Below are positions 1-64,000 of a DNA stretch of 64,000 bases, piece after piece; the first letter of the stretch is position 1, and each line of letters begins with the position of its first letter. The translations under genes and the position numbers were made by a program. The stretch covers positions 1 to 64,000 of the forward strand of contig CALYQW010000016.1 of the NCBI GenBank assembly GCA_945290265.1, written 5' to 3'. The stretch comes from an uncultured Erwinia sp. (GTDB taxonomy: Bacteria > Pseudomonadota > Gammaproteobacteria > Enterobacterales > Enterobacteriaceae). The notes beneath the pieces were generated by a model. The model was given only the letters and a program-made list of their open reading frames with translations, ran no database searches and was not told the DNA's origin.

Positions 1-60
1 CCTTTGCCTTTGCCTTTGCCTTTGCCTTTGCCTTTGCCTTTGCCTTTGCCTTTGCCTTTG
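1..60. repeat. Hexanucleotide tandem repeat (CCTTTG)n
   Basis: Ten perfect, uninterrupted copies of CCTTTG (GGCAAA/CAAAGG on the other strand) start at the first base, so the array may extend beyond the window. It lies at the 3' end of repeat copy 1. The other two copies have degenerate versions of the same kind of tract at the same end, so the array looks like an expanded tail of that element. No coding function is apparent. Confidence 0.95.
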
Positions 61-405
61 ACCTGGTAGTTGACCTTAGGGCGGCATCAGGAATATCGCC
101 GAGGTAACGCTGATTTCCAGGACGAGCCGCCACGGACGGCGGCGAGATGGCGTGCTTCGCCTGGACGGCGAATCACGCCGGTCCGTCGGAAATTGGCGTA
201 GCCGAGGGCACCCGCGAAGCGGGCGATATGACGCCGCAGAGCCCGGGAGCAGGGCGGCGGCGACTGGCCGCCCTGCTCGCCAGTCCGCGCAGCGGAATGG
301 TGAAACGTCGTTGACTTTAGCTTTTGACCTGGCTTTTAAAACACACAAAAACCAAAGCTAAAACAACCACCAAACCCAGCCCCACGCCAGTGGACCAGCC
401 CCAGG
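1..405 (-). repeat. Structured dispersed repeat, copy 1
   Basis: Read on the minus strand this matches two other intervals (28790-29165 and 35618-36010) over a core at about 75-312. Five inverted repeats are visible here: 285-288/292-295, 247-257/268-278 (11 bp), 211-215/219-223, 149-154/174-179 with an inner 156-161/167-172, and 126-131/138-143. The outer part, about 345-405, matches about 35621-35690 of copy 3. The element begins about 15 bases past the yfeY stop in the direction of yfeY transcription, so it may lie in that mRNA's 3' region. Its other end runs into the hexamer tract at 1-60 and the window edge, so its full length is unknown. I do not recognise the family. Confidence 0.8.
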
Positions 406-419
406 TCCAGGTCTCGACC

Positions 420-1043
420 CTATTTCCGCCAGATAATCTTACTCACCGTCCAGCTCTTAAGCGTCTCGTCCGCCGGGATCAACGCCTGCGGCCCGTGCCA
501 CTTACCACTAAACAAATAGCTGATATGCGCGCTGCCCGGTGCCTTACACTCAACCCCGTCTGCATCTGCCCCGCTGCCTTTACGACAGGCACCGAAAGCT
601 TTGGAATAAAGCTCGCTAAACGGCGTACCGATCTTAACCCCGCTCTCACTGCGGATATCGGCATCCGTCACGTCAATACGGCTGACGGTCTTATCACCGC
701 TGATTTCAATCTGCGGCTGATTATCACTGTTGAGCGCCTGCCAGAAATGAATGATGTTGCCATCCTCGCCCCGCATCCCCTGACGCAGACGATAATTACC
801 GTGTAACCCGTCGCTGATTGCCTGCTGCTCCATGGCGGTAGCACCGCTGACAGCACCTACCCCACTTTCCGTTACCTGTAACGACGCGCCAAACCAGTGC
901 CAGGGAGACAGGCTGGACCATGACCAGGATATCGGGTTCCACCAGGTCGTTTCGCTGGTGGCGGTGGCAGTCTGATGCCCTGAACCGGCACAACCTGCCA
1001 GCAGTAATGCACCCGCGATCAGCGCCGGACGAAAGTCTTTCAT
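420..1043 (-). CDS. yfeY: RpoE-regulated lipoprotein YfeY (DUF1131)
   Basis: A 207-residue protein beginning MKDFRPALIAGALLLAGC: a short signal peptide with lipobox LLAGC, so lipidation at the cysteine is expected. The rest is soluble and resembles the YfeY/DUF1131 family, whose E. coli member is expressed from a sigma-E promoter; the molecular role is unknown. An upstream in-frame start at 1190 was rejected because the ATG at 1043 has a strong AGGAGG ribosome site 7 bases before it and places the signal peptide at the N terminus. yfeZ lies upstream on the same strand, as in E. coli. The stop codon is followed almost immediately by structured repeat copy 1. Confidence 0.9.
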   Translation of the reverse strand: MKDFRPALIAGALLLAGCAGSGHQTATATSETTWWNPISWSWSSLSPWHWFGASLQVTESGVGAVSGATAMEQQAISDGLHGNYRLRQGMRGEDGNIIHFWQALNSDNQPQIEISGDKTVSRIDVTDADIRSESGVKIGTPFSELYSKAFGACRKGSGADADGVECKAPGSAHISYLFSGKWHGPQALIPADETLKSWTVSKIIWRK

Positions 1044-1108
1044 TACCCCTCCTGAGGTTTTAATCAGTATCCGCAAACAAGCATTGGAGTCTGAAACGGT
1101 AAAAAAGT

Positions 1109-1558
1109 TTATCCGGCATGATAATCCGGGTCGAAGCAGTCGCGCAGACGCTGCCACAACAGCAGTGCCAGCAACGCCACCAGATCGCACAGAAACACGG
1201 TCAGAGAGAGTGCAGTCATGGTTTCATCATCGCGCCACCAGCTCAGCGCCTGCCAGCCAGCGGTGCTGAGCAGAGAAGCGCTCAGCACCCAGCGCCAGGC
1301 CTGCCACAGACGCGGCAGTTTATGCCGGTAGCCGGTCAGCAGCAGTCCGAGAGCGGCGGGCACCCCGGAGGCCAGCCCCAGCCAGAAAGCCCGGGTATCG
1401 GGGTAAAACAGTGCCAGCAAATCGGTTCCCTGCTGGCGAGAGGCTCCGGCCATTACAAACAGCACCCAGGTACGCGCCTGCAACAGCAGGATCGCCCAAA
1501 AGGCCAGCGGCAAATGCAGCTGGCCTTTATTATCAAAATCGTCAGGAGAATAATTCAC
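1109..1558 (-). CDS. yfeZ: Inner-membrane protein YfeZ (DUF2919)
   Basis: 149 residues with about four hydrophobic stretches (near 17-37, 57-75, 88-104 and 117-135), consistent with a small polytopic inner-membrane protein of the YfeZ/DUF2919 family. The start is a GTG at 1558; no ATG lies nearby and the N terminus MNYSPDDFDNKGQLHLP is family-like. It sits between ypeA and yfeY on one strand, the E. coli order, with 34 bases to the ypeA stop, so co-transcription is likely. The function is not known. Confidence 0.85.
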   Translation of the reverse strand: MNYSPDDFDNKGQLHLPLAFWAILLLQARTWVLFVMAGASRQQGTDLLALFYPDTRAFWLGLASGVPAALGLLLTGYRHKLPRLWQAWRWVLSASLLSTAGWQALSWWRDDETMTALSLTVFLCDLVALLALLLWQRLRDCFDPDYHAG

Positions 1559-1592
1559 GCGTCTTTAATCAAGGGTGATGGCGGCCGGTAAA

Positions 1593-2018
1593 TCAGTATT
1601 CACGATCTTCAATCAGACGTTTACCCAGCAGCAACGCATCCTGAGTTTCATAGTCCAGCTTTTCATAAAAACCGAGCACGGCATCATTTTCTTCACGCAC
1701 CATCACCTGAATTTTTGGGCAACCGCGGGCTATCAGCTTTTTCTCCAGGCGGTTAATCAGCGCATTGGCAAAGCCGCGCCCCTGATAATCAGGATGAACC
1801 CCGAGATAATAAGCTGAGCCGCGATGACCGTCATAACCCCCCATCAGAGTACCGACGATCTCGCCGCCGACAACGGCCACCAGAAACAGGTCGGGATCGT
1901 GATTTTGTTTACGTTCGATATCCATTTCGGGGTCGTTCCATGGCCGCAGCAGATCACAACGCTCCCAGAGCGTGATCACTTCTTCAAAATCTTCCGGGCG
2001 GAAAGCGCGAATTTCCAT
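1593..2018 (-). CDS. ypeA: GNAT N-acetyltransferase YpeA
   Basis: 141 residues covering one GNAT fold. The acetyl-CoA binding segment is [13 protein letters not shown] (the R/Q-x-x-G-x-G/A motif) near residues 78-90, and the family-typical N terminus [15 protein letters not shown] is followed by the conserved stretch [16 protein letters not shown]. Close to E. coli YpeA in length and sequence; its substrate is unknown. A GTG three codons upstream (2027) is possible, but the ATG at 2018 matches the family start. First gene of a probable ypeA-yfeZ-yfeY unit, divergent from amiA. Confidence 0.9.
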
Positions 2019-2357
2019 CAGAGTCACCAGAGGTTAACAGCCTGATACGCCAGGCATCATCGTTGAAACTGCCCCACCACGGCCAGGGTAAAAACCGCAG
2101 CACCTGTAAAGGTGTAGCATAAACCGGCAGCGGAACAGTGAATAAAATCGCCTGATGAGCCAGGCTTTATCTGTAACCTGCTGATTATCACGCTTTCTGT
2201 TACCGGTGCAAGCCTGACGGCAGAACAAAAGATAAATACGGGCTGATTTCTGTGGTTATCGCGCTGACAGGCGGTAAAAACCTGAAATAGTTCCTTTCTC
2301 GCGCAGCCGGCAGAGTTACGTTATAACAATCAGCATCTTTGGCCCAAGGATAACCCT
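2019..2357. other. ypeA-amiA divergent intergenic region
   Basis: About 340 bases with no supported gene. It must carry the promoters for ypeA (leftward) and amiA (rightward), but I could not assign -35/-10 boxes with confidence. A small ORF at 2034-2228 on the minus strand has no family resemblance and is not annotated. Confidence 0.5.
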
Positions 2358-3230
2358 ATGAAGAAGCTATTTCGGCTTACGCCACTTACCAGTCGTCGTC
2401 GCCTGCTGCTTTCCGGCCTGGCGCTGGCCTTAACCGGCAAACAGTCGGTGCAGGCCAACGAGCATGTGCTGAAGCATGCGTTCAGTCCCCGTCCGGCGGC
2501 GTCTTCAGCCCCCGTGCGCACAGCGAAGGGCCGCAAAATTGTGATGATCGATCCCGGCCACGGCGGCATTGATTCCGGTGCCGTGGGGCGTGAGGGTTCA
2601 GAAGAAAAACATATTGTGCTGGAGATTGCCCATTATATTCGCGAGATTTTCAGCGACCATCCGCATATTGAAGTGCGCCTGACGCGCGACAGCGACCACT
2701 TTATCCCGCTGGGTCAACGGGTAGAGATTGCCCACCAGCACGGGGCCGATCTGTTTATGTCAGTACACGCAGACGGCTTTACCAGTCCGAGCGCCAGCGG
2801 AGCCTCGGTGTTTGCCCTCTCCAGTCGCGGTGCCAGCAGCAGCATGGCGCGTTATCTGTCACAGCGGGAAAACGCCGCTGACAGCGTGGGCGGGATTAAA
2901 ACTGTGTCACAGGATCCTTATCTGCAGCAGATTGTTTTCGATCTGGTGCAGACCGATACCATTAAAAACAGCCTGCTGCTGGGTAAACATCTGCTGAACC
3001 AGATCCGCCCGGTTCACCATCTGCACAGTCAGCATACCGAACAGGCCGCATTTGCGGTGCTGAAATCGCCGTCGATCCCTTCAGTACTGGTAGAAACCTC
3101 GTTTATTACCAACCCGGAGGAAGAACAGCTGCTGGGCACCCGCGCCTTCCGCCAGAAGATTGCCAGCGCCATTGGTGACGGTATCGTCAGCTTCTTTGCC
3201 GAATACGATGCCAGCCGACGGATGAGTTGA
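2358..3230 (+). CDS. amiA: N-acetylmuramoyl-L-alanine amidase AmiA
   Basis: A 290-residue periplasmic zinc amidase that cleaves the peptide stem from MurNAc in septal peptidoglycan to help daughter-cell separation. The N terminus carries a Tat signal, TSRRRLLLSGLALAL (residues 11-25). The Amidase_3 domain follows: the zinc-ligand motif MIDPGHGG near 63-70, the acidic EEKHIVLE segment near 82-89, SVHADGF near 134-140 and the C-terminal glutamate motif VETSFITN. Length matches E. coli AmiA (289). In E. coli the enzyme is autoinhibited and activated by EnvC; that is family knowledge. hemF follows 77 bases downstream on the same strand, the conserved arrangement. Confidence 0.95.
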   Translation: MKKLFRLTPLTSRRRLLLSGLALALTGKQSVQANEHVLKHAFSPRPAASSAPVRTAKGRKIVMIDPGHGGIDSGAVGREGSEEKHIVLEIAHYIREIFSDHPHIEVRLTRDSDHFIPLGQRVEIAHQHGADLFMSVHADGFTSPSASGASVFALSSRGASSSMARYLSQRENAADSVGGIKTVSQDPYLQQIVFDLVQTDTIKNSLLLGKHLLNQIRPVHHLHSQHTEQAAFAVLKSPSIPSVLVETSFITNPEEEQLLGTRAFRQKIASAIGDGIVSFFAEYDASRRMS

Positions 3231-3304
3231 GTTTGATCTGAACCATGCACTTCGCGCCGATAACATGCGTATAATTTGCCAATATTTTTTTGTCAGAAGG
3301 CTAA

Positions 3305-4216
<912 letters not shown>

Positions 4217-4253
4217 CCTCCGCAGAATAACCGGGCAGACCGCTGCCCGGTAG

Positions 4254-6528
4254 TTAAACCGTCTGCGCCCCGACCACCGCCAGCGCTACCATATTCACAA
4301 TGCGCCGTACCGAGGAAACCGGGGTGAGAATATGCGCCGGTTTTGCCAGCCCCATCAGTACCGGCCCCACGGTAACGCCATCCGAGCAGGCCACGCGCAG
4401 CAGGTTATAACTGATACGCGCCGATTCCACGCCAGGCATAATCAGCAGATTGGCCGCCCCTTTCAGCGGACTGTCCGGCATCAGATCCTGGCGAATACTT
4501 TCCACCAGCGCGGCATCGCCGTGCATCTCGCCATCAATCTCCAGTTGCGGTGCCAGCCCCTGAACCAGCGCCAGCGTTTCGCGCATTTTACGCGCCGAGC
4601 GGGCATCGGAAGAGCCAAAACTGGAGTGCGATAACAGCGCCACGCGCGGTTCAATACCAAAACGCCGCACGGCATCCGCTGCCATCAGCGTCAGCTCTGC
4701 CAGCTGCTGAGGAGTGGGATCTTCATTGACGTAGGTATCAGCAATAAAGGTATTGCCCCCTGGCAGCTGCAGGGCATTCATCGCCCCCCCCACCCCGGCC
4801 GCGGAACGAAAACCAAACAGCTTTTTAATAATGTCATAGTGCTGCTGATACTCGCCGACCGTGCCGCAGATTAAGGCATCGGCTTCACCACGCTGCACCA
4901 TAATCGCACCAATCAGCGTCGGATTAGCGATCACCTCGCGCTGCGCCTGCTGTGGCGAAACGACGCTGCGCTTCATCAGCTGCCAGTATTCGAGCCAGTA
5001 TTCCTTAAAGCGCGGATCGGATTCGTTATTCACCACCTCGACATCTTCACCCGGCACAAATTTCAGCCCCAGTTTTTTCAGCCGCATTTCAATCACTGAT
5101 GGACGTCCAATCAGGATTGGCTTTGCCAGACCGAGGGTAAGCAGTTCCTGCGTGGCATGCAGCACCCGCTCCTCTTCCCCTTCCGCCAGCACCACCCGCA
5201 CAGGTTGTTTGCGCGCCTGGGTAAATACCGGGCTTCATAAACAGATTGGTGCTGTAGACAAATTCCTGCAGCTGCTCGCGGTAGGCGTCAAAATCCGTCA
5301 ACGGCCGGGTTGCCACGCCGGAATCCATGGCTGCTTTGGCCACCGCCGGGGCAATTTTCACTATCAGACGCGGGTCAAAGGGTTTGGGGATCAGATACTC
5401 CGCACCAAATGACAGCTCCTGGTCGTCATAGGCAGACGCCACCACGTCACTCGGCTCTGCCAGCGCCAGCTCAGCAATGGCGTACACCGCCGCCAGCTTC
5501 ATATCTTCATTAATACTGGTGGCCCCCACGTCCAGCGCGCCACGGAAAATAAACGGGAAGCACAGCACGTTATTCACCTGATTCGGATAATCCGAACGAC
5601 CGGTACAGATGATCGCGTCCGGACGAACCTGCTTCACCAGTGATGGCAGGATCTCCGGCTCCGGATTAGCCAGCGCCAGGATCAGCGGCTCGCGCGCCAT
5701 ACGCTCCACCATCGCCGGGGTCAGCACTTTTGGCCCGGAGCAATCCAGAAAGATATCGGCACCGCTGATGGCCTCATCCAGCGTCCGCCGCCCGTCATTG
5801 TCAATGGCACAGGCCGCTTTGGTTGGCGTCATCTCCGCGTCACTCCCCTGATAAATCACTCCGCGCGAATCGCAAACCACAATATTTTCCCGCTTAATGC
5901 CCAGCGTCGCCAGCAGGTTCATACAGGCACTCGCTGATGCCCCGGCACCGGATACCACCAGCCGCACGTTACCAATCGCTTTCTCCACCAATTTCAGGCC
6001 ATTGATCACCGCCGCACAGCAGATAATCGCGGTGCCATGCTGATCGTCGTGGAACACCGGAATATTCATCCGTTAACGCAGCTGCTGCTCAATATAGAAG
6101 CACTCCGGCGCTTTAATATCCTCCAGATTGATCCCACCAAACGTCGGTTCCAGCGCAGCAATGGTTTCAATCAGCTTATCCGGATCGTGCTGGTTGATTT
6201 CAATATCAAACACATCAATACCGGCAAACTTTTTAAACAGCACACCCTTACCTTCCATCATCGGTTTACTGGCCAGCGCGCCTATATTGCCCAGCCCGGG
6301 CACCGCCGTACCGTTAGAGATCACCGCCACCAGGTTGCCTCTGGCGGTATATTTATCGGCGGTCAGCGGATCGCGGGCAATCTCCAGACAGGGCACCGCC
6401 CCGCCGGGAGAATAGGCCAGAGCTAAATCGCGTTGCGTGGTTAGGGGTTTGGTCGGCACCACCTGAATTTTGCCAGGGACCGGAAACTGATGGAAATCCA
6501 GCGCACTTTGCTTTAACCGCTCGTCCAT
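4254..6528 (-). pseudogene. maeB: NADP-dependent malic enzyme MaeB, broken
   Basis: The three minus-strand ORFs here together make a full MaeB: an N-terminal malic domain, the NAD-binding domain and a C-terminal phosphotransacetylase-like domain (about 758 codons). Two lesions break it. The codon between QQLR and RMNIP is TAA at 6073-6075, where relatives have GAA (Glu). A run of three G at 5230-5232 carries one base too many, so reading passes from LFMKP into a wrong frame, while KPVFTQARKQPVRVVLAEG is restored in the next frame. Several usually invariant positions also differ from relatives as I recall them (SPGGAVPC for SPGVAAPC, AVPGLGN for AVLGLGN, GAGASASA for GAGAAAIA). This suggests true decay rather than sequencing error. 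Intact MaeB converts malate to pyruvate, CO2 and NADPH. Confidence 0.92.
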
Positions 6529-6889
6529 TGATCAATCCTTTATTCAGTACAGAAACAGACCCTGCAGTATAAAAGTGTCAGCGGGTTATTAATTTGAAGC
6601 ACGGCAAATATCTGTCATATAAGCACTATTTTCCACCGACACCGCAGGTACTTTGCGCTCTGCTACACTTATTTTTTGTTACTGCAATTTCTGACTGATA
6701 CGGTTAACAATTCACCGTTTAGAGCGACTCATATCTTATTTTTAAACACCAGTGCAACGTTTCGCCTAAGACTGTTCTGTTTTGTCGGTTATCGTCACGG
6801 TGTCTGCCCGCCAGACCGACAGCATGGGTGTGACTGTGGCATTATGGCTTTTCTGCATCACAGATTGCTTATTTCAAGGAGCTTAAGAG
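6529..6889. other. maeB-talA divergent intergenic region
   Basis: About 360 bases without a supported gene. It should hold the former maeB promoter and the talA promoter. A 78-codon ORF (6676-6912) overlaps the talA start out of frame and has no family resemblance. I see no clear operator. A ribosome site, AAGGAG, lies just before the talA ATG. Confidence 0.5.
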
Positions 6890-7840
6890 ATGAACCAGCT
6901 AGACGCACTTAAACAGTTCACTACCGTTGTTGCTGACAGTGGTGATATTGAGTCCATTCGTAATTACCATCCTGAAGATGCAACAACCAATCCGTCCCTG
7001 ATCCTGAAAGCCTCCGCGCTGGATGCCTATAAACACCTGATTACCGATGCCATTGATTATGCAAAGAAACAGGGTGGCAGCAAAGAAACTCAGATTATTA
7101 ATGCCAGCGATAAAGTGGCGATCAATCTGGGTATGGAGATCCTGAAAAGCATTCCGGGCCGGGTATCAACCGAAGTTGATGCGCGCCTATCCTACGATCG
7201 CGGCATGTGCGTGACCAAAGCAGAAAAGCTGATCAGAATGTACGAAGAGAATGGCATTGACCGTTCGCGGGTGCTAATCAAACTGGCTTCGACCTGGGAA
7301 GGGATTAAGGCGGCTGAAGAGCTGGAGAAAAACGGCATTCACTGCAACCTGACGCTGCTGTTCTCGTTCGCCCAGGCACGCGCCTGCGCAGAAGCCGGTG
7401 TGTTTCTGGTTTCACCGTTTGTTGGCCGTATTTATGACTGGTACAACAGCCGCGAGCCGCTGGAACCTTACAAAGTCGATGAAGATCCCGGCGTGAAATC
7501 GGTGCGCAATATTTATAAATATTATAAAGAGCATCGCTATCACACCATCATTATGGGTGCCAGCTTCCGTAAAACGGAACAAATTCTGGCTCTGGCCGGC
7601 TGCGATCGCCTGACCATTGCCCCTAACCTGCTGAAAGAGCTGCAAAGCAGCAATCAACCGCTGGAACGTAAGCTGACCCCGTCAGTCGACGCCTTTAATC
7701 AACCAACGCCGCTGACCGAAGCGGAATTCCGCTGGCTGCATAATCAGGACCCAATGGCGGTGGATAAACTGTCAGATGGTATCCGTCAGTTCGCCGTCGA
7801 CCAGCAAAAGCTGGAAGATGTGCTGGCCGCCAGACTGTAA
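6890..7840 (+). CDS. talA: Transaldolase A
   Basis: 316 residues, exactly the length of E. coli TalA. It transfers dihydroxyacetone between sedoheptulose-7-phosphate and glyceraldehyde-3-phosphate in the non-oxidative pentose phosphate pathway, in the cytosol. Signatures: DATTNPSL near 31-38, [12 protein letters not shown], the Schiff-base lysine in [10 protein letters not shown] near 131, and [18 protein letters not shown]. Start chosen at the ATG with AAGGAG 7 bases upstream, matching the family N terminus [14 protein letters not shown]. tktB follows 66 bases downstream; the talA-tktB pair is conserved and supplies matched activities for the same pathway. Confidence 0.97.
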
Positions 7841-7906
7841 CCCGTTTTCCATTCACTTTTAAGGCGGTTCGCTGGTCGTGCCGCCCGAACAGGCAGGGAG
7901 AAAATT

Positions 7907-9907
7907 ATGTCTTCACGCAGAGAACTGGCTAATGCCATCCGCGCGCTCAGTATGGATGCGGTCCAGAAAGCAAAATCCGGGCATCCGGGCGCACCAATGG
8001 GTATGGCCGATATCGCCGAAGTGCTGTGGCGCGAATTTATGCATCATAACCCCGCTAATCCGGCGTGGATGAATCGTGACCGCTTTATTCTGTCTAATGG
8101 TCATGCGTCGATGCTGCAGTACAGCCTGCTGCATCTCACCGGTTACGATCTGCCGATGGAGGAATTAAAAAACTTCCGTCAGCTGCACTCAAAAACGCCG
8201 GGCCACCCGGAAATTGGTTACACCCCGGGGATAGAAACCACCACCGGCCCGCTGGGCCAGGGCCTGGCAAATGCGGTGGGAATGGCGATTGCCGAACGCA
8301 CTCTGGCAGCCCAGTTTAACCGTCCGCAGCATAAAATTGTCGATCACTTCACCTACGTCTTTATGGGGGATGGTTGCGTGATGGAAGGGATCTCCCACGA
8401 GGTTTGCTCGCTGGCGGGCACCCTGGGTCTCGGCAAGCTGATCGGCTTTTACGACCATAACGGCATCTCGATTGACGGGGAAACCGATGGCTGGTTTACC
8501 GACGATACCGCGAAACGCTTTGAAGCCTATCACTGGCATGTGATCCACGATATTGATGGTCACGATCCTGACGCCATCGCCAACGCCATCCGCGCCGCGC
8601 AGCAGGTAACGGATAAGCCATCGCTGATTATCTGCCGTACCACTATTGGGTTCGGTTCACCGAATAAAGCCGGTAAGGAAGAGTCACACGGCGCGCCGCT
8701 GGGTGAAGAAGAAGTAGCGCTGACGCGTAAAAAGTTGGGCTGGGACTATCCGCCGTTTGAGATCCCTAAAGAGATCTATGCGCAATGGGATGCGAATGAG
8801 GCCGGTGCCAGCGCCGAGCAGCAGTGGAATGAGAAATTCGCAGCTTACAAAGCGGCCTTCCCTGAGCTGGCTGCCGAGTTCAGCCGCCGCACCAGCGGTA
8901 AGCTGCCGGAAAGCTGGGAGCGTGAAACGCAGAAATTCATTGCTCATCTGCAGGCGAACCCGCAGAAGATTGCCAGCCGTAAAGCCTCACAGAATACCCT
9001 GGAAGCCTTTGGTCCACTGTTGCCGGAGTTTCTCGGCGGTTCCGCAGATCTTGCGCCAAGTAACCTGACGCTGTGGTCCGGCTCGCAGCCGTTAAATGAA
9101 CACCAGGATGGTAACTATATCCATTATGGCGTGCGCGAGTTTGGTATGACCGCTATTGCCAACGGCATCGCCCATCACGGTGGCTTTGTGCCCTATACCG
9201 CGACCTTCCTGATGTTTGTTGAATATGCGCGTAACGCGGTGCGTATGGCCGCACTGATGAAAGCCCGTCAGATTCTGGTATATACCCATGACTCTATCGG
9301 CCTGGGTGAAGATGGCCCAACTCATCAGCCGGTTGAACAGCTGGCCAGCCTGCGCGTTACGCCAAATATGAGCGTCTGGCGTCCGTGTGACCAGGTGGAA
9401 ACTGCCGTGGCGTGGAAACTTGCCGTTGAGCGTCATCATGGCCCAACCGCGCTGATCCTGTCACGCCAGAATCTGCTGCAACCGGAGCGCACGCCACAAC
9501 AGCTGGATGCCATTGCCCGTGGCGGCTACGTGCTGAAAGATTGTGCCGGTACGCCGGAAGTGATCCTGATTGCCACCGGTTCTGAGGTTGAGATTACCCT
9601 CGGTGCAGCGGAAAAACTGACGGCAGAAGGCCATAAGGTGCGGGTGGTTTCCATGCCTTCCACCGATCTGTTTGACAGCCAGGATGCTGCATGGCGCGAA
9701 TCGGTACTGCCTGCTGCAGTCACCGCCCGCGTGGCGGTTGAAGCCGGTATTGCCGATTACTGGTTTAAATATGTCGGTCTGAACGGCGCGATTGTCGGCA
9801 TGACCGGTTTCGGTGAGTCAGCACCGGCAGACAAGCTTTTCCCTGAATTTGGCTTCACGGTGGAAAATATCGTCAGTCATGCCCGCGCGCTGCTGAAACC
9901 GCACTAA
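7907..9907 (+). CDS. tktB: Transketolase 2
   Basis: 666 residues, full length for a bacterial transketolase. It is a thiamine-diphosphate enzyme that moves two-carbon ketol units in the pentose phosphate pathway. Visible motifs: [18 protein letters not shown] at the N terminus, SNGHASML, the TPP/metal segment [12 protein letters not shown] followed by the NG-type [11 protein letters not shown], the pyrimidine-domain signature [12 protein letters not shown], and the [17 protein letters not shown] segment with the catalytic glutamate. Its place after talA identifies it as tktB rather than tktA. A hairpin terminator follows at 9919-9958. Confidence 0.96.
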
Positions 9908-9918
9908 GTCCCGCCTCT

Positions 9919-9958
9919 GCCCGTGACTGTTTACCCGCAAGGGAGCACAGTCACGGGC
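9919..9958. terminator. Hairpin between tktB and nudK
   Basis: A perfect 12-bp inverted repeat, GCCCGTGACTGT / ACAGTCACGGGC, with a 16-base loop lies between the convergent tktB and nudK stop codons. It probably ends both transcripts. The following tract is T/A-rich but not a clean T-run. Confidence 0.75.
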
Positions 9959-9964
9959 ATATAT

Positions 9965-10546
9965 TTATGCCAGATGTAACCACCCGGCTACCAGCGCATG
10001 CTGGAGCAGCGTCACGGTTTTACCGTCTTTAATCCGCCCGTTTTTCACCATCTGCCAGGCCTCGGGAAACGGCAGTTCAAGCACTTCAATATCTTCATCC
10101 TCCACCCCGCCCCCGCGTTCAACGCGCTGGCTGTCATCATATTCAGCTGCAAAGTAGTGCACCAGCTCCGTTACCCCACCCGGTGACATATACAGTTCAA
10201 ACAGTTTCTCCACCTCGCCCAGCATATAGCCAGTTTCTTCCATCGCCTCTTTGCGAATACAGACTTCCGGCGTATCGTTATCCAGCAGTCCGGCGCAGGT
10301 TTCAATTAATATGCCATCACGCGGGTTGTTTTCCCACACCGCCATACGAAACTGTCGAATCAGTACCACGCTGTTTTTACGGCGGTTATACAGCAAAATG
10401 GTGGCTCCATTACCGCGGTTATACACTTCCCGCTGATGGCGGATAACGTTGCCGTTTTTACCGGTCAGGTCATAGGTATAGTTACGCAGCACAAACCAGT
10501 TTTCTGACAGGACTTTATTTTTCAGGATGGAAATCTTGGCTGACAT
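9965..10546 (-). CDS. nudK: GDP-mannose pyrophosphatase NudK
   Basis: 193 residues, Nudix hydrolase superfamily, closest to E. coli NudK (191), which cleaves GDP-mannose to mannose-1-phosphate and GMP. The Nudix box is visible as [23 protein letters not shown] near 98-120, with the metal-binding glutamates in EAMEETG. Further family marks are [37 protein letters not shown] and [16 protein letters not shown]. It stands alone on the minus strand, convergent with tktB and downstream of ansP on the same strand, separated from it by a strong terminator. Confidence 0.93.
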
Positions 10547-10637
10547 ACAGGCTCCATAAGGTTGAGACCTTTATCATAGAATGGCTGTGGAGGGATGGCT
10601 ATGGCATTGCGGGAGGAAGTGTTTTTATCTGCACAAT

Positions 10638-10674
10638 AAAAAACCCCGCCACAGACGCGCTGCGGCGGGGTTTT
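10638..10674 (-). terminator. Rho-independent terminator after ansP
   Basis: An 11-bp stem, AAAACCCCGCC / GGCGGGGTTTT, with A-rich and T-rich flanks on its two sides lies 16 bases beyond the ansP stop on the minus strand. Its symmetry would allow it to act in both directions. Confidence 0.9.
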
Positions 10675-10689
10675 ACCTGCAGGAAAAGC

Positions 10690-12165
10690 TTACTTTGCCG
10701 GCTGTTTTACCGGCGGATGCTCTTTATGTTCCTGCATGGCCACGGCATAAACCCGCTTACGTACGCCAAACCAGCCAATAAACAGGATCAGTCCCAGTAC
10801 CGGCAGTGAAGCAATGGTCAAGGTCCCGTTCGGGTAATCAAATGCCATCAGTACCAGTACCGCCGCCAGGAAGGCCAGCGTCAGCCATGAGGTAAATGGC
10901 GCGCCTGGCAGCTTAAAGCTGACATCTTCTGCTTTGCCCTCTTTAATCGCTTTACGCAGACGCAGCTGACAGACAACGATAAAGGCCCAGGAAGAGATAA
11001 TGCCCAGCGCGGCAATATTCAGCACGATCTCAAATACCCGGGATGGCACCACATAGTTAAGGTAAACCCCAATAACATAGACGCCGATGGTCACCAGAAT
11101 GCCCATATAAGGCACCTGCTGGCCGCTCATTTTTGACATCAGCTTCGGGGCTGAACCGCCCATCGACATTGAGCGCAGAATACGGCCGGTGGAGTACAGC
11201 CCGGAGTTCAGACTGGACAGCGCCGCACTCAGCACCACAATATTCATAATGCTGCCAACGTAAGGGATGCCCAGTTTTGAGAAGAACGTCACAAACGGGC
11301 TTTGTCCGGCCTGATAGGCATTCCACGGCAGCAGCAGTACCAGCAACACGACCGAACCCACATAGAACAGGCCAATACGCCAGATCACGCTGTTAATCGC
11401 TTTCGGCACCATGGTTTTTGGGTCTTTACACTCACCGGCTGCCGTTCCTACCAGCTCAATGGAGGCAAAAGCAAACACCACCCCCTGCACCAGCACCAGT
11501 GCCGGCATCAGGCCATTCGGGAACATCCCGCCGTTATCACTGATTAGATGGAAACCGGTCGCCTGTCCGTCCAGGGGTTTACCGCTGCCGAGGAACACCA
11601 CGCCAACCACCAGAAACGCCACAATCGCCAGCACTTTAATCAGCGCAAACCAGAACTCCATTTCAGCAAACCACTTCACGCCGATCATATTCATGGTGCC
11701 AACAATTGCCAGCGCGCCCAGAGCAAACACCCACTGCGGTACATCACCAAAGGCACCCCAGTAATGCATATACAACGCTACCGCGGTGATATCGACGATA
11801 CCGGTCATTGCCCAGTTAACAAAATACATCCAGCCTGCCACATAGGAGGCTTTTTCTCCGAGGAACTCACGCGCATAAGAAACGAAGTTACCGCTGGAAG
11901 GACGATGCAGCACCAGTTCACCCAGCGCACGCAAAATAAAGAAAGAGAAAATACCACAGACCAGATAAACCAGCGCCAGTGCAGGCCCTGCCGCCTGCAG
12001 TCGGGCACCTGCACCGAGAAACAGACCGGTACCAATTGCGCCGCCTATCGCGATCATCTGAACGTGACGATTGTCCATCGCCTGGTGGTAACCGGAATCA
12101 TGAGAATTCAACCAACGCCTTCTGGCAGCGCGCTTTTCAGCGCCTGATTTCTTATCAGTTGTCAT
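10690..12165 (-). CDS. ansP: L-asparagine permease AnsP
   Basis: 491 residues with about twelve hydrophobic membrane segments, a member of the amino acid-polyamine-cation (APC) superfamily. The N-terminal stretch [19 protein letters not shown] (near 37-53) is the first helix substrate-binding signature. Further identity to AnsP is high through [23 protein letters not shown] and [17 protein letters not shown]. The family imports L-asparagine with protons at the inner membrane; substrate specificity here is inferred from similarity. The C-terminal 25 residues are hydrophilic and differ from E. coli. AGGAAA precedes the ATG. Single-gene unit bounded by a terminator at 10638-10674. Confidence 0.9.
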
Positions 12166-12507
12166 TTTTTTTCCTACTAATAGTTCTGTCCACGAGTGAT
12201 GCGGCTACCAATCCCGGGTATCCTGGTTTTTTGTGTGTGCCTGACAATCGTTTGCGTATTCTGCACAAATCCGCGCGTTTTCGGGTAACGACTCTGCTTT
12301 GATGCTACGGTAGCCTGAAAAAAAGCGGCGGTGCATCCTAACCGTTCTGATTTAGGGACGCAAAAATTCCGCTAGCTAAATCGTGAAGTTTTGTAATTGC
12401 GCTCTCAGGATCAAAAAAAAAACCGGTCACATTAAGCAACCGGTTGGGTAAAGTTTCCACAATGCTACACAAAGAAACAGAACGAACAGATAACCTGCCA
12501 GACAGCG
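12166..12507. other. ansP upstream region
   Basis: About 340 bases without a supported gene. It holds the ansP promoter side and, at 12413-12445, the terminator of the DUF1471 gene. Nothing else was recognised. Confidence 0.5.
12413..12445 (-). terminator. Rho-independent terminator of the DUF1471 gene
   Basis: The stem AACCGGT / ACCGGTT is adjoined by a run of ten A on the plus strand, i.e. a U-run in the leftward transcript. It lies about 60 bases past the stop of the DUF1471 gene. Confidence 0.85.
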
Positions 12508-12780
12508 TTAACGATAGATCTCAGCGTTGCCTGACATCAGGTCTGAATGGCCGGCAGTGCCTTCACGGATAACCCGGAAATAGTGAGCGCCCTTCTCATC
12601 GGCTCTTTTCGCCAGCAGCGTATTCACATCTTCCATGGTGCCATTTAATTCACTGACTGAAATCGTGCCCATGCTGTGCAGTTTAGCGGCCTGGATGGCA
12701 TTCACTTCGGTTGCTGCGAAACCGGCAAAAGAGGTTAGCGTCAGCAGCGCGGCGGCTGCCAGGGTGTAAAACGTTTTCAT
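12508..12780 (-). CDS. Small periplasmic DUF1471 (YhcN/BhsA/McbA-type) protein
   Basis: 90 residues starting MKTFYTLAAAALLTLTSFA, a clear Sec signal peptide with predicted cleavage after FAGFA. The mature part has the DUF1471 pattern: a short hydrophobic start, then GTISVSELNGTMEDVNTLLAKRADEKGAHYFRVI-like sequence ending near YR. Family members such as BhsA, McbA and YhcN are stress-induced periplasmic or outer-membrane proteins affecting biofilm and copper or acid tolerance. Which one this corresponds to cannot be told. The start at 12780 was preferred to one at 12828 because of the signal peptide and the GAGGAG ribosome site. Confidence 0.88.
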   Translation of the reverse strand: MKTFYTLAAAALLTLTSFAGFAATEVNAIQAAKLHSMGTISVSELNGTMEDVNTLLAKRADEKGAHYFRVIREGTAGHSDLMSGNAEIYR

Positions 12781-12975
12781 GATGGTGCTCCTCAACAATG
12801 CGTGAACAGCTACAGGAAACATTATCACCGGTACAGTGCAAAGCAGCGTGCGGAGGATGTAAATGCGTTAAAACAATTTCATCATCGATTATAAAATATC
12901 CATAAAATGTCAAAAAATTTCTATTAATGACAATAACGTGCAGTGATAATAATCAGTCGCTAAGGGGAGTGAATT

Positions 12976-13506
12976 ATGCAGCCGGAAACGTTAATTACCA
13001 TCACCACAGAGATTCACCAACTGAGCGCCCTGCTTAACGACTGCGTCAGCAGCGGTGCCTCTCTGGGATTACTTGCTCCACTGGAGAGCGGCGAGGCGGA
13101 GGATTACTGGCAGGCTGTCGGCGGAGAGTGTCAGCAAGGCCATCGTCAGTTGCTGCTCACCCGGGAGGAAGGAAAAATAACCGGTGCAGTACAAATCAGC
13201 TACTGCACGAGAATAAATGGTCGCCATCGTGCTGAAGTGGAAAAACTGATGGTACACAGTGCTTATCGTCAGCGTGGTATTGGCTGGTTGTTAATAGCAG
13301 AAGTGGAAAATCAGGCGGCGGCGCGACAGCGTACCCTGCTGGTGCTGGATACCCGATCCAACGATATTGCCTCCCTGCTCTATGTTAAAGCCGGCTGGCA
13401 ACAGGCAGAGCAGGTTTCAGTCCACTGGCAGCGTATTCAGCGGGTTATATCCTGCTACGTACGTAGCAGCAGGTTTTCGGTCACGGGTTGCATCTGGCGC
13501 AGCTGA
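12976..13506 (+). CDS. GNAT acetyltransferase with replaced C terminus
   Basis: 176 residues. Residues about 1-145 form a GNAT domain: ITGAVQISYC (strand), HRAEVEKLMVHSAYRQRGIGWLLI with the acetyl-CoA loop RQRGIG, then LLVLDTRSNDIASLLYVKAGWQQAEQV. Relatives continue with about 25-30 more residues ending in a TTFYYK-like strand. Here that part is missing, and the last 27 residues (SVHWQRIQRVISCY and on) are read antisense through the VasL-like remnant on the opposite strand. The gene therefore looks 3'-truncated by a deletion or rearrangement near 13415-13440, and the product may be unstable. AAGGGGAG precedes the ATG. Confidence 0.7.
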   Translation: MQPETLITITTEIHQLSALLNDCVSSGASLGLLAPLESGEAEDYWQAVGGECQQGHRQLLLTREEGKITGAVQISYCTRINGRHRAEVEKLMVHSAYRQRGIGWLLIAEVENQAAARQRTLLVLDTRSNDIASLLYVKAGWQQAEQVSVHWQRIQRVISCYVRSSRFSVTGCIWRS

Positions 13507-13830
13507 TAACGTTTCAGGCAGCGTGCTCAGGGATGCATTCAGTTTCGCCTGTAGCGGATACGGGCGCTGCAGATAGTGCCAGCCGCTCACCACCCCGCCA
13601 CCGACCACCAGCATGGTGACCATGCCCAGCCAAAACGGTTTCCAGCGCGATGCCGGGGGCGGCGGGGGCACCTTTGCCAACACTTCCACATTTGGTTGCG
13701 GTTGTGCCACATACACCCACTACACCCGGTTTACCGGTTCACTCTGCACCGGCGTTGCCGCAGCAAAGGGCATGCCGCTCATCCGGGGTTCTTCCAGCGG
13801 CAGCACGCAGCAGACTTTTCGTCTGATTTG
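13417..13830 (-). pseudogene. Remnant of a type VI secretion VasL-like gene
   Basis: Minus-strand reading gives PLEEPRMSGMPFAAATPVQSEPV, an in-frame TAG near 13718, then VAQPQPNVEVLAKVPPPPP, a single transmembrane helix (FWLGMVTMLVVGGGVVSGW) and a tail ending at a stop at 13417. A proline-rich linker, one central TM helix, then LNASLSTLPETL resembles the middle of VasL/ImpA-type T6SS proteins, which are normally several hundred residues long. No other T6SS gene is nearby. I read it as an isolated, stop-interrupted fragment abutting a truncated GNAT gene. Assignment is by pattern only and could be wrong. Confidence 0.45.
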
Positions 13831-13915
13831 AAAACGGCATCGCGTGATAAATTAGCGGTAATGTAAAACCAGCTGAAGATCGGGAATATTTTTGAGGACG
13901 AACTGCGATTCAGCA

Positions 13916-13936
13916 TCGACCCTGTTGCAGGGTCGA
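13916..13936. terminator. Hairpin downstream of the 64-residue ORF
   Basis: A perfect 8-bp stem TCGACCCT / AGGGTCGA with a 5-base loop lies 9 bases beyond the stop of the small minus-strand gene at 13945. There is no clear U-run in either direction, so terminator function is only likely. Confidence 0.5.
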
Positions 13937-13944
13937 ACGCTGGT

Positions 13945-14139
13945 TTATTTCAGGATAATCACCCGATCATAACCGCCACTTTCACTGTCGATATGGGTTT
14001 TGGCTTCCGGGTAATCGTTCATCACCGCTTCAACGATATGCTGAAATTCATTACAGCGGGTCTTTTTTTTGCGCGTCAGCACAATCGATGAGCGATTTTC
14101 CTCAACCTGGTGCGCAGCGGACTCTTGCAAATAGTTCAT
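13945..14139 (-). CDS. Small conserved-looking hypothetical protein, 64 residues
   Basis: I do not recognise the family. The ORF has a strong ribosome site (GAGGAGG, spacing about 6 before ATG) and a hairpin after its stop, both favouring a real gene. The protein is hydrophilic, with no signal peptide or membrane helix. It has a basic patch (VLTRKKKTRC near 20-29), a possible amphipathic helix (NEFQHIVEAVMNDYP), and an ending that looks like a beta strand (YDRVIILK). It lies alone between the VasL-like remnant and yffB, on the opposite strand to yffB. Confidence 0.65.
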   Translation of the reverse strand: MNYLQESAAHQVEENRSSIVLTRKKKTRCNEFQHIVEAVMNDYPEAKTHIDSESGGYDRVIILK

Positions 14140-14460
14140 CGCTTCCCTCCTCAGATAGTGGATAACTGTTCCTGCAGCCAGACGCTGACCGTCACTCTCC
14201 CCTGGGTTTCCGACTATAGTGGAAAACCACGTATCACAGAAGGGTATAGTTTTCTGAGTTTATCGCCGTCGTTCTCAGTCTGCTACGTTCAGCGCCACAT
14301 CGTGGCGTTTGATCGCACTAAACATCAAGGAACACCGCGTAATTCCCGTCGTCATACTGACGGTTTTTACTTGTTCACATCGTTAGCTTTCAATAGAGTA
14401 ATCCCCCGACTGCAGGTACAAGTCGCAGAGATCGTTGTCTGAACTAAGGTACTTAAGAAT
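14140..14460. other. Intergenic region upstream of yffB
   Basis: About 320 bases without a supported ORF. It contains the divergent promoter zone for the 64-residue gene and for yffB-dapE-ypfN. A short inverted repeat, CGCCAC-atc-GTGGCG (14293-14307), is present. I found no recognisable small RNA. Confidence 0.4.
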
Positions 14461-14820
14461 ATGTTTAAAATTTATGGGATAAAAAACTGCGACACGATAA
14501 AGAAAGCCCGTAACTGGCTGGCGGCCAGTGGCGTGGATTTTCAGTTCCATGATTACCGCACAGACGGTCTGGACAGCGCGCTGCTGGATACCTTTATCGC
14601 TACACTTGGCTGGGAAGCCCTGCTGAATACCCGCGGTACCACCTGGCGCAGACTGGATGAGGCCACGCGCCAGACGATCAACAGCGCTGCGGCGGCAAAA
14701 CAGCTCATGCTGGCAACGCCGGCGATTATCAAACGCCCGTTGCTGTGCAGCGCTGACGGTTCTATGCTGCCGGGCTTCAATGAAGCCAGCTGGCAACAGT
14801 TTATCGAGGAGAAGTCGTAA
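14461..14820 (+). CDS. yffB: Spx/ArsC-family reductase-like protein YffB
   Basis: 119 residues with an arsenate-reductase/Spx (thioredoxin-like) fold. The family N terminus [20 protein letters not shown] has a single active-site-type cysteine at residue 10, followed by [24 protein letters not shown] and the cis-proline region [10 protein letters not shown]. Nearly identical in design to E. coli YffB, for which glutathione-dependent thiol reduction has been proposed; true arsenate reduction is not established. Only 2 bases separate its stop from dapE, so the genes are almost certainly co-transcribed and coupled, as in E. coli. Confidence 0.92.
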
Positions 14821-14822
14821 TT

Positions 14823-15950
14823 ATGTACTGTCCGGTTATTGAGCTGACACAGCAGCTTATTCGTCGCCCCTCCCTCAGCCCCGATGATGCCGGTTGTCAG
14901 GCGATTATGATTGAGCGCCTGCAGGCCATCGGCTTCACCGTCGAGCTGATGCCCTTTGGCGATACTCTGAATTTTTGGGCCTGGCGCGGTGAAGGTGAAA
15001 CCCTGGCATTTGCCGGACATACCGATGTGGTCGCTACCGGTCAGGCTGACCGCTGGATCGATCCACCCTTTGAGCCAGCTATCCGCGATGGCATGCTGTT
15101 TGGACGCGGCGCGGCCGATATGAAAGGGTCGCTGGCGGCCATGGTGGTGGCTGCCGAGCGTTTTGTTGCTGCCAACCCAAATCATAAAGGTCGTCTGGCG
15201 TTTCTGATCACCTCCGATGAAGAAGCCAGCGCGGTAAATGGCACGGTGAAAGTGGTGGAAGCCCTGATGGCACGTCACGAGCGTCTGGATTACTGCCTGG
15301 TGGGTGAACCGTCCAGCAGCGAAGTGGTCGGTGATGTGGTGAAAAATGGCCGACGCGGCTCGATTACCGCCGATCTCACGGTGCACGGCGTGCAGGGGCA
15401 TGTTGCCTATCCACAGCTGGCTGATAACCCGGTACACCGTGTACTTCCAGCCCTGAATGAACTGGTGGCAACCGAATGGGATCGCGGTAATGAATTTTTC
15501 CCGCCAACCAGCTTACAGATTGCCAATGTTCAGGCCGGCACCGGTAGTAATAACGTTATTCCCGGCGACTGTCATGTGCAGTTTAACTTTCGCTTCAGTA
15601 GCGAACTGACCGATGGCGACATTCGTCAGCAGGTGGCAACACTGCTGGATAAACACCAGCTGCGTTATACCCTTAACTGGACGCTGTCCGGCCAGCCATT
15701 TCTGACCTCACGCGGCAAGCTGGTGGATGCGGTGGTTAACGCCATTGAGCACTATAATGAAATCAGACCTGAGCTTCTGACTACCGGCGGCACTTCTGAC
15801 GGGCGCTTTATCGCGCGCATGGGAGCGCAGGTGGTGGAGCTGGGGCCGGTTAACGCAACCATTCATAAAATCAATGAGTGCGTAAAAGCGGCTGATTTGC
15901 AGCTCCTGAGCCGGATGTATCAGCGCATCATGGAGCAGCTGATCGGTTAA
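14823..15950 (+). CDS. dapE: Succinyl-diaminopimelate desuccinylase
   Basis: 375 residues, the size of E. coli DapE (375). A dinuclear zinc M20-family enzyme that hydrolyses N-succinyl-LL-diaminopimelate in the lysine and peptidoglycan precursor pathway. Metal-binding motifs are intact: [11 protein letters not shown] (His/Asp) near 63-73, [15 protein letters not shown] with the bridging Asp, [13 protein letters not shown] with the catalytic and ligand glutamates, LVGEPSSSE, and the C-terminal [10 protein letters not shown] plus NATIHKINE histidine. Same pathway as dapA further along the window. ypfN follows after 27 bases. Confidence 0.97.
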
Positions 15951-15977
15951 CCCTGTATCAGTCTGTGAGGGATAACA

Positions 15978-16166
15978 ATGGAATTTGTTAAATCGTACTG
16001 GTGGCTGTTTTTTATCGTGCTGCTGGTTGGCGTGCTGATGAATGTGTATAAAGATTTGAAGCGCATTGACCATAAAAAGTTTATGGATAATAAGCCGGAG
16101 CTGCCGCCACATCGTGATTTTAATGATAAGTGGGATGACGATGACGACTGGCCGCAGAAGAAATAA
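15978..16166 (+). CDS. ypfN: UPF0370 small membrane protein YpfN
   Basis: 62 residues: one N-terminal transmembrane helix ([21 protein letters not shown], about 7-27), then a charged cytoplasmic tail ([11 protein letters not shown]) ending in an acidic cluster ([12 protein letters not shown]). This is the UPF0370/YpfN pattern. Function unknown; invariably placed after dapE in Enterobacterales. A GAGGGAT ribosome site precedes the ATG. The stop is followed by a hairpin shared with the convergent tmcA. Confidence 0.92.
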
Positions 16167-16174
16167 CCGATAGC

Positions 16175-16218
16175 GACAGGCCAGCCGGGAAAACCGCTGT
16201 CTTCACGGCTGGCTGTCA
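16175..16218. terminator. Bidirectional hairpin between ypfN and tmcA
   Basis: Inverted repeat GACAG-GCCAGCCG / CGGCTGGC-TGTC (one bulged base) spans the gap between the convergent stops and reaches the tmcA stop codon. It is the likely terminator for ypfN and possibly for tmcA; U-runs are weak. Confidence 0.6.
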
Positions 16219-18213
16219 GCCCATCGCCTCAACCCAGGCGCGCAGTTGCTCCCCACGCCGGGCATCGGCTAACATCAGCGCCTGCTGTACTTCCTGTCGC
16301 CAGGCCTGTAACAGTACCTTACGGCCACTCAGCTGATACTGCTGGCAGATTTGAGCCACCGACAGATTGTTGAGTAACGCCGCCTGCAGCAGCGGCAAAC
16401 AGGCCCCCGGCTGGCTGATCAGACGTCCCAGTGCCGCCAGGCTGGCTTCATACGGGCGCAGTCCCCAGGCAAAGCCGGCCAGCTCGCGCCAGTCGTCCTC
16501 ATCAATATCCGGCACTTTCTCCCGGGACAACGGCAGCTGGTTATCATCCAGCAGCCGCTGCAGCCAGTAGCCTTCACGCGCCAGTCGCCGTGTCGCCTGC
16601 TCTGCCAGCTGCCGCCCTGCCTGGCTCAGGGGCAGCAATGCCATCGCGGTGTAACAGCCGCTGCTGGCTTCCCGCTGGCTGCCAATACGCACCAGCCGGA
16701 AGCCACAGCGCTGCCAGAAGCGCCATAACGGCGGGGTAAAACCGAAGCTGACCGAGATAAAGTCTCTGCCCGCGCACTGGGTCTTGCACTGAGTCACCAG
16801 ACGCTGCCCCAGACCCTGACCACGCAGCGCGGCGGAAATGGCGATGCGGCTGATGCGCGCCGATTTCAGTTGTGGGGCCAGCATCAATCCGGCATGGGCT
16901 GCCAGCGACTGCGCTACCAGATTGCCGCGCGGGCGGCGGCGTCCTGCCCAGACCGCCGCCGCAAGCTCAGCGCTTAAGCCCCCCTCGTCCACCAGCCACA
17001 GCGCGCCCTGAACATGTTCGCCCTGTAGCAGCGCACTGAAATGCATTCCGGGGGCATCCATCATCCGGCGCAGATCCAGCGGTGAGGTACGGTAATGGGC
17101 GCTGGTCAGCAGCTGATACAACGCAGCCATTAGCGTCGGCTGCTGCTGCCAGTCGTCGGTCTCCAGCGCCTGAAGCTGCAAAGGCTGCCGATCCGCGGCT
17201 GCCACCCGGTCATCAAACAGCAGTGCCTGAGCGATAAAGCTCTCCAGAGGATCTTCTGCCGCCCAGCGTAAAGGTGACTCCAGCTGCCAGTAGTGGCAGT
17301 CCGGCAGCGCGTCACAGAACTTCAGCAGAAATCCCCTTCCGGTGCCTTCATAGCCCTGCACCGTGGTTACCAGCAGCACCCGGGGATACAGCCCGGTCAG
17401 ACGCTGCAACAGCGGCGCAGGAATTGCCGCCGCTTCATCCACAATCAGCCAGTCCGCTGCCGGGCGCTGTGCTGCCGTCAGCGCCAGCAGGCCATCAGGA
17501 GCGAGAAACTGAAACTTATCACCGGCAAACTGTGCCAGTACCTCACCGGAGACTTTTGCCGGGGCGGTCACCAGGCAGCGACCGGGCCAGCGCGCCACCA
17601 GCATCCCGGCCAGCGCCGATTTGCCGCGTCCACGCGCCGCCGTCAGAACATGAATTCCCGGCTGGCTGGTTAACAGATGATTCAGCAGATGCTGTTGCTG
17701 GCTGATATCCGCCTGCCAGTCAGGTGACGTGGCCGGCGGCGACAGCCGCAAAGGTTCTGGCTGACGCCAGATCACCACACGATTGTCCGCCTGCAGCAAC
17801 TGCTGCAAACGACTGATAAAACGCGGAGCGGGGATCGGCTGAGGGCTTTCACTCCAGCGCAGGGAATCGGCATCCGCCAGCTGTGACCAGCTTTCCCACG
17901 AGGGCACCAGCAGCAGCAGCCAACTGCCGGCCTGCAGCGTACCGGCCAGCGCCGCCAGGGCTTCGCTGTGCAGCCCGCAATGTGCATTGAATACCGCATG
18001 ACGAAATTCCCGCCCCAGCAGGGTGCGCAGGGCGGCTGGCTGGCAGTGCAGCAGACTTTTGGGATGCTCCCCCACCCACAGCACGTCAGCGCCCAGCGCC
18101 TCCAGACAGCGACGCGCCTGCTGCAGGCACCACGGCTGTTCACCACTGATCACCAGCAGCCTGCGCCAGCCCTGACGCTGCAATTGCGCGCTGGCAGTAA
18201 GAAGTTGCTTCAC
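16216..18213 (-). CDS. tmcA: tRNA(Met) cytidine acetyltransferase TmcA
   Basis: 665 residues (E. coli 671). It forms N4-acetylcytidine at the wobble base of elongator tRNA-Met using acetyl-CoA and ATP or GTP. Domains in order: an N-terminal DUF1726-like region; a helicase-type ATPase with Walker A ARGRGKSALAG (about 193-203) and Walker B WLIVDEAAAIPAP; a GNAT domain with RISRIAISAALRGQGLGQRLV (acetyl-CoA loop RGQGLG); and a C-terminal tRNA-binding part. Six bases separate it from ypfJ upstream on the same strand, so the two are probably co-transcribed. Confidence 0.95.
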   Translation of the reverse strand: MKQLLTASAQLQRQGWRRLLVISGEQPWCLQQARRCLEALGADVLWVGEHPKSLLHCQPAALRTLLGREFRHAVFNAHCGLHSEALAALAGTLQAGSWLLLLVPSWESWSQLADADSLRWSESPQPIPAPRFISRLQQLLQADNRVVIWRQPEPLRLSPPATSPDWQADISQQQHLLNHLLTSQPGIHVLTAARGRGKSALAGMLVARWPGRCLVTAPAKVSGEVLAQFAGDKFQFLAPDGLLALTAAQRPAADWLIVDEAAAIPAPLLQRLTGLYPRVLLVTTVQGYEGTGRGFLLKFCDALPDCHYWQLESPLRWAAEDPLESFIAQALLFDDRVAAADRQPLQLQALETDDWQQQPTLMAALYQLLTSAHYRTSPLDLRRMMDAPGMHFSALLQGEHVQGALWLVDEGGLSAELAAAVWAGRRRPRGNLVAQSLAAHAGLMLAPQLKSARISRIAISAALRGQGLGQRLVTQCKTQCAGRDFISVSFGFTPPLWRFWQRCGFRLVRIGSQREASSGCYTAMALLPLSQAGRQLAEQATRRLAREGYWLQRLLDDNQLPLSREKVPDIDEDDWRELAGFAWGLRPYEASLAALGRLISQPGACLPLLQAALLNNLSVAQICQQYQLSGRKVLLQAWRQEVQQALMLADARRGEQLRAWVEAMG

Positions 18214-18219
18214 CGCCGG

Positions 18220-19077
18220 TCAGTTGGCAAAGGTATTACACTGGCCCGGATCGCCGCTGTCGAAGCCTTTTTTAAACCAGCTGTAACGCTGCTGCGAGGT
18301 GCCGTGGGTAAAGCTGTCAGGGACTATCCGCCCCTGTCCGCGCTGTTGCAGGCGATCGTCACCAATGGCTTCGGCAGCATTCAGCGCCGATTCCAGGTCA
18401 CCGGCTTCCAGCACCTGTTCCTGCTGCATAAAGTGTCCCCAGACGCCGGCGAAGCAGTCGGCCTGCAACTCCATTTTCACCGACAGCTGGTTGACACGGG
18501 TCTGGCTGGCACCCTGCTGCATCTGACGCACCTGGCGCTCAATACCCAGCAGATTCTGCACATGGTGCCCCACTTCATGGGCAATCACATAGCCCTGAGC
18601 AAATTCACCACCGGCACCCAGTTTGTTTTTCATCTCATCGTAGAAAGAAAGGTCGATATACACTTTGCTGTCCGCCGGGCAGTAGAACGGCCCCATCGCC
18701 GACTGACCGCTGCCGCAGGCGGTCGGGGTATAATTGCGATACATTACCAGAGTAGCCGGTCGCCAGGTTTTGCCCATTTTCTGAAACAATTTTTGCCAGG
18801 TGTCTTCGTTCAGGGCAAAAATTGTGCGGGTAAACTGCGCCGCTTCATCTTCCTGGGCCGATGTCTGGCGCGTCTGAGTGGGGGCTGAAATGGAGGTGCT
18901 GTTGCCACTAAGCAGCGGCGAAAGATCGTAACCGTAGTAGCCGGCCACCATCACAATAATAAGCAGGATAATGCCACCTTTGTCGCGCGGCAGACGGATT
19001 GGTCCTCTACTGCCGCTGTCGGTCTGATTACGGCGGTCTTCCACATTGTCGCTTTCACGACGCCCTTGCCAACGCAT
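18220..19077 (-). CDS. ypfJ: Predicted neutral zinc metallopeptidase YpfJ
   Basis: 285 residues. After a basic, hydrophilic N terminus ([16 protein letters not shown]) comes one transmembrane helix ([17 protein letters not shown], about 34-50). The COG2321-type metallopeptidase domain follows, with the zinc motif [12 protein letters not shown] near 164-175, preceded by [17 protein letters not shown] and followed by [13 protein letters not shown], where the third ligand lies. The domain is expected on the periplasmic side. The physiological substrate is unknown. Upstream of tmcA and downstream of purC on the same strand, as in E. coli. Confidence 0.93.
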
Positions 19078-19206
19078 AACGTGCCTCTTCTTATAATGGC
19101 TGAAACTAACCGCATAATTTTAGTCGGGTAATCGCAGCAACACCAGTAAGCAGAACAACTGATGGCGGAATGCTTATCGCTGCGCAGACAACAGCAGAGG
19201 ATGCTG

Positions 19207-19232
19207 CTGCCCCGCCGGCTCTGACGGGGCAG
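19207..19232. terminator. Hairpin downstream of purC
   Basis: Perfect 8-bp stem CTGCCCCG / CGGGGCAG with a 10-base loop, 12 bases past the purC stop in the leftward direction. No U-run, so factor-independent termination is uncertain. Confidence 0.45.
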
Positions 19233-19243
19233 TTTGACGGTAA

Positions 19244-19957
19244 TCAGTCGAGCTTTACGCCCAGACGTACAGCCACTTCTTCGTAGGCTTCAATCAGGCC
19301 GCCCAGGCTCTGGCGGTAGCGATCTTTATCCATCTTGTTGAGGGTTGTTTTATCCCACAGGCGTGCACCGTCCGGTGAAAACTCATCGCCCAGCACCACT
19401 TCACCGTTAAACAGCCCGAACTCCAGCTTAAAGTCCACCAGGATTAGCCCGGCATCGGCGAACAGCTGACTTAATACCTCGTTGGCACGGTAAGTCAGTT
19501 CACGCATCCGCGCCAGGTGCGGCTTGCTGACCCAGCCAAAGGTTTCGCAGTAGGATTCGTTGATCATTGGATCGTGGCGGGCATCATCTTTCAGGAACAG
19601 ATCAAATACCGGCGGATTCAGCACAGTGCCCTCTTCCACGCCCAGACGTTTTACCAGCGAACCGGCAGCGCGGTTGCGGATCACGCATTCCACCGGCACC
19701 ATCTCCAGCTTTTTCACCAGGGATTCATTGTCAGAGAGTAAGGCTTCCATCTGGGTGGGGATCCCCGCCTGCTGCAGCTTACTCATAATAAAATGATTAA
19801 ATTTATTGTTAATCATTCCTTTACGATCAAACTGCTCAATGCGTTCGCCATCAAGGGCTGAAGTATCATTGCGGAATTCAAGCACCAGCAGATCCGGGTT
19901 ATCGGTGCTGTAAACGGTTTTCGCTTTGCCGCGATACAACTCAGCTTTCTTCTGCAT
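19244..19957 (-). CDS. purC: SAICAR synthetase
   Basis: 237 residues, exactly the E. coli length. An ATP-dependent ligase joining aspartate to CAIR in purine synthesis. Motifs: [27 protein letters not shown] near 8-34, [20 protein letters not shown]-type substrate segment (here [14 protein letters not shown]), and [11 protein letters not shown] followed by [16 protein letters not shown] perfect match to the PurR consensus lies about 100 bases upstream at 20059-20074, giving it its own regulated promoter despite lying downstream of bamC on the same strand. Confidence 0.97.
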
Positions 19958-20058
19958 CTTGGTTAACTCCTGGGTAAAACGGTTATCGTTCAGCCAGTCT
20001 TGCCACTGGCTGAAAAAATAGAGGCGCTACGAGTATAAAGGGGGGCGACATAAAATCG

Positions 20059-20074
20059 AAGCAATCGTTTACGT
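20059..20074. promoter_or_regulatory. PurR operator upstream of purC
   Basis: AAGCAATCGTTTACGT fits the PurR consensus ANGCAANCGNTTNCNT at every fixed position. It lies 102 bases before the purC start, between the bamC terminator and purC. PurR with guanine or hypoxanthine would repress purC from here. The purM operator at 33843-33858 is the second such site in the window. Confidence 0.85.
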
Positions 20075-20088
20075 CACAACAAATAAAA

Positions 20089-20137
20089 AAGCCGGTCATG
20101 CTCCACAGCAACGTTTGTTACGGGATTCTGACCGGCT
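20089..20137 (-). terminator. Rho-independent terminator after bamC
   Basis: Inverted repeat GCCGGTCA / TGACCGGC with a long loop. On the leftward strand it is followed by a U-rich run (AAATAAAAAA on the plus strand). It lies just past the bamC stop (20145) and isolates dapA-bamC from purC. Confidence 0.8.
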
Positions 20138-20144
20138 TACTGGT

Positions 20145-21173
20145 TTATTTCAGTGCTGCCTGCATCACCGCCACCAGCGCATCATTCTGCGACTGCGTTA
20201 ACGGATGACCTTTAGGATCAAGGAACTGCAGACTGCTGCGATTATCCAAGTCACCTAACTGAAGCTTGTAATCACCGTTAACCAGCTGCGGATCCTTGGC
20301 ACCCAGGGTATCCCAGTCGCTGCTGCTCAGGGCTTTATAGGTCACCTTCAGACTGCCTTCAGAACGGTCTTTATCCGTCACCTTCATGCCCGCTTTGCTT
20401 AAGGCATCCGGCAGGCGCTGCCAGACCACATTAAACGGGGCGCGCAGGATCAGGTTCGGCAGACCGGTATCATCGGCAGCGCTTTGTACATCAATCTGAT
20501 TGACGTTGCGTTTCGCCGCCGCATCGTCGCGAGCGGTTTCTATTTTATCCAGACCTGTGCTGATATCGTTCAGCATCTGCGCGGTGTAGCGCTGAATTTG
20601 CAGCGGAGAGGTCACCGCTTTTTCAGCCTGCTGCAGCTCCAGCAGTTTGACCGTCAGCACCTGCTGATAGCCCTGCTGCTGGACGCTGATCTGATAACGA
20701 CCACGGTACTGGACGTCTTCATCGGAACGGTTCCACTGCACCCAGTCGGTAGTCAGCGTCTGGCTGGCATCCTGGCGGTCAGCAACGGAATATCTCTTCT
20801 CTTGCAACACGCTAATCAGCTGTGACCAGACTGAGGCACTGCGGCTGTCAAGCAGCAGCGTCCCGGTGTTACCGGCAAACTGGGTACGGGCACCGTTCAC
20901 CAGCGCCAGCGTCTGGGCCGGTGGACGAATATCAAGCTGCTTACCCACCAGCCCTTTACTGCTGGCGGCAGGGATATCGTAATCGCCGTTCTGCAACGGC
21001 AGGATCATGCCGGCAGGTGCCTGCAAATCTTTAAGATCGGCCGCCTGCAGATAGGCTTCATCGCCACTCACCTGACGTTTGTAACGCTGATCGCTTGAAC
21101 ATGCTGCCAGCAGCATCACTAACGAGAGTCCTGCCACTTTGACTGCCGTGGACTTTTGTACTGAGTAAGCCAT
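20145..21173 (-). CDS. bamC: Outer membrane assembly lipoprotein BamC
   Basis: 342 residues (E. coli 344). The signal peptide has a lipobox LLAAC (cysteine at residue 25), giving an outer-membrane lipoprotein of the BamABCDE complex that folds beta-barrel proteins. The unstructured segment [19 protein letters not shown], which in E. coli binds BamD, is conserved. Two helix-grip domains follow (about 100-215 and 230-342), ending [30 protein letters not shown]. 15 bases separate it from dapA upstream, the conserved dapA-bamC operon. Confidence 0.96.
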
Positions 21174-21188
21174 TACTTCTCCCTAAAT

Positions 21189-22067
21189 TTACAACAGGCC
21201 AGCGTTTTTCAGTGCCTGCTCAACAACCGGACGGCCTGCATCGGTTAGCGGCGTCATTGGCAGACGCAGCGTATCGGTTGCGATTAATCCTAATCGTTTC
21301 ACGGCCCATTTCACCGGGATAGGATTGGGTTCAACAAACAGTTTCTGATGCAGGTGCATCAGACGCTGATTAAGACGACGCGCGTTGACGAAATCGCCCT
21401 GCTGTGACAGCGCACAGAGTTCAGCCATTCCACGCGCGGCCACGTTAGCGGTCACCGAAATTACTCCCTGACCGCCCAACTGCATAAAGTCCAGTGCGCT
21501 GGCGTCATCACCACTTACCAGCACAAAGTCCTGATCTACCAGCTCTTGGATCTGGCTGACCCGCGATAAGTTCCCGGTCGCCTCTTTGATCCCGATAATA
21601 TTTTTGATTTTAGCCAGACGGCCAACGGTTTCCGGCAGCAGATCGCAACCGGTACGCGAAGGCACATTATACAGCATCTGCGGCAGTTCGCTGCTTTCAG
21701 CAATGGTTTTGAAGTGCTGGTACAAACCTTCCTGGGTCGGACGGTTGTAATATGGCGTGACGGTCAGGCAGCCAATTACCCCGGATTTTTCAAATTCCCG
21801 GGTCAGCGAGACGCCTTCAGCGGTGGCATTGGCACCGGTACCGGCAATCACCGGGATACGACCATCCGCCAGTTCCAGGGTCAGCTTGACCACATTCGTA
21901 TGTTCATCATGGCTCAGCGTGGCAGACTCACCGGTGGTACCCACGGAAACAATCGCAGCCGTGCCGCTGGCAACATGATAATCAATCAGTTTTTTCAGGC
22001 TCGCCCGGCAGACATGCCCTTTGTCATCCATCGGCGTAATGAGTGCAACAATACTTCCAGTAAACAT
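21189..22067 (-). CDS. dapA: 4-hydroxy-tetrahydrodipicolinate synthase
   Basis: 292 residues (E. coli 292) from the ATG at 22067, which has GAGGGG upstream and the family N terminus [14 protein letters not shown]; an in-frame start six codons earlier is less likely. A TIM-barrel aldolase condensing pyruvate with aspartate semialdehyde, the first step committed to lysine and diaminopimelate. Active-site features: [14 protein letters not shown] near 43-56 (Thr44), [14 protein letters not shown] (Tyr106/107), the [12 protein letters not shown] segment with Tyr133 and Arg138, and the Schiff-base lysine in GIKEATGN near 161. Divergent from gcvR. Confidence 0.97.
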
Positions 22068-22210
22068 CGGCCATCCCCTCGACAAATAAGAGCTTCATGG
22101 TACGTTTGACTATTGGTTAAAAGCAAGCGTATAGCGGGGCTGTAACCCTTGTCAGCAGTTTTTTTTATGTTTACCTTATCGTCATTAGCATTCGTACAGG
22201 AAACCTGATT

Positions 22211-22834
22211 TTGCCGCAGCCATCGCCCCACCACCTGGTGATTACCGCACTGGGTGCCGATCGCCCCGGGATTGTTAACACCATCACCCGTCATGTCAGC
22301 AGTTGCGGATGCAATATTGAAGACAGCCGGCTGGCAATGCTTGGCGACGAGTTCACCTTTATTATGCTGCTTTCCGGCAGCAGCAGTGCGATTAACCTGA
22401 TCGAATCTACCTTGCCACTGCAGGGCGCACAGCTGGATCTGCTGATTGTGATGAAGCGCACCGTGGCTACCCCACGCCCGCCGCTGCCGGTCACTATCTG
22501 GACCCAGGTAGAGGTTAATGACTCACCGCATATTATCGAGCGTTTTACCGATCTGTTTCACTGCTATCAGATCAATATCGCTGAACTGGTCTCCCGCACC
22601 CATCCGGCAACAGACTCCCTGCCTGCCCGGCTGTGTATTCAGATAACCGCGCACAGTCCGGCGAGCGCAAATGCACCATTCATTGAACAAGCGTTTAAAC
22701 GACTATGTACAGAACTACACGCGCAGGGCACTATTAAGGCGGTTTCGCATCAGGGTGCCTGGACAGGCGTCACAGATGATAAGAAACTGCCTGACATTGA
22801 CCTTCAGCATGATGACAATAAACGGAGAGTATGA
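22211..22834 (+). CDS. gcvR: Glycine cleavage system transcriptional repressor GcvR
   Basis: 207 residues with two ACT domains (about 8-80 and 95-170). The first has the highly conserved LVITALGADRPGIVNTITRHVSSCGCNIEDSRLAMLG. GcvR has no DNA-binding domain; in E. coli it binds GcvA and blocks activation of gcvTHP when glycine is low. The start is a TTG at 22211 with a good AGGAAA ribosome site 7 bases ahead; no ATG precedes the conserved region. The C terminus is about 15 residues longer than E. coli. Its last codons overlap bcp (ATGA type), so the two are translationally coupled. Confidence 0.93.
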   Translation: MPQPSPHHLVITALGADRPGIVNTITRHVSSCGCNIEDSRLAMLGDEFTFIMLLSGSSSAINLIESTLPLQGAQLDLLIVMKRTVATPRPPLPVTIWTQVEVNDSPHIIERFTDLFHCYQINIAELVSRTHPATDSLPARLCIQITAHSPASANAPFIEQAFKRLCTELHAQGTIKAVSHQGAWTGVTDDKKLPDIDLQHDDNKRRV

Positions 22835-23301
22835 TGAATCCACTGCAAGCCGGTGACAGCGCACCGAAATTTAGTCTGCCGGATCAGGACGGCGAACAGG
22901 TAAATTTGACCGACTTCCAGGGGCAACGCGTTCTGGTCTACTTCTACCCGAAAGCGATGACGCCCGGCTGTACTGTGCAGGCCTGCGGTCTGCGCGACAG
23001 TATGGATCAACTGAAAAGCGCCGGAGTTGACGTGCTGGGTATCAGCACCGACAAGCCGGAAAAACTTTCACGCTTTGTGGAGAAAGAGCTACTGAACTTT
23101 ACTCTGCTGTCTGATGAAGATCATCAGGTATCGCAGCAGTTTGGCATCTGGGGTGAAAAGACGTTTATGGGTAAAACCTATGACGGTATCCACCGCATCA
23201 GCTTTCTGATCGATGGTAACGGTATCATCGAGAAAGTCTTCAGTGATTTTAAAACCAGCAATCACCACGATATCGTGCTGGATTACCTTAAATCAGCCTG
23301 A
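22831..23301 (+). CDS. bcp: Thioredoxin-dependent thiol peroxidase Bcp
   Basis: 156 residues, a PrxQ-type peroxiredoxin reducing hydrogen peroxide and organic peroxides. The peroxidatic motif YPKAMTPGCTVQACGLRD (normally YPKAxTPGCTxQAxxxRD) is near 38-55, with Cys47 peroxidatic and Cys52 the likely resolving residue. GISTDKPEKLSRF, LLSDEDHQVSQQFGIWGEK and HRISFLIDGNGIIEKVF follow. Two adjacent ATGs (22831, 22834) are possible starts. In E. coli several genes including perM lie between bcp and bepA; here bepA follows at once. Confidence 0.95.
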   Translation: MMNPLQAGDSAPKFSLPDQDGEQVNLTDFQGQRVLVYFYPKAMTPGCTVQACGLRDSMDQLKSAGVDVLGISTDKPEKLSRFVEKELLNFTLLSDEDHQVSQQFGIWGEKTFMGKTYDGIHRISFLIDGNGIIEKVFSDFKTSNHHDIVLDYLKSA

Positions 23302-23499
23302 TCCCAACACCGCACTGACCACCTGCGGAGCCATCTGCCCCCGCAGGCTCCCCCCTTCCCCGCCTTTCGATCGCCCGATAGCGCGGGGATTTGCTTTTCT
23401 GATTTCAATCACCGCCGTCACTGGGTAATATCGGCATATCTTATGTGGCTGTTAATCCACTGCCCCTCGTTTCATAACCTCAATCGACCAGGGTTTTGT

Positions 23500-24963
23500 A
23501 TGTTGTATCGATTAAATAAAAGCGTGCTGACCTCTTTAATGATTACCCTGCTTGCAGGCGGCTCCCTGCCCGTGCGCGCAGATGTCAGCGATAATTTACC
23601 GGATATTGGTACCACCGCAGGAAGCACGCTGTCGATTAATCAGGAACTGGAAATGGGGGATTTTTATCTGCGCCAGATGCGCGGCAGTGCGCCGATGATC
23701 AACGATCCGCTGCTCAGCCAGTATATTAATCAGCTGGGGCAGCGTCTGGTGGCGCACGCCTGGTCAGTGAAAACGCCGTTTCACATCTTTCTAATCGGTA
23801 ATGATGATATTAACGCCTTCGCTTTTTTTGGCGGCAATGTGGTGCTGTACACCTCACTGTTTCGCTACAGCGATAATGAGAGCCAACTGGCTTCGGTGTT
23901 AGCGCATGAAATTTCCCACGTTACTCAGCGCCATCTGGCGCGGGCAATGGAAAGCCAACAGCGTAATGCACCACTGACCTGGGTGGGCGCACTCGGCTCG
24001 ATTTTACTGGCGATGGCCAGTCCGCAGGCCGGGATGGCCGCCCTGAGCGGCACCCTGGCGGGGGCCCGGCAGGGAGTGATCACCTTTACTCAGCAGAACG
24101 AGCAGGAAGCCGATCGCATAGGGATCCAGGTGCTGCAACGCGCCGGATTTGATCCCGAAGGAATGCCGAACTTTTTGCAAAAGCTGGCTGATGCCTCGCG
24201 CTACGCTACCGCACCGCCGAAAATGCTGCTGACTCACCCGCTGCCCGCCAGCCGTCTGGCCGATGCCCGTAACCGCGCCAGCCAGATGCGTCCGATGGTG
24301 GTGCAATCCTCACAGGATTTCTGGCTGGCAAAAGTGCGTGCTCAGGGCATGTTTTCTGGCGCGCAGAACCAGCTAACCGACGATATGCTGACCACCCTGT
24401 CCCGGGGCAACAGCCGGGAACAGATCGCCGCACGCTACGGCAGGGCCATTTTGCAGCTGAACGCCAAACAGTTTGCCGCCGCACGCGACACCCTTGCTCC
24501 GCTGCTGGCCAAACAGCCGGACAATATCTGGTTTCTCGATTTGATGACGGATATTGATATTGGCCTGCACCAGCCGATGCAGGCGGTTAATCGGCTGCTG
24601 GCAGTAAAAGGCATCAGTGCCAGCAGCCCGATATTACAGCTAAATCTGGCTAACGCCTGGCTGGAGGCGAAACAACCAGCCAGCGCCAGCAAGGTGCTGT
24701 ACCGCTACACCTGGGCCAATAAAGACGATACCAATGGCTGGGATTTGCTGGCTCGGGCCTGCGCTCAACAGGGGTTAGACGATGAGGAACAGGCCGCACG
24801 TGCGGAAGAGATGGCGCTGCACGGGCAGCTCGATCAGGCAATCCGCAGCCTGAGCAGTGCCAGTGCTTTGGTGCCATTGGGCAGCCTGAAGCAGGCACGT
24901 TATGATGCACGCATCGATCAGCTGCGCCAGTTGCAGCAACGGTTTAAGCAGTACCAGAAATAA
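23500..24963 (+). CDS. bepA: Periplasmic metalloprotease/chaperone BepA
   Basis: 487 residues from the ATG at 23500 (an upstream in-frame start at 23443 would add 19 residues before the signal peptide). Signal peptide about 1-27, ending VRADVSD. M48 protease domain with [22 protein letters not shown], where HEISH is the HExxH zinc site, and the third-ligand segment [21 protein letters not shown]. The C-terminal TPR-like half (about 310-487) ends [17 protein letters not shown]. BepA promotes LptD maturation or degrades misfolded forms and clears stalled BamA. bamC of the same pathway lies 2.5 kb away. Adjacent to an AT-rich insertion on its right. Confidence 0.95.
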
Positions 24964-25042
24964 ATCCGGCGCAGGCAGAGTGGCAGCGCCTGTTTGTAGC
25001 CCCGTGGCAGCAGCGTGCGCTAAATCCAGCGACTGCTTAACC

Positions 25043-26389
25043 TTACAATTGCTTTTGAAGTTCAGGCGCGCCAGTTTTTCCTGAGTAATACTTAACAGAA
25101 GCCAACTTACCTTTTACTACTTCCACCAAAAGAAAATCTCCATAGAAAAGAGCACCACTATTAAAATAATTTACACCATATTTATAAAGGGAAGTTACCT
25201 GATGAGTGTGCCCACAAAACAAGGCCTCAACATTATACTTATTGAGAAGTTGGGTGAATTTTTCCACTTCCGCATTATTAGCAGAATGTAAGTCCGGATG
25301 ATGCATATTTACATAAAAATTTTTACAACCTCGCTCCTGTGCATCGGCTAAATCTTTTTCTAACCAGTCTGACGATTTTGTAATATATTGATTGGTTGTA
25401 TCAGCCGCAGTGTAATCCTGTTGATAACTGGGGGAGTACTGTAATTGAATGAAATGAATTATTCCTACATCCCAGGAATAGGCCAAACTTCCCGTGCGTG
25501 TTTTACCACTAAAATCAAAAGAGAATGATGTCAACTTCCTCTCTAAAAAAGTAATATGGCGATACATATTCGAAATACTACCTATAGCACATCCATTTGA
25601 ACTTAATTCTGAAACACCCAGATCGAAACAACTCTGAAAATTATTGACAATGTCATGATCTCCCAACCCATAGTAATATGGCATCTTTAATTGATTATAC
25701 ACACTAAGAAAATAATCCCTCTGGCTGGTTCTGCCATATTCTGATATGTCGCCATTAATAATGGTAAATTTGCACTTTTTTTCTTCACTCAGAGCATTCA
25801 TCGCCTTTACCGTGTTTCGATTGATTTTCAACCATGCAGGGCCACTGGCACTCTCATCATTAGGATCCAAATTATTATCCATACCTGTTCTGTAGGGTTG
25901 TGGATCGGATGCAACAAAATAATTAAATGTGGACTCTACATTTTCTTTAGTAGTTGTTATTTTTATATAAACATTTGCATTATTCTGCCTTAATTCGACA
26001 GCTGCTTTTTCCTCAATATTATGTTCTTTTTCATTATTTTCTGCTGCATTCCTGCCCAATGTGTTGTAACTGAATATATAGTTATCTTTCGCAGCGGAAG
26101 GATATTTTATTAAATAACTGTTACTACCAATATGGGGGTTATTAAAATAGATATGCATATCATTATTGTTTTTTGAAGTGTAATAAACATCCAATCCACA
26201 ACCTGTCAGCCAGGTTTCATTTTCAACACCAAAATGTTCTTCTGCGTTTGGCTTTATGATTGAAGAAGGACTGGGTGTCCATTCGCCGCTTAACAGGAGC
26301 TTTTTACTGCGTAAGGTGAAACTGTCATTTGTCTCATTGGTTATATACACGTCTACAGATCTTGCACTTTTTTTTGATTCTTTACTCAT
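25043..26389 (-). CDS. Aegerolysin-like domain fused to a calcineurin-like metallophosphoesterase
   Basis: 448 residues, no signal peptide. Residues about 11-100 (VDVYITNETNDSF, LLSGEWTPSPSSIIKP, then YFNNPHIGSNSYLI) show the pattern of aegerolysin-like lipid-binding beta sandwiches: GEWT..P...I.P followed by NP.IGSNSY. Residues about 156-435 are a metallophosphoesterase: SDPQ at 161-164 (the usual second DxH residue is Gln), NGD at 212-214, GDHD at 243-246, MHHPD at 362-366 and GHTH at 393-396. The gene is distinctly AT-rich compared with bepA and hda, replaces the E. coli yfgD position, and looks acquired. Role unknown; a membrane-targeted phosphodiesterase or toxin-related enzyme is possible. 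Domain calls are from motifs only. Confidence 0.7.
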   Translation of the reverse strand: MSKESKKSARSVDVYITNETNDSFTLRSKKLLLSGEWTPSPSSIIKPNAEEHFGVENETWLTGCGLDVYYTSKNNNDMHIYFNNPHIGSNSYLIKYPSAAKDNYIFSYNTLGRNAAENNEKEHNIEEKAAVELRQNNANVYIKITTTKENVESTFNYFVASDPQPYRTGMDNNLDPNDESASGPAWLKINRNTVKAMNALSEEKKCKFTIINGDISEYGRTSQRDYFLSVYNQLKMPYYYGLGDHDIVNNFQSCFDLGVSELSSNGCAIGSISNMYRHITFLERKLTSFSFDFSGKTRTGSLAYSWDVGIIHFIQLQYSPSYQQDYTAADTTNQYITKSSDWLEKDLADAQERGCKNFYVNMHHPDLHSANNAEVEKFTQLLNKYNVEALFCGHTHQVTSLYKYGVNYFNSGALFYGDFLLVEVVKGKLASVKYYSGKTGAPELQKQL

Positions 26390-26628
26390 TCGCTGAATAC
26401 CTTTTGATTCTTAAATCAAAAAACCAGTGGCCTGTCGCATTAATGAAAAATAGCCTGTTTCAAGCAGATTTCTGTTTTCAGGCTGTCAGGTCGAAGGTAA
26501 GTTTTTTTTAACAGTGACAGGCTGCCCAGCACGGATGCTGATAAATATCATTATAATTAGTTTTTTTATATCAAAAAAATGACATGCATCAAGCGCGGTT
26601 AAAGCTGTAGAGAAATAAAGCAGCGTGG

Positions 26629-27330
26629 CTACAGTGCCAGCGCCTCTTTAACAAAGGGAATGGTCAGCTTACGCTGCGCGCTGATAGAGGCGCGATCCAG
26701 CTGATCGAGGGTCAGAAACAGGGTGCGCATTTCGCGATCGAGGCGTTTCAACAGGAAGCGCCCGACGTCTTCAGGCAGTTCAAACCCGCGCTGACGCGCG
26801 CGCAGTTGCAGCGCCTGCAGCTTATCGTCATCTGACAGCGGATTAAGTTTGTAGATCTGCCCCCAGTCAAGGCGCGAGGCCAGATCTGGCAGGTGCAGAT
26901 TCAGCTGACGCGGCGGGCGGTCGCCGGTGATCAGCAGGCGGGTTTTGCCGGTTTCGAGGATACGGTTATACAGATCGAAGATCGCCATCTCCCAGAGATC
27001 GTCACCGGCAATGCACTCAATATTATCAATGCATACCAGCGCCAGCTGCTCCATGCCGTCCAGCACTTCCGGCACAAACCAGGTGCGTTTATCCAGCGGT
27101 ACGTAACCCACTGCCTCGCCGCGCGCGGACAGCTCAGCACAGGCCGCGTGCAGCAGGTGGCTGCGCCCGCCGCCTTCCCGTGACCAGAAATAGAGATAGC
27201 TACCGTGTTCCTGCTGGAGTGCGCTCTGCAGCGCAGCCAGCAGCGCCTGATTTTCCCCCTGCCAGAAGCTGGCAAAGGTTTCATCATCGGGCAAATAAAG
27301 TGGCAGTGAAAGCTGTGCCGGCGTGTTCAG
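26629..27330 (-). CDS. hda: DnaA regulatory inactivator Hda
   Basis: 233 residues when translated from the CTG at 27330. Reading from there gives [23 protein letters not shown]; the segment QLSLPL is the sliding-clamp-binding motif Hda needs, and no ATG or GTG lies between it and the next in-frame ATG-like position (27294). A GAGG ribosome site precedes the CTG. E. coli hda is also reported to start at CUG and has 233 residues. AAA+ features: [15 protein letters not shown] (degenerate Walker A, residues about 47-61), [26 protein letters not shown] (Walker B/sensor), [24 protein letters not shown] (arginine finger box VII). With clamp-DNA it stimulates DnaA-ATP hydrolysis to limit re-initiation. 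Confidence 0.92.
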
Positions 27331-27415
27331 AATGACCTCAGTGGTGTTAGCGTGTTAGCGGGCAGAATTCGCCAAAAAGTTTAACACAATTTGCCGAAGA
27401 TCATGAAGTCTGAAC

Positions 27416-27441
27416 CGGCAGCGTGCGTTAACACGCTGCCG
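27416..27441. terminator. Hairpin downstream of uraA
   Basis: A perfect 10-bp stem CGGCAGCGTG / CACGCTGCCG with a 6-base loop is located 8 bases past the uraA stop on the leftward strand. No U-run follows, so it may terminate or stabilise the upp-uraA mRNA 3' end. Confidence 0.6.
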
Positions 27442-27448
27442 CAGGTCA

Positions 27449-28735
27449 TCAGTGTGGCGACGATCGCTCATCGTCAACATCAATCACCTGTTCTTCTTTA
27501 TACCGTACGCTGATTAACTTAAAGATCAGGCTTAAGCCAACGCCAACAATGGTCGCCAGCGCCATGCCTTTCAGCTCCGCCGCGCCGATATGCACCTTGG
27601 CTCCGCTGACGCCAATAATCAGGATCACCGAGGTCAGGATCAGATTCTGCGCTTTACTGTAGTCCACTTTCGATTCGATCAGCACCCGGATCCCGGAAGC
27701 GCCAATCACTCCGTACAGCAGCAGCGACACGCCGCCCATAACCGGCACCGGGATCGCCTGAATCGCCGCCGCCAGCTTTCCAATGCAGGAGAGCAGGATC
27801 GCCAGAATAGCAGCGCCGCCAATTACCCAGGTGCTGTATACCTGGGTGATCGCCATCACGCCGATATTTTCGCCGTAAGTGGTGTTGGGCGTGGAGCCAA
27901 AAAAGCCGGAGAACACGGTGGAAATACCGTTGGCAAACATTGAGCGATGCAGACCAGGGTCTGTCAGCAAATCCTTTTTAACAATATTGGCGGTCACCAC
28001 CAGATGCCCGACATGCTCGGCAATCACCACCAGCGCCGCCGGCAAAATAGTGAAAATGGCAAACCATTCAAACTTCGGCGTATAGAAGGTCGGCAGAGCA
28101 AACCAGTGGGCCTGCTCTACCCCGCTCCAGTCCACCATCCCCATAGTGGAGGCCAGGGCGTAGCCCACCAGTACCCCGATCAGGATCGGGATAATCGCCA
28201 GGAAGCCACGAAACATCACCGCGCCCAGTACCGTGACGCTCAGGGTGGTTAGCGAGACAATCAGGGTGTTGCTGTCAGCAACTGCGCCTTCTGCCGGTAA
28301 CAGTCCGGCCATATTGGCCGCCACGCCCGCCAGTTCCAGCCCGATAACCGCCACAATCGCCCCCATTGCCGCCGGCGGAAACATCACATCCAGCCAGCCG
28401 GTACCGGCTTTTTTGACAATCAGTGCCACCAGGCAGAACAGCAGACCGCACATAATAAAGCCGCCCAGCGCCACTTCATAACCCAGCGGCAGCAGCAGTA
28501 CCGGGGAGATAAAAGCAAAGCTGGAGCCGAGATAGGCTGGAATTTTGCCCTTACAGATAAACAGATACAGCAGCGTGCCAATGCCGTTAAACAGCAGGAT
28601 GGTGGCCGGATTAACATGAAACAGGATCGGCACCAGCACCGTTGAGCCAAACATGGCAAACAGATGCTGGAAGCTGAGAGGAATGGTTTGCAGCAGCGGT
28701 GGCCGCTCGTTAACGCCAATTGCCCGACGCGTCAT
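27449..28735 (-). CDS. uraA: Uracil:proton symporter UraA
   Basis: 428 residues (E. coli 429) with fourteen hydrophobic segments, nucleobase-ascorbate transporter (NCS2) family. Imports uracil for salvage by Upp. Motifs: LLQTIPLSFQHLFAMFGSTVLVPILF at the N terminus, PAYLGSSFAFISP, the substrate-site glutamate in VVIAEHVGHL near 241, and the NCS2 signature STVFSGFFGSTPNTTYGENIGVMAITQVYS near 270-299. It normally follows upp directly in one operon. Here a 460-base gap containing structured repeat copy 2 separates them. Confidence 0.96.
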   Translation of the reverse strand: MTRRAIGVNERPPLLQTIPLSFQHLFAMFGSTVLVPILFHVNPATILLFNGIGTLLYLFICKGKIPAYLGSSFAFISPVLLLPLGYEVALGGFIMCGLLFCLVALIVKKAGTGWLDVMFPPAAMGAIVAVIGLELAGVAANMAGLLPAEGAVADSNTLIVSLTTLSVTVLGAVMFRGFLAIIPILIGVLVGYALASTMGMVDWSGVEQAHWFALPTFYTPKFEWFAIFTILPAALVVIAEHVGHLVVTANIVKKDLLTDPGLHRSMFANGISTVFSGFFGSTPNTTYGENIGVMAITQVYSTWVIGGAAILAILLSCIGKLAAAIQAIPVPVMGGVSLLLYGVIGASGIRVLIESKVDYSKAQNLILTSVILIIGVSGAKVHIGAAELKGMALATIVGVGLSLIFKLISVRYKEEQVIDVDDERSSPH

Positions 28736-28789
28736 GATGTACCCCTTGTGAGATAAATTGCATAAATAAGCCGGCTCTGCGGCCGGTTT

Positions 28790-29165
28790 TGTGGCTTTGC
28801 AGCCTGTGCTTTTAAAAGCCAGGGCAAGTGAGCTGGGGCCGGGACTTTGCAGCCTGTGTCCTTAAAAGCCAGGGCAAGGTCAGGGACGTTTCACCATCCC
28901 GTTTCACGGGCTGGCGACAAGGGGCTTTCAGTCGCAATGGCCCCTTGACCCCATGCTTGCGGCGTCACTTCGCCCGCTGTCGCGGGTTCCCTCGGCCACG
29001 CCAATTTCTGGCGGACCGGCGTGATTCGACATCCTGTCTCAACACGCCTTTCGCCGCCGTCCTGGCGGCTCTTCCTGGAAATCCGCGTAACCTCGGCTCC
29101 GTTCCTGATGCCGCCCAAAGGTCAAGGTCAACATCAAACGCCAGGTCAAATTCAAAAGCCGAAAG
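28790..29165 (+). repeat. Structured dispersed repeat, copy 2, inside the upp-uraA gap
   Basis: Core 28885-29118 aligns with copies 1 and 3. Inverted repeats: CCCGT/ACGGG (28898-28902/28906-28910), CAAGGGGC/GCCCCTTG (28918-28925/28940-28947), CCCGC/GCGGG (28973-28977/28982-28986), GGCGTG/CACGCC (29018-29023/29043-29048) with inner GACA/TGTC, and GCCGCC/GGCGGC (29053-29058/29064-29069). The 5' flank holds a duplicated segment containing TTAAAAGCCAGGGCAAG (copies near 28811 and 28862); the 3' flank is a degenerate GGTCAA tract. In this orientation the element is antisense to upp-uraA transcription, unlike the other two copies, which are sense to the preceding gene. Confidence 0.85.
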
Positions 29166-29198
29166 AAAAGACCTGTGTCTGAGGGCGACCTGGCAGTT

Positions 29199-29825
29199 TT
29201 ATTTGGTACCGAAGATCTTATCACCGGCATCACCCAGGCCCGGGATAATATAGCCCTTATCGTTCAGCCCTTGATCGATAGAGGCGGTATACAGCTCAAC
29301 ATCCGGGTGGGCTTTTTCCAGTGCGGCGATCCCTTCCGGAGCAGCCACCAGCACCAGCACTTTAATCGCGTGGCAGCCAGCCTTTTTCAGCAGGTCAATG
29401 GTGGCAATCATTGAGCCACCGGTCGCCAGCATTGGATCCACCACCAGCGCCATACGTTCTTCAATATTGGATACCAGCTTCTGGAAGTAAGGCACCGGCT
29501 CGAGGGTTTCTTCGTCACGATAGACGCCCACCACGCTGATACGGGCGCTGGGCACATGCTCCAGCACCCCTTCCATCATGCCCAGACCGGCACGCAGGAT
29601 CGGCACTACGGTGATTTTTTTACCTTTAATTTGCTGAATCGCTACCGGGCCATTCCAGCCTTCGATGGTCACAGTTTCGGTTTCCAGATCGGCGGTGGCT
29701 TCATAAGTCAACAGACTGCCAACTTCTGAGGCCAGTTCACGAAAACGCTTGGTGCTGACATCATTTTCACGCATCAGACCCAGTTTATGTTGAACCAGCG
29801 GGTGTTTGACTTCGACGATCTTCAT
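29199..29825 (-). CDS. upp: Uracil phosphoribosyltransferase
   Basis: 208 residues, identical in length to E. coli Upp. Converts uracil and PRPP to UMP in pyrimidine salvage. Motifs: [20 protein letters not shown] at the N terminus, the [19 protein letters not shown] segment, [24 protein letters not shown], the PRPP loop [21 protein letters not shown] near 126-146, and the uracil site [25 protein letters not shown] at the C terminus. First gene of the salvage pair with uraA, separated from it by repeat copy 2. purM, normally adjacent and divergent, is 4 kb away across an insertion. Confidence 0.97.
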
Positions 29826-30745
29826 GGTTGTACTCCCGGAGTATTAGCTGCAAAAAAAATCGCGCGATTATACCGCTTTTTTGCAGAATGCCCTATGAGT
29901 TAAGGCAACAAAGCGGCGATTGTGGCGTGGTTTTCAGAGCAGGTATGGTGAAAAAGGTGGGGATGGGGGGTGATTTTTTACTGAGGGAGGTGAACAAATC
30001 GGTACTGGCGGGAACAGGGCTGTATAAAGCGTTAATTGACGGGCATACCATTGAATAAAAATTAAGGAGAATCGAGCTGATGCAAGGACTGATACAGAGA
30101 TAGGGGATAAATTAGCTATAGTAAGAACATAAAAGGGGAAGAGGTCGGCATTGTGCCAAAAGCGGAAGTAGCTAACAGCACTTAGTGTTGATAACGGGGA
30201 GCAGGTCACACTCCCTGCCTGCCCTTTTGCGGCGATCCCTTTATACCTCCTGCAGCTGCCTAGCATACTAGATGTAGCGCCTGGCGGTGCGTTACACCTT
30301 CTTTCCGTGGAGATGTTCTGCACCCGCCCCACCCGGCCATTCGGTAAAACTTCCCTGCTGGCAGGTTTAATCGAATACGATTTGTCGCCAGTGGAATTTT
30401 TCTTCTTGCTTTTTTACAAACTTCACAATGGCGAGTTAGAGAATTTTATTCTGACATTAAGCCTATATCCGCTTCTCGTTCACAGAGGGCCTTCAGCTCA
30501 GTCAGCCCGTCCGATTAGACCCAACAAATGACGTTTTTAACCCATGTCATTATTCAATGGAGAGCAGGTCACATTGGATCTAAAGATACAGTTGAAGGTA
30601 AGTCGAAGGAGTCAGTCGCGTTCTGATATAGACTCAGCTGGCATCCTAATAAGCATGCCAGTCACAAAAGGTTATTAACTTTGTCCTGTTTATATATCAA
30701 CACCGGGTATATATATCCGTCCAGCGGCTAGCCTGAATGAAACCA
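29826..30745. other. Gene-poor part of the upp-purM island
   Basis: About 920 bases with no ORF I can support. It starts with the upp promoter region. Beyond about 29930 the composition is uneven and several short ORFs (29828-30058, 30307-30531 plus; 29934-30332 minus) have no recognisable family. An imperfect direct repeat, GAGCAGGTCACA, occurs near 30198 and 30562. It may be debris from insertion of the ATPase gene. No integrase or attachment site was seen. Confidence 0.4.
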
Positions 30746-33412
30746 TCAAAGCATTCCGTACTTCTGTTCGCGCGCCTCAAAGGCGTGCCGTCCGCCTTCC
30801 AGTACGTCACAGATGGCCTTACGCATGCTGTTTTCCTGACCATGCTCACCGTGCTCCAATGCGCCACTGCGGTAGCTGATTATTTCATCCTCATTACTCG
30901 CCACAATCACCTGCTCGGCATCGCAGTTTACAACCAAGTTGGCATTGTGGGTCACAATGATGACCTGACGATACAGTTTAATTTTACGAAAAAGCGGTAC
31001 GAGTTGGCGCATAATAAAGTCATTATCGAGGTCGTCTTCGGGCTGGTCGAAAACGAACGGTGAGCCGAACGCGTCGGTTGCCAGCTTAAGGCAAACATAG
31101 AATGTTCCGCGCTGCCCGGCCGACAACTTATCCACGGTTTTCCCTTTGTATTCAAACTCGGCTCTGATCCTAAGATAGCTTTTGATTTGATCTGGAGCGT
31201 AAAGAAATCGCAGCAGTGCGTAAGGCCCCGGGCTGTTGAAATACTCTGATCTCCAGAGGAATGTCTCAAGCGTGATTTTCTTGCTAGGTTCCTCGGGGAG
31301 CTCAATAATGGCGTCTCCCCGTACGAGCGCCATAAAGTCATCGATGCTCCTGACGCCCAACAGCTGAGCTAGTTTTTCCGTACCAGACTGCTCACCTGCG
31401 GTACGAAACCTTCCCCGGTTGAGCCGCTCAAGAATACCGTTGTAAAAGGCCGTTAAGTCAAAGTGAGGCTGTCCATAAATGCGAATATCGGTTAGGATTT
31501 CCTTTATTAACGCCCGCTGAGCTGGAACTAGATGTGATTTTTCAGCCAGTGCTGCAAAGCAGGTATTTATCGCCGTTTTCTGCTCTAAGAGCTGACTGAC
31601 ATATTTCACCGTCAGGATCTCCCGCTGCCTGACATCATTATTGTACTGATTGATACGCTGCTTTATTTCGCCATCCCTGAGATTTGCCTGTTGAATGTCC
31701 CGCTGGTAGCCTTGGATTTTGTCGAGCACACCCGAGATATCCTGCTCAATACCTTGTTCCCTGAATTCACGGGTGATCCGACTGTTATCCTCGCCTGTCT
31801 GCTTTAACTGCGTCTGCAGCGCCTCCATATAAGCGGTGACCTTACCCTTTACTTCTGACAGATCCAATGGCGGCACTGGCACTACGCTTGAGGGCACCAA
31901 ATTCATTCCGGCCAGCAAGGTATTCAGGGTGGATTCCGCGGCTTCTGCTTCCCGCATAAAGGCGTTTCCTGCATTTAAACCCTGCGTCAGCGAGGTGGTG
32001 CGCAGGCTGTTGGCCTGAAATCGCTCAATTAGCGCTTTGTTCTTTTCACTGGTAAGCGTGCTGATTTTGCCTTGGGCAACCCTGATCACCTCAACCTGGT
32101 GCTCCGGCGTATTGATGTAGCGCTGCTGTTCGTCTTGGGCTGAATAATATTCGCGAAAAGTCCGATAGGCATTAAGATTATCATCAAGCTCTCCTCGCAG
32201 TTCGTCAGGAACTTCACTGTCGGACAAACGCAGCATTTTTTTTATTTCATCGCTGATGAGGCCTGGCTGCTGACATAGAGTTTTGATTTCTCCCTGCGAA
32301 ACGTGAAGATAGTCATAATTTTCGGTGCGGGCATCGAACCGTATCTTTTCTCCATCTGCTTTATCCAGCACAACGGCAAGGTGCTCCACGCTGACCGCGC
32401 GCTCCTCGCTACCGCGGGTGGCAGTGCCAGCAAAGAGTGAGCGCAGTGCGTCAAGCAACAGACTCTTTCCGGTACCCCGACCGCCGATAATGGCCACCAT
32501 GTCCTTATTCAGTGGAATATCTAGCTTTCTAAACTGGATTGATTGCCCGTCGAAAATGGTGCCTTCAACCTCAATATGGCTAAAGTAAGCTTTGGGGATT
32601 ATTTTTTCCGGCCAGTCATCACCCATCTGTAGGCGGCCTTCAGGCTCCAGCAGCGCTTGGCGGAGCCCCTCAAACGTGGGCTTTGCCTTGACCCAAGTGT
32701 AGGCCTTTCCGATATGTTCTATCCGGTGAGCGTCTGAACAAAGAAAAACCGGCTTAACTAAAGCCCCTGGATAACGCGAGGTCGAAAGGAAATACTCCCT
32801 ATCGGGTAACCCGCCAAAAATGATGTTTCCCTGCCGATCTATTTCAGTGGCAATAGCTGCCGAACGTCCGTTTGCCCCCGGACGGTAACCGCCATAACCA
32901 TTAGGGCAAACTGCAACGACGTAATCGAGAAAGGGCCTCATTGCTGACGAAAGATGCCCGAGTAGCTGGCTAAGGTCTACAACAATAGTACCCACATCAT
33001 GCCCGCTGTCACGCACGCTGCTCTCACAGGCATATACCGCTTTTCCGCTTCCATCGGTAAGCTTCAGAGGAAGTCTTGAGAGAGTGTCATTTATTCTTTC
33101 AGTGCTGAGTTTGTCGGAAAACAGAACGTGCACGTTGATAAACGTCCCTTCCTTATTCTGCTGATCTAGGCGAAACTCAACGTTGCCCAGAACAGTAACG
33201 TTCAGGCCTTGACGAGCAACTTCATCTCTGATCGTCTCTAGTTCATTCTGGCGGAAGTAAAAATAATTGGTAACGCCGATTAAAGTCAGCTGTTGCTCGC
33301 CGATTTTTCTGACAAAGGCTTCAGCGTCACAGCTACCAGTGTACATGTTGGCCAGCCAAGTCATCGGGCTGTGCAGGTGTAGGTCCCACTTGTTCCATTC
33401 CGATCCTTTCAT
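30746..33412 (-). CDS. PHP-domain / SMC-like ATPase (TrlF/Ppl-type), putative antiphage protein
   Basis: 888 residues from the ATG at 33412, which has GGAG 9 bases upstream; in-frame starts at 33427 and 33496 are less likely. Domains: an N-terminal PHP phosphoesterase-like domain beginning WNKWDLHLHSP (residues 6-16) with SDAH near 226-229; an ABC/SMC-type ATPase with Walker A GGRGTGKS (310-317), a long middle region of coiled-coil-like helices (about 400-640), signature LSAGQ (763-767), Walker B FVFDQPEDDLDN (786-797) and H-loop THNANL (821-826). This is the TrlF-family architecture; a PHP-plus-ATPase protein called Ppl has been reported as a single-gene antiphage system. Defence here is inferred from architecture and its island location between upp and purM. 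Confidence 0.8.
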   Translation of the reverse strand: MKGSEWNKWDLHLHSPMTWLANMYTGSCDAEAFVRKIGEQQLTLIGVTNYFYFRQNELETIRDEVARQGLNVTVLGNVEFRLDQQNKEGTFINVHVLFSDKLSTERINDTLSRLPLKLTDGSGKAVYACESSVRDSGHDVGTIVVDLSQLLGHLSSAMRPFLDYVVAVCPNGYGGYRPGANGRSAAIATEIDRQGNIIFGGLPDREYFLSTSRYPGALVKPVFLCSDAHRIEHIGKAYTWVKAKPTFEGLRQALLEPEGRLQMGDDWPEKIIPKAYFSHIEVEGTIFDGQSIQFRKLDIPLNKDMVAIIGGRGTGKSLLLDALRSLFAGTATRGSEERAVSVEHLAVVLDKADGEKIRFDARTENYDYLHVSQGEIKTLCQQPGLISDEIKKMLRLSDSEVPDELRGELDDNLNAYRTFREYYSAQDEQQRYINTPEHQVEVIRVAQGKISTLTSEKNKALIERFQANSLRTTSLTQGLNAGNAFMREAEAAESTLNTLLAGMNLVPSSVVPVPPLDLSEVKGKVTAYMEALQTQLKQTGEDNSRITREFREQGIEQDISGVLDKIQGYQRDIQQANLRDGEIKQRINQYNNDVRQREILTVKYVSQLLEQKTAINTCFAALAEKSHLVPAQRALIKEILTDIRIYGQPHFDLTAFYNGILERLNRGRFRTAGEQSGTEKLAQLLGVRSIDDFMALVRGDAIIELPEEPSKKITLETFLWRSEYFNSPGPYALLRFLYAPDQIKSYLRIRAEFEYKGKTVDKLSAGQRGTFYVCLKLATDAFGSPFVFDQPEDDLDNDFIMRQLVPLFRKIKLYRQVIIVTHNANLVVNCDAEQVIVASNEDEIISYRSGALEHGEHGQENSMRKAICDVLEGGRHAFEAREQKYGML

Positions 33413-33922
33413 GCAGAGAAACTCCATCTCGTTAAGATTAATCTCAATGGCATAATAAGAGGAGTTATGCGCGAGTGCTATAAAATTGATCAGCACATGA
33501 AGTTCAGGTTATGCGATTGGCTTGTTCCCCGTTGATAATCACACGCAAATTTTAGTGATGCATTCCGGTTGTTACGACATATGTGAATTTACGCTCTTCG
33601 CTCAAATCAGCCGGATGGTGTTCAGTAGACCACGGTGCACTAAGCACTACCACAAATGCCTCAGGAATATCACTAAAGATATTTTTTGCCTGCAGTCGAA
33701 GTGGCTGATACGTTCGAGATGAAAACCAGCATTTCTCCCTCCGCCCTATACAGCCACACCACCAACCACCGGTCCAATCTCCCCCACTTCTGCCAGCAAA
33801 TAAATACCCCAACCCAATCCCCCACCGCAATCAAAACGGCGCTCGCAAACGTTTGCCTGCGCTGGTAGAATCAACGCGCTTTATTTTATACCACCAATCG
33901 CAAACCGCGTGGGGACCTTGCA
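33413..33922. other. Divergent region between the PHP-ATPase gene and purM
   Basis: About 510 bases. The purM-proximal end holds the PurR box and purM promoter. A minus-strand reading frame at 33552-33830 has a partly protein-like stretch but no recognised family and no clear ribosome site, so it is not annotated. Its 3' part could be a remnant linked to the island. Confidence 0.4.
33843..33858. promoter_or_regulatory. PurR operator of purMN
   Basis: The palindrome GCAAACGTTTGC (33845-33856) lies within TCGCAAACGTTTGCCT. This fits the PurR consensus ANGCAANCGNTTNCNT except for T in place of the first A. It lies about 65 bases before the purM start, the position of the E. coli purMN operator. 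Confidence 0.9.
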
Positions 33923-34963
33923 GTGACGGACAAAACCTCTCTCAGCTATAAAGACGCCGGCGTAGATATTGATGCGGGTAATGCTTTAGTCGATCGTATT
34001 AAAGGCGTAGTGAAAAAAACCCGCCGCCCGGAAGTGATGGGTGGCCTGGGTGGTTTCGGTGCCCTTTGTGCTCTGCCGCAAAAATACCGCGAGCCGGTGC
34101 TGGTTTCCGGCACCGATGGCGTGGGCACCAAGCTGCGTCTGGCGATGGATCTGAAACGCCACGACAGTATCGGCATCGACCTGGTCGCCATGTGCGTCAA
34201 TGATCTGGTGGTACAGGGTGCCGAACCGCTGTTTTTCCTCGATTACTATGCCACCGGTAAGCTGGATGTTGATACCGCAGCCAGCGTGATTACCGGGATT
34301 GCCGAGGGCTGTAGCCAGTCCGGCTGTGCGCTGGTGGGCGGCGAAACCGCCGAAATGCCGGGCATGTACCACGGTGAAGATTACGATGTCGCCGGGTTCT
34401 GCGTTGGCGTGGTGGAAAAATCAGAGATTATTGACGGCAGCAAAGTGCAGGAAGGCGATGTGCTGCTGGCACTTGGCTCAAGCGGCCCGCACTCTAACGG
34501 CTACTCGCTGGTGCGTAAAATCCTCGAAGTCAGCAACACCGACCCGGAAACCACCCAGCTTGCAGGGAAATCGCTGGCCGATCATCTGCTGGCCCCGACC
34601 CGTATTTACGTGAAAAATTTGCTCAGCCTGATTGAGCAGGTTGACGTTCACGCCATTGCCCATCTGACCGGCGGCGGTTTCTGGGAGAATATTCCGCGCG
34701 TGCTGCCGGAAAATACTCAGGCAGTGCTGGAAGAGTCCAGCTGGCAGTGGCCGGCGGTATTCGACTGGCTGCAACAGGCCGGTAACGTCAGCCGTCATGA
34801 AATGTACCGCACCTTTAACTGCGGCGTTGGTATGGTGATTGCCCTCAGTGAACAGGATGCCGACCGCGCGCTGCAGCTGCTGCGTGAAGCCGGTGAAGAA
34901 GCGTGGAAAATCGGCGTGATTAAGGCCACCACTGGCGCGGAAACCGTGGTTATTAACCCATGA
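33923..34963 (+). CDS. purM: AIR synthetase (phosphoribosylformylglycinamidine cyclo-ligase)
   Basis: 346 residues (E. coli 345). Closes the imidazole ring to form AIR in purine synthesis, using ATP. Conserved segments: [35 protein letters not shown], the ATP-binding [57 protein letters not shown] and [15 protein letters not shown]. The start codon is GTG at 33923; the family N terminus begins exactly there. Its last bases overlap the purN ATG (ATGA), so translation is coupled. Under PurR control through the upstream operator. Confidence 0.97.
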
Positions 34964-35598
34964 AGCGAATAGTGGTGCTGGTGTCCGGCAATGGCAGCAA
35001 TCTGCAGGCCATTCTTGATGCCTGCCAGCAGGGAAGAATTAATGGCAGCGTAGCTGCCGTATTCAGCAACCACGCCGATGCCTTTGCCTTGCAGCGGGCG
35101 CAGCAGGCTGGCGTGCCGTCCCATGCGCTGGCGGCTGACGACTTTGCCGATCGTGAAGCCTTCGACCGCCAGCTGATGCAGCAGATCGACAGCTACGCTC
35201 CCGATCTGGTGGTACTGGCGGGCTATATGCGTATTCTCAGCGCGGAATTTGTCGGTCATTTCGCCGGGCGGATGCTGAATATTCACCCCTCGCTGCTGCC
35301 AAAATATCCGGGTCTGGATACCCATCGCCGGGCAATTGAAAACGGCGACAGCGAGCACGGCACCTCGGTGCATTTTGTTACCGAGCAGCTGGACGGTGGT
35401 CCGGTGATTTTGCAGGCCAAAGTGCCGGTGTTTGCCGATGACAGTGAAGCCGACGTCGCAGCCCGTGTGCAGCATCAGGAACATGCCATCTATCCGCTGG
35501 CGATCGGCTGGTTTATGGACGGGCGGCTGGAAATGCGGGATAACGCTGCCTGGCTGGATGGACAGCCGCTGCCTGCGGCGGGTTATGCGGTAGATTGA
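34960..35598 (+). CDS. purN: Phosphoribosylglycinamide formyltransferase 1
   Basis: 212 residues (E. coli 212). Transfers a formyl group from 10-formyl-THF to GAR in purine synthesis. Motifs: [17 protein letters not shown] near the N terminus (GAR phosphate loop), [17 protein letters not shown], the catalytic triad segment [26 protein letters not shown] with Asn106/His108, and [22 protein letters not shown] with Asp144. Overlaps the purM stop by 4 bases. Structured repeat copy 3 starts about 20 bases after its stop in the same orientation. Confidence 0.97.
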
Positions 35599-35617
35599 CC
35601 GGTCGGGATCATAATTC

Positions 35618-36010
35618 GGAGCTGGTCCACTGGCGTGGGGCCGGTTTTATGGTTTGGTTTGGCTTTATTGTTGGTGTGTTCTTAAAACCAGGACCAGGTC
35701 AACGACGTTTCACCATTCCGCTGCGCGGACTGGCGACAAGGGGCCTTCAGTCGCAAAGGCCCCTTGACCCCGTGCTTGCGGCGTCACATCGCCTGCTGCG
35801 CAGGTTCCCTCGGCCACGCCAATTTCTGGCGGACCGGCGTGATTCGCCGTCCAGGCGAAGCACGCCTCTCATCGCCGTCCATGGCGATTCGTCCTGGAAA
35901 TCAGCGTAACCTCGGCGACGTTCCTGATGCCGCCCTAAGGTCAAAAGCAAGGTCAAAAACCAAAACAACTGCCAGGCCAAAAACCAGGGCAACGGCCAGG
36001 GCAATTGAGA
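35618..36010 (+). repeat. Structured dispersed repeat, copy 3
   Basis: Core 35700-35940. Inverted repeats: CCGC/GCGG (35718-35721/35725-35728), CAAGGGGCC/GGCCCCTTG (35737-35745/35758-35766), CCTGC/GCAGG (35792-35796/35800-35804), GGCGTG/CACGCC (35836-35841/35861-35866) with inner TTCGCC/GGCGAA (35843-35848/35854-35859), and ATCGCC/GGCGAT (35871-35876/35883-35888). The 5' flank from about 35621 (CTGGTCCACTGGCGTGGGG) is shared with copy 1. The 3' flank to about 36010 is a degenerate GGTCAA/GGCCAAAAA/CAGGGCAA tract. It lies between purN and the amidotransferase gene, sense to purN. Confidence 0.88.
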
Positions 36011-36124
36011 GAGCAAAATAAGCTGTTATAGCTGCATCTGAAAATTTCCTGTTTGCCAATTGTACTGGCGTTTTATTTCATCTACTTTGACTTCACTGAT
36101 GATCAACCTTGTACAGGAACAGCC

Positions 36125-36889
36125 GTGTCAGAAAGCCAGACTGCAAATCACGCCGGGCAGAAAACCTTACTGATTATTCAGACCGGTACGCCCCCCGATG
36201 CCATTCGCCAGCAACAGGGGGATTTATCCGACTGGTTCAGCCAGCAACTCCCTCATTATCAGGAAAATATTCAGGTTATCCGGGTGTTTAAGGATGAACC
36301 TTTACCCCCGGTTAATCGCGATTATGTCGCCGTGATCACCGGTTCCTGGTCAATGGTCACCGACCGCCTGGCCTGGAGTGAGCGCACCGCCGGCTGGATC
36401 AGAGAGGCGATGACCATTGATATGCCGCTGTTTGGCGTCTGTTACGGTCACCAACTGATGGCTGACGCGCTGGGCGGAGAGGTCGACTATCTGAACAGCG
36501 ATATTGAAATCGGCTGTAAAACGATTGAATTATCCCCCGCCGCCGCCGGGGATCCACTGCTCAGCGCCTGGCCGCAGCAGTTTGCGGTTCATCTGACCCA
36601 CCGCCAGACGGTGACCCGCATTCCGGACGGGGCGCAGGTATTGGCCAGCTCCGATCAGGATCCGCACCAGGTGCTGCGTTATGGCAAAAATGCGCTGTCA
36701 ACCCAGTTCCATCCTGAGTTTACTCCTGAGATCAGCAGAGCAATTATTCGCTACCGCGAGCAGCGCTTAAGGGATGTCGGACTGGATCCTGACAGTCTGT
36801 GCCAGCAGGTTACCGAGACACCCGCCGCCGCCCGCTTAATGCTGCAGTTTATTGACCAGCATATGTCTCCGGCCATTAACCACCGCTAA
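36125..36889 (+). CDS. Class I glutamine amidotransferase-like protein
   Basis: 254 residues from the GTG at 36125, which has an AGGAAC ribosome site; the longer frame from 36053 lacks one and reads an unlikely hydrophobic leader. GATase-1 fold: AVITGSWSMVTDRLAW (oxyanion-side loop), nucleophile elbow PLFGVCYGHQLMADALGG near 114-131 with the catalytic Cys, and the His/Glu pair in QFHPEFTPEI near 210-219. It resembles stand-alone GMP-synthase-like amidotransferases (YfeJ-type); the ammonia acceptor is unknown. Flanked by purine genes (purMN upstream) but also by a repeat, so a functional link is not assured. Confidence 0.85.
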   Translation: MSESQTANHAGQKTLLIIQTGTPPDAIRQQQGDLSDWFSQQLPHYQENIQVIRVFKDEPLPPVNRDYVAVITGSWSMVTDRLAWSERTAGWIREAMTIDMPLFGVCYGHQLMADALGGEVDYLNSDIEIGCKTIELSPAAAGDPLLSAWPQQFAVHLTHRQTVTRIPDGAQVLASSDQDPHQVLRYGKNALSTQFHPEFTPEISRAIIRYREQRLRDVGLDPDSLCQQVTETPAAARLMLQFIDQHMSPAINHR

Positions 36890-37061
36890 TCCACGCGCTG
36901 CGGAAAGCCAGTCACTCTGCGCAGCGCTATTTTACCCGCCGGTTTTCTGCGCGTAACGCGTTGCATTCACTGACGTCACAACGTCGTTTTCATGTTACAG
37001 TCGCTATACTATTTCGTACCTAATGGACAGCCCCATCCTGAATCAGTCGAGCGGAGTAAAA

Positions 37062-39122
37062 ATGGGTCAGGAAAAGCTTTATATCGAGAAAGAACTGAGT
37101 TGGCTCTCCTTTAATGAGCGCGTCCTGCAGGAAGCGGCTGATAAAGCCAATCCGCTGATTGAACGTATGCGTTTTCTCGGGATCTATTCCAATAATCTGG
37201 AAGAATTCTATAAGGTGCGTTTTGCCGATCTGAAGCGCCGCATTCTGATTGGCGAGGAGCAGGGCTCCGCCAATACCCCACGCCACCTGCTAAAAAAAAT
37301 TCAGGCGCGGGTACTGAAAGCCGACCAGGAATTTGACGGGTTATATAACGATTTGCTGCTGGAGATGGCGCGTAACCAGATTTTCCTGATTAATGAACGT
37401 CAGCTGTCGCCCAATCAGCAGAGCTGGCTGCGTCACTATTTCCGCCATCATCTGCGCCAGCATATCACCCCGATCCTGATTAACCAGGATACCGACCTGA
37501 CCAAGTTTCTTAAGGACGATTATACCTATCTGGCCGTGGAGATTATCGATGGCAGCGAGCTGGATTATGCCCTGCTGGAGATCCCTTCGGATAAGGTGCC
37601 GCGCTTTATCAATCTGCCGCCGGAAGCGCCGCGCCGGCGCAAACCGATGATCCTGCTGGATAATATTCTGCGGTACTGCCTGGGTGATATTTTCCGTGGC
37701 TTCTTTAATTACGATGCGCTAAATGCCTGGTCGATGAAGATGACGCGTGACGCCGAATATGACCTGGTGACGGAAATGGAATCCAGCCTGCTGGAGCTGA
37801 TGTCTTCCAGCCTCAAACAGCGTCTGACCGCCGAACCGGTGCGCTTTGTTTATCAGCGCGATATGCCAGACGCCATGGTCGAACTGCTGCGTAATAAGCT
37901 GAATATTTCTAACTACGATTCGATTGTTCCCGGCGGCCGCTACCATAATTTCAAAGACTTTATTACCTTCCCTAATGTCGGTAAGGGCAATCTGGTCAAT
38001 AAGCCGATGCCGCAGCTGCGCCATATCTGGTTCGATCGTTTCCGTAACGGCTTTGATGCTATCCGTAACCGCGATGTGCTGCTCTATTATCCCTATCACA
38101 CCTTTGAGCATGTGCTGGAGTTTCTGCGTCAGGCGTCTTTCGATCCTGCGGTGCTGGCAATCAAGATCAATATTTATCGCGTGGCCAAAAATTCGCGCAT
38201 TATGGATGCCATGATCCATGCCGCGCATAACGGTAAGAAAGTTACCGTTGTGGTGGAGCTGCAGGCGCGTTTTGACGAAGAGGCCAATATTCACTGGGCC
38301 AAACGTCTGACCGAAGCGGGGGTTCACGTGATCTTTTCCGCCCCTGGCCTGAAGATCCACGCCAAGCTGTTTCTGATTTCACGCCGGGAGCAGGGCGAAA
38401 TCGTGCGTTACGCCCATATTGGCACCGGTAATTTCAACGAACGCACCGCGCGTATTTATACCGATTACTCTCTGCTGACCGCCGATGCACGTATCACCAA
38501 TGAAGTGCGCCGGGTATTTAACTTTATTGAAAACCCCTATCGTCCGGTGGACTTTGAGTATCTGATGGTATCCCCGCAGAACTCGCGCCTGATGTTGTAT
38601 CAGCTGATCGATACCGAGATTGTTAACGCGCAGCAGGGTTTACCCGCAGAAATCACCCTGAAGCTCAATAATCTGGTGGATAAAGGTCTGGTGGATCGCC
38701 TGTACACAGCCTCGGCCGCCGGGGTAAAGGTTAACCTGTTGATCCGTGGCATGTGCTCACTGATCACCGAGATTGAAGGGGTCAGCGACAATATCAGGGC
38801 GATCAGTATTGTTGACCGCTATCTGGAGCATGACCGGGTGTATATCTTCGAGAATGGCGGCGAGAAAAAAGTATTCCTGTCATCAGCCGACTGGATGACG
38901 CGCAATATCGACTATCGCATTGAAGTGGCGGTTGCTCTGCTCGATCCGATTCTGCAGCAGCGGGTGCTGGATATTATCTCTATTCTGTTCAGTGATACCC
39001 AGAAAGCGCGTTTTATTGATAAAGAATTGAGTAACCGCTATGTGCCGCGCGGCAACCGACGTAAAGTGCGCGCCCAGCAGGCGATTTACGAATACATTAA
39101 CTCACTCGAACAACCTGAATAA
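37062..39122 (+). CDS. ppk: Polyphosphate kinase 1
   Basis: 686 residues from the ATG at 37062 (GGAG ribosome site; family start [22 protein letters not shown]). E. coli has 688; here two residues are lacking in the segment [11 protein letters not shown]. Reversibly polymerises the gamma phosphate of ATP into polyphosphate at the membrane. Four-domain PPK1 layout: N domain 1-105, H domain to about 315, then C1 and C2. The autophosphorylated histidine lies in the first HKD-like motif [20 protein letters not shown] near 432-451; the second is [13 protein letters not shown] with the supporting histidine. Stop is 6 bases from ppx, the conserved ppk-ppx operon. Confidence 0.96.
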
Positions 39123-39128
39123 ATCACG

Positions 39129-40682
39129 ATGCCACTGACCCATAAAAATACGCCCAAACCGCAGGAATTTGCTGCCATCGATTTAGGTTCAAACAGTTTC
39201 CACATGGTGATTGCCCGCGTGGTCGACGGCGCGCTGCAGGTGCTGGGACGGCTGAAACAGCGGGTGCATCTGGCGGACAGCCTGGACAGCGATAATCAGA
39301 TTGATGAAGCCGCTATGACGCGCGGCCTGAGCTGCCTGGCGCTGTTTGCCGAACGTCTGCAGGGCTTCAGCGCCAGCAATGTCACCATTGTTGGCACCCA
39401 TGCCCTGCGTCAGGCCAGCAACGCAGAAGATTTTTTGCGCCGCGCCGCGGAGGTTATCCCCTACCCGATTGAGATTATTTCCGGTAATGAAGAAGCCCGC
39501 CTGATTTTTATGGGGGTGGAACATACCCAGGCGGAGAAAGGCCGCAAGCTGGTGATTGATATTGGCGGTGGCTCGACGGAACTGGTGATTGGTGAGGATT
39601 TTGAGCCGAAGCTGGTGGAAAGCCGCCGCATGGGCTGCGTCAGCTTTGCCCGTCTCTATTTTCCTGGCGGGGCCATCAGTCAGGAACATTTCCGCCGCGC
39701 ACGGCTGGCGGCAGTACAAAAGCTGGAAACCCTCTCCTGGCAGTATCGTCTGATGGGCTGGCAGTTTGCCCTCGGCGCGTCCGGCACCATTAAAGCCGCC
39801 TGTGAAGTGCTGCAGGCGATGGGCGAAAAAGAGAAATGCATTACCCCTGAACGTCTCGAGCGGCTGGTGGATGAGGTGCTGCGCGCCAAATCCTTTAACG
39901 CCCTTAATCTGCCGGGACTCTCCGAAGAGCGTAAAAGCGTGTTTGTTCCTGGCCTGGCGATCCTGTGTGGCGTATTTGACGCGCTGGCGATCCGTGAATT
40001 ACGCCTCTCTGACGGCGCGCTGCGTGAAGGGGTGCTGTATGAAATGGAGGGGCGCTTCCGCCACCAGGACATTCGCAGCCGCACCGCGCAAAGTCTGGCG
40101 AATCATTATGCTGTCGACAGCGACCAGGCCCGGCGGGTGCTGGAAACCTGTGACCATCTGTATCAGCAGTGGCACGATTGCCACCCGAAGCAGGGCAATC
40201 CCCAGCTGAAAGCGCTGCTGAAATGGGCTGCACTGCTGCATGAGGTGGGCCTGACCATTAATCACAGCGGTATGCAGCGTCATTCAGCCTATATTCTGCA
40301 ACACAGCAATATGCCGGGATTTAGCCAGGAACAGCAGACGCTGTTAGCCACTCTGGTGCGCTATCACCGTAAAGCGGTAAAAGTGGATGATATGCCGCGT
40401 CTGACACTGTTTAAGCGCAAACAGTTGCTGCCGCTGGTGTTTTTGCTACGCCTAAGCGTGCTGCTGAATAATCAACGCCAGGCCACCAGCCGCCCCGCTT
40501 TTCTGCACCTCGACAGCGATGAAGGCCACTGGATGCTGACTTTCCCGCGGGATTATTTTACCCATAACAGTCTGGTGCAACTGGATCTGGAGCGGGAGCA
40601 AAGCTACTGGAAGGACGTCAGCGGCTGGAAGCTGACTATTTGTGAGCAGGATAAAGATCCCGCTGGCAGTCAATCTGAATAA
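39129..40682 (+). CDS. ppx: Exopolyphosphatase / pppGpp phosphohydrolase Ppx
   Basis: 517 residues (E. coli 513). Removes terminal phosphates from polyphosphate and can convert pppGpp to ppGpp. N-terminal actin-like ATPase fold: [18 protein letters not shown] (phosphate 1), [16 protein letters not shown] with the catalytic Glu, [15 protein letters not shown] (phosphate 2). The C-terminal HD-like domain (about 320-500) holds [25 protein letters not shown]. Opposes ppk in the same operon to set polyphosphate levels. tehB follows 10 bases downstream and may be co-transcribed, which is not the E. coli arrangement. Confidence 0.96.
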
Positions 40683-40692
40683 ATGACCCATA

Positions 40693-41298
40693 ATGAACCA
40701 AAGATCGGATAACTATTTTAGCGAGAAGTACCAGCTGACGCTGCCACACTCTGAAGTGCTGGCGGCAGAAAAGTATCTCAGCGGCGGCAAAGCGCTGGAT
40801 CTCGGCTGTGGTCGTGGACGTAACAGCCTGTGGCTGAACAGCCGCGGCTTCGACGTCACGGCCTGGGATAACAACCCAACCCGTCTGGCACGGCTGGATC
40901 AGATTGTCCTTGAGGAAGGACTGCGCGATATCACCACCGGTATCCAGGATTTAAATACCCTGCGTTTTAACGGCGCGTATGACCTGGTACTGTCCACGGT
41001 AGTGATGATGTTTCTGCAGCCACAAACTATTCCGCAGCTGATTGCCGATATGCAGGCCAGCACCGTGCGCGATGGTTATAACCTGATTGTCGCCGCCATG
41101 GACAGCGACGACTATCCTTGCGCCCTCGGCTTTCCTTTTACCTTTAAATCTGGTGAGTTAAGCCACTATTACCGCAACTGGCATATCGTTAAGTATAACG
41201 AGCACCCCGGCCAGTTGCAAAAGACGGATGCCAGCGGCAATCATTATACCCTGCGTTTTGCCACCATGCTGGCCCAAAAGGCGCGTATTAAGGATTAA
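40693..41298 (+). CDS. tehB: TehB-like SAM-dependent methyltransferase
   Basis: 201 residues (E. coli TehB 197). Class I methyltransferase with motif I ALDLGCGRGRNSLWL (about 34-48), the acidic ribose-binding residue in VTAWDNN, LSTVVMMFLQPQTIPQLI and the TehB-specific stretch NLIVAAMDSDDYPCALGFPFTFKSGELSHYY. TehB volatilises or detoxifies tellurite and selenium compounds in a SAM-dependent way when expressed. tehA is absent. Set 10 bases after ppx, it overlaps the 3' end of the convergent GGDEF/EAL gene by 11 bases. Confidence 0.9.
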   Translation: MNQRSDNYFSEKYQLTLPHSEVLAAEKYLSGGKALDLGCGRGRNSLWLNSRGFDVTAWDNNPTRLARLDQIVLEEGLRDITTGIQDLNTLRFNGAYDLVLSTVVMMFLQPQTIPQLIADMQASTVRDGYNLIVAAMDSDDYPCALGFPFTFKSGELSHYYRNWHIVKYNEHPGQLQKTDASGNHYTLRFATMLAQKARIKD

Positions 41299-43522
41299 CC
41301 GCCGCTTTGCTCCTGGCCACGGTGAATGCCAGTTCATCCAGGGGTAACGGTGCCGCCATCAGGTCGCCCTGCAGATAATCCACTCCCAGCTTGCGCAGGG
41401 CCACGGCGGCCCCTTCGGTGTCGACCTCGCAGGCGAGGATCTGCATACGCTTCAGCCGGGCAACAGCGCAGATAGACTCGATAACCTTATAATCCAGACT
41501 GCTTTGCAGCATATTGCGCACATAGCTGCCGTCAATCGCCACAATATCGGCCTGCAGACGTTTCAGGTGAGAATGGTTGCCGTAACCAATGCCAACATCG
41601 TCAATCGCCACGCGACAGCCCAGATGACGTAACTGGGTGATGGTGCGGTTGCCCCAGCTGTCATCACTTAGCAGTGCCGCACCGGCTACGTCAATTATCA
41701 GCTGCCAGGGTTCGATATTGTTGGCTTTCAGCCGACTGGCAATATCACTGGCCAGCTGTGGCCGGCATAATGTGGCAGCAAAGATATTGATGGAAAAGCG
41801 CATCCCCGGCACCCATTCGCGGTAGCGGTTCATATACCCCAGCGTCTGATCGATCAGCTGGCTGTCCACTTCCCAAGTCAGCCCGAAGTCCTGGATCACC
41901 GTGATAAATTTTTCCGTACCTACCTCCTCACCAAAGCGATTAACCAGCTGCCGGGTGATCCTGTAATAATCATCTCCGCGCATACCCTGGATCTTCTGCG
42001 CCATCAGCTGGAAACCGTCTTCCTGCAGGCTGCGCTGGATATCCTGCAAAATGGCGCGTTTCTCGCTGATCTGCTGCTGCACCGGCACCGCCGGCTTCTG
42101 TTGCAGGTTTTCCGCATGGCCGCTGTGCAGCGCGACTTCTGCCAGTTCACTCATTTCACCCAGCAGCTCATAGAAACTGCTGACCGGTGGCACCACATCA
42201 CCAAAGCTGATCCCGACATCCGGATGAATAGGCAGTCCAACCCAGTTGAGCTGATACTCTTTCAGCCACATTTCCAGACTTTCAATACGCCGTCGGTCAG
42301 CGTATTTCTCCAGACGCATCACCAGATCAAAGCCCGGCAGCTGATAAATTTCTTCTCCAGGCAGCAGCCAGGGTCTGAGATGCTGCGCCAGATTACGTTT
42401 GTACTGGATACGCAGCTGCAGGCCATAGGTGCGGCTGAGACGATCCAAATCCGGAATACGTAAGAAACACAGCACCACCCCAGAGGTTTTACTCATCTGC
42501 TGAGTCAACGCACGCAGATTAGGCAGGCCGACTATCGGATCGGTTAACGCCAGGTGTTTGACTTTCTCCATCAGCCGGCGCTGACGGGTGCTGATGGTGG
42601 CAATCAGCAAAATGATCAGGGTAAAAATCAGCAGGTTGGCGGAAACTACCGCCAGGTGCTCCGGCTCCGTCGCCGGATGCATAAAGCGATCGCGCAACTG
42701 ATACAGCACCACCAGCAAGGTACCCCAGCAAATGGAGGTAAACAAATAGCCGAAGCGGGCAGCGGCCCACAGCATCAGCGGCAGCAGCAGAGGAATGCCA
42801 TAATCGGTAGCTAACAGGCTTTCCTTCGCATGGGTAAACTGAATAAGAATGGCCAGCAGCGACAGTAACAGCAGCCCCCACGCGGCAAACTCTCTCAGCG
42901 TTACCGTAGCGGCAAACTGGCTGTGGCAGCGTCTGCGCAGCACATTGAGAAATGACGGTTTTTTCAACACCCGGAACAGAATATAAAACATATCGCAGGT
43001 GGCGAAAGAAGCCAGCAGCACCGACTGATAATTCAACAGGCTGTGCAGCGAGAACATAGTACGGGAAAAAACCGAATGCTCCAGCGGCAGCATGCTTAAC
43101 GGCGTGGCGATGCGTAACAGGGTCACTAACAGCGTAGGAAGGGCAAAAATCAGCCAGAAAAACCTGACCATCCCGCGATAGCGTCCCGCCAGACTAAAAT
43201 TCCAGCGTCGTCGGTATCCTCCCCAACATAAAATCAGCGCCGTCAAAAATACCAGAACAATACTCGCCGCCTGAAGCTCATGGTAACGGGAAAAATAGTG
43301 CAGACATAATGCAATGGTAATTCCCGGTAATGCCGCCCAGCTAAATACCATCATCAATGCGATCATGACGGCCAGGGGCAGGTAGATAAGATAAACATAC
43401 CCTTCTGGCAGCCACAGCCGCACCGATAGCGTAATAGCTACCGGCAGCACTATAACCGACAGTAACAACGGTAACCCCCAAAAGCGGGTAGTAAATGAGT
43501 TAAGAAACGCTAATCCCTTCAT
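41288..43522 (-). CDS. pdeF: Membrane GGDEF/EAL protein, PdeF (YfgF)-like, catalytic residues degenerate
   Basis: 744 residues. N-terminal membrane region of about eight hydrophobic helices (1-310, MASE1-like), a degenerate GGDEF domain (about 325-470; the GGDEF position reads LPGFDLVMRL) and an EAL-type domain (about 490-740). In the EAL domain several catalytic positions look lost: the EALLR site reads YYRITRQ, the next glutamate reads IIDVAGAA, the lysine of KIDxxF reads VAIDGSYV and AEGVE reads ACEVD. SINIFAATL, IDDVGIGYG and LQGDLMAAPLP remain. Position beside ppx and divergent from yfgG identifies it as the YfgF orthologue, a c-di-GMP phosphodiesterase in E. coli; activity here is doubtful. 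Confidence 0.85.
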   Translation of the reverse strand: MKGLAFLNSFTTRFWGLPLLLSVIVLPVAITLSVRLWLPEGYVYLIYLPLAVMIALMMVFSWAALPGITIALCLHYFSRYHELQAASIVLVFLTALILCWGGYRRRWNFSLAGRYRGMVRFFWLIFALPTLLVTLLRIATPLSMLPLEHSVFSRTMFSLHSLLNYQSVLLASFATCDMFYILFRVLKKPSFLNVLRRRCHSQFAATVTLREFAAWGLLLLSLLAILIQFTHAKESLLATDYGIPLLLPLMLWAAARFGYLFTSICWGTLLVVLYQLRDRFMHPATEPEHLAVVSANLLIFTLIILLIATISTRQRRLMEKVKHLALTDPIVGLPNLRALTQQMSKTSGVVLCFLRIPDLDRLSRTYGLQLRIQYKRNLAQHLRPWLLPGEEIYQLPGFDLVMRLEKYADRRRIESLEMWLKEYQLNWVGLPIHPDVGISFGDVVPPVSSFYELLGEMSELAEVALHSGHAENLQQKPAVPVQQQISEKRAILQDIQRSLQEDGFQLMAQKIQGMRGDDYYRITRQLVNRFGEEVGTEKFITVIQDFGLTWEVDSQLIDQTLGYMNRYREWVPGMRFSINIFAATLCRPQLASDIASRLKANNIEPWQLIIDVAGAALLSDDSWGNRTITQLRHLGCRVAIDDVGIGYGNHSHLKRLQADIVAIDGSYVRNMLQSSLDYKVIESICAVARLKRMQILACEVDTEGAAVALRKLGVDYLQGDLMAAPLPLDELAFTVARSKAAVNP

Positions 43523-44038
43523 TATTTGAGTGTAATTTTGAATTGTGATTAAATTATAATATTTTCAGTTGATTATTAAATGCACTGAAAGATATCTGAG
43601 CCTTGGTTATAACTTATCTCCGATATTACCGGGTGTGACTGTTGTGAGTCTATCATGGATCCCTGAATCAACAGACTGTCTCATCGGGGGGCAAATGACA
43701 ATAAGTCCTGAGAGATTCAGTCACGGAAAGGTAACAAATACGAATAACTCACATTTACAGACTGATAAACCATCAAAAAAACGAATGAGAGCAACATTAC
43801 TAATATATAAAACTTATATACCGCACGCCTTGCCTTACTGTGAAGTTAGCAGGAGATTTATCCGGCGCGGACTATTTATCGTCAGCACACTGATTAACGT
43901 TACTAAAGTCAACTTACCTTGCCCCTGCCATTCTGCTTTTTACCCCCGCAGGAGCAACATGCCGTGATATCATTGACCTGTAGGTATACGCTGGCTAAAT
44001 TAACGTGCACCCTGCTACAAGCTACAGGAAAACCAGCT
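43523..44038. other. pdeF-yfgG divergent intergenic region
   Basis: About 515 fairly AT-rich bases holding the divergent promoters. A 132-codon plus-strand frame (43569-43967) crosses most of it but has no recognised family or ribosome site and is not annotated. Nothing else was identified. Confidence 0.4.
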
Positions 44039-44260
44039 GTGAATAACGTGATAGCGTTCCGAAAAAAACCCAAAAACAAACGCCTGACGCGTATCCTGCT
44101 GCTGATAAGCTTTCTTATTCTGCTAATGAGACTGCTATGGGTGATCCCGGCAGCCTTTGAGCACCATAAGCAGAAAAAAGCCCCTGATGCTGTCAGCGAA
44201 AACCAAACCGACACTTCGCCGAACTTACAGCGCAATAATGCGCTGATGCGCCAGAACTAA
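44039..44260 (+). CDS. yfgG: YfgG-like small membrane protein (DUF2633)
   Basis: 73 residues from the GTG at 44039, which has AGGAAA about 10 bases upstream. The longer frame to 43919 has no support. Basic N terminus (IAFRKKPKNKRLTRI), one transmembrane helix (LLLISFLILLMRLLWVI, about 19-36), then AAFEHHKQKKAPDAV and a hydrophilic tail. The pattern RLTRILLLISF...HHKQKK matches E. coli YfgG, which has been linked to nickel and cobalt tolerance. Divergent from pdeF as in E. coli. mgtE begins 13 bases after the stop, so the two are probably co-transcribed. Confidence 0.82.
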   Translation: MNNVIAFRKKPKNKRLTRILLLISFLILLMRLLWVIPAAFEHHKQKKAPDAVSENQTDTSPNLQRNNALMRQN

Positions 44261-44273
44261 CTAAGGACAGGAT

Positions 44274-45710
44274 ATGCCTGTAGCCCATTCCCATGTGCAA
44301 CAACTGGCTGAGATCCGCAGCCGGATACTGAATCTGCTGCTGAACCATGATGAGCTGGTCGATAAACTGCTCAATCGCCCGCTGCGTGAATCTGCCGCAG
44401 AAGCCGAGGAGCTGCGCCAGCTGATCGCTGAAATTACCCACACCCTGCCCCTGCTGCACGCCGCAGATATTGCCGATCTGCTGGAAGCCCTGCCGCAGGA
44501 TGAACGTCTGGCTCTGTGGCGGCTGGTGAGCAACGACCGTCGTGGTCAGGTGCTGGTGGAAGCTTCCGAAAGCGTCTGGGAAAGCCTGATTGAGAAGATG
44601 AGCGATCGGGATTTGCTAAATGCAATTAAGCCGTTGGATATTGATGACCAGGCGTACCTGGCGAAATATCTGTCGCGCGATCTCACCGGACGCCTGCTGA
44701 CCTCGCTGACCCCCGATCTGCGCTCGCGGGTGCTGGATGTGCTGCATTTTGACCGCGACCGGGTTGGCCGCATTATGGACTTCAAGCTGATTACAGTACG
44801 TGCAGATATCAGCCTGGCCACGGTGCAGCGATTTCTGCGCCGCCAAAAGTCCATCCCGGAGGGCACCGATAAGCTGTTTATTACCGATAAAAACAACCTG
44901 CTGCTGGGGGAACTGCCGCTCACGGAGATCCTGCTGAATACCCCGGATAAAAAGGTCGCTGATTTAATGAACGCCCACCCCACCACCTTTCTGCTGGATG
45001 ATAAAGCGGAAGATGCCGCCGGGGCATTCGAGCGTTATAACCTGATTTCCGCAGCGGTGACTGATGCCGAAGGCAAGCTGATTGGCCGGGTGACCATCGA
45101 AGATATTATCGATCTGGTGAATGACGAGAACGACAGTAATCTGCGTAAGATGGGCGGGGTAAATCCCGATGAAGACGTTTTTGCCCCGGTGAGAAAAACG
45201 GTTCGCACCCGCTGGGCCTGGCTGGCGCTGAATCTTTGTACCGCCTTTGTCGCCTCACGGGTGATCGGTCTGTTTGAAGACACCATTTCGCAGCTGGTAG
45301 CGCTGGCCACGCTGATGCCGATTGTCGCCGGTATCGGTGGAAATACCGGTAACCAGACCATTACCATGATTGTGCGCGCGCTGGCGCTGCGTCAGGTCGA
45401 GCCAGGCAATTTCACCTTTCTGATTGGCCGCGAGCTGGGGGTGGCGCTGATTAATGGTCTGTGCTGGGGCGGGGTGATGGGGGGCATTACCTGGGCGATG
45501 TACGGCAGTCTGGCGATGGGGGGCGTGATGATGCTGGCGATGGTGTTGAATTTGCTGCTGGCGGCGCTGATGGGAGTGTTGATCCCGCTGTTGATGACAA
45601 AGCTAAAGCGCGATCCTGCGGTGGGCTCAAGTGTGTTGATTACCGCGATCACCGATACCGGGGGATTTTTTATTTTTCTTGGGCTGGCGACGGTGTTTTT
45701 ATTGCACTAA
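44274..45710 (+). CDS. mgtE: Magnesium transporter MgtE
   Basis: 478 residues. Cytoplasmic N domain (about 40-150, LLHAADIADLLEALPQDERLALWRLV), two CBS motifs (about 160-280, including DKLFITDKNNLLLGELPL and ITDAEGKLIGRVTIEDIIDLV-type sequence), a connecting helix, then five membrane segments (about 310-478) with the pore signature MPIVAGIGGNTGNQT. The family forms homodimeric Mg2+ channels gated by Mg2+ binding to the N and CBS domains. E. coli lacks mgtE. Here it follows yfgG with a 13-base gap and an AAGGACAGG ribosome site. Confidence 0.93.
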   Translation: MPVAHSHVQQLAEIRSRILNLLLNHDELVDKLLNRPLRESAAEAEELRQLIAEITHTLPLLHAADIADLLEALPQDERLALWRLVSNDRRGQVLVEASESVWESLIEKMSDRDLLNAIKPLDIDDQAYLAKYLSRDLTGRLLTSLTPDLRSRVLDVLHFDRDRVGRIMDFKLITVRADISLATVQRFLRRQKSIPEGTDKLFITDKNNLLLGELPLTEILLNTPDKKVADLMNAHPTTFLLDDKAEDAAGAFERYNLISAAVTDAEGKLIGRVTIEDIIDLVNDENDSNLRKMGGVNPDEDVFAPVRKTVRTRWAWLALNLCTAFVASRVIGLFEDTISQLVALATLMPIVAGIGGNTGNQTITMIVRALALRQVEPGNFTFLIGRELGVALINGLCWGGVMGGITWAMYGSLAMGGVMMLAMVLNLLLAALMGVLIPLLMTKLKRDPAVGSSVLITAITDTGGFFIFLGLATVFLLH

Positions 45711-45721
45711 GACTTATAGAT

Positions 45722-45775
45722 TAGCCTTTTAAAGGCAACGGCCAGGCCAGGGACAAAACCGGGATCAGGGGGGGT
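45722..45775 (+). repeat. Possible tail relic of the structured repeat
   Basis: The 13 bases GGCAACGGCCAGG followed by CCAGGGACAAAACC resemble the 3' hexamer-type tract of repeat copy 3 (near 35988-36003), but no hairpin core is attached. It sits directly after the mgtE stop and overlaps the end of the xdhC pseudogene. The match is short and could be chance. Confidence 0.3.
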
Positions 45776-46741
45776 GTGGTTCCTGGTTACGGTATTTAAC
45801 GATATCGGCAAGGATTGACAGCGCGATTTCTGCCCGGGTTATGCTGCCTTTCGCCAGGCCAATCGGTGCATGGATGCCAGTCATCTGCTCTGACGTTAAT
45901 CCGCCGATATGTTGCAGACGCCGCAGGCTGTTTTTCAGGTAACCCATCGCCCCAATATAAAACGCCGGGGTCTTTAACGCTTCCATCAGGGTCAGATCGT
46001 CAATGCGCGGATCGTGGGTCAGTGAAACAATAGCGCTTTGCGCGTGACACCCCACATCTTCCAGATATCGCGCCGGGAACATGTTGACCAGCCTGACCCG
46101 GCCGCTTTCGCTATAGGCGTTGTAAAACTGACGCTGTTCCGCTTCACGGTGTTTACAGACCGTAATATCAAAGCCCAGCATCTCCGCTAGCTGGATACAG
46201 TTCAGCGCCACGCTGGATACCCCGGCAATAATCAGATGCGATACCGCCGCCAGACGAATAGTCAGACTGTCTCCCGCCCGCCATACCACCGGTACACCAG
46301 TGCTGTGTTCTGTCGGCAGCAGCGTGGCCGCCTGCGGCAGTACCACCTGTTTGATGCAAGACTGCTGACCGTGGATCGTCGCCAGCATGGATTTAATGCC
46401 TGTGCGCGCTGGCGCAGAGGCATTCAGATATTCGATCAGCACATCAATGGAGCCACCGCAGGGCAAACGTACCCCCGTGGCTGCTCCCCCTTCACCATAG
46501 CGGATCATCTGGCTGGCGACAGTGAACTCCCCGGCGACAATGCGCTGCAGAAAGTCTTCTCCAATACAGCGCCACCGGACAGTGAGGCCACGTAGTCACC
46601 ACCGACAGTCGCCGCGAGCAGCGTGCCCGGTGAACGCGGTGAAGAACCATAAGTATGGATCTCCGTACATAACCATACCGGCTGCCCCTGTTCCAGCCAG
46701 CGCTGTACGTGCTCCAGCACGTGCACATCCATCGCCTGCAT
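45765..46741 (-). pseudogene. xdhC: XdhC/CoxI-family molybdenum hydroxylase maturation protein, frameshifted
   Basis: The N-terminal part (46741 leftwards) reads VLEHVQRWLEQGQPVWLCTEIHTYGSSPRSPGTLLAA and ends SLSGGAVLEK, where XdhC proteins have SGGCIEEDFL. The expected continuation CIGEDFLQRIVAGEFTVASQMIRYGEG is present in another frame, so about 2 extra bases (GC) lie near 46568-46573. The rest, through the Rossmann-like C domain (LIIAGVSSVALNCIQLAEMLGFDITVCKHREAE, FYIGAMGYLKNSLRR, HAPIGLAKGSITRAEIALSILADIV), is open. XdhC inserts sulfurated molybdenum cofactor into xanthine-dehydrogenase-type enzymes; its partner subunit is also broken next door. Confidence 0.8.
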
Positions 46742-46849
46742 GTTTATTCCCTGATAAATGATACGTAAGAAGACCAGTGTTCCGGCAGATCAATATCCTG
46801 CACCACAGCGCAGTCTTCTGTATGAATCCATTGTGGCGACCAGCGCCGC

Positions 46850-48340
46850 AGCAGCGCTTTTGCGCCATTTCAACAATCCAGCACTCGTGAGGAAACACGT
46901 TTGGCAGCGCCGATACGCCATGCATCCAGGAGGGGCGCACAATCGGTGCTGCATCCAGGGCGATCACACGCATATGGGGATAACAATATTGTGGAATGGC
47001 GGTGAGGTCACCCATCTGCTGTACCACCGCGCTGTTAGCGACTTTGCCGGTCAGCACCAGCGGCAGTGTCGTCGCCCCATTGGACGGATAGCAGGTGCGC
47101 AGCTCATAAGCCGCCACATTCCCTATTTCATCCAGACCACCGCGAATGCGGATCAGCTGACCGGTGCCTTTCGGCTCCCAGCCAGCTTCCTGTTCGCGCA
47201 TCAGCTGCACCCGCACCGGGCGGCCAACTGCCTGCGACAGGATCACCGCATCGGCAGAGACATCATCGGTACAGTTACGACCATAGCAGCCGGAGGCATC
47301 CATCCGGTTGATATGCACCGTTTCCGGCGCTCTGCCCAGCAGCAAGACCAGATCTTTGCGCAGGTCGTGCGAATTTTGCGTACCTGACCAAACTTCGGCT
47401 TTATCGGCGCTGACATCAGCCAGCGTGCAGGATGGCCCGATAGAGGAATGCATATGGTAAGGCCAGACGTAATCGGCATTAACGCGCTGATGCAGGGATG
47501 TCAGGGCGGCATCGGTGCCCTCATCATCACGCAGTACGCGGCGTTCGCCAGGTAGCGCGCTGAGGGTTTCATGCAGTTTGTCCGGTGACAGATCCGGCAA
47601 GCCCTGCCAGCTTTTCCACTGCACTTTCAGCTGACGCATCGCGGCAATTGCCTGCTCTTCGCGCTCAGCAACAATTCCGATAAAGTCTCTCATTCTGACC
47701 AGTTTAACAATGCCAGCCAGATGGGCGATGGAGGATTCATCCACCGAGATCAGGCTGTTACCCAGCGGTGCGCTGCTGTCAGCACTGCTGTAAGGCGGAC
47801 GAACCACGCGCCCGTGCAGCATCCCCGGCAGACGGATATCATGCACCCAGGTCAGGCCGCCGGTCACTTTGGCCTGAATATCCACACGCGCCACCGGCTG
47901 CCCGACAGACACAGCCTGGGAAACCGGTTTTAACGCAGCGGTTTTATCCAGCGCCAGATGCAGATCCTGACCACTGGCTAACTGCGCATAGCTCAGACGC
48001 TGCTGCGGGTTAGCGCTAAAAGCACCCAGCCTTTCTCTGCCGTCAGCGCCTCTGCCGGCACTTTCAGCGCTCTGGCTGCCAGCGTGGTTAACTGCAGTCG
48101 CACCTGAGCCGCCGCCTGGCGCAGCGGCACCGAGGTCACCTGAATGGTGGCGCTGGCAATGGTCGGTTCCTGATCCGGGGTGTGGGCAGTATCTCCGATG
48201 ATCATGGTGACGGATTCAAACCGCACGCCGGTTTCATCTGCCACAATCTGTGCCAGCGAGGTATGCACTCCTTGCCCAGATCCACATGGCCGTTAAACGC
48301 GGTTACCGTGCCATTGGCCGCTAAGGCGATTGCGCTCGGT
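46850..48340 (-). pseudogene. Molybdopterin-binding subunit of an isoquinoline/aldehyde oxidoreductase-type enzyme, decayed
   Basis: Pieces in successive minus-strand frames assemble into part of an IorB/XdhB-like Mo subunit: GTVTAFNGHVDLG (about 48290), a one-base loss, then HTSLAQIVADETGVRFESVTMIIGDTAHTPDQ..TIASATIQ, another frame change near 47990, then VGQPVARVDIQAKVTGGLTWVHDIRLPGMLHGRVVRPP through YVWPYHMHSSIGPSCTLAD, VWSGTQNSHDLRKDL, MDASGCYGRNCTDDVSADA and VSALPNVFPHECWIVE. N-terminal and C-terminal parts of the family are missing and the 2Fe-2S subunit gene is absent. The enzyme is not functional. Ends merge into the xdhC remnant. Confidence 0.78.
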
Positions 48341-48795
48341 TGATAAACACAAATATCCGTGATATTTACCGATAATGATTTAACTTAATTGCCGGTTGAA
48401 TCAAATTTATCTGTGAAGCCAGGCTGAGATGTGTGGCAATAGCGCTGATATATATACTTAGCGTTATTATGAAATATAAACAATAACCTGATGCGGGTGC
48501 AGTACAGATAATCGCTGTTAACCTTAATGAAATTTATCTGTGCTTATTTAGCAGGGAAAAAATCTTTCGTCTGGATTTAGTCTTATTTTTTCAGGTTTAA
48601 ATACAACATTCCTGATTGAAAACCTGCCGGATGAATCTGCACAGTACAAAAAGGTGCAGCGGTTGCACCATAAGTATCCGGTTGCGCAGGAAATTGCGCC
48701 TTTATAATCATAATATTTCATTTAATCAGTCAGTTAATAATCTGGCCTGATTTCTGCTTATGGAATTCCATCTTGTATACCAGTTGGAACTCATC
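48341..48795. other. AT-rich region upstream of the urea amidolyase genes
   Basis: About 455 bases with no supported ORF, AT-rich compared with both sides. It should hold the promoter for atzF-uca. I could not assign operator sites; no clear inverted repeat for the GntR-type regulator was identified. Confidence 0.4.
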
Positions 48796-50592
48796 ATGCT
48801 ATCAACTATTGGTTTACCCCTCAGCGAGTGGCAGGCACTTTATCAGGCCGATGCGCAACAGATTTCGCCGCTGCTGACGTCACACCTTGCCGCCCTTGAT
48901 AAGCAGGACAATGCGTGGCTGTATCTCGCCACGGCTGAGCAACTGCTGGCGCAGACTGAACCGCTGCTGGAGCGTTACCTGCACGATCCGCAAGCGTTTC
49001 CACTGTTTGGCGTACCGTTTGCGGTAAAAGACAATATTGATGTGGCCGGATGGCCAACCACCGCTGCCTGCCCCGCGCTGACTTACCGTGCCACTGAAGA
49101 TGCCCGGGTGGTGGCTCAGCTGAAAGCCGCAGGCGCGGTGGTGATTGGCAAAACCAACCTCGATCAGTTTGCCACCGGCCTGGTGGGCGCCCGCTCACCC
49201 TTTGGCGCAGTGCCTAATACCTTTGATCCGGCGTATGTCAGCGGCGGCTCAAGTTCCGGCTCGGCCTCGGTGCTGGCACGCGGTCTGGTGGGCTTTTCAC
49301 TCGGCAGCGATACCGCCGGTTCCGGCCGCGTTCCCGCCGGATTTAACAATATCGTCGGCCTGAAGCCGACCAAAGGCTGGTTATCTTCCCGCGGCCTGCT
49401 GCCGGCCTGTCGCCTGAACGACACTATTTCGGTTTTCGCCTTAACCGTCGAAGATGCCTTTGCCGTCACCACTGTCGCCGCCGGTTACGACGAGGAGGAT
49501 GCCTGTTCGCGCCATCATCCGCTTACTGCGCCCGCCAGTCTGAAAGCCCGCCCCGATCTGGCGGTGCCCGCCGCGCCGGAATTTTTTGGCGACAAGATGG
49601 CCGAAGCAGCCTGGCAGCGCGCCATGGAGCAGCTGACGGCAAGCGGTGCCACATTGCACCCGATTGATTTTACTCCCTTTCAGCAGCTGGCAGAACAGCT
49701 CTATTACGGTCCCTGGGTTGCCGAGCGCACCGCTGCGGTAGGCGAAATGCTGAACCGGCCGCAGGAGATGGATCCGGTGGTGTATGAGATTATTCGCAGC
49801 GGCCTGCAATACAGCGCCGTCGAGGCTTATCAGGCGGAATATCTGCGCGCCAGGCTGGCACGACAAATCGGGCAGATTCTGGCGCAGTTTGATGCGCTGG
49901 TGGTGCCGACTTCTCCGACCATCCGCACTCTGGATGAGATGAAGCAGGAACCGGTGCGGTTTAACTCACAGTTTGGTATTTACACCAACTTTACTAATCT
50001 CGCCGATCTCAGCGCGCTGGCGCTCCCTGCCCCGTTCCGCGCAGACGGTTTACCGGCGGGCATCACCGTTATTGCTCCGGCCTGGCACGACCGCGCGCTG
50101 GCCGGTTTTGGTATCCGCTGGCAGCAGCAGCTGGCGCTCCCCCTGGGTGCCACCGGCAACGCGCTGCCCCCCCGGCAGGCTGCCCTGCCGCATTCCGACG
50201 AACATGTGCGCGTGGCGGTAGTCGGTGCCCATCTTAGCGGGATGCCGCTTAACGTTCAGCTGACCCGCCGCCAGGCTGTGCTGGTGGAGGAGACGCAAAC
50301 CGCCAGCAACTATCGCCTGTTTGTTCTGCCGGGCGGTCCGGTCAGCAAACCCGGCCTGCTGCGCGCTGAACAGGGCGCCGCCATCACCGTCGAACTCTGG
50401 GATATCCCGCTGGCACGCTTTGGCGAGTTTGTGGCGGAGATCCCCCCGCCACTGGGGATTGGCAGTGTCACCCTGGCCGATGGTCGGGTGGTGAAAGGCT
50501 TTATTTGTGAACCTGCGGCGCTGACACAGGCAGCGGAAATTACTGAATTCGGCGGCTGGCGTCACTGGCTGACCTCTCAGGGGAGTCACTAA
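48796..50592 (+). CDS. atzF: Allophanate hydrolase
   Basis: 598 residues from the ATG at 48796 (GGAAC upstream); an in-frame ATG at 48760 is less likely. Amidase-signature domain (about 1-440) with the Ser-cisSer-Lys triad in FAVKDNIDVAGWPTT and VSGGSSSGSASVLARG, plus SLGSDTAGSGRVPAGFNNIVGLKPT. C-terminal domain (about 460-598) with VAVVGAHLSGMPLNVQLTRRQA, typical of AtzF. Hydrolyses allophanate, the product of urea carboxylase, to ammonia and CO2. Two bases separate it from uca, so the two steps are encoded in one operon. Confidence 0.94.
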   Translation: MLSTIGLPLSEWQALYQADAQQISPLLTSHLAALDKQDNAWLYLATAEQLLAQTEPLLERYLHDPQAFPLFGVPFAVKDNIDVAGWPTTAACPALTYRATEDARVVAQLKAAGAVVIGKTNLDQFATGLVGARSPFGAVPNTFDPAYVSGGSSSGSASVLARGLVGFSLGSDTAGSGRVPAGFNNIVGLKPTKGWLSSRGLLPACRLNDTISVFALTVEDAFAVTTVAAGYDEEDACSRHHPLTAPASLKARPDLAVPAAPEFFGDKMAEAAWQRAMEQLTASGATLHPIDFTPFQQLAEQLYYGPWVAERTAAVGEMLNRPQEMDPVVYEIIRSGLQYSAVEAYQAEYLRARLARQIGQILAQFDALVVPTSPTIRTLDEMKQEPVRFNSQFGIYTNFTNLADLSALALPAPFRADGLPAGITVIAPAWHDRALAGFGIRWQQQLALPLGATGNALPPRQAALPHSDEHVRVAVVGAHLSGMPLNVQLTRRQAVLVEETQTASNYRLFVLPGGPVSKPGLLRAEQGAAITVELWDIPLARFGEFVAEIPPPLGIGSVTLADGRVVKGFICEPAALTQAAEITEFGGWRHWLTSQGSH

Positions 50593-50594
50593 TC

Positions 50595-53500
50595 ATGTTC
50601 AGCACCGTGTTAATTGCTAACCGTGGCGAAATCGCCTGCCGCGCCATCCGTACCCTGAAGCAGCTCGGCGTGAGGAGCGTTGCCGTCTACTCCGATGCCG
50701 ACCGTAATGCGCGGCATGTTAAAGAGGCTGATATCGCCATCGCGCTGGGCGGCAACACCCCCGCTGACAGCTATCTGCGCATCGACAAAATTCTCGCGGC
50801 GGCCAAAGAAACCGCTGCCGAAGCCATCTGGCCGGGCTACGGTTTCCTCTCGGAAAGTGTGGCCTTTGCCGCCGCCTGTGAGGCCGCCGGGGTGGTTTTT
50901 GTCGGCCCCACGGCGCAGCAGATTGGCGAGTTTGGCCTGAAGCACCGCGCGCGTGAGCTGGCCGCCAGCGCCGGGGTGCCGATGACGCCGGGCACCGCGC
51001 TGCTGAACTCGCTGGAGGAGGCACTGCAGGCCGCCGCGCAGATTGGCTATCCGGTGATGCTGAAAAGCACCGCGGGCGGCGGTGGCATAGGGTTAACCCG
51101 CTGCGCGGATGCCGATACGCTGTGCAGCGCGTGGGAAAGCGTGCGCCACCTCGGCGGGCAGTTTTTTAACGACAGCGGTGTGTTTCTCGAACGCTGTATT
51201 GACCACGCCCGCCATATTGAGGTGCAGATTTTTGGCGACGGTCGCGGCACTGTGATAGCTCTCGGCGAGCGCGACTGCTCGCTGCAACGCCGCAACCAGA
51301 AAGTGGTGGAAGAAACCCCGGCCCCCCATCTGACGCAGGCTACGCGCGCAGCGCTGCTGACCTCGGCGGTGCGTCTGGGCGAGCGGGTTAACTACCGCAG
51401 CGCCGGGACGGTGGAGTACATCTACGATGCTGAGCAGGACGCCTTTTACTTCCTTGAGGTTAATACCCGGTTACAGGTGGAGCATCCGGTTACCGAATGC
51501 GTGACCGGCCTCGACCTGGTGGCCTGCATGTTGCAGGTTGCGGCGGGGGATGCCATTGACTGGGCGCGCCTGCAACAGGCACCGCTGGGCGCGGCAATTG
51601 AAGTGCGGATTTATGCGGAAGATCCGCTGAAAAACTTCCAGCCCGCGCCCGGGGTGTTAACCGATGTCAGCTTCCCACCAGACGTGCGCATTGACAGCTG
51701 GATCGAGACCGGTACGGAAGTCACCACCTTTTACGACCCGATGATCGCCAAGCTGATTGTCCATGCCGACAGCCGTGACGCCGCGCTGAGCAAACTGCAA
51801 CAGGCGCTGGCGACAACCCGGCTGCACGGTATTGCCACCAACCTTGACTATCTGCGCCAGGTTATCGCCACCAACGAATTTCACCACGGTCAGCTCAGTA
51901 CCGCTTTTCTGGATGGCTTTACCGTGACAGGCAGCGTGATTGAAGTGCTGCGGCCCGGCACCTTCAGCACCGTGCAGGATTATCCTGGCCGTACCGGCTA
52001 CTGGGATATTGGCGTGCCCCCTTCCGGCCCGATGGATGATTTCGCTTTCCGCCTGGCGAACCGCATTGTTGGCAATCATCAGAGCGCAGCCGGGCTTGAA
52101 TTCACTCTGCACGGCCCGACCCTGCGCTTCCACAGCGATACAGTGATTGCGCTGACCGGCGCGGACTGCCCGGCCGATCTGGATGGCCGCGAAATCGCTT
52201 ACTGGCAGCCGGTCAGCGTGAAGGCCGGACAAACCCTGACTATCGGTGCTGCGCAGCGCGGCTGCCGCAGTTACCTCGCGCTGCGTAACGGTCTGGATGT
52301 GCCGCAGTACCTCGGCAGTCGTTCCACCTTCGCCCTCGGTCAGTTTGGCGGTCACGCCGGACGCCCCCTGCGCGTGGCCGATATGCTGCCGGTCTCACAG
52401 CCGCAGCTGCCTGCGTGCACCACACCAGCGCCGGTCAGCGCCCCCTGCGCACCGCATCACTCACTGGTGCCGCAATACGGCAGCGAGTGGCGCATCGGCG
52501 TGCTGTACGGGCCACACGGCGCGCCCGATTTTTTCACCGAAGCGGCGATTGATGAATTCTTTGCCAGCGACTGGCAGGTGCACTACAACTCTAACCGGCT
52601 GGGAGTGCGCCTGGTGGGACCAAAACCCACATGGACGCGCGCCAACGGCGGCGAAGCCGGGCTGCACCCTTCCAACGTGCATGACTGTGAATACGCCATC
52701 GGTGCGGTGAACTTTACCGGCGACTTCCCGGTGATCCTGACCCGTGATGGCCCGAGCCTCGGCGGCTTTGTCTGCCCGGTGACTATCGCCAAAGCGGAAT
52801 TGTGGAAGGTGGGACAGGTCAAACCGGGCGACCGTATCCGCTTCCATCCGATCACCGTCGATGAAGCCGTGGCGCTGGAAAAAGCCCAGGCACACAGCCT
52901 GGAACAGCTGCGCAGCAGCCACGTCCCGGCTTTCGCTGCGCCGTCACTGGCGGCAGGCAGCCGGGGTTCGGCCACGCTACTGGCAGCGTTACCCGCCAGC
53001 GCCACCACGCCAGCTGTGGTCTGGCGTCAGGCGGGCGATAACTATGTGTTGATTGAGTACGGCGATAACGTGCTGGATCTGGCGCTGCGCCTGCGGGTCC
53101 ATCTGCTGATGAATGCCCTGCAGCAGCGGGCGCAGCCGGGGATTGAAGAGCTGTCTCCGGGCGTGCGTTCGCTGCAGGTGCGCTACGACAGCCTGCTCAT
53201 CAGCCAGCCGCAGCTGATGGCCATGCTGCTGGAAGTTGAAGCCACGCTGGGTGATGTCAGCCAGCTGAAAGTCCCGTCACGCATTGTCTGGATGCCGATG
53301 GCGTTTGAAGACAGCGCTACCCAGGGGGCGGTGGATCGCTACCGGGAAACGGTGCGCGCCAGCGCCCCCTGGCTGCCGAACAACGTCGATTTTATTCAGC
53401 GGATTAACGGCTTACCCCACCGCGATGCGGTGCGCGATACCCTGTTCGCCGCCCGTTATCTGATCCTCGGTCTTGGGGATGTTTACCTCGGCGCGCCCTG

Positions 53501-54212
53501 CGCGGTACCGCTCGATCCGCGTCACCGGCTGCTCAGTTCCAAATACAACCCGGCGCGCACCTTTACCGCAGAAGGCACCGTCGGCATTGGCGGCATGTAT
53601 ATGTGCATCTATGGTATAGATTCGCCGGGCGGCTACCAGCTGGTGGGCCGGACGCTGCCGATCTGGAATAAGTTTCTGCAGAATCCGCAGTTCACGGCAG
53701 ACCAGCCGTGGCTGCTGCGCTTTTTCGATCAGGTGCGATTCTATCCGGTAAGCGAAGCCGAGCTTCTGCAGCTGCGTGACGATTTCCGTGCCGGTCGCGC
53801 CAGCCTGCGCATTGAAGAAAGCTGGTTCGACTTCGCCGCCCACCAGCATTTCCTTACTGTCCATGCCGACGATATTGCCCGCTTCCGCCAGCGCCAGTCT
53901 GCCGCCTTCGAGCAGGAAGTTACCCGCTGGGCGCAGCAGGAACCCGACGCTGCGCCGCTCAGCCCGCAGCCTGCGGCAGAAGAAATAGACGAGGAGGATG
54001 CGCTGGCGATAGTTGCGGATCTTAACGGCAACGTCTGGAAGGTACTGGTACAGCCCGCTGAGGTGGTGCAGGCCGGTCAGACGCTGCTGATTGTTGAGGC
54101 GATGAAAATGGAGCTGGAAATCCACGCCCCTCGAGGCGGGACGGTAAAACGCATTGCCTGCCAGGCGGGGCGTGCGGTGGATCCGGGCGATACCCTGCTG
54201 TGGCTGGAATAA
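50595..54212 (+). CDS. uca: Urea carboxylase (biotin-dependent)
   Basis: 1205 residues, full length for the family. Carboxylates urea to allophanate using ATP and bicarbonate. Domains: biotin carboxylase 1-450 (LIANRGEIACRAIRTLKQLG, WPGYGFLSE, ATP-grasp loop KSTAGGGGIGLTRC, EVNTRLQVEHPVTE); carboxyltransferase-like part with AHS2 then AHS1 subdomains (about 455-1080; GYWDIGVPPSGPMDDFAFRLANRIVGN, FALGQFGGHAGRPL, ARTFTAEGTVGIGGMYMCIYGIDSPGGYQLVGRT); and a biotinyl domain ending the protein with VEAMKMELEIHAP, biotin on Lys1171. With AtzF this forms the urea amidolyase route for using urea nitrogen without urease. GC-rich, no lesion seen. Confidence 0.95.
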   Translation: MFSTVLIANRGEIACRAIRTLKQLGVRSVAVYSDADRNARHVKEADIAIALGGNTPADSYLRIDKILAAAKETAAEAIWPGYGFLSESVAFAAACEAAGVVFVGPTAQQIGEFGLKHRARELAASAGVPMTPGTALLNSLEEALQAAAQIGYPVMLKSTAGGGGIGLTRCADADTLCSAWESVRHLGGQFFNDSGVFLERCIDHARHIEVQIFGDGRGTVIALGERDCSLQRRNQKVVEETPAPHLTQATRAALLTSAVRLGERVNYRSAGTVEYIYDAEQDAFYFLEVNTRLQVEHPVTECVTGLDLVACMLQVAAGDAIDWARLQQAPLGAAIEVRIYAEDPLKNFQPAPGVLTDVSFPPDVRIDSWIETGTEVTTFYDPMIAKLIVHADSRDAALSKLQQALATTRLHGIATNLDYLRQVIATNEFHHGQLSTAFLDGFTVTGSVIEVLRPGTFSTVQDYPGRTGYWDIGVPPSGPMDDFAFRLANRIVGNHQSAAGLEFTLHGPTLRFHSDTVIALTGADCPADLDGREIAYWQPVSVKAGQTLTIGAAQRGCRSYLALRNGLDVPQYLGSRSTFALGQFGGHAGRPLRVADMLPVSQPQLPACTTPAPVSAPCAPHHSLVPQYGSEWRIGVLYGPHGAPDFFTEAAIDEFFASDWQVHYNSNRLGVRLVGPKPTWTRANGGEAGLHPSNVHDCEYAIGAVNFTGDFPVILTRDGPSLGGFVCPVTIAKAELWKVGQVKPGDRIRFHPITVDEAVALEKAQAHSLEQLRSSHVPAFAAPSLAAGSRGSATLLAALPASATTPAVVWRQAGDNYVLIEYGDNVLDLALRLRVHLLMNALQQRAQPGIEELSPGVRSLQVRYDSLLISQPQLMAMLLEVEATLGDVSQLKVPSRIVWMPMAFEDSATQGAVDRYRETVRASAPWLPNNVDFIQRINGLPHRDAVRDTLFAARYLILGLGDVYLGAPCAVPLDPRHRLLSSKYNPARTFTAEGTVGIGGMYMCIYGIDSPGGYQLVGRTLPIWNKFLQNPQFTADQPWLLRFFDQVRFYPVSEAELLQLRDDFRAGRASLRIEESWFDFAAHQHFLTVHADDIARFRQRQSAAFEQEVTRWAQQEPDAAPLSPQPAAEEIDEEDALAIVADLNGNVWKVLVQPAEVVQAGQTLLIVEAMKMELEIHAPRGGTVKRIACQAGRAVDPGDTLLWLE

Positions 54213-54221
54213 GGCGCGGCT

Positions 54222-54808
54222 ATGGCATCTATCCGCAGCAAAGGCCGGCCACAGGTGCTGGCGGAAAAGGTCTGTCAGGCAATCAAGGAGGATATTTTTG
54301 CCTTCCGCCTGATGCCCGGCGATCGCTTCAGTGAAAACGAAATCGCGGAACGGCTGGGGGTCAGCCGTACGCCGGTGCGCCAGGCGCTGTTCCGGCTGGA
54401 GCGGGAAGGCTATGTCAGCGTCTGATTCCGCAGCGGCTGGCTGGTCAGGCCGTTCGATTTTACCTGGTTCGAGGATCTCTACGATCTGCGCACCGTGCTG
54501 GAGTGCGAGGCGGTGCCACGCCTGTGCGGACAGCCACCGTTGCAGTGCGCCAGCACCCTGAGCGCCCTGAAAGCGCTGTGGATTGATAACGCGCCGCAGA
54601 CGGACGGCAAAACGGTGTCGCAGTACGATGAAGCCTTTCATATGCAGCTGTTGGCGGCAGCAGGCAATCAGGATATGGCGCGTATTCACGCTGAACTAAC
54701 GGAAAAAATTCGCATTATTCACCGTCTCGACTTTACCCGTGACGAGTGGGTGGCGGCGACCTACCGCGAGCACGCGCAGATTTTACGCGCCATTTTCCGG
54801 CAACACGG
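54222..54808 (+). pseudogene. GntR-family (FCD) regulator, nonsense-disrupted
   Basis: The first 67 codons give a winged-helix GntR domain (VLAEKVCQAIKEDIFAFRLMPGDRFSENEIAERLGVSRTPVRQALFRLEREGYVSV) and then stop at TGA 54423-54425, probably a former CGA Arg codon. The same frame continues as an FCD ligand domain (FRSGWLVRPFDFTWFEDLYDLRTVLECEAVPRL through FHMQLLAAAGNQDMARIHAEL, YREHAQILRAI) until about 54805. There it changes abruptly into urtC sequence, so the 3' end is also missing. Ten bases downstream of uca; probably the former regulator of urea use. The short 67-residue product lacks the effector domain. Confidence 0.85.
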
Positions 54809-54960
54809 CGGGGGCCGTGATTGTTAATGGTGCCAAAAGCTGGTTTACCGTGGCTTTCCCGGAATACTGGCTGTTCTTCCTCGGACTGATATTTATCCTT
54901 GTCACGCTGTTCCTGCCGCGTGGCGTGGCTGGCCTGCTGCGCCGGAGGCGTGATGACTGA
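54809..54960 (+). pseudogene. urtC: 3' stump of urea ABC permease gene urtC
   Basis: Only the last 48 or so codons remain: GAVIVNGAKSWFTVAFPEYW, then a membrane helix LFFLGLIFILVTLFLPRGVAGLL and a basic tail RRRRDD ending at TGA 54958. This is the C terminus of UrtC-type branched-chain/urea permeases. It is joined directly to the broken gntR near 54805, in a G/C-rich stretch, implying a deletion that removed urtA, urtB and most of urtC. The next gene's ATG overlaps its stop, the normal urtC-urtD coupling. Confidence 0.85.
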
Positions 54961-55744
54961 GAAACTGTATACCCAACCCCAGCCCGCCGATCGGTATCGT
55001 CGCCAGTCCGATCCGCTGTTGCAGCTGGATAAAGTCAACGTGTCGTTCGACGGTTTTCGGGCGCTGACCGATCTGTCGCTGCAGATAGGCGTGAGTGAAC
55101 TGCGCTGCGTGACTGGACCTAACGGAGCCGGAAAAACCATCTTAATGGACGTGATCACCGGTAAAACCCGCCCCGACAGCGGCCAGATTATTTACGATCA
55201 GGATACCGATCTCAGCATAATGTCGCCGGTAGCTATCACCCGCGCAGGTATCGGACGTAAGTTCCAGAAACCAACGGTATTTGAAGCGCTGACGGTGTTT
55301 GAGAATCTGGAGATTGCCCTTAAAAACGATAAATCAGTGCGCGCCTGCCTGCGTGCCAGACTGAACGCGGAACAACGCGATCGTATCGACGAGACGCTGA
55401 AACTGCACAGGCTTGGCGGCGCGCGTCAGCGCCGGGCGGGGCAACTGTCGCACGGCCAGAAGCAGCAGCTGGCAATTGGGCGGGCGCTGGTCAGTAAACC
55501 GGGGCTGCTGATCCTCGATGAACCGACCGAAGGCATTCAGCCTTCTATTATCAAAGAAACCGGTGAGGTGATTAGGCAGCTGGCGCAGCAAGGCGATATG
55601 GCGATCCTGCTGGTTGAGCAGTTTTATGACTTTACCGCCGCGCTGGCCGACCAGTACCTGGTGATATCACGCGGCGAAATTATCCGGCGCGGCAAAGGTG
55701 AGGATATGCAGCAGGATGCTGTCAGAAATCTGGTGGCTATCTGA
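54953..55744 (+). CDS. Chimeric urea ABC transporter ATPase, UrtD N-part joined to UrtE C-part
   Basis: 263 residues. Residues 1-170 read as UrtD: VNVSFDGFRALTDLSLQIG, Walker A GPNGAGKT (55-62, then I instead of the usual T), DVITGKTRPDSG, IGRKFQKPTVFEALTVFENLEIAL, RDRIDETL and LSHGQK. After LSHGQKQ the sequence is UrtE-like: QLAIGRALVSKPGLLILDEPTEGIQPSIIKE, DMAILLVEQFYDFTAALADQYLVISRGEII and the UrtE C terminus VRNLVAI. A UrtD would continue WLEIGMLL...VAGMT. The join near 55455-55480 lies in the conserved ABC signature, so unequal recombination between urtD and urtE is likely. All ATPase motifs are present, but the permeases and binding protein are gone. GGAGG ribosome site overlaps the urtC stump. 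Confidence 0.82.
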   Translation: MTEKLYTQPQPADRYRRQSDPLLQLDKVNVSFDGFRALTDLSLQIGVSELRCVTGPNGAGKTILMDVITGKTRPDSGQIIYDQDTDLSIMSPVAITRAGIGRKFQKPTVFEALTVFENLEIALKNDKSVRACLRARLNAEQRDRIDETLKLHRLGGARQRRAGQLSHGQKQQLAIGRALVSKPGLLILDEPTEGIQPSIIKETGEVIRQLAQQGDMAILLVEQFYDFTAALADQYLVISRGEIIRRGKGEDMQQDAVRNLVAI

Positions 55745-55764
55745 GGAGCCAGCCAGCGTAAAAA

Positions 55765-55799
55765 ATAAAAAAACCTGACGGGTGAGGTCAGGTTTTTTT
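55765..55799 (+). terminator. Rho-independent terminator after the urt remnant
   Basis: Stem AACCTGAC / GTCAGGTT with a 7-base loop followed by a run of T (55793-55799). It starts about 20 bases after the chimeric ATPase stop and probably ends the former urea operon. The A-run on the left side would also allow leftward action. Confidence 0.92.
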
Positions 55800-55929
55800 G
55801 ACTGCTTCGGCCTGAATGGCGAACCGGGCCGCAAAGGTCGCTAATCTCTAACAATAGAGGCGGCTTTCGCGACAGGCAATGTAAGGGTAAATGAACGCTA
55901 CATTGCTCCGGTAAAATGGAGATAAACGG

Positions 55930-56016
55930 ATGATTGATAAAATAGTCATTTTACTAAGCATGTTGATTGCAATGCTGGAACTGATCCGTTGTCTGATGAA
56001 TCTGCTCAGCAGCTAA
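55930..56016 (+). CDS. DinQ-like small hydrophobic toxin (type I toxin-antitoxin candidate)
   Basis: A 28-residue ORF, MIDKIVILLSMLIAMLELI then RCLMNLLSS, nearly all one membrane helix. It strongly resembles the 27-residue E. coli DinQ (MIDKAIIVLGALIALLELI...), an inner-membrane toxin whose translation is controlled by the antisense RNA AgrB. A GGAG ribosome site lies 8 bases before the ATG. The upstream leader contains hairpins GCAATGTA/TACATTGC (55876-55883/55899-55906) and CTCTA/TAGAG (55846-55850/55855-55859) inside GTCGC/GCGAC (55837-55841/55869-55873), consistent with a structured, regulated 5' UTR. An antisense RNA was not located. Confidence 0.75.
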   Translation: MIDKIVILLSMLIAMLELIRCLMNLLSS

Positions 56017-56064
56017 CGGAAACGTACCGGACAAACACAGGCAGCAGGCTAGTGCAATAACTAC

Positions 56065-56304
56065 TTACTTATAAAATGTTTTCCCGCTTTCTATGATACC
56101 TAAGTGTTGGAGGGTGTCATTGACAGCATCAAGCAGCCCCAGTTCTCTTTTATCCAAATCTCCGGAAAGAACACTGCGTAAAGCGATATAGAAATCAATC
56201 TTCCCGGCAGCTATCTCGTCAGCCTTATCACCTTTGTCAATAATCCGACGGGCAGAAATATTGATCTGATCATCTGCAAATTTTCTCAGTTTCTCGTTCT
56301 GCAT
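56065..56304 (-). CDS. Hypothetical protein, 79 residues
   Basis: I do not recognise the family. The ATG at 56304 has AGAGGA about 8 bases upstream and was preferred to the in-frame start at 56331. The protein is soluble and charged, predicted mostly helical: MQNEKLRKFADDQINISARRIIDKGDKADE as a first part, then IDFYIALRSVLSGDL and a conserved-looking KRELGLLDAVNDTLQHLGII. No signal or membrane segment. It converges with the DinQ-like ORF 48 bases away. It could be part of a small accessory module, but nothing proves that. Confidence 0.6.
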   Translation of the reverse strand: MQNEKLRKFADDQINISARRIIDKGDKADEIAAGKIDFYIALRSVLSGDLDKRELGLLDAVNDTLQHLGIIESGKTFYK

Positions 56305-56730
56305 GGGTAATCCTCTGCTATTTATGTGCATGAGCGTTAAAAAGTAAGTGTAGCTAATAATTGACTAATTTCTATCAGCCTTTTCACTTAAATTCCTAAA
56401 AGACATCATCTGACATTTCTGTTACGGATTAAAATTCATTATAAACAATGAATTACCTTCTTCGCGTACGTTTTCGTTCCACTGACCCTCAAAGTCCGTA
56501 TATTGCTCATGGTGGGCATGCATTATTTTCGTTTAAATCCGCATTTTCCGATGAAAATATGCAGGTACGCACCTGCTTACAGCCAGGTATTATCAGCCAG
56601 TCGATCGGCACAGAATATCAGCTGTTCGTTGCTGCGTATAATACCCGCCTGTGCTCTGAACAGTCGACAATCGATGCGCAAAACTGCGCCATCAGGGACT
56701 GGATGGAACTCTGCTAACCGTTAATAAAAA
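56305..56730. other. Region between the 79-residue gene and the GH42 remnant
   Basis: About 425 bases. An 89-codon plus-strand frame (56448-56717) is open but has no recognised family; it could be debris of the gene whose 3' end follows. Left part is AT-rich promoter-like sequence for the minus-strand gene at 56065. Confidence 0.4.
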
Positions 56731-57117
56731 TACCACAGTGCTTGCCGCTACGATGAACCTTACTGGCAACAGTATGCCGTCATTACCTTTAATCATTATG
56801 GTAAAGGCAGCGCAACCTATATTGGATGCCATATTGATACCAGCGTGCTGGAAAAAGTTTATCGTTACGGTTCAGGCCAGACGTGATATCGTCAGCAGCC
56901 GCTACCTGCCGTGACATTTCCAATTATTATCCGTCAGGGATTCGGTAAAAATCAGCAGCGTATTGTTAATTATTTCAATTACAGCATTGAACCTCAATCC
57001 GTGTTATTTAAGCACCCTCAAGCCGGATGCTTTTCGGCGGTAAAACCATCAACCACAATGACCCTGTCACCCGCAATGACTGGGATGTGCAAATTATTCT
57101 GCTGGAGGATCCTGAAT
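56731..57117 (+). pseudogene. C-terminal fragment of a GH42 beta-galactosidase
   Basis: One frame reads CRYDEPYWQQYAVITFNHYGKGSATYIGCHIDTSVLEKVYRYGS, a typical end of the GH42 trimerisation domain. A TGA follows near 56884, then IIIRQGFGKNQQRIVNYFNYSIEPQSVLFKHPQAG, a frame change near 57030, and LFGGKTINHNDPVTRNDWDVQII ending at TGA 57115-57117, matching the small C-terminal domain. The catalytic barrel is absent. A dead 3' fragment of a family that hydrolyses beta-galactosides. Confidence 0.7.
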
Positions 57118-57251
57118 GAGTACATGTATCGCTGAACGGCATGAACAGTAAAGTAGTACCCCTGGCTTTCGCGAACACTTTGCACAGCTGCAGAGAACCG
57201 ATAGCCGGTGGCTGGATTAGCCACCGGGGCTGCCCGCACAAGACCAGGCCA

Positions 57252-59145
57252 CTATCCTTGCCCACGCGGAACAACGATTTCCCAGCGCCCGCACTGTTGC
57301 AATGCCTGGTATTGTTCTTCACTGTCCTCAGCAAATCGCCCCAGTACGGCCGCCACCTGGCAGTGTTTGATGTCAATTGCTGGCCGGAATGATCTCGAAG
57401 TTTGACCAACCACATTGTCCTGCCTGTCATATCACAGGTAACGCCCTGCGTCTTCCCTTAAGGTCAGTGAATCACCTTCGCACAGTGCCCTGATGGCTTA
57501 AAGTATTTTGGCAGAAGAGGCGTGACGCCCGCTAAAACCAATGTCGATATCTTTTAACGTAAGTTGCTGAAAGGGGGTTTCCAGTCCGGCAAGCCGTTCA
57601 CCTGTAAACACCGATTGCTGAATACCTTCGGTCAGGCTGTGGCTGAACGGATTACTGTCAGCGAATTCGCACAATGTCAGCGCTTGCTCTGCCCGGGCCA
57701 TGCCAACGTAATACAGACGACGCTCATCAGCCAGCACGCTTTCCTGGGTGTTCCACCCACCGTCCAGCAGAACCACGTATCGGAACTCCAGTCCTTTTGC
57801 CGAATGTACGGTGCCCAGATACAGACCTTTCTTACGATGCTGGCGAACTTCGCCCGCTTAGCCGTACAGCCAGTCAACCAATGCTTCCCGACTCAGCAGA
57901 CATTCACCAAACTCACCCTGCATTTGCTCAAAGGCAGTCTGGTAACAGTTACGCCATCGCCCCTCCACTAACAGATGCGTATTCTCAGACGAGTGCAGCC
58001 AGCCTCAGCAGCATGCATGGCTTAACTTGCTTTCCGCATAATGTCAATGACAACCACAAAACTGCGCTGTCGCACAATCGGTAAGGCGCTATCCTTGTCT
58101 GCCGCCAGTAAATAAGGAGTGTTGTGCCGCTCGCACCAGGCCTGGATCGCCCACAAGTAGCGGTGTGTTCGGGCCAGAATGGCACAACCATTCCAGCTGC
58201 TTTCATCATCCAACGCCAGCAATCTCACCAGCTCCGCTATCGCCGCCTGAGCCTATAAATGAGCGCACTGATGCCGGTCTGAATCAATCAGCAGCCGCAG
58301 TACCCGACCTCCCCGCTGTTTAACCCGCTCCTGCCAGATGCCACCCGCAGGCAAAGTCTGCCGTGCCCGGTTAATTTGAATAGGGTTACTCTGTTTCATA
58401 CTGGCAGGATTCTGACTGATAAGCTGGTGAGCCGCAGCAATGACATGCCGGGAAGAACGGTAGTTATCCGTCAATCAGCCCCAACCAGAGCCAGCAGGCG
58501 TTATCGGATCTCATTTGCCGCATGGCGGTTGAAAGTCAGTGCCACAATACTGCTGGCCGCCCCCCGTCGTACACGAAGCAGGTAAGCGATACGATGCACA
58601 ATCACCCGCGTTTAGCCGGAGCCAGAGCCAGAGCCAGAGCCAGCCAGTACCAGCCGGTTCTGATCCTCATCGTTAACAACGATCATCTTTTGCTCAGCAC
58701 TGAGTGAGCCGATGATGGATTTCCAGGAATCTTCGCTGGTGGGCAGCTTAAGAACATTTTCTCTGCCGGGAAAATAGCGTTGGATAAATGCCTGCCCTGA
58801 AGCGGTGAACTGATCCAGCACCAGGCGCGATGAGCGGGTCATATCCTCCAGAGCGGCTTCAGCATACTCACGCATCACGTGCACCTGGATACGCTTTTCA
58901 CGGTAGTGATCATCAAGCCGCAGGTAATCCTCTTTAAGGAAAGTTTTACGTTTGTCTTCCCGGTTGACTTCAATGGCCATGGCGCGGCGCATAACGGTCA
59001 TACCATGATTAAGGGTTAAAATTTACTGACGATGCAGGTAAAGCAGCACATGTTCAATCACTCTGCGGCGGCGATCTGGCGCAATCTGATGCGGTAGTTC
59101 AAGGTCACTGGCAATCACCTGAAGCAGTTTCCCGAAACGTGGGCA
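57252..59145 (-). pseudogene. RecQ/UvrD-type helicase pseudogene with many stops
   Basis: Successive minus-strand pieces give FGKLLQVIASDLELPHQIAPDRRRRVIEHVLLYLHRQ, YLRLDDHYREKRIQVHVM, FPGRENVLKLPTSEDSWKSIIGSLSAEQKMIVVNDEDQNRLVLAGSGSG, then TRVIVHRIAYLLRVR, later GLYLGTVHSAKGLEFRYVVLLDGGWNTQES, ERRLYYVGMARAEQALTL, DIGFSGRHA and a tail VAAVLGRFAEDSEEQYQALQQCGRWEIVVP. The order (superfamily 1 motifs Ia to VI plus a VAAV..R..EDS C terminus) fits large bacterial RecQ-UvrD hybrid helicases, lacking the N-terminal half. In-frame stops occur near 57424, 57498, 57858, 58253 and at the Walker A lysine (58613-58615, AAA to TAA); frame changes lie between. Confidence 0.78.
58613..58646. repeat. GCCAGA hexamer expansion in the helicase Walker A
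   Basis: Five consecutive units of GAGCCA (TGGCTC on the coding strand, giving SGSGSG) expand what should be the P-loop G-P/S-G-S-G-K-T of the helicase pseudogene. The following codon is TAA in place of the lysine. Short tandem slippage within a decaying gene. Confidence 0.85.
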
Positions 59146-59263
59146 TCACCACCTGCTAAGTGAACCCCAGATGGCTGCACTCAGCACCAGTACAGCATGG
59201 CGGATATTCTGCCTGCAGGAGCTGACATTTACCGCACATCACGGAGAAATAGCGCTGTCATTA

Positions 59264-60490
59264 TCAGTCAAACTCGGGACGCAGCAAATAATACAACCAT
59301 AATTGCAGGCAAAAAATTACAATAAATTTTGTATCAATAAATAGTGAATCAACTAAACCAAAGAAAATTACCGGGATGATAAATAATGGCAAAATCACTC
59401 TAAGCATATTTTTCTTATAAAAGGCATAGAGCAGGCAGGTAAAAAATAAAATAAATATAAAACCGCCCCATATACCCTGAAGTGACATAGCTTCAATCAG
59501 ATCATTATGTAAATGATAAACTGCATTTCGTTTTCCTTCAGGATTCCCTGCCTCATTACTGTCCATATAATCGACAACTTCATCATAACGAACCACAGCA
59601 CTCTGCCCAAAAGGATGAATCTGGATAGCATATAACCCAGCCTTCCACATACTGATACGTGATCCCAGGGATGTATCATTATTTTCATGGTAGCCAGCCA
59701 GTTCGGAAAAAGTACTCTCCCATCTTTCCTGAACAGAAGGAGAGATCATTTTTGCTAATAGCGATAAACACAGCGCAAAAACCAGGACAATAACCATAAC
59801 CCATCTAATTTTCATTATCTGGTGGAGCCAGACATAAGAAAAAAACAGAAATGGATAGATAATAACAGCACTTCTCGTTTGGGTTAACAGAATGATAGTA
59901 TAAGCAACAAGCGCCACCACTGAAATCATCACTCGGTTATATTTGCAATCAAGGACTTTTATTACATGAATAATAAAAAAACTTTGCAGACAAATCAGAT
60001 AAGCAGAAATCGTTGCTGCACTGTCAATCCGTAGCCTTGCATCCGGATAGTGAGAAAAAGACCAAATCCCCCTTGAGCACAGATACAAAAAGGTAAGCAG
60101 AGCAATAAGTGAAAGCAAGTTTTTATATTGGATGAGGCTACTTTTTAATCGGTAGTTATTTAATATCAACGTAGGGACGGCCGCCATCATCAGATATTTA
60201 CCGGTAACCTGGTAATTGCTGTCCGCCAAAAAAACACTTGATTTTTCAGCAGGAAAGGCAAGCCCCCAAAGAGACTGCGACAGACCTAAAAGAAACAGGA
60301 TGCTCCCCAAAATAACGGTTTCTTTCCTGAAGGTTAATGTCTTTACATTCATAAGGCCATAAATGGTGAAAGCCACAATCACAACGTAAAAAAGATTTCT
60401 TCCTAATATTTTATCCGATAGTGCAGTACATGATCCAACTATAACTATCAAAAATATGAAAGTTGAAAATAAATCCCTTTTAGATATCAA
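59264..60490 (-). CDS. O-antigen ligase-like membrane protein (WaaL/Wzy type)
   Basis: 408 residues with ten to twelve hydrophobic helices. A large periplasmic loop (about 265-335) contains SRISMWKAGLYAIQIHPFGQS and YHLHNDLIEAMSLQGIWGG, the H-x-x-N/D-motif region of the O-antigen ligase/polymerase superfamily. LTQTRSAVIIYPFLF carries the conserved arginine region at the loop start. Such proteins ligate or polymerise polysaccharide on lipid carriers at the inner membrane. AT-rich, unlike the backbone. The glycosyltransferase gene 11 bases upstream suggests a two-gene surface-polysaccharide unit placed away from any waa or wba cluster in view. Confidence 0.8.
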   Translation of the reverse strand: MISKRDLFSTFIFLIVIVGSCTALSDKILGRNLFYVVIVAFTIYGLMNVKTLTFRKETVILGSILFLLGLSQSLWGLAFPAEKSSVFLADSNYQVTGKYLMMAAVPTLILNNYRLKSSLIQYKNLLSLIALLTFLYLCSRGIWSFSHYPDARLRIDSAATISAYLICLQSFFIIHVIKVLDCKYNRVMISVVALVAYTIILLTQTRSAVIIYPFLFFSYVWLHQIMKIRWVMVIVLVFALCLSLLAKMISPSVQERWESTFSELAGYHENNDTSLGSRISMWKAGLYAIQIHPFGQSAVVRYDEVVDYMDSNEAGNPEGKRNAVYHLHNDLIEAMSLQGIWGGFIFILFFTCLLYAFYKKNMLRVILPLFIIPVIFFGLVDSLFIDTKFIVIFCLQLWLYYLLRPEFD

Positions 60491-60501
60491 CCTGTAACTC
60501 C

Positions 60502-61149
60502 TTAATTAGAATTATTTAAATCAGGGACCCATTTTTCCTTACAATCCCATGGCCGGGGCTTGCCATGAAAGCAAACAATCCTGACATCCTCAGGTACTTT
60601 ACCGTTACCTATCGATTGTTTGAACTGCTTCGATTTTTTTACCACATGTTTTTTATAACTAACAATCTTTCCTGGGAAAATGCTTTGCCAGTTTTTTGCC
60701 TGCGGATAGATTTTACTAATAAACTCCTGATCGCCACCACTTTTATAGCGCCGCATAAACTGTTCCGGAAAACGATTAAACGTCTGCCAAGCTTTATTTT
60801 TTTGGTCGTGCGGGATATACATAATTGCTGAATTATATGTTTTTCCTGGTGAATAAAAATCTTCCAGCATCGTTAGATTTGTATTCATAAGAATATCTGT
60901 AATATCACCAATAATGACAACATCAAGATCGACATAAAAAATATCATCATCGATTTTTTCCGGGTCAAAAAGTTCTATTTTTGACCACCAACCCGGATAA
61001 TTTTTTGTTAGCTTTATAGTCTTTATCCCTGGAATTTCAATATCCGTTAAGCAGACTTTCTCATAGCTTGTAGGCAACTGATTATATAACCATTTAACAT
61101 GATTCGCATTATAATCACCACCAGAGCGGAGTACCGTTACTATCTTCAT
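60502..61149 (-). CDS. Putative glycosyltransferase
   Basis: 215 residues from the ATG at 61149 (MKIVTVLRSGGDYNANHVKWL); an in-frame ATG at 61161 would add four residues. No membrane helix. The segment DDDIFYVDLDVVIIGDI (about 87-103) provides a DxD motif typical of nucleotide-sugar and Mn2+ binding, followed by YNSAIMYIPHDQ, SGGDQEFISKIYP and a C-terminal VCFHGKPRPWDCKEKWVP, the FHG.PKPW pattern seen in GT8/GT-A-like enzymes of LPS or capsule pathways. The sugar is unknown. AT-rich and 11 bases upstream of the O-antigen ligase-like gene, so probably one transcript. Confidence 0.78.
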   Translation of the reverse strand: MKIVTVLRSGGDYNANHVKWLYNQLPTSYEKVCLTDIEIPGIKTIKLTKNYPGWWSKIELFDPEKIDDDIFYVDLDVVIIGDITDILMNTNLTMLEDFYSPGKTYNSAIMYIPHDQKNKAWQTFNRFPEQFMRRYKSGGDQEFISKIYPQAKNWQSIFPGKIVSYKKHVVKKSKQFKQSIGNGKVPEDVRIVCFHGKPRPWDCKEKWVPDLNNSN

Positions 61150-61796
61150 CAAAAATCCCATATTTAGCTATAAATATTAAATCGACTGAACTATTTATTC
61201 GAAAAAATCCTTATTAATTTCAGGGAAAATGACCATTTTATAATATTATCCCCCCCCCGATAACCAGACAGTTCCATGGTTAAAGGTAATCCTGCTCGAT
61301 AAACTGTTTCAGCAAGACGTTAACAGTACAACAGGATAAGTGAAGTTGCTCATACCAGTTTTCACAATCGTTGCCCGACTCGACGCCACAAAGAATTACA
61401 TGATGGTATCACATCACAACTAGTTTTTTTCCACATTCACGCAACAATGAGTATGATATCAGGATTATATTGAATTTTAGCCTCAAAAGATTTGATACTC
61501 TCTTCGCATGCGTTTCACGCCATCATAATTACCCGGCCTTGCCGTTGCTGGTTCACAACCAGCGCAGGGTAAACCCCTGGTCGATGCCGTTTTACAGCCC
61601 GTCTGCAGCAATCAAAACCTGTGCACTGTGGCGCGCCGACTATCACAATACTGACCATAAAATTGGCAGGTATCACCTGAGGTATGTTTGCAGGCCCTGT
61701 CAGCGCCGTCCAGTCCGGCATTACCTGCATACTGCACAGAAAAATTACGCTATTGAGCGTAATTGCTTTTTTTAGTCGTGCTGCCGGGATGACGAT
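61150..61796. other. Region between glycosyltransferase and B3/B4 genes
   Basis: About 650 bases. Contains the leftward promoter region of the glycosyltransferase, a run of nine C at 61250-61258 (a possible slippage tract, but not in a gene), and a plus-strand frame 61470-61775 that has no recognised family. A terminator closes it on the right. Confidence 0.4.
61741..61774. terminator. Rho-independent terminator left of the B3/B4 gene
   Basis: Perfect 8-bp stem AATTACGC / GCGTAATT with a 6-base loop, a T-run on the right (61768-61774) and an A-run on the left (61741-61745). Suited to both directions; on the leftward strand it ends the B3/B4-domain gene. Confidence 0.8.
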
Positions 61797-62498
61797 TTAA
61801 CCGTTGGCTTCCAGCATTTCAACTAACTTAATTTCAAATTGCATGCCCGGCATCATTGCTTCCAGTCCGTCAGTCAGCATTTTTCCCGCCTCGTGCAGGG
61901 CCTCTTTCGGCATCTCTGGCAGGCTTTCGAGGATAAACCACATGTGCCTGTCTGAAGAACTCAGTCGCGTTCTTATGCCCTGCCGCCAGTTCCAGCGTCG
62001 GCAGGTGACGCCTGAATCGTCACACCAGACAACTTCTCCAACTTCGGGTTGTTCCACGCAGAGCTGCCCGTCTTTAAGGGTATCAAACGGCTCACTGCCA
62101 TCTGCAATAATGAGACGAGGCATACCGCAATAGGCGGCCAGATTTTCACCTCCAACAGGCACGGCATAGCGCAGGCTTACCGCGTTATAAAGGTCCACTA
62201 TGGGGTCAAGTGCCATCATAAAACCGTCGCGTAACACACGCTTACGCAGTGCTTCAGCTGAACAGGGCGTACGTTTCGGCTTTGCTCCGAAGGCGCGAAA
62301 CACCTCAGCCCATGCATTCAGGTGAGCTTCCGCCCAGGCGGGCTGCCCGTCGAGCACTTCATTGCAGGCTTTGCGTAGCGCTTCCTGCCCTACGCTGGCG
62401 TTAATTAGCGGAGCAGCAGATATGCTGATGCTGAGCGCGCGAAAGCCTGGGGCCAGGCGGCCAACGTCAGAGCTGATTGACGGATGTACAGTTAACAT
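61797..62498 (-). CDS. B3/B4 domain protein (PheT-like tRNA-editing fold)
   Basis: 233 residues. The region 60-215 carries the B3/B4 pattern known from the beta subunit of phenylalanyl-tRNA synthetase and stand-alone relatives (COG3382): WAEVFRAFGAKPKRTPCSAEALRKRVLRDG, IVDLYNAVSLRYAVPVGGENL (near 101-122), then ADGSEPFDTL, EVVWCDDSGVTCRRWNWRQGIRTRLS and MWFILESLP. These proteins may hydrolyse mis-acylated tRNA or free aminoacyl compounds; the true substrate is unknown. AGGATT precedes the ATG. Divergent from an XRE-cupin regulator 43 bases away, which probably controls it. Confidence 0.85.
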   Translation of the reverse strand: MLTVHPSISSDVGRLAPGFRALSISISAAPLINASVGQEALRKACNEVLDGQPAWAEAHLNAWAEVFRAFGAKPKRTPCSAEALRKRVLRDGFMMALDPIVDLYNAVSLRYAVPVGGENLAAYCGMPRLIIADGSEPFDTLKDGQLCVEQPEVGEVVWCDDSGVTCRRWNWRQGIRTRLSSSDRHMWFILESLPEMPKEALHEAGKMLTDGLEAMMPGMQFEIKLVEMLEANG

Positions 62499-62541
62499 TT
62501 AATAATCCTGAAATGAGCGTTTTCAATTATGATAATAACTA

Positions 62542-63135
62542 ATGACCAAAAAAGTCAATATAATGACCGGTGCCGATGCATCCTCAATTAATGAGGCTCT
62601 CTCCGCTTCCCTCAGGCAGTACCGCAGCCAGAATAAGTTGTCACTGGATGAGCTTTCGCGTCAGGCGGGCGTTAGCAAAGGGATGTTGGTTGAAATTGAA
62701 GCTTGCAGGGCAAATCCCAGTATTGCGCTGCTCTGTAAGCTGGCATCAGCAATGGGCGTCTCAGTGGCAGAAATAGTTAATGTCGCCAGCAAACCCAGCG
62801 CTCATATCATTGCTTCAGAAGAGATCCCCTGCCTCTGGCGCGGTGAAAAAGGCGGCACGGCTCGCCTGCTGGCCGGCACCAGCGGGCCGGATATGATTGA
62901 GTTATGGGAATGGAAGATGCACCCTGGTGAAACTTTCGATTCACCGGGTCACTCTGAAGGCACATGTGAACTTTTGCACGTTGTGCAGGGCTCACTTCAA
63001 CTGACCTTAGGGGAAGAAAGACTGACTGTGAATCAGGGCTGTTCAGCAATCGCCCGTACAGATGTGCCGCACAGCTACAGCTGTATTGAAGAACCGCTGA
63101 AATTCATTATGACGGTGAGCGAACGGGTACGTTAA
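62542..63135 (+). CDS. XRE-family regulator with C-terminal cupin domain
   Basis: 197 residues. Helix-turn-helix at about 22-75 (LRQYRSQNKLSLDELSRQAGVSKGMLVEIEACRANPSIALLCKLASAMGVSVAEIV). A cupin domain follows (about 118-195): WEWKMHPGETFDSPGHSEGTCELLHVVQGSLQLTLGEERLTVNQGCSAIARTDVPHSYSC, with His and Glu positions of the two cupin motifs. This class usually senses a small metabolite. A second in-frame ATG at 62563 is possible. Head-to-head with the B3/B4 gene; the short shared promoter region implies autoregulation and control of that gene. Confidence 0.88.
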   Translation: MTKKVNIMTGADASSINEALSASLRQYRSQNKLSLDELSRQAGVSKGMLVEIEACRANPSIALLCKLASAMGVSVAEIVNVASKPSAHIIASEEIPCLWRGEKGGTARLLAGTSGPDMIELWEWKMHPGETFDSPGHSEGTCELLHVVQGSLQLTLGEERLTVNQGCSAIARTDVPHSYSCIEEPLKFIMTVSERVR

Positions 63136-63453
63136 AACATCCATCATCTGGTGGGTAAAGATTTTCCCGGTGATGCAGTTTATGTTTTGCACGCATTACA
63201 TAAAAAGTCGTCACCGGGGATCGCTACGCCGTAGCCTGATATGGAAAATTCCATGAACGATTGAAAGCCGCAGTAAACCATGCCAGAGGAGCATATAAGC
63301 AGCGGCAATGCTTATACCGATATTTGCAGTGAAGACGCGGAAGAAATGCAGTAAAAACCCAGAGTGGGCATAACCATCACAAAAATGGCGATACACAAAA
63401 AAGCCCGCATTCACGCGGGCTCAGTAATTCTTAATGCTTTTTAGGCAGTCAAC
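63136..63453. other. Intergenic region before guaA
   Basis: About 320 bases with no supported gene apart from the guaA terminator at its right end. A 67-codon minus-strand frame (63211-63414) overlaps that terminator and is rejected. Confidence 0.5.
63396..63421 (-). terminator. Rho-independent terminator of guaA
   Basis: Stem AGCCCGC / GCGGGCT with a 6-base loop and an A-run on the plus strand (63396-63402), i.e. a U-run in the leftward transcript, 33 bases past the guaA stop. Confidence 0.92.
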
Positions 63454-64000
63454 TCATTCCCACTCAATCGTCGCCGGTGGTTTACCGGAGATATCGTAAA
63501 CCACGCGCGAAATACCGTCGATTTCATTGATAATGCGGTTGGAGACGCGGCCGAGGAAATCGTATGGCAAATGCGCCCAGTGGGCGGTCATAAAGTCGAT
63601 GGTTTCCACTGCGCGCAGAGAAACGACCCAGTCGTATTTACGGCCATCGCCCATGACGCCAACTGAACGTACCGGCAGGAAGACGGTGAAGGCCTGGCTG
63701 ACTTTATTGTAAAGGTCGGCGTTATGCAGTTCTTCAATAAAGATGGCGTCGGCACGGCGCAGCAGGTCACAGTAGGTTTTCTTCACTTCGCCCAGTACAC
63801 GCACGCCCAATCCCGGTCCAGGGAACGGATGGCGGTACAGCATGGCGTGTGGCAAGCCCAGCTCCAGACCGATTTTACGCACTTCGTCTTTAAACAGCTC
63901 TTTCAGCGGTTCAACCAGACCCAGCTTCATCTCTTTTGGCAGGCCGCCAACGTTATGGTGCGATTTAATCACATGAGCTTTGCCGGTCGCCGAGGCAGCA
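63454..64000 (-). CDS. guaA: GMP synthase (glutamine-hydrolysing), C-terminal part
   Basis: Partial gene: about 181 C-terminal residues, continuing past the window edge at 64000. Visible: [40 protein letters not shown] (ATP-PPase end), [28 protein letters not shown], and the dimerisation domain ending [32 protein letters not shown], the invariant GuaA C terminus. Makes GMP from XMP, ATP and glutamine. Its presence restores the conserved backbone order after the 17.7-kb accessory stretch, as guaA follows the yfgG region in E. coli. Confidence 0.97.

Follow-up and report, generated by a model that had tools for sequence, protein, structure and literature searches.

A high-copy, five-hairpin intergenic repeat in an uncultured Erwinia contains a TwoAYGGAY-type double hairpin

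Copies of the repeat and their genomic context

The window that we analyzed is a 64,000-nucleotide stretch from an uncultured Erwinia. It contains three full-length copies of a repeat, as delimited by BLAST: copy 1 at 70..315 on the minus strand (a core of 246 nt in the orientation of the repeat), copy 2 at 28877..29125 on the plus strand, and copy 3 at 35696..35945, also on the plus strand. We call the orientation in which the copies were first annotated the reader strand, and its opposite the GGA strand. Copy 1 adjoins a (CCTTTG)10 array (1..60, no strand assigned) and lies 3' of an open reading frame with a DUF1131 domain (420-1190, minus strand). Copy 2 is flanked by upp (uracil phosphoribosyltransferase; 29199-29825) and the permease gene uraA (27449-28735), which are both on the minus strand. 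Copy 3 lies 3' of a purN-like formyltransferase gene (34960-35598, plus strand). These genes were all identified with Pfam.

The initial annotation described a three-copy repeat with four shared blocks and five hairpins, and all of these are present in all three copies where they had been placed. Although the window does hold three copies, this is far from the total: using BLAST against stretches fetched from the same genome, we found that at least 78 places carry the repeat, and at least 66 of these are full length, with a core of ~250 nt by the BLAST limits. Both counts are lower bounds. Tandem-hexamer arrays of at least three units are present in the 220-nt flank of 22 of the 66 full-length copies, always on the same side (0/66 for the other flank), and an outer motif, CTGGTCCACTG, is found with up to two mismatches in 17 of the 66 left flanks. 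A plasmid or phage origin was rejected, as copy 3 had no BLAST match in either the plasmid or the phage collection.

The repeat sits mostly 3' of genes. Among the 55 places whose gene context could be classified, 30 are between convergent genes, 23 are between tandem genes, and 2 are between divergent genes. At 48 of the 55, the upstream gene reads into the reader strand. At the tandem sites, the GGA strand is antisense to both neighbors in 18 cases and sense in 5, versus 3 antisense and 9 sense in three related genomes (G006, G011, and G013).

Hairpins and covariation

In copy 3, hairpins 1, 2, and 3 are at 35710..35736, 35737..35766, and 35792..35804 (plus strand). Hairpins 4 (35836..35866) and 5 (35871..35888) are assigned to the minus strand, where their loops contain GGA (TCC on the plus strand) at 35850-35852 and at 35878-35880, the latter within CATGGACG. 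A single-sequence fold predicts that these two hairpins are enclosed in a domain (35812..35911, minus strand) with a 15-bp outer stem, whose arms (35812-35826 and 35897-35911) would include four G.U pairs on the GGA strand. The outer stem has partial support in the consensus of 66 copies, and single folds give a closed domain of 60–120 nt with two GGA loops in just 33 of the 66.

We assessed covariation in the 66 full-length copies from this genome, with the five hairpins represented by 34 pairs and with 500 column shuffles for comparison. Across the copies, 97.7% of cells were paired (85.8 ± 0.4% in shuffles), 18 pairs were changed on both sides (13.5 ± 1.2), 266 cells were changed on both sides (71.6 ± 8.1), and the covariation score was 0.341 (0.121 ± 0.006). 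None of the 500 shuffles reached any of these four values. A fifth measure, the number of further standard pair types, was not above the shuffles (37 versus 39.3). In slid controls, pairing was 36–44%. The double changes that the initial annotation relied on thus keep pairing beyond what shuffling gives, but they are compatible with a DNA hairpin as well as with an RNA.

There are 61 distinct combinations of the five hairpins among the 66 copies, and for 9 of the 10 pairs of hairpins, the two commonest alleles occur in all four gametic combinations. The hairpins are interchangeable modules that have been reshuffled among copies. Because of this, the double changes represent fewer independent events than their number. 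Also, several double-change columns have no intermediates: for instance, one has CG in 49 copies, TA in 17, and no other type.

Match to TwoAYGGAY

The repeat had been described as dispersed, as maintaining its pairing, as exceeding REP units in length, and as unlike any named family. All of this holds except for the last part, which is wrong for the core: an Rfam scan matched all three copies, on the strand opposite to the annotated one, to TwoAYGGAY (RF01731). The matches are at 118..187 on the plus strand for copy 1 (45.2 bits, model positions 43-116), 29002..29077 on the minus strand for copy 2 (39.6 bits, positions 43-124), and 35781..35926 on the minus strand for copy 3 (49.6 bits, positions 1-168). 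Copies 1 and 3 are above the gathering score of 43 bits and copy 2 is below it. The matches span 70, 76, and 146 nt of the ~250-nt repeat; none of them includes hairpin 1 or 2, and only the longest takes in hairpin 3.

As in the TwoAYGGAY model, two adjacent hairpins with GGA loops occur in order. In contrast, here they form the core of a longer repeat that has extra hairpins and occurs at many places in this genome, and the Y that precedes GGA is frequently missing or replaced by another base. TwoAYGGAY appeared among probable RNAs in 2010, in a report that includes γ-Proteobacteria among its taxa (PMC2864571). In 2014, TwoAYGGAY RNAs were predicted to bind CsrA, on the basis of motif matches (PMC4333381). 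Among the papers listed for TwoAYGGAY and RF01731, titles and abstract openings mention no dispersed repeats; a prior publication is possible.

This genome has at least 34 matches to RF01731 at E ≤ 0.001 (among the best 38 of 114 candidates). High copy number is patchy within the genus: among the matches listed, 7 of 36 genomes have at least 27, and 23 of 36 have none. Multi-copy RF01731 matches are also found in other families of the order.

GGA loops and CsrA-type motifs

The GGA loops of hairpins 4 and 5 are at 163..165 and 134..136 in copy 1 (plus strand; the latter in CACGGACG) and at 29032..29034 and 29060..29062 in copy 2 (minus strand; in GACAGGATGTC and CAGGACG, respectively). Loop 4 retains GGA in 63 of the 66 copies, with deletions accounting for two of the three exceptions, and loop 5 retains it in 64 of the 66. 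The bases that flank GGA vary in both loops, and in the commonest type of loop 5 (22/66 copies), the base before GGA is absent.

On the GGA strand, 65 of the 66 copies have at least one CsrA-type motif, CA(N)GGANG, and 49 have two or more, versus 2 of 66 copies with the motif on the reader strand. The mean is 2.08 per copy, as compared to 0.26 in mononucleotide shuffles and 0.22 under a first-order Markov model. At least two motifs are also present in all 40 copies from G006, G011, and G013, in all 23 copies of the E. rhapontici type, and in 34 of 52 type A and 37 of 39 type B copies from G002 and G035.

That GGA is kept in these two loops suggests recognition of a specific sequence, although other loops keep letters as well (C and CGC in loop 2, CT in loop 3). 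CsrA is the leading candidate for the recognizing protein. The genome does encode CsrA; extra copies of CsrA were rejected, as there is just one match to PF02599.

Strand and transcription signals

On the reader strand, the fixed columns of this genome contain 22 G.U cells and 30 A.C cells, not counting the 64 cells of a single fixed G-T pair. For the GGA hairpins, G.U:A.C is 2:1. In G006, G011, and G013, we found 13 distinct stems with G.U and none with A.C on the GGA strand (scored alike), while G002 and G035 are balanced (3:4 and 3:2 distinct stems). With the same script, and score cut-offs of 8 for CsrB and 10 for the repeats, the density of G.U was 0.3 per 100 pairs in this genome, 1.9 in G006, G011, and G013, and 7.0 in 20 CsrB regions.

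We dropped folding energy as proof of the strand because the advantage of the GGA strand is mostly due to composition (mean difference of -11.4 kcal/mol, versus -8.7 when shuffled, with the GGA strand lower). The reader strand of copy 3 folds better than its shuffles (z = -4.15). A scan of copies 2 and 3 found no sigma-70-like promoter around them and no terminator-like site inside their cores; those detected lie outside. Overall, neither the orientation relative to genes nor the density of wobbles supports a role as RNA in this genome.

Comparison with other repeats and RNAs

BIME/REP and ERIC elements are intergenic, structured, modular, and enriched between convergent genes, as is this repeat. 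The repeat differs from them and from BOX in length (the ERIC consensus is 127 bp) and, presumably, in sequence. REP/BIME elements are short palindromes mobilized by a RAYT (Y1) transposase, while the core here is ~250 nt and the genome has no matches to PF01797, the only type of transposase searched for (an E. coli control was positive). We therefore rejected a RAYT-driven REP. The repeat is REP/BIME-like by behavior, not by sequence. The BOX elements of pneumococcus are likewise intergenic, structured, modular, and enriched between convergent genes (PMC3049150), and the repeat resembles them in all of these respects. At the level of titles and listings, the literature on palindromic or BIME repeats of Erwinia, and on CsrA with repeats, held nothing relevant.

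The CsrB, CsrC, and RsmX/Y/Z sponges also have GGA in hairpin loops and letters like CAGGAYG, but these are separate genes with many sites. At least three copies of CsrB exceed the cut-off in this genome (among the best 31 of 95 candidates; contigs C15 and C53), at other locations than the repeat copies. We do not place the repeat in this class: copies 2 and 3 lack a promoter-like site, and positions 1-60000 of the window have no row for RF00018 at E ≤ 1, in output from which weaker overlapping matches to the same clan are suppressed. The number of CsrB genes showed no link to the load of elements; G002, G006, G011, G013, and G014 have one CsrB each over the cut-off (G035 was left out).

A MITE (non-autonomous transposon) is marked by terminal inverted repeats, target duplications, and pairs of empty and filled sites. 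No exact junction or target duplication could be defined in the sites compared between genomes. At one site from E. rhapontici, G032 has other sequence, which by eye is another palindromic repeat. Across 10 stretches of 20 kb from the near-identical G002 and G035, arrays of related repeats differ in length; these stretches contained one 90-base difference, adjoining an N in G035, and no clean insertion of a repeat.

Explanations for the repeat

We propose, with a probability of roughly 45%, that this is a BIME-like, high-copy, dispersed extragenic repeat that is built on a TwoAYGGAY-type double hairpin and perhaps binds CsrA when transcribed. Read-through from neighboring genes would transcribe the copies. 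In RNA from the GGA strand, both GGA loops would together serve as a paired binding site for a dimer of CsrA, and the copies might thereby work as small decoys for CsrA or as 3' tethers. Recombination or gene conversion, with some mobilizing activity, would spread and homogenize the copies, and 3' intergenic space would tolerate them.

A purely parasitic or neutral repeat is also quite plausible, if not our first choice. Here, a DNA-level agent such as a hairpin-binding transposase, or recombination or template switching on single-stranded DNA, would need or make the hairpins and loops, and RNA and CsrA would be irrelevant. The patchy high copy number, the shuffled modules, the double changes without intermediates, the rare and balanced wobbles in this genome, the inconsistent orientation relative to genes, and the varying arrays in G002 and G035 are all consistent with this. 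So is the enrichment between convergent genes, which for BOX was argued to signal mobile parasitic repeats (PMC3049150). However, the search for a Y1 transposase came up empty, and the GGA that is retained, on a single strand, fits a CsrA site and is seen again in several types of element. We consider it rather doubtful that the repeat is an mRNA 3' element which acts from the reader strand on the stability or termination of the upstream gene. The 48 of 55 places, the 18 versus 5 tandem sites, and the folding of copy 3 fit this idea, but the tandem bias is reversed in the related genomes and terminator-like sites were absent from both of the cores scanned. Also, we know of no protein site for UCC loops. 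Finally, the repeat might encode a small protein family, since open reading frames of 90, 141, and 104 amino acids overlap the three copies. We rejected this as extremely improbable: they have no Pfam match, the best frame is open through the core in just 20 of 66 copies, and core lengths, when divided by 3, leave every possible remainder.

Returning to the BIME-like repeat, we speculate, as a long shot, that some genomes of the order have a genome-wide, distributed CsrA-binding layer, with dozens of TwoAYGGAY repeats at the 3' ends of genes whose transcribed copies titrate CsrA or tether it locally. If so, read-through transcription across the chromosome would be coupled to the global Csr network, and a spreading repeat family could rewire it. 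In any case, RF01731 has been an orphan RNA family, and here it turns up in several lineages as a dispersed repeat of high copy number. With GGA loops kept in otherwise divergent copies, this supplies a wealth of natural variants on which CsrA binding could be tested directly, and it might link bacterial dispersed repeats with a global post-transcriptional regulator.

At the locus of copy 2, we fetched 80 upp-uraA loci from relatives; 8 of these were scanned and had no Rfam match at the gathering score. The gap between the two genes is 63–85 bp in 8 of the 15 relatives examined and ~460 bp in this genome, where a transcript from upp into uraA would include the GGA (TwoAYGGAY) strand of copy 2.

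A known family in dispersed-repeat form

Three stretches of the window share a core of about 250 nt and, as had been claimed, align from end to end: copy 1 at 70-315 (minus strand), copy 2 at 28877-29125 (plus strand), and copy 3 at 35696-35945 (plus strand). The observation behind the initial annotation was real, but its interpretation, which named no family, needs the other strand. When we scanned against Rfam (positions 1-64,000 at the gathering score and 1-60,000 at E ≤ 1), we found a single family, RF01731 (TwoAYGGAY), and it lies on the opposite strand of each of the three copies (45.2, 39.6, and 49.6 bits for copies 1, 2, and 3; the gathering score is 43). We will refer to the original orientation as the reader strand and to its complement as the GGA strand.

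The repeat is abundant in this genome (3.44 Mb in 62 contigs). A similarity search that covered the best 40 of 107 candidates gave at least 46 matches. With two further queries and the fetched loci added, there were at least 78 distinct BLAST places, of which at least 66 are full length. The total of 78 is a minimum because the similarity searches covered part of the candidates; acting in the opposite direction, a few places represent fragments or a single copy split in two. By BLAST, four loci taken from a pattern list (L071, L074, L075, and L076) contained no copy. At eleven contig ends, a copy is found no more than 200 bases away.

Conserved pairing and reshuffled hairpins

Five hairpins whose pairing is maintained by double changes had been proposed, and an alignment of 66 copies, compared with shuffles, bears this out. 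Over these hairpins, a 34-pair structure is 97.7% paired; 18 of the 34 pairs have both sides changed, and the covariation score is 0.341 (0.121 in shuffles); none of 500 shuffles reached any of these values. Further pair types in this alignment showed no excess over shuffles. On the reader strand, 15 of the 31 pairs from RNAalifold had double changes.

The 66 copies contain 61 distinct hairpin combinations, so the hairpins are modules, and all four gametes were seen for 9 of the 10 pairs of hairpins. Copies apparently exchange sequence by recombination or conversion. Because the modules are reshuffled, there are fewer independent change events than alignment cells.

CsrA-type motifs in the loops

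Loop 4 has TCC on the reader strand in 63/66 copies (two of the misses are deletions), as does loop 5 in 64/66, and the neighboring positions are variable in both. Loops 1-3 are more variable, though not free: loop 2 keeps its first C and CGC, and loop 3 its first CT. On the opposite strand, the kept letters are GGA within CA(N)GGANG. The SELEX consensus for the global regulator CsrA is RUACARGGAUGU, the repeat of its sponge RNA CsrB is CAGGA(U/A/C)G, and the RsmE site is A/UCANGGANGU/A; CA(N)GGANG is a reduction of these three. It occurs on the GGA strand at least once in 65/66 copies and at least twice in 49/66, with a mean of 2.08 per copy versus 0.26 in mononucleotide shuffles and 0.22 under a first-order Markov model, and on the reader strand in 2/66 copies. 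Related repeats also have two or more motifs: 40/40 copies from three related genomes (G006, G011, and G013), 23/23 of the Erwinia rhapontici type, and, in genomes G002 and G035, 34/52 of type A and 37/39 of type B.

Which strand, and RNA or DNA?

The GGA-strand fold of copy 3 has a 15-bp outer stem around hairpins 5 and 4 (z = -5.04; reader strand, z = -4.15). Across the 66 copies, the difference in folding energy between the strands is mostly due to composition, so we did not use it as proof of strand. RNAalifold energies were likewise lower for the GGA strand than for the reader strand, at -39.4 versus -32.4 (66-copy consensus) and -38.7 versus -27.7 (23 E. rhapontici-type copies); the same caveat applies to both consensus comparisons.

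Wobble pairs were scored on the GGA strand, treating G.U and A.C alike. Among G006/G011/G013, 13 distinct stems had G.U and none had A.C. The G.U:A.C ratios of distinct stems were 1:0 for the E. rhapontici type, 3:4 for type A, and 3:2 for type B; our genome had 2:1 cells. Structure on the GGA strand is thus supported by one group, G006/G011/G013, and the others are not informative either way. The control, a set of 20 CsrB regions, had 73 G.U and 34 A.C cells. Per 100 pairs, this is 7.0 G.U in CsrB, 0.3 in our genome, and 1.9 in G006/G011/G013 (with a score cutoff of 8 for CsrB and 10 for the repeats). Compared with a genuine CsrA RNA, stem wobbles in our genome are far rarer, and this points to a process at the level of DNA or of copying. 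G.T wobble is tolerated in DNA too.

Gene context came from a codon-usage gene caller, which classified 55 of the 78 places; at the other 23, a gene was missing on one side. The 55 comprise 30 convergent, 18 tandem in the reader-strand sense, 5 tandem in the GGA-strand sense, and 2 divergent, where the divergent places are two pieces of one copy and inverted pairs are counted twice. For G006/G011/G013, 38 of 40 places (taken in the listed order of the genome survey) were classified as 20 convergent, 9 GGA-sense, 3 antisense, and 6 divergent. The rule common to both sets is a place 3' of genes; the strand preference is not common.

Copy 2 lies between upp and uraA, in a gap of about 460 bp. Among 80 loci, we examined 15 relatives: the gap is 63-85 bp in eight, and longer with other sequence in seven. 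These gaps suggest that copy 2 was inserted between two genes running in the same direction. By eye, the post-upp gap (28736-29198; L127, L128, L129, and L158) holds unrelated sequences, some of them palindromic, in several Erwinia species; it is probably either an insertion hotspot or a tolerant site.

Our best explanation, with a probability of about 0.45, is a dispersed repeat that would be tolerated at gene 3' ends and whose core would be a paired GGA-hairpin module that, as RNA, may bind CsrA. One report predicts TwoAYGGAY to be CsrA-binding from motif matches, in Clostridia (PMC4333381), and another describes it as probably RNA and probably not cis-regulatory (PMC2864571). The repeat could instead be an ordinary parasitic one, as has been argued in an account of pneumococcal BOX (PMC3049150), with its hairpins kept by a DNA-level process. 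This is a realistic possibility: wobbles are rare relative to CsrB, and the unsettled gene orientation of the GGA strand counts against the RNA reading, whose odds are also lowered because loops 2 and 3 keep their letters. That dispersed TwoAYGGAY repeats form a putative genome-wide, distributed CsrA-binding layer seems unlikely.

In a search covering at most the best 31 candidates per genome, three CsrB genes in our genome exceeded the RF00018 cutoff, two of them close together on contig C15 (34423-34709 and 34991-35274) and one on C53 (10418-10749); each of the 21 other genomes of the genus in that search had one. Since five element-rich genomes have one CsrB, we claim no link between CsrB number and element load.

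Distribution and arrangement

In a survey with strict filters and at most the best 38 candidates per genome, so that low counts and zeros are uncertain, at least 18 of 60 genomes (ours included) had RF01731 matches at E ≤ 0.001, at least 13 of these over the cutoff; among the matches listed, 0 of 14 control genomes did. Within the genus, at least 13 of 36 genomes had any match and at least 7 had 27 or more. Across the order, where at most the best 13 candidates per genome were covered, at least 55 of 197 sampled genomes had matches, with several per genome in several families. One family (f12) had at least 4-13 in each of the 11 genomes listed, and by eye these are an AT-richer form (L315-L318). 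In a comparison that may exclude the window's own record, the best matches to UraA among named genomes (88-89% identity) include E. aphidicola, Erwinia sp. JUb26, E. rhapontici, and a Serratia record. The near-identical genomes G002 and G035 carry double-GGA repeat arrays of two types, with unequal lengths at the same sites (L229-L248).

In the BLAST list for our genome, copies form close convergent pairs eight times. We read six of these pairs in full (L003, L004, L041, L042, L044, and L049); in each, one of the two copies is from a second subfamily, with AAGGGGAGCACA or AAGGGGAGAACA, and most of the pairs have simple-repeat spacers. Hexamer arrays flank 22/66 copies on the right and none on the left; a similar pair-plus-array layout is present in two E. 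rhapontici loci that we read. The arrays consist of CAAAGG, AAACCC, and similar units, and the array at 1-60 is one case. A short AGCCAG array at 58614-58643 lies apart from the three copies.
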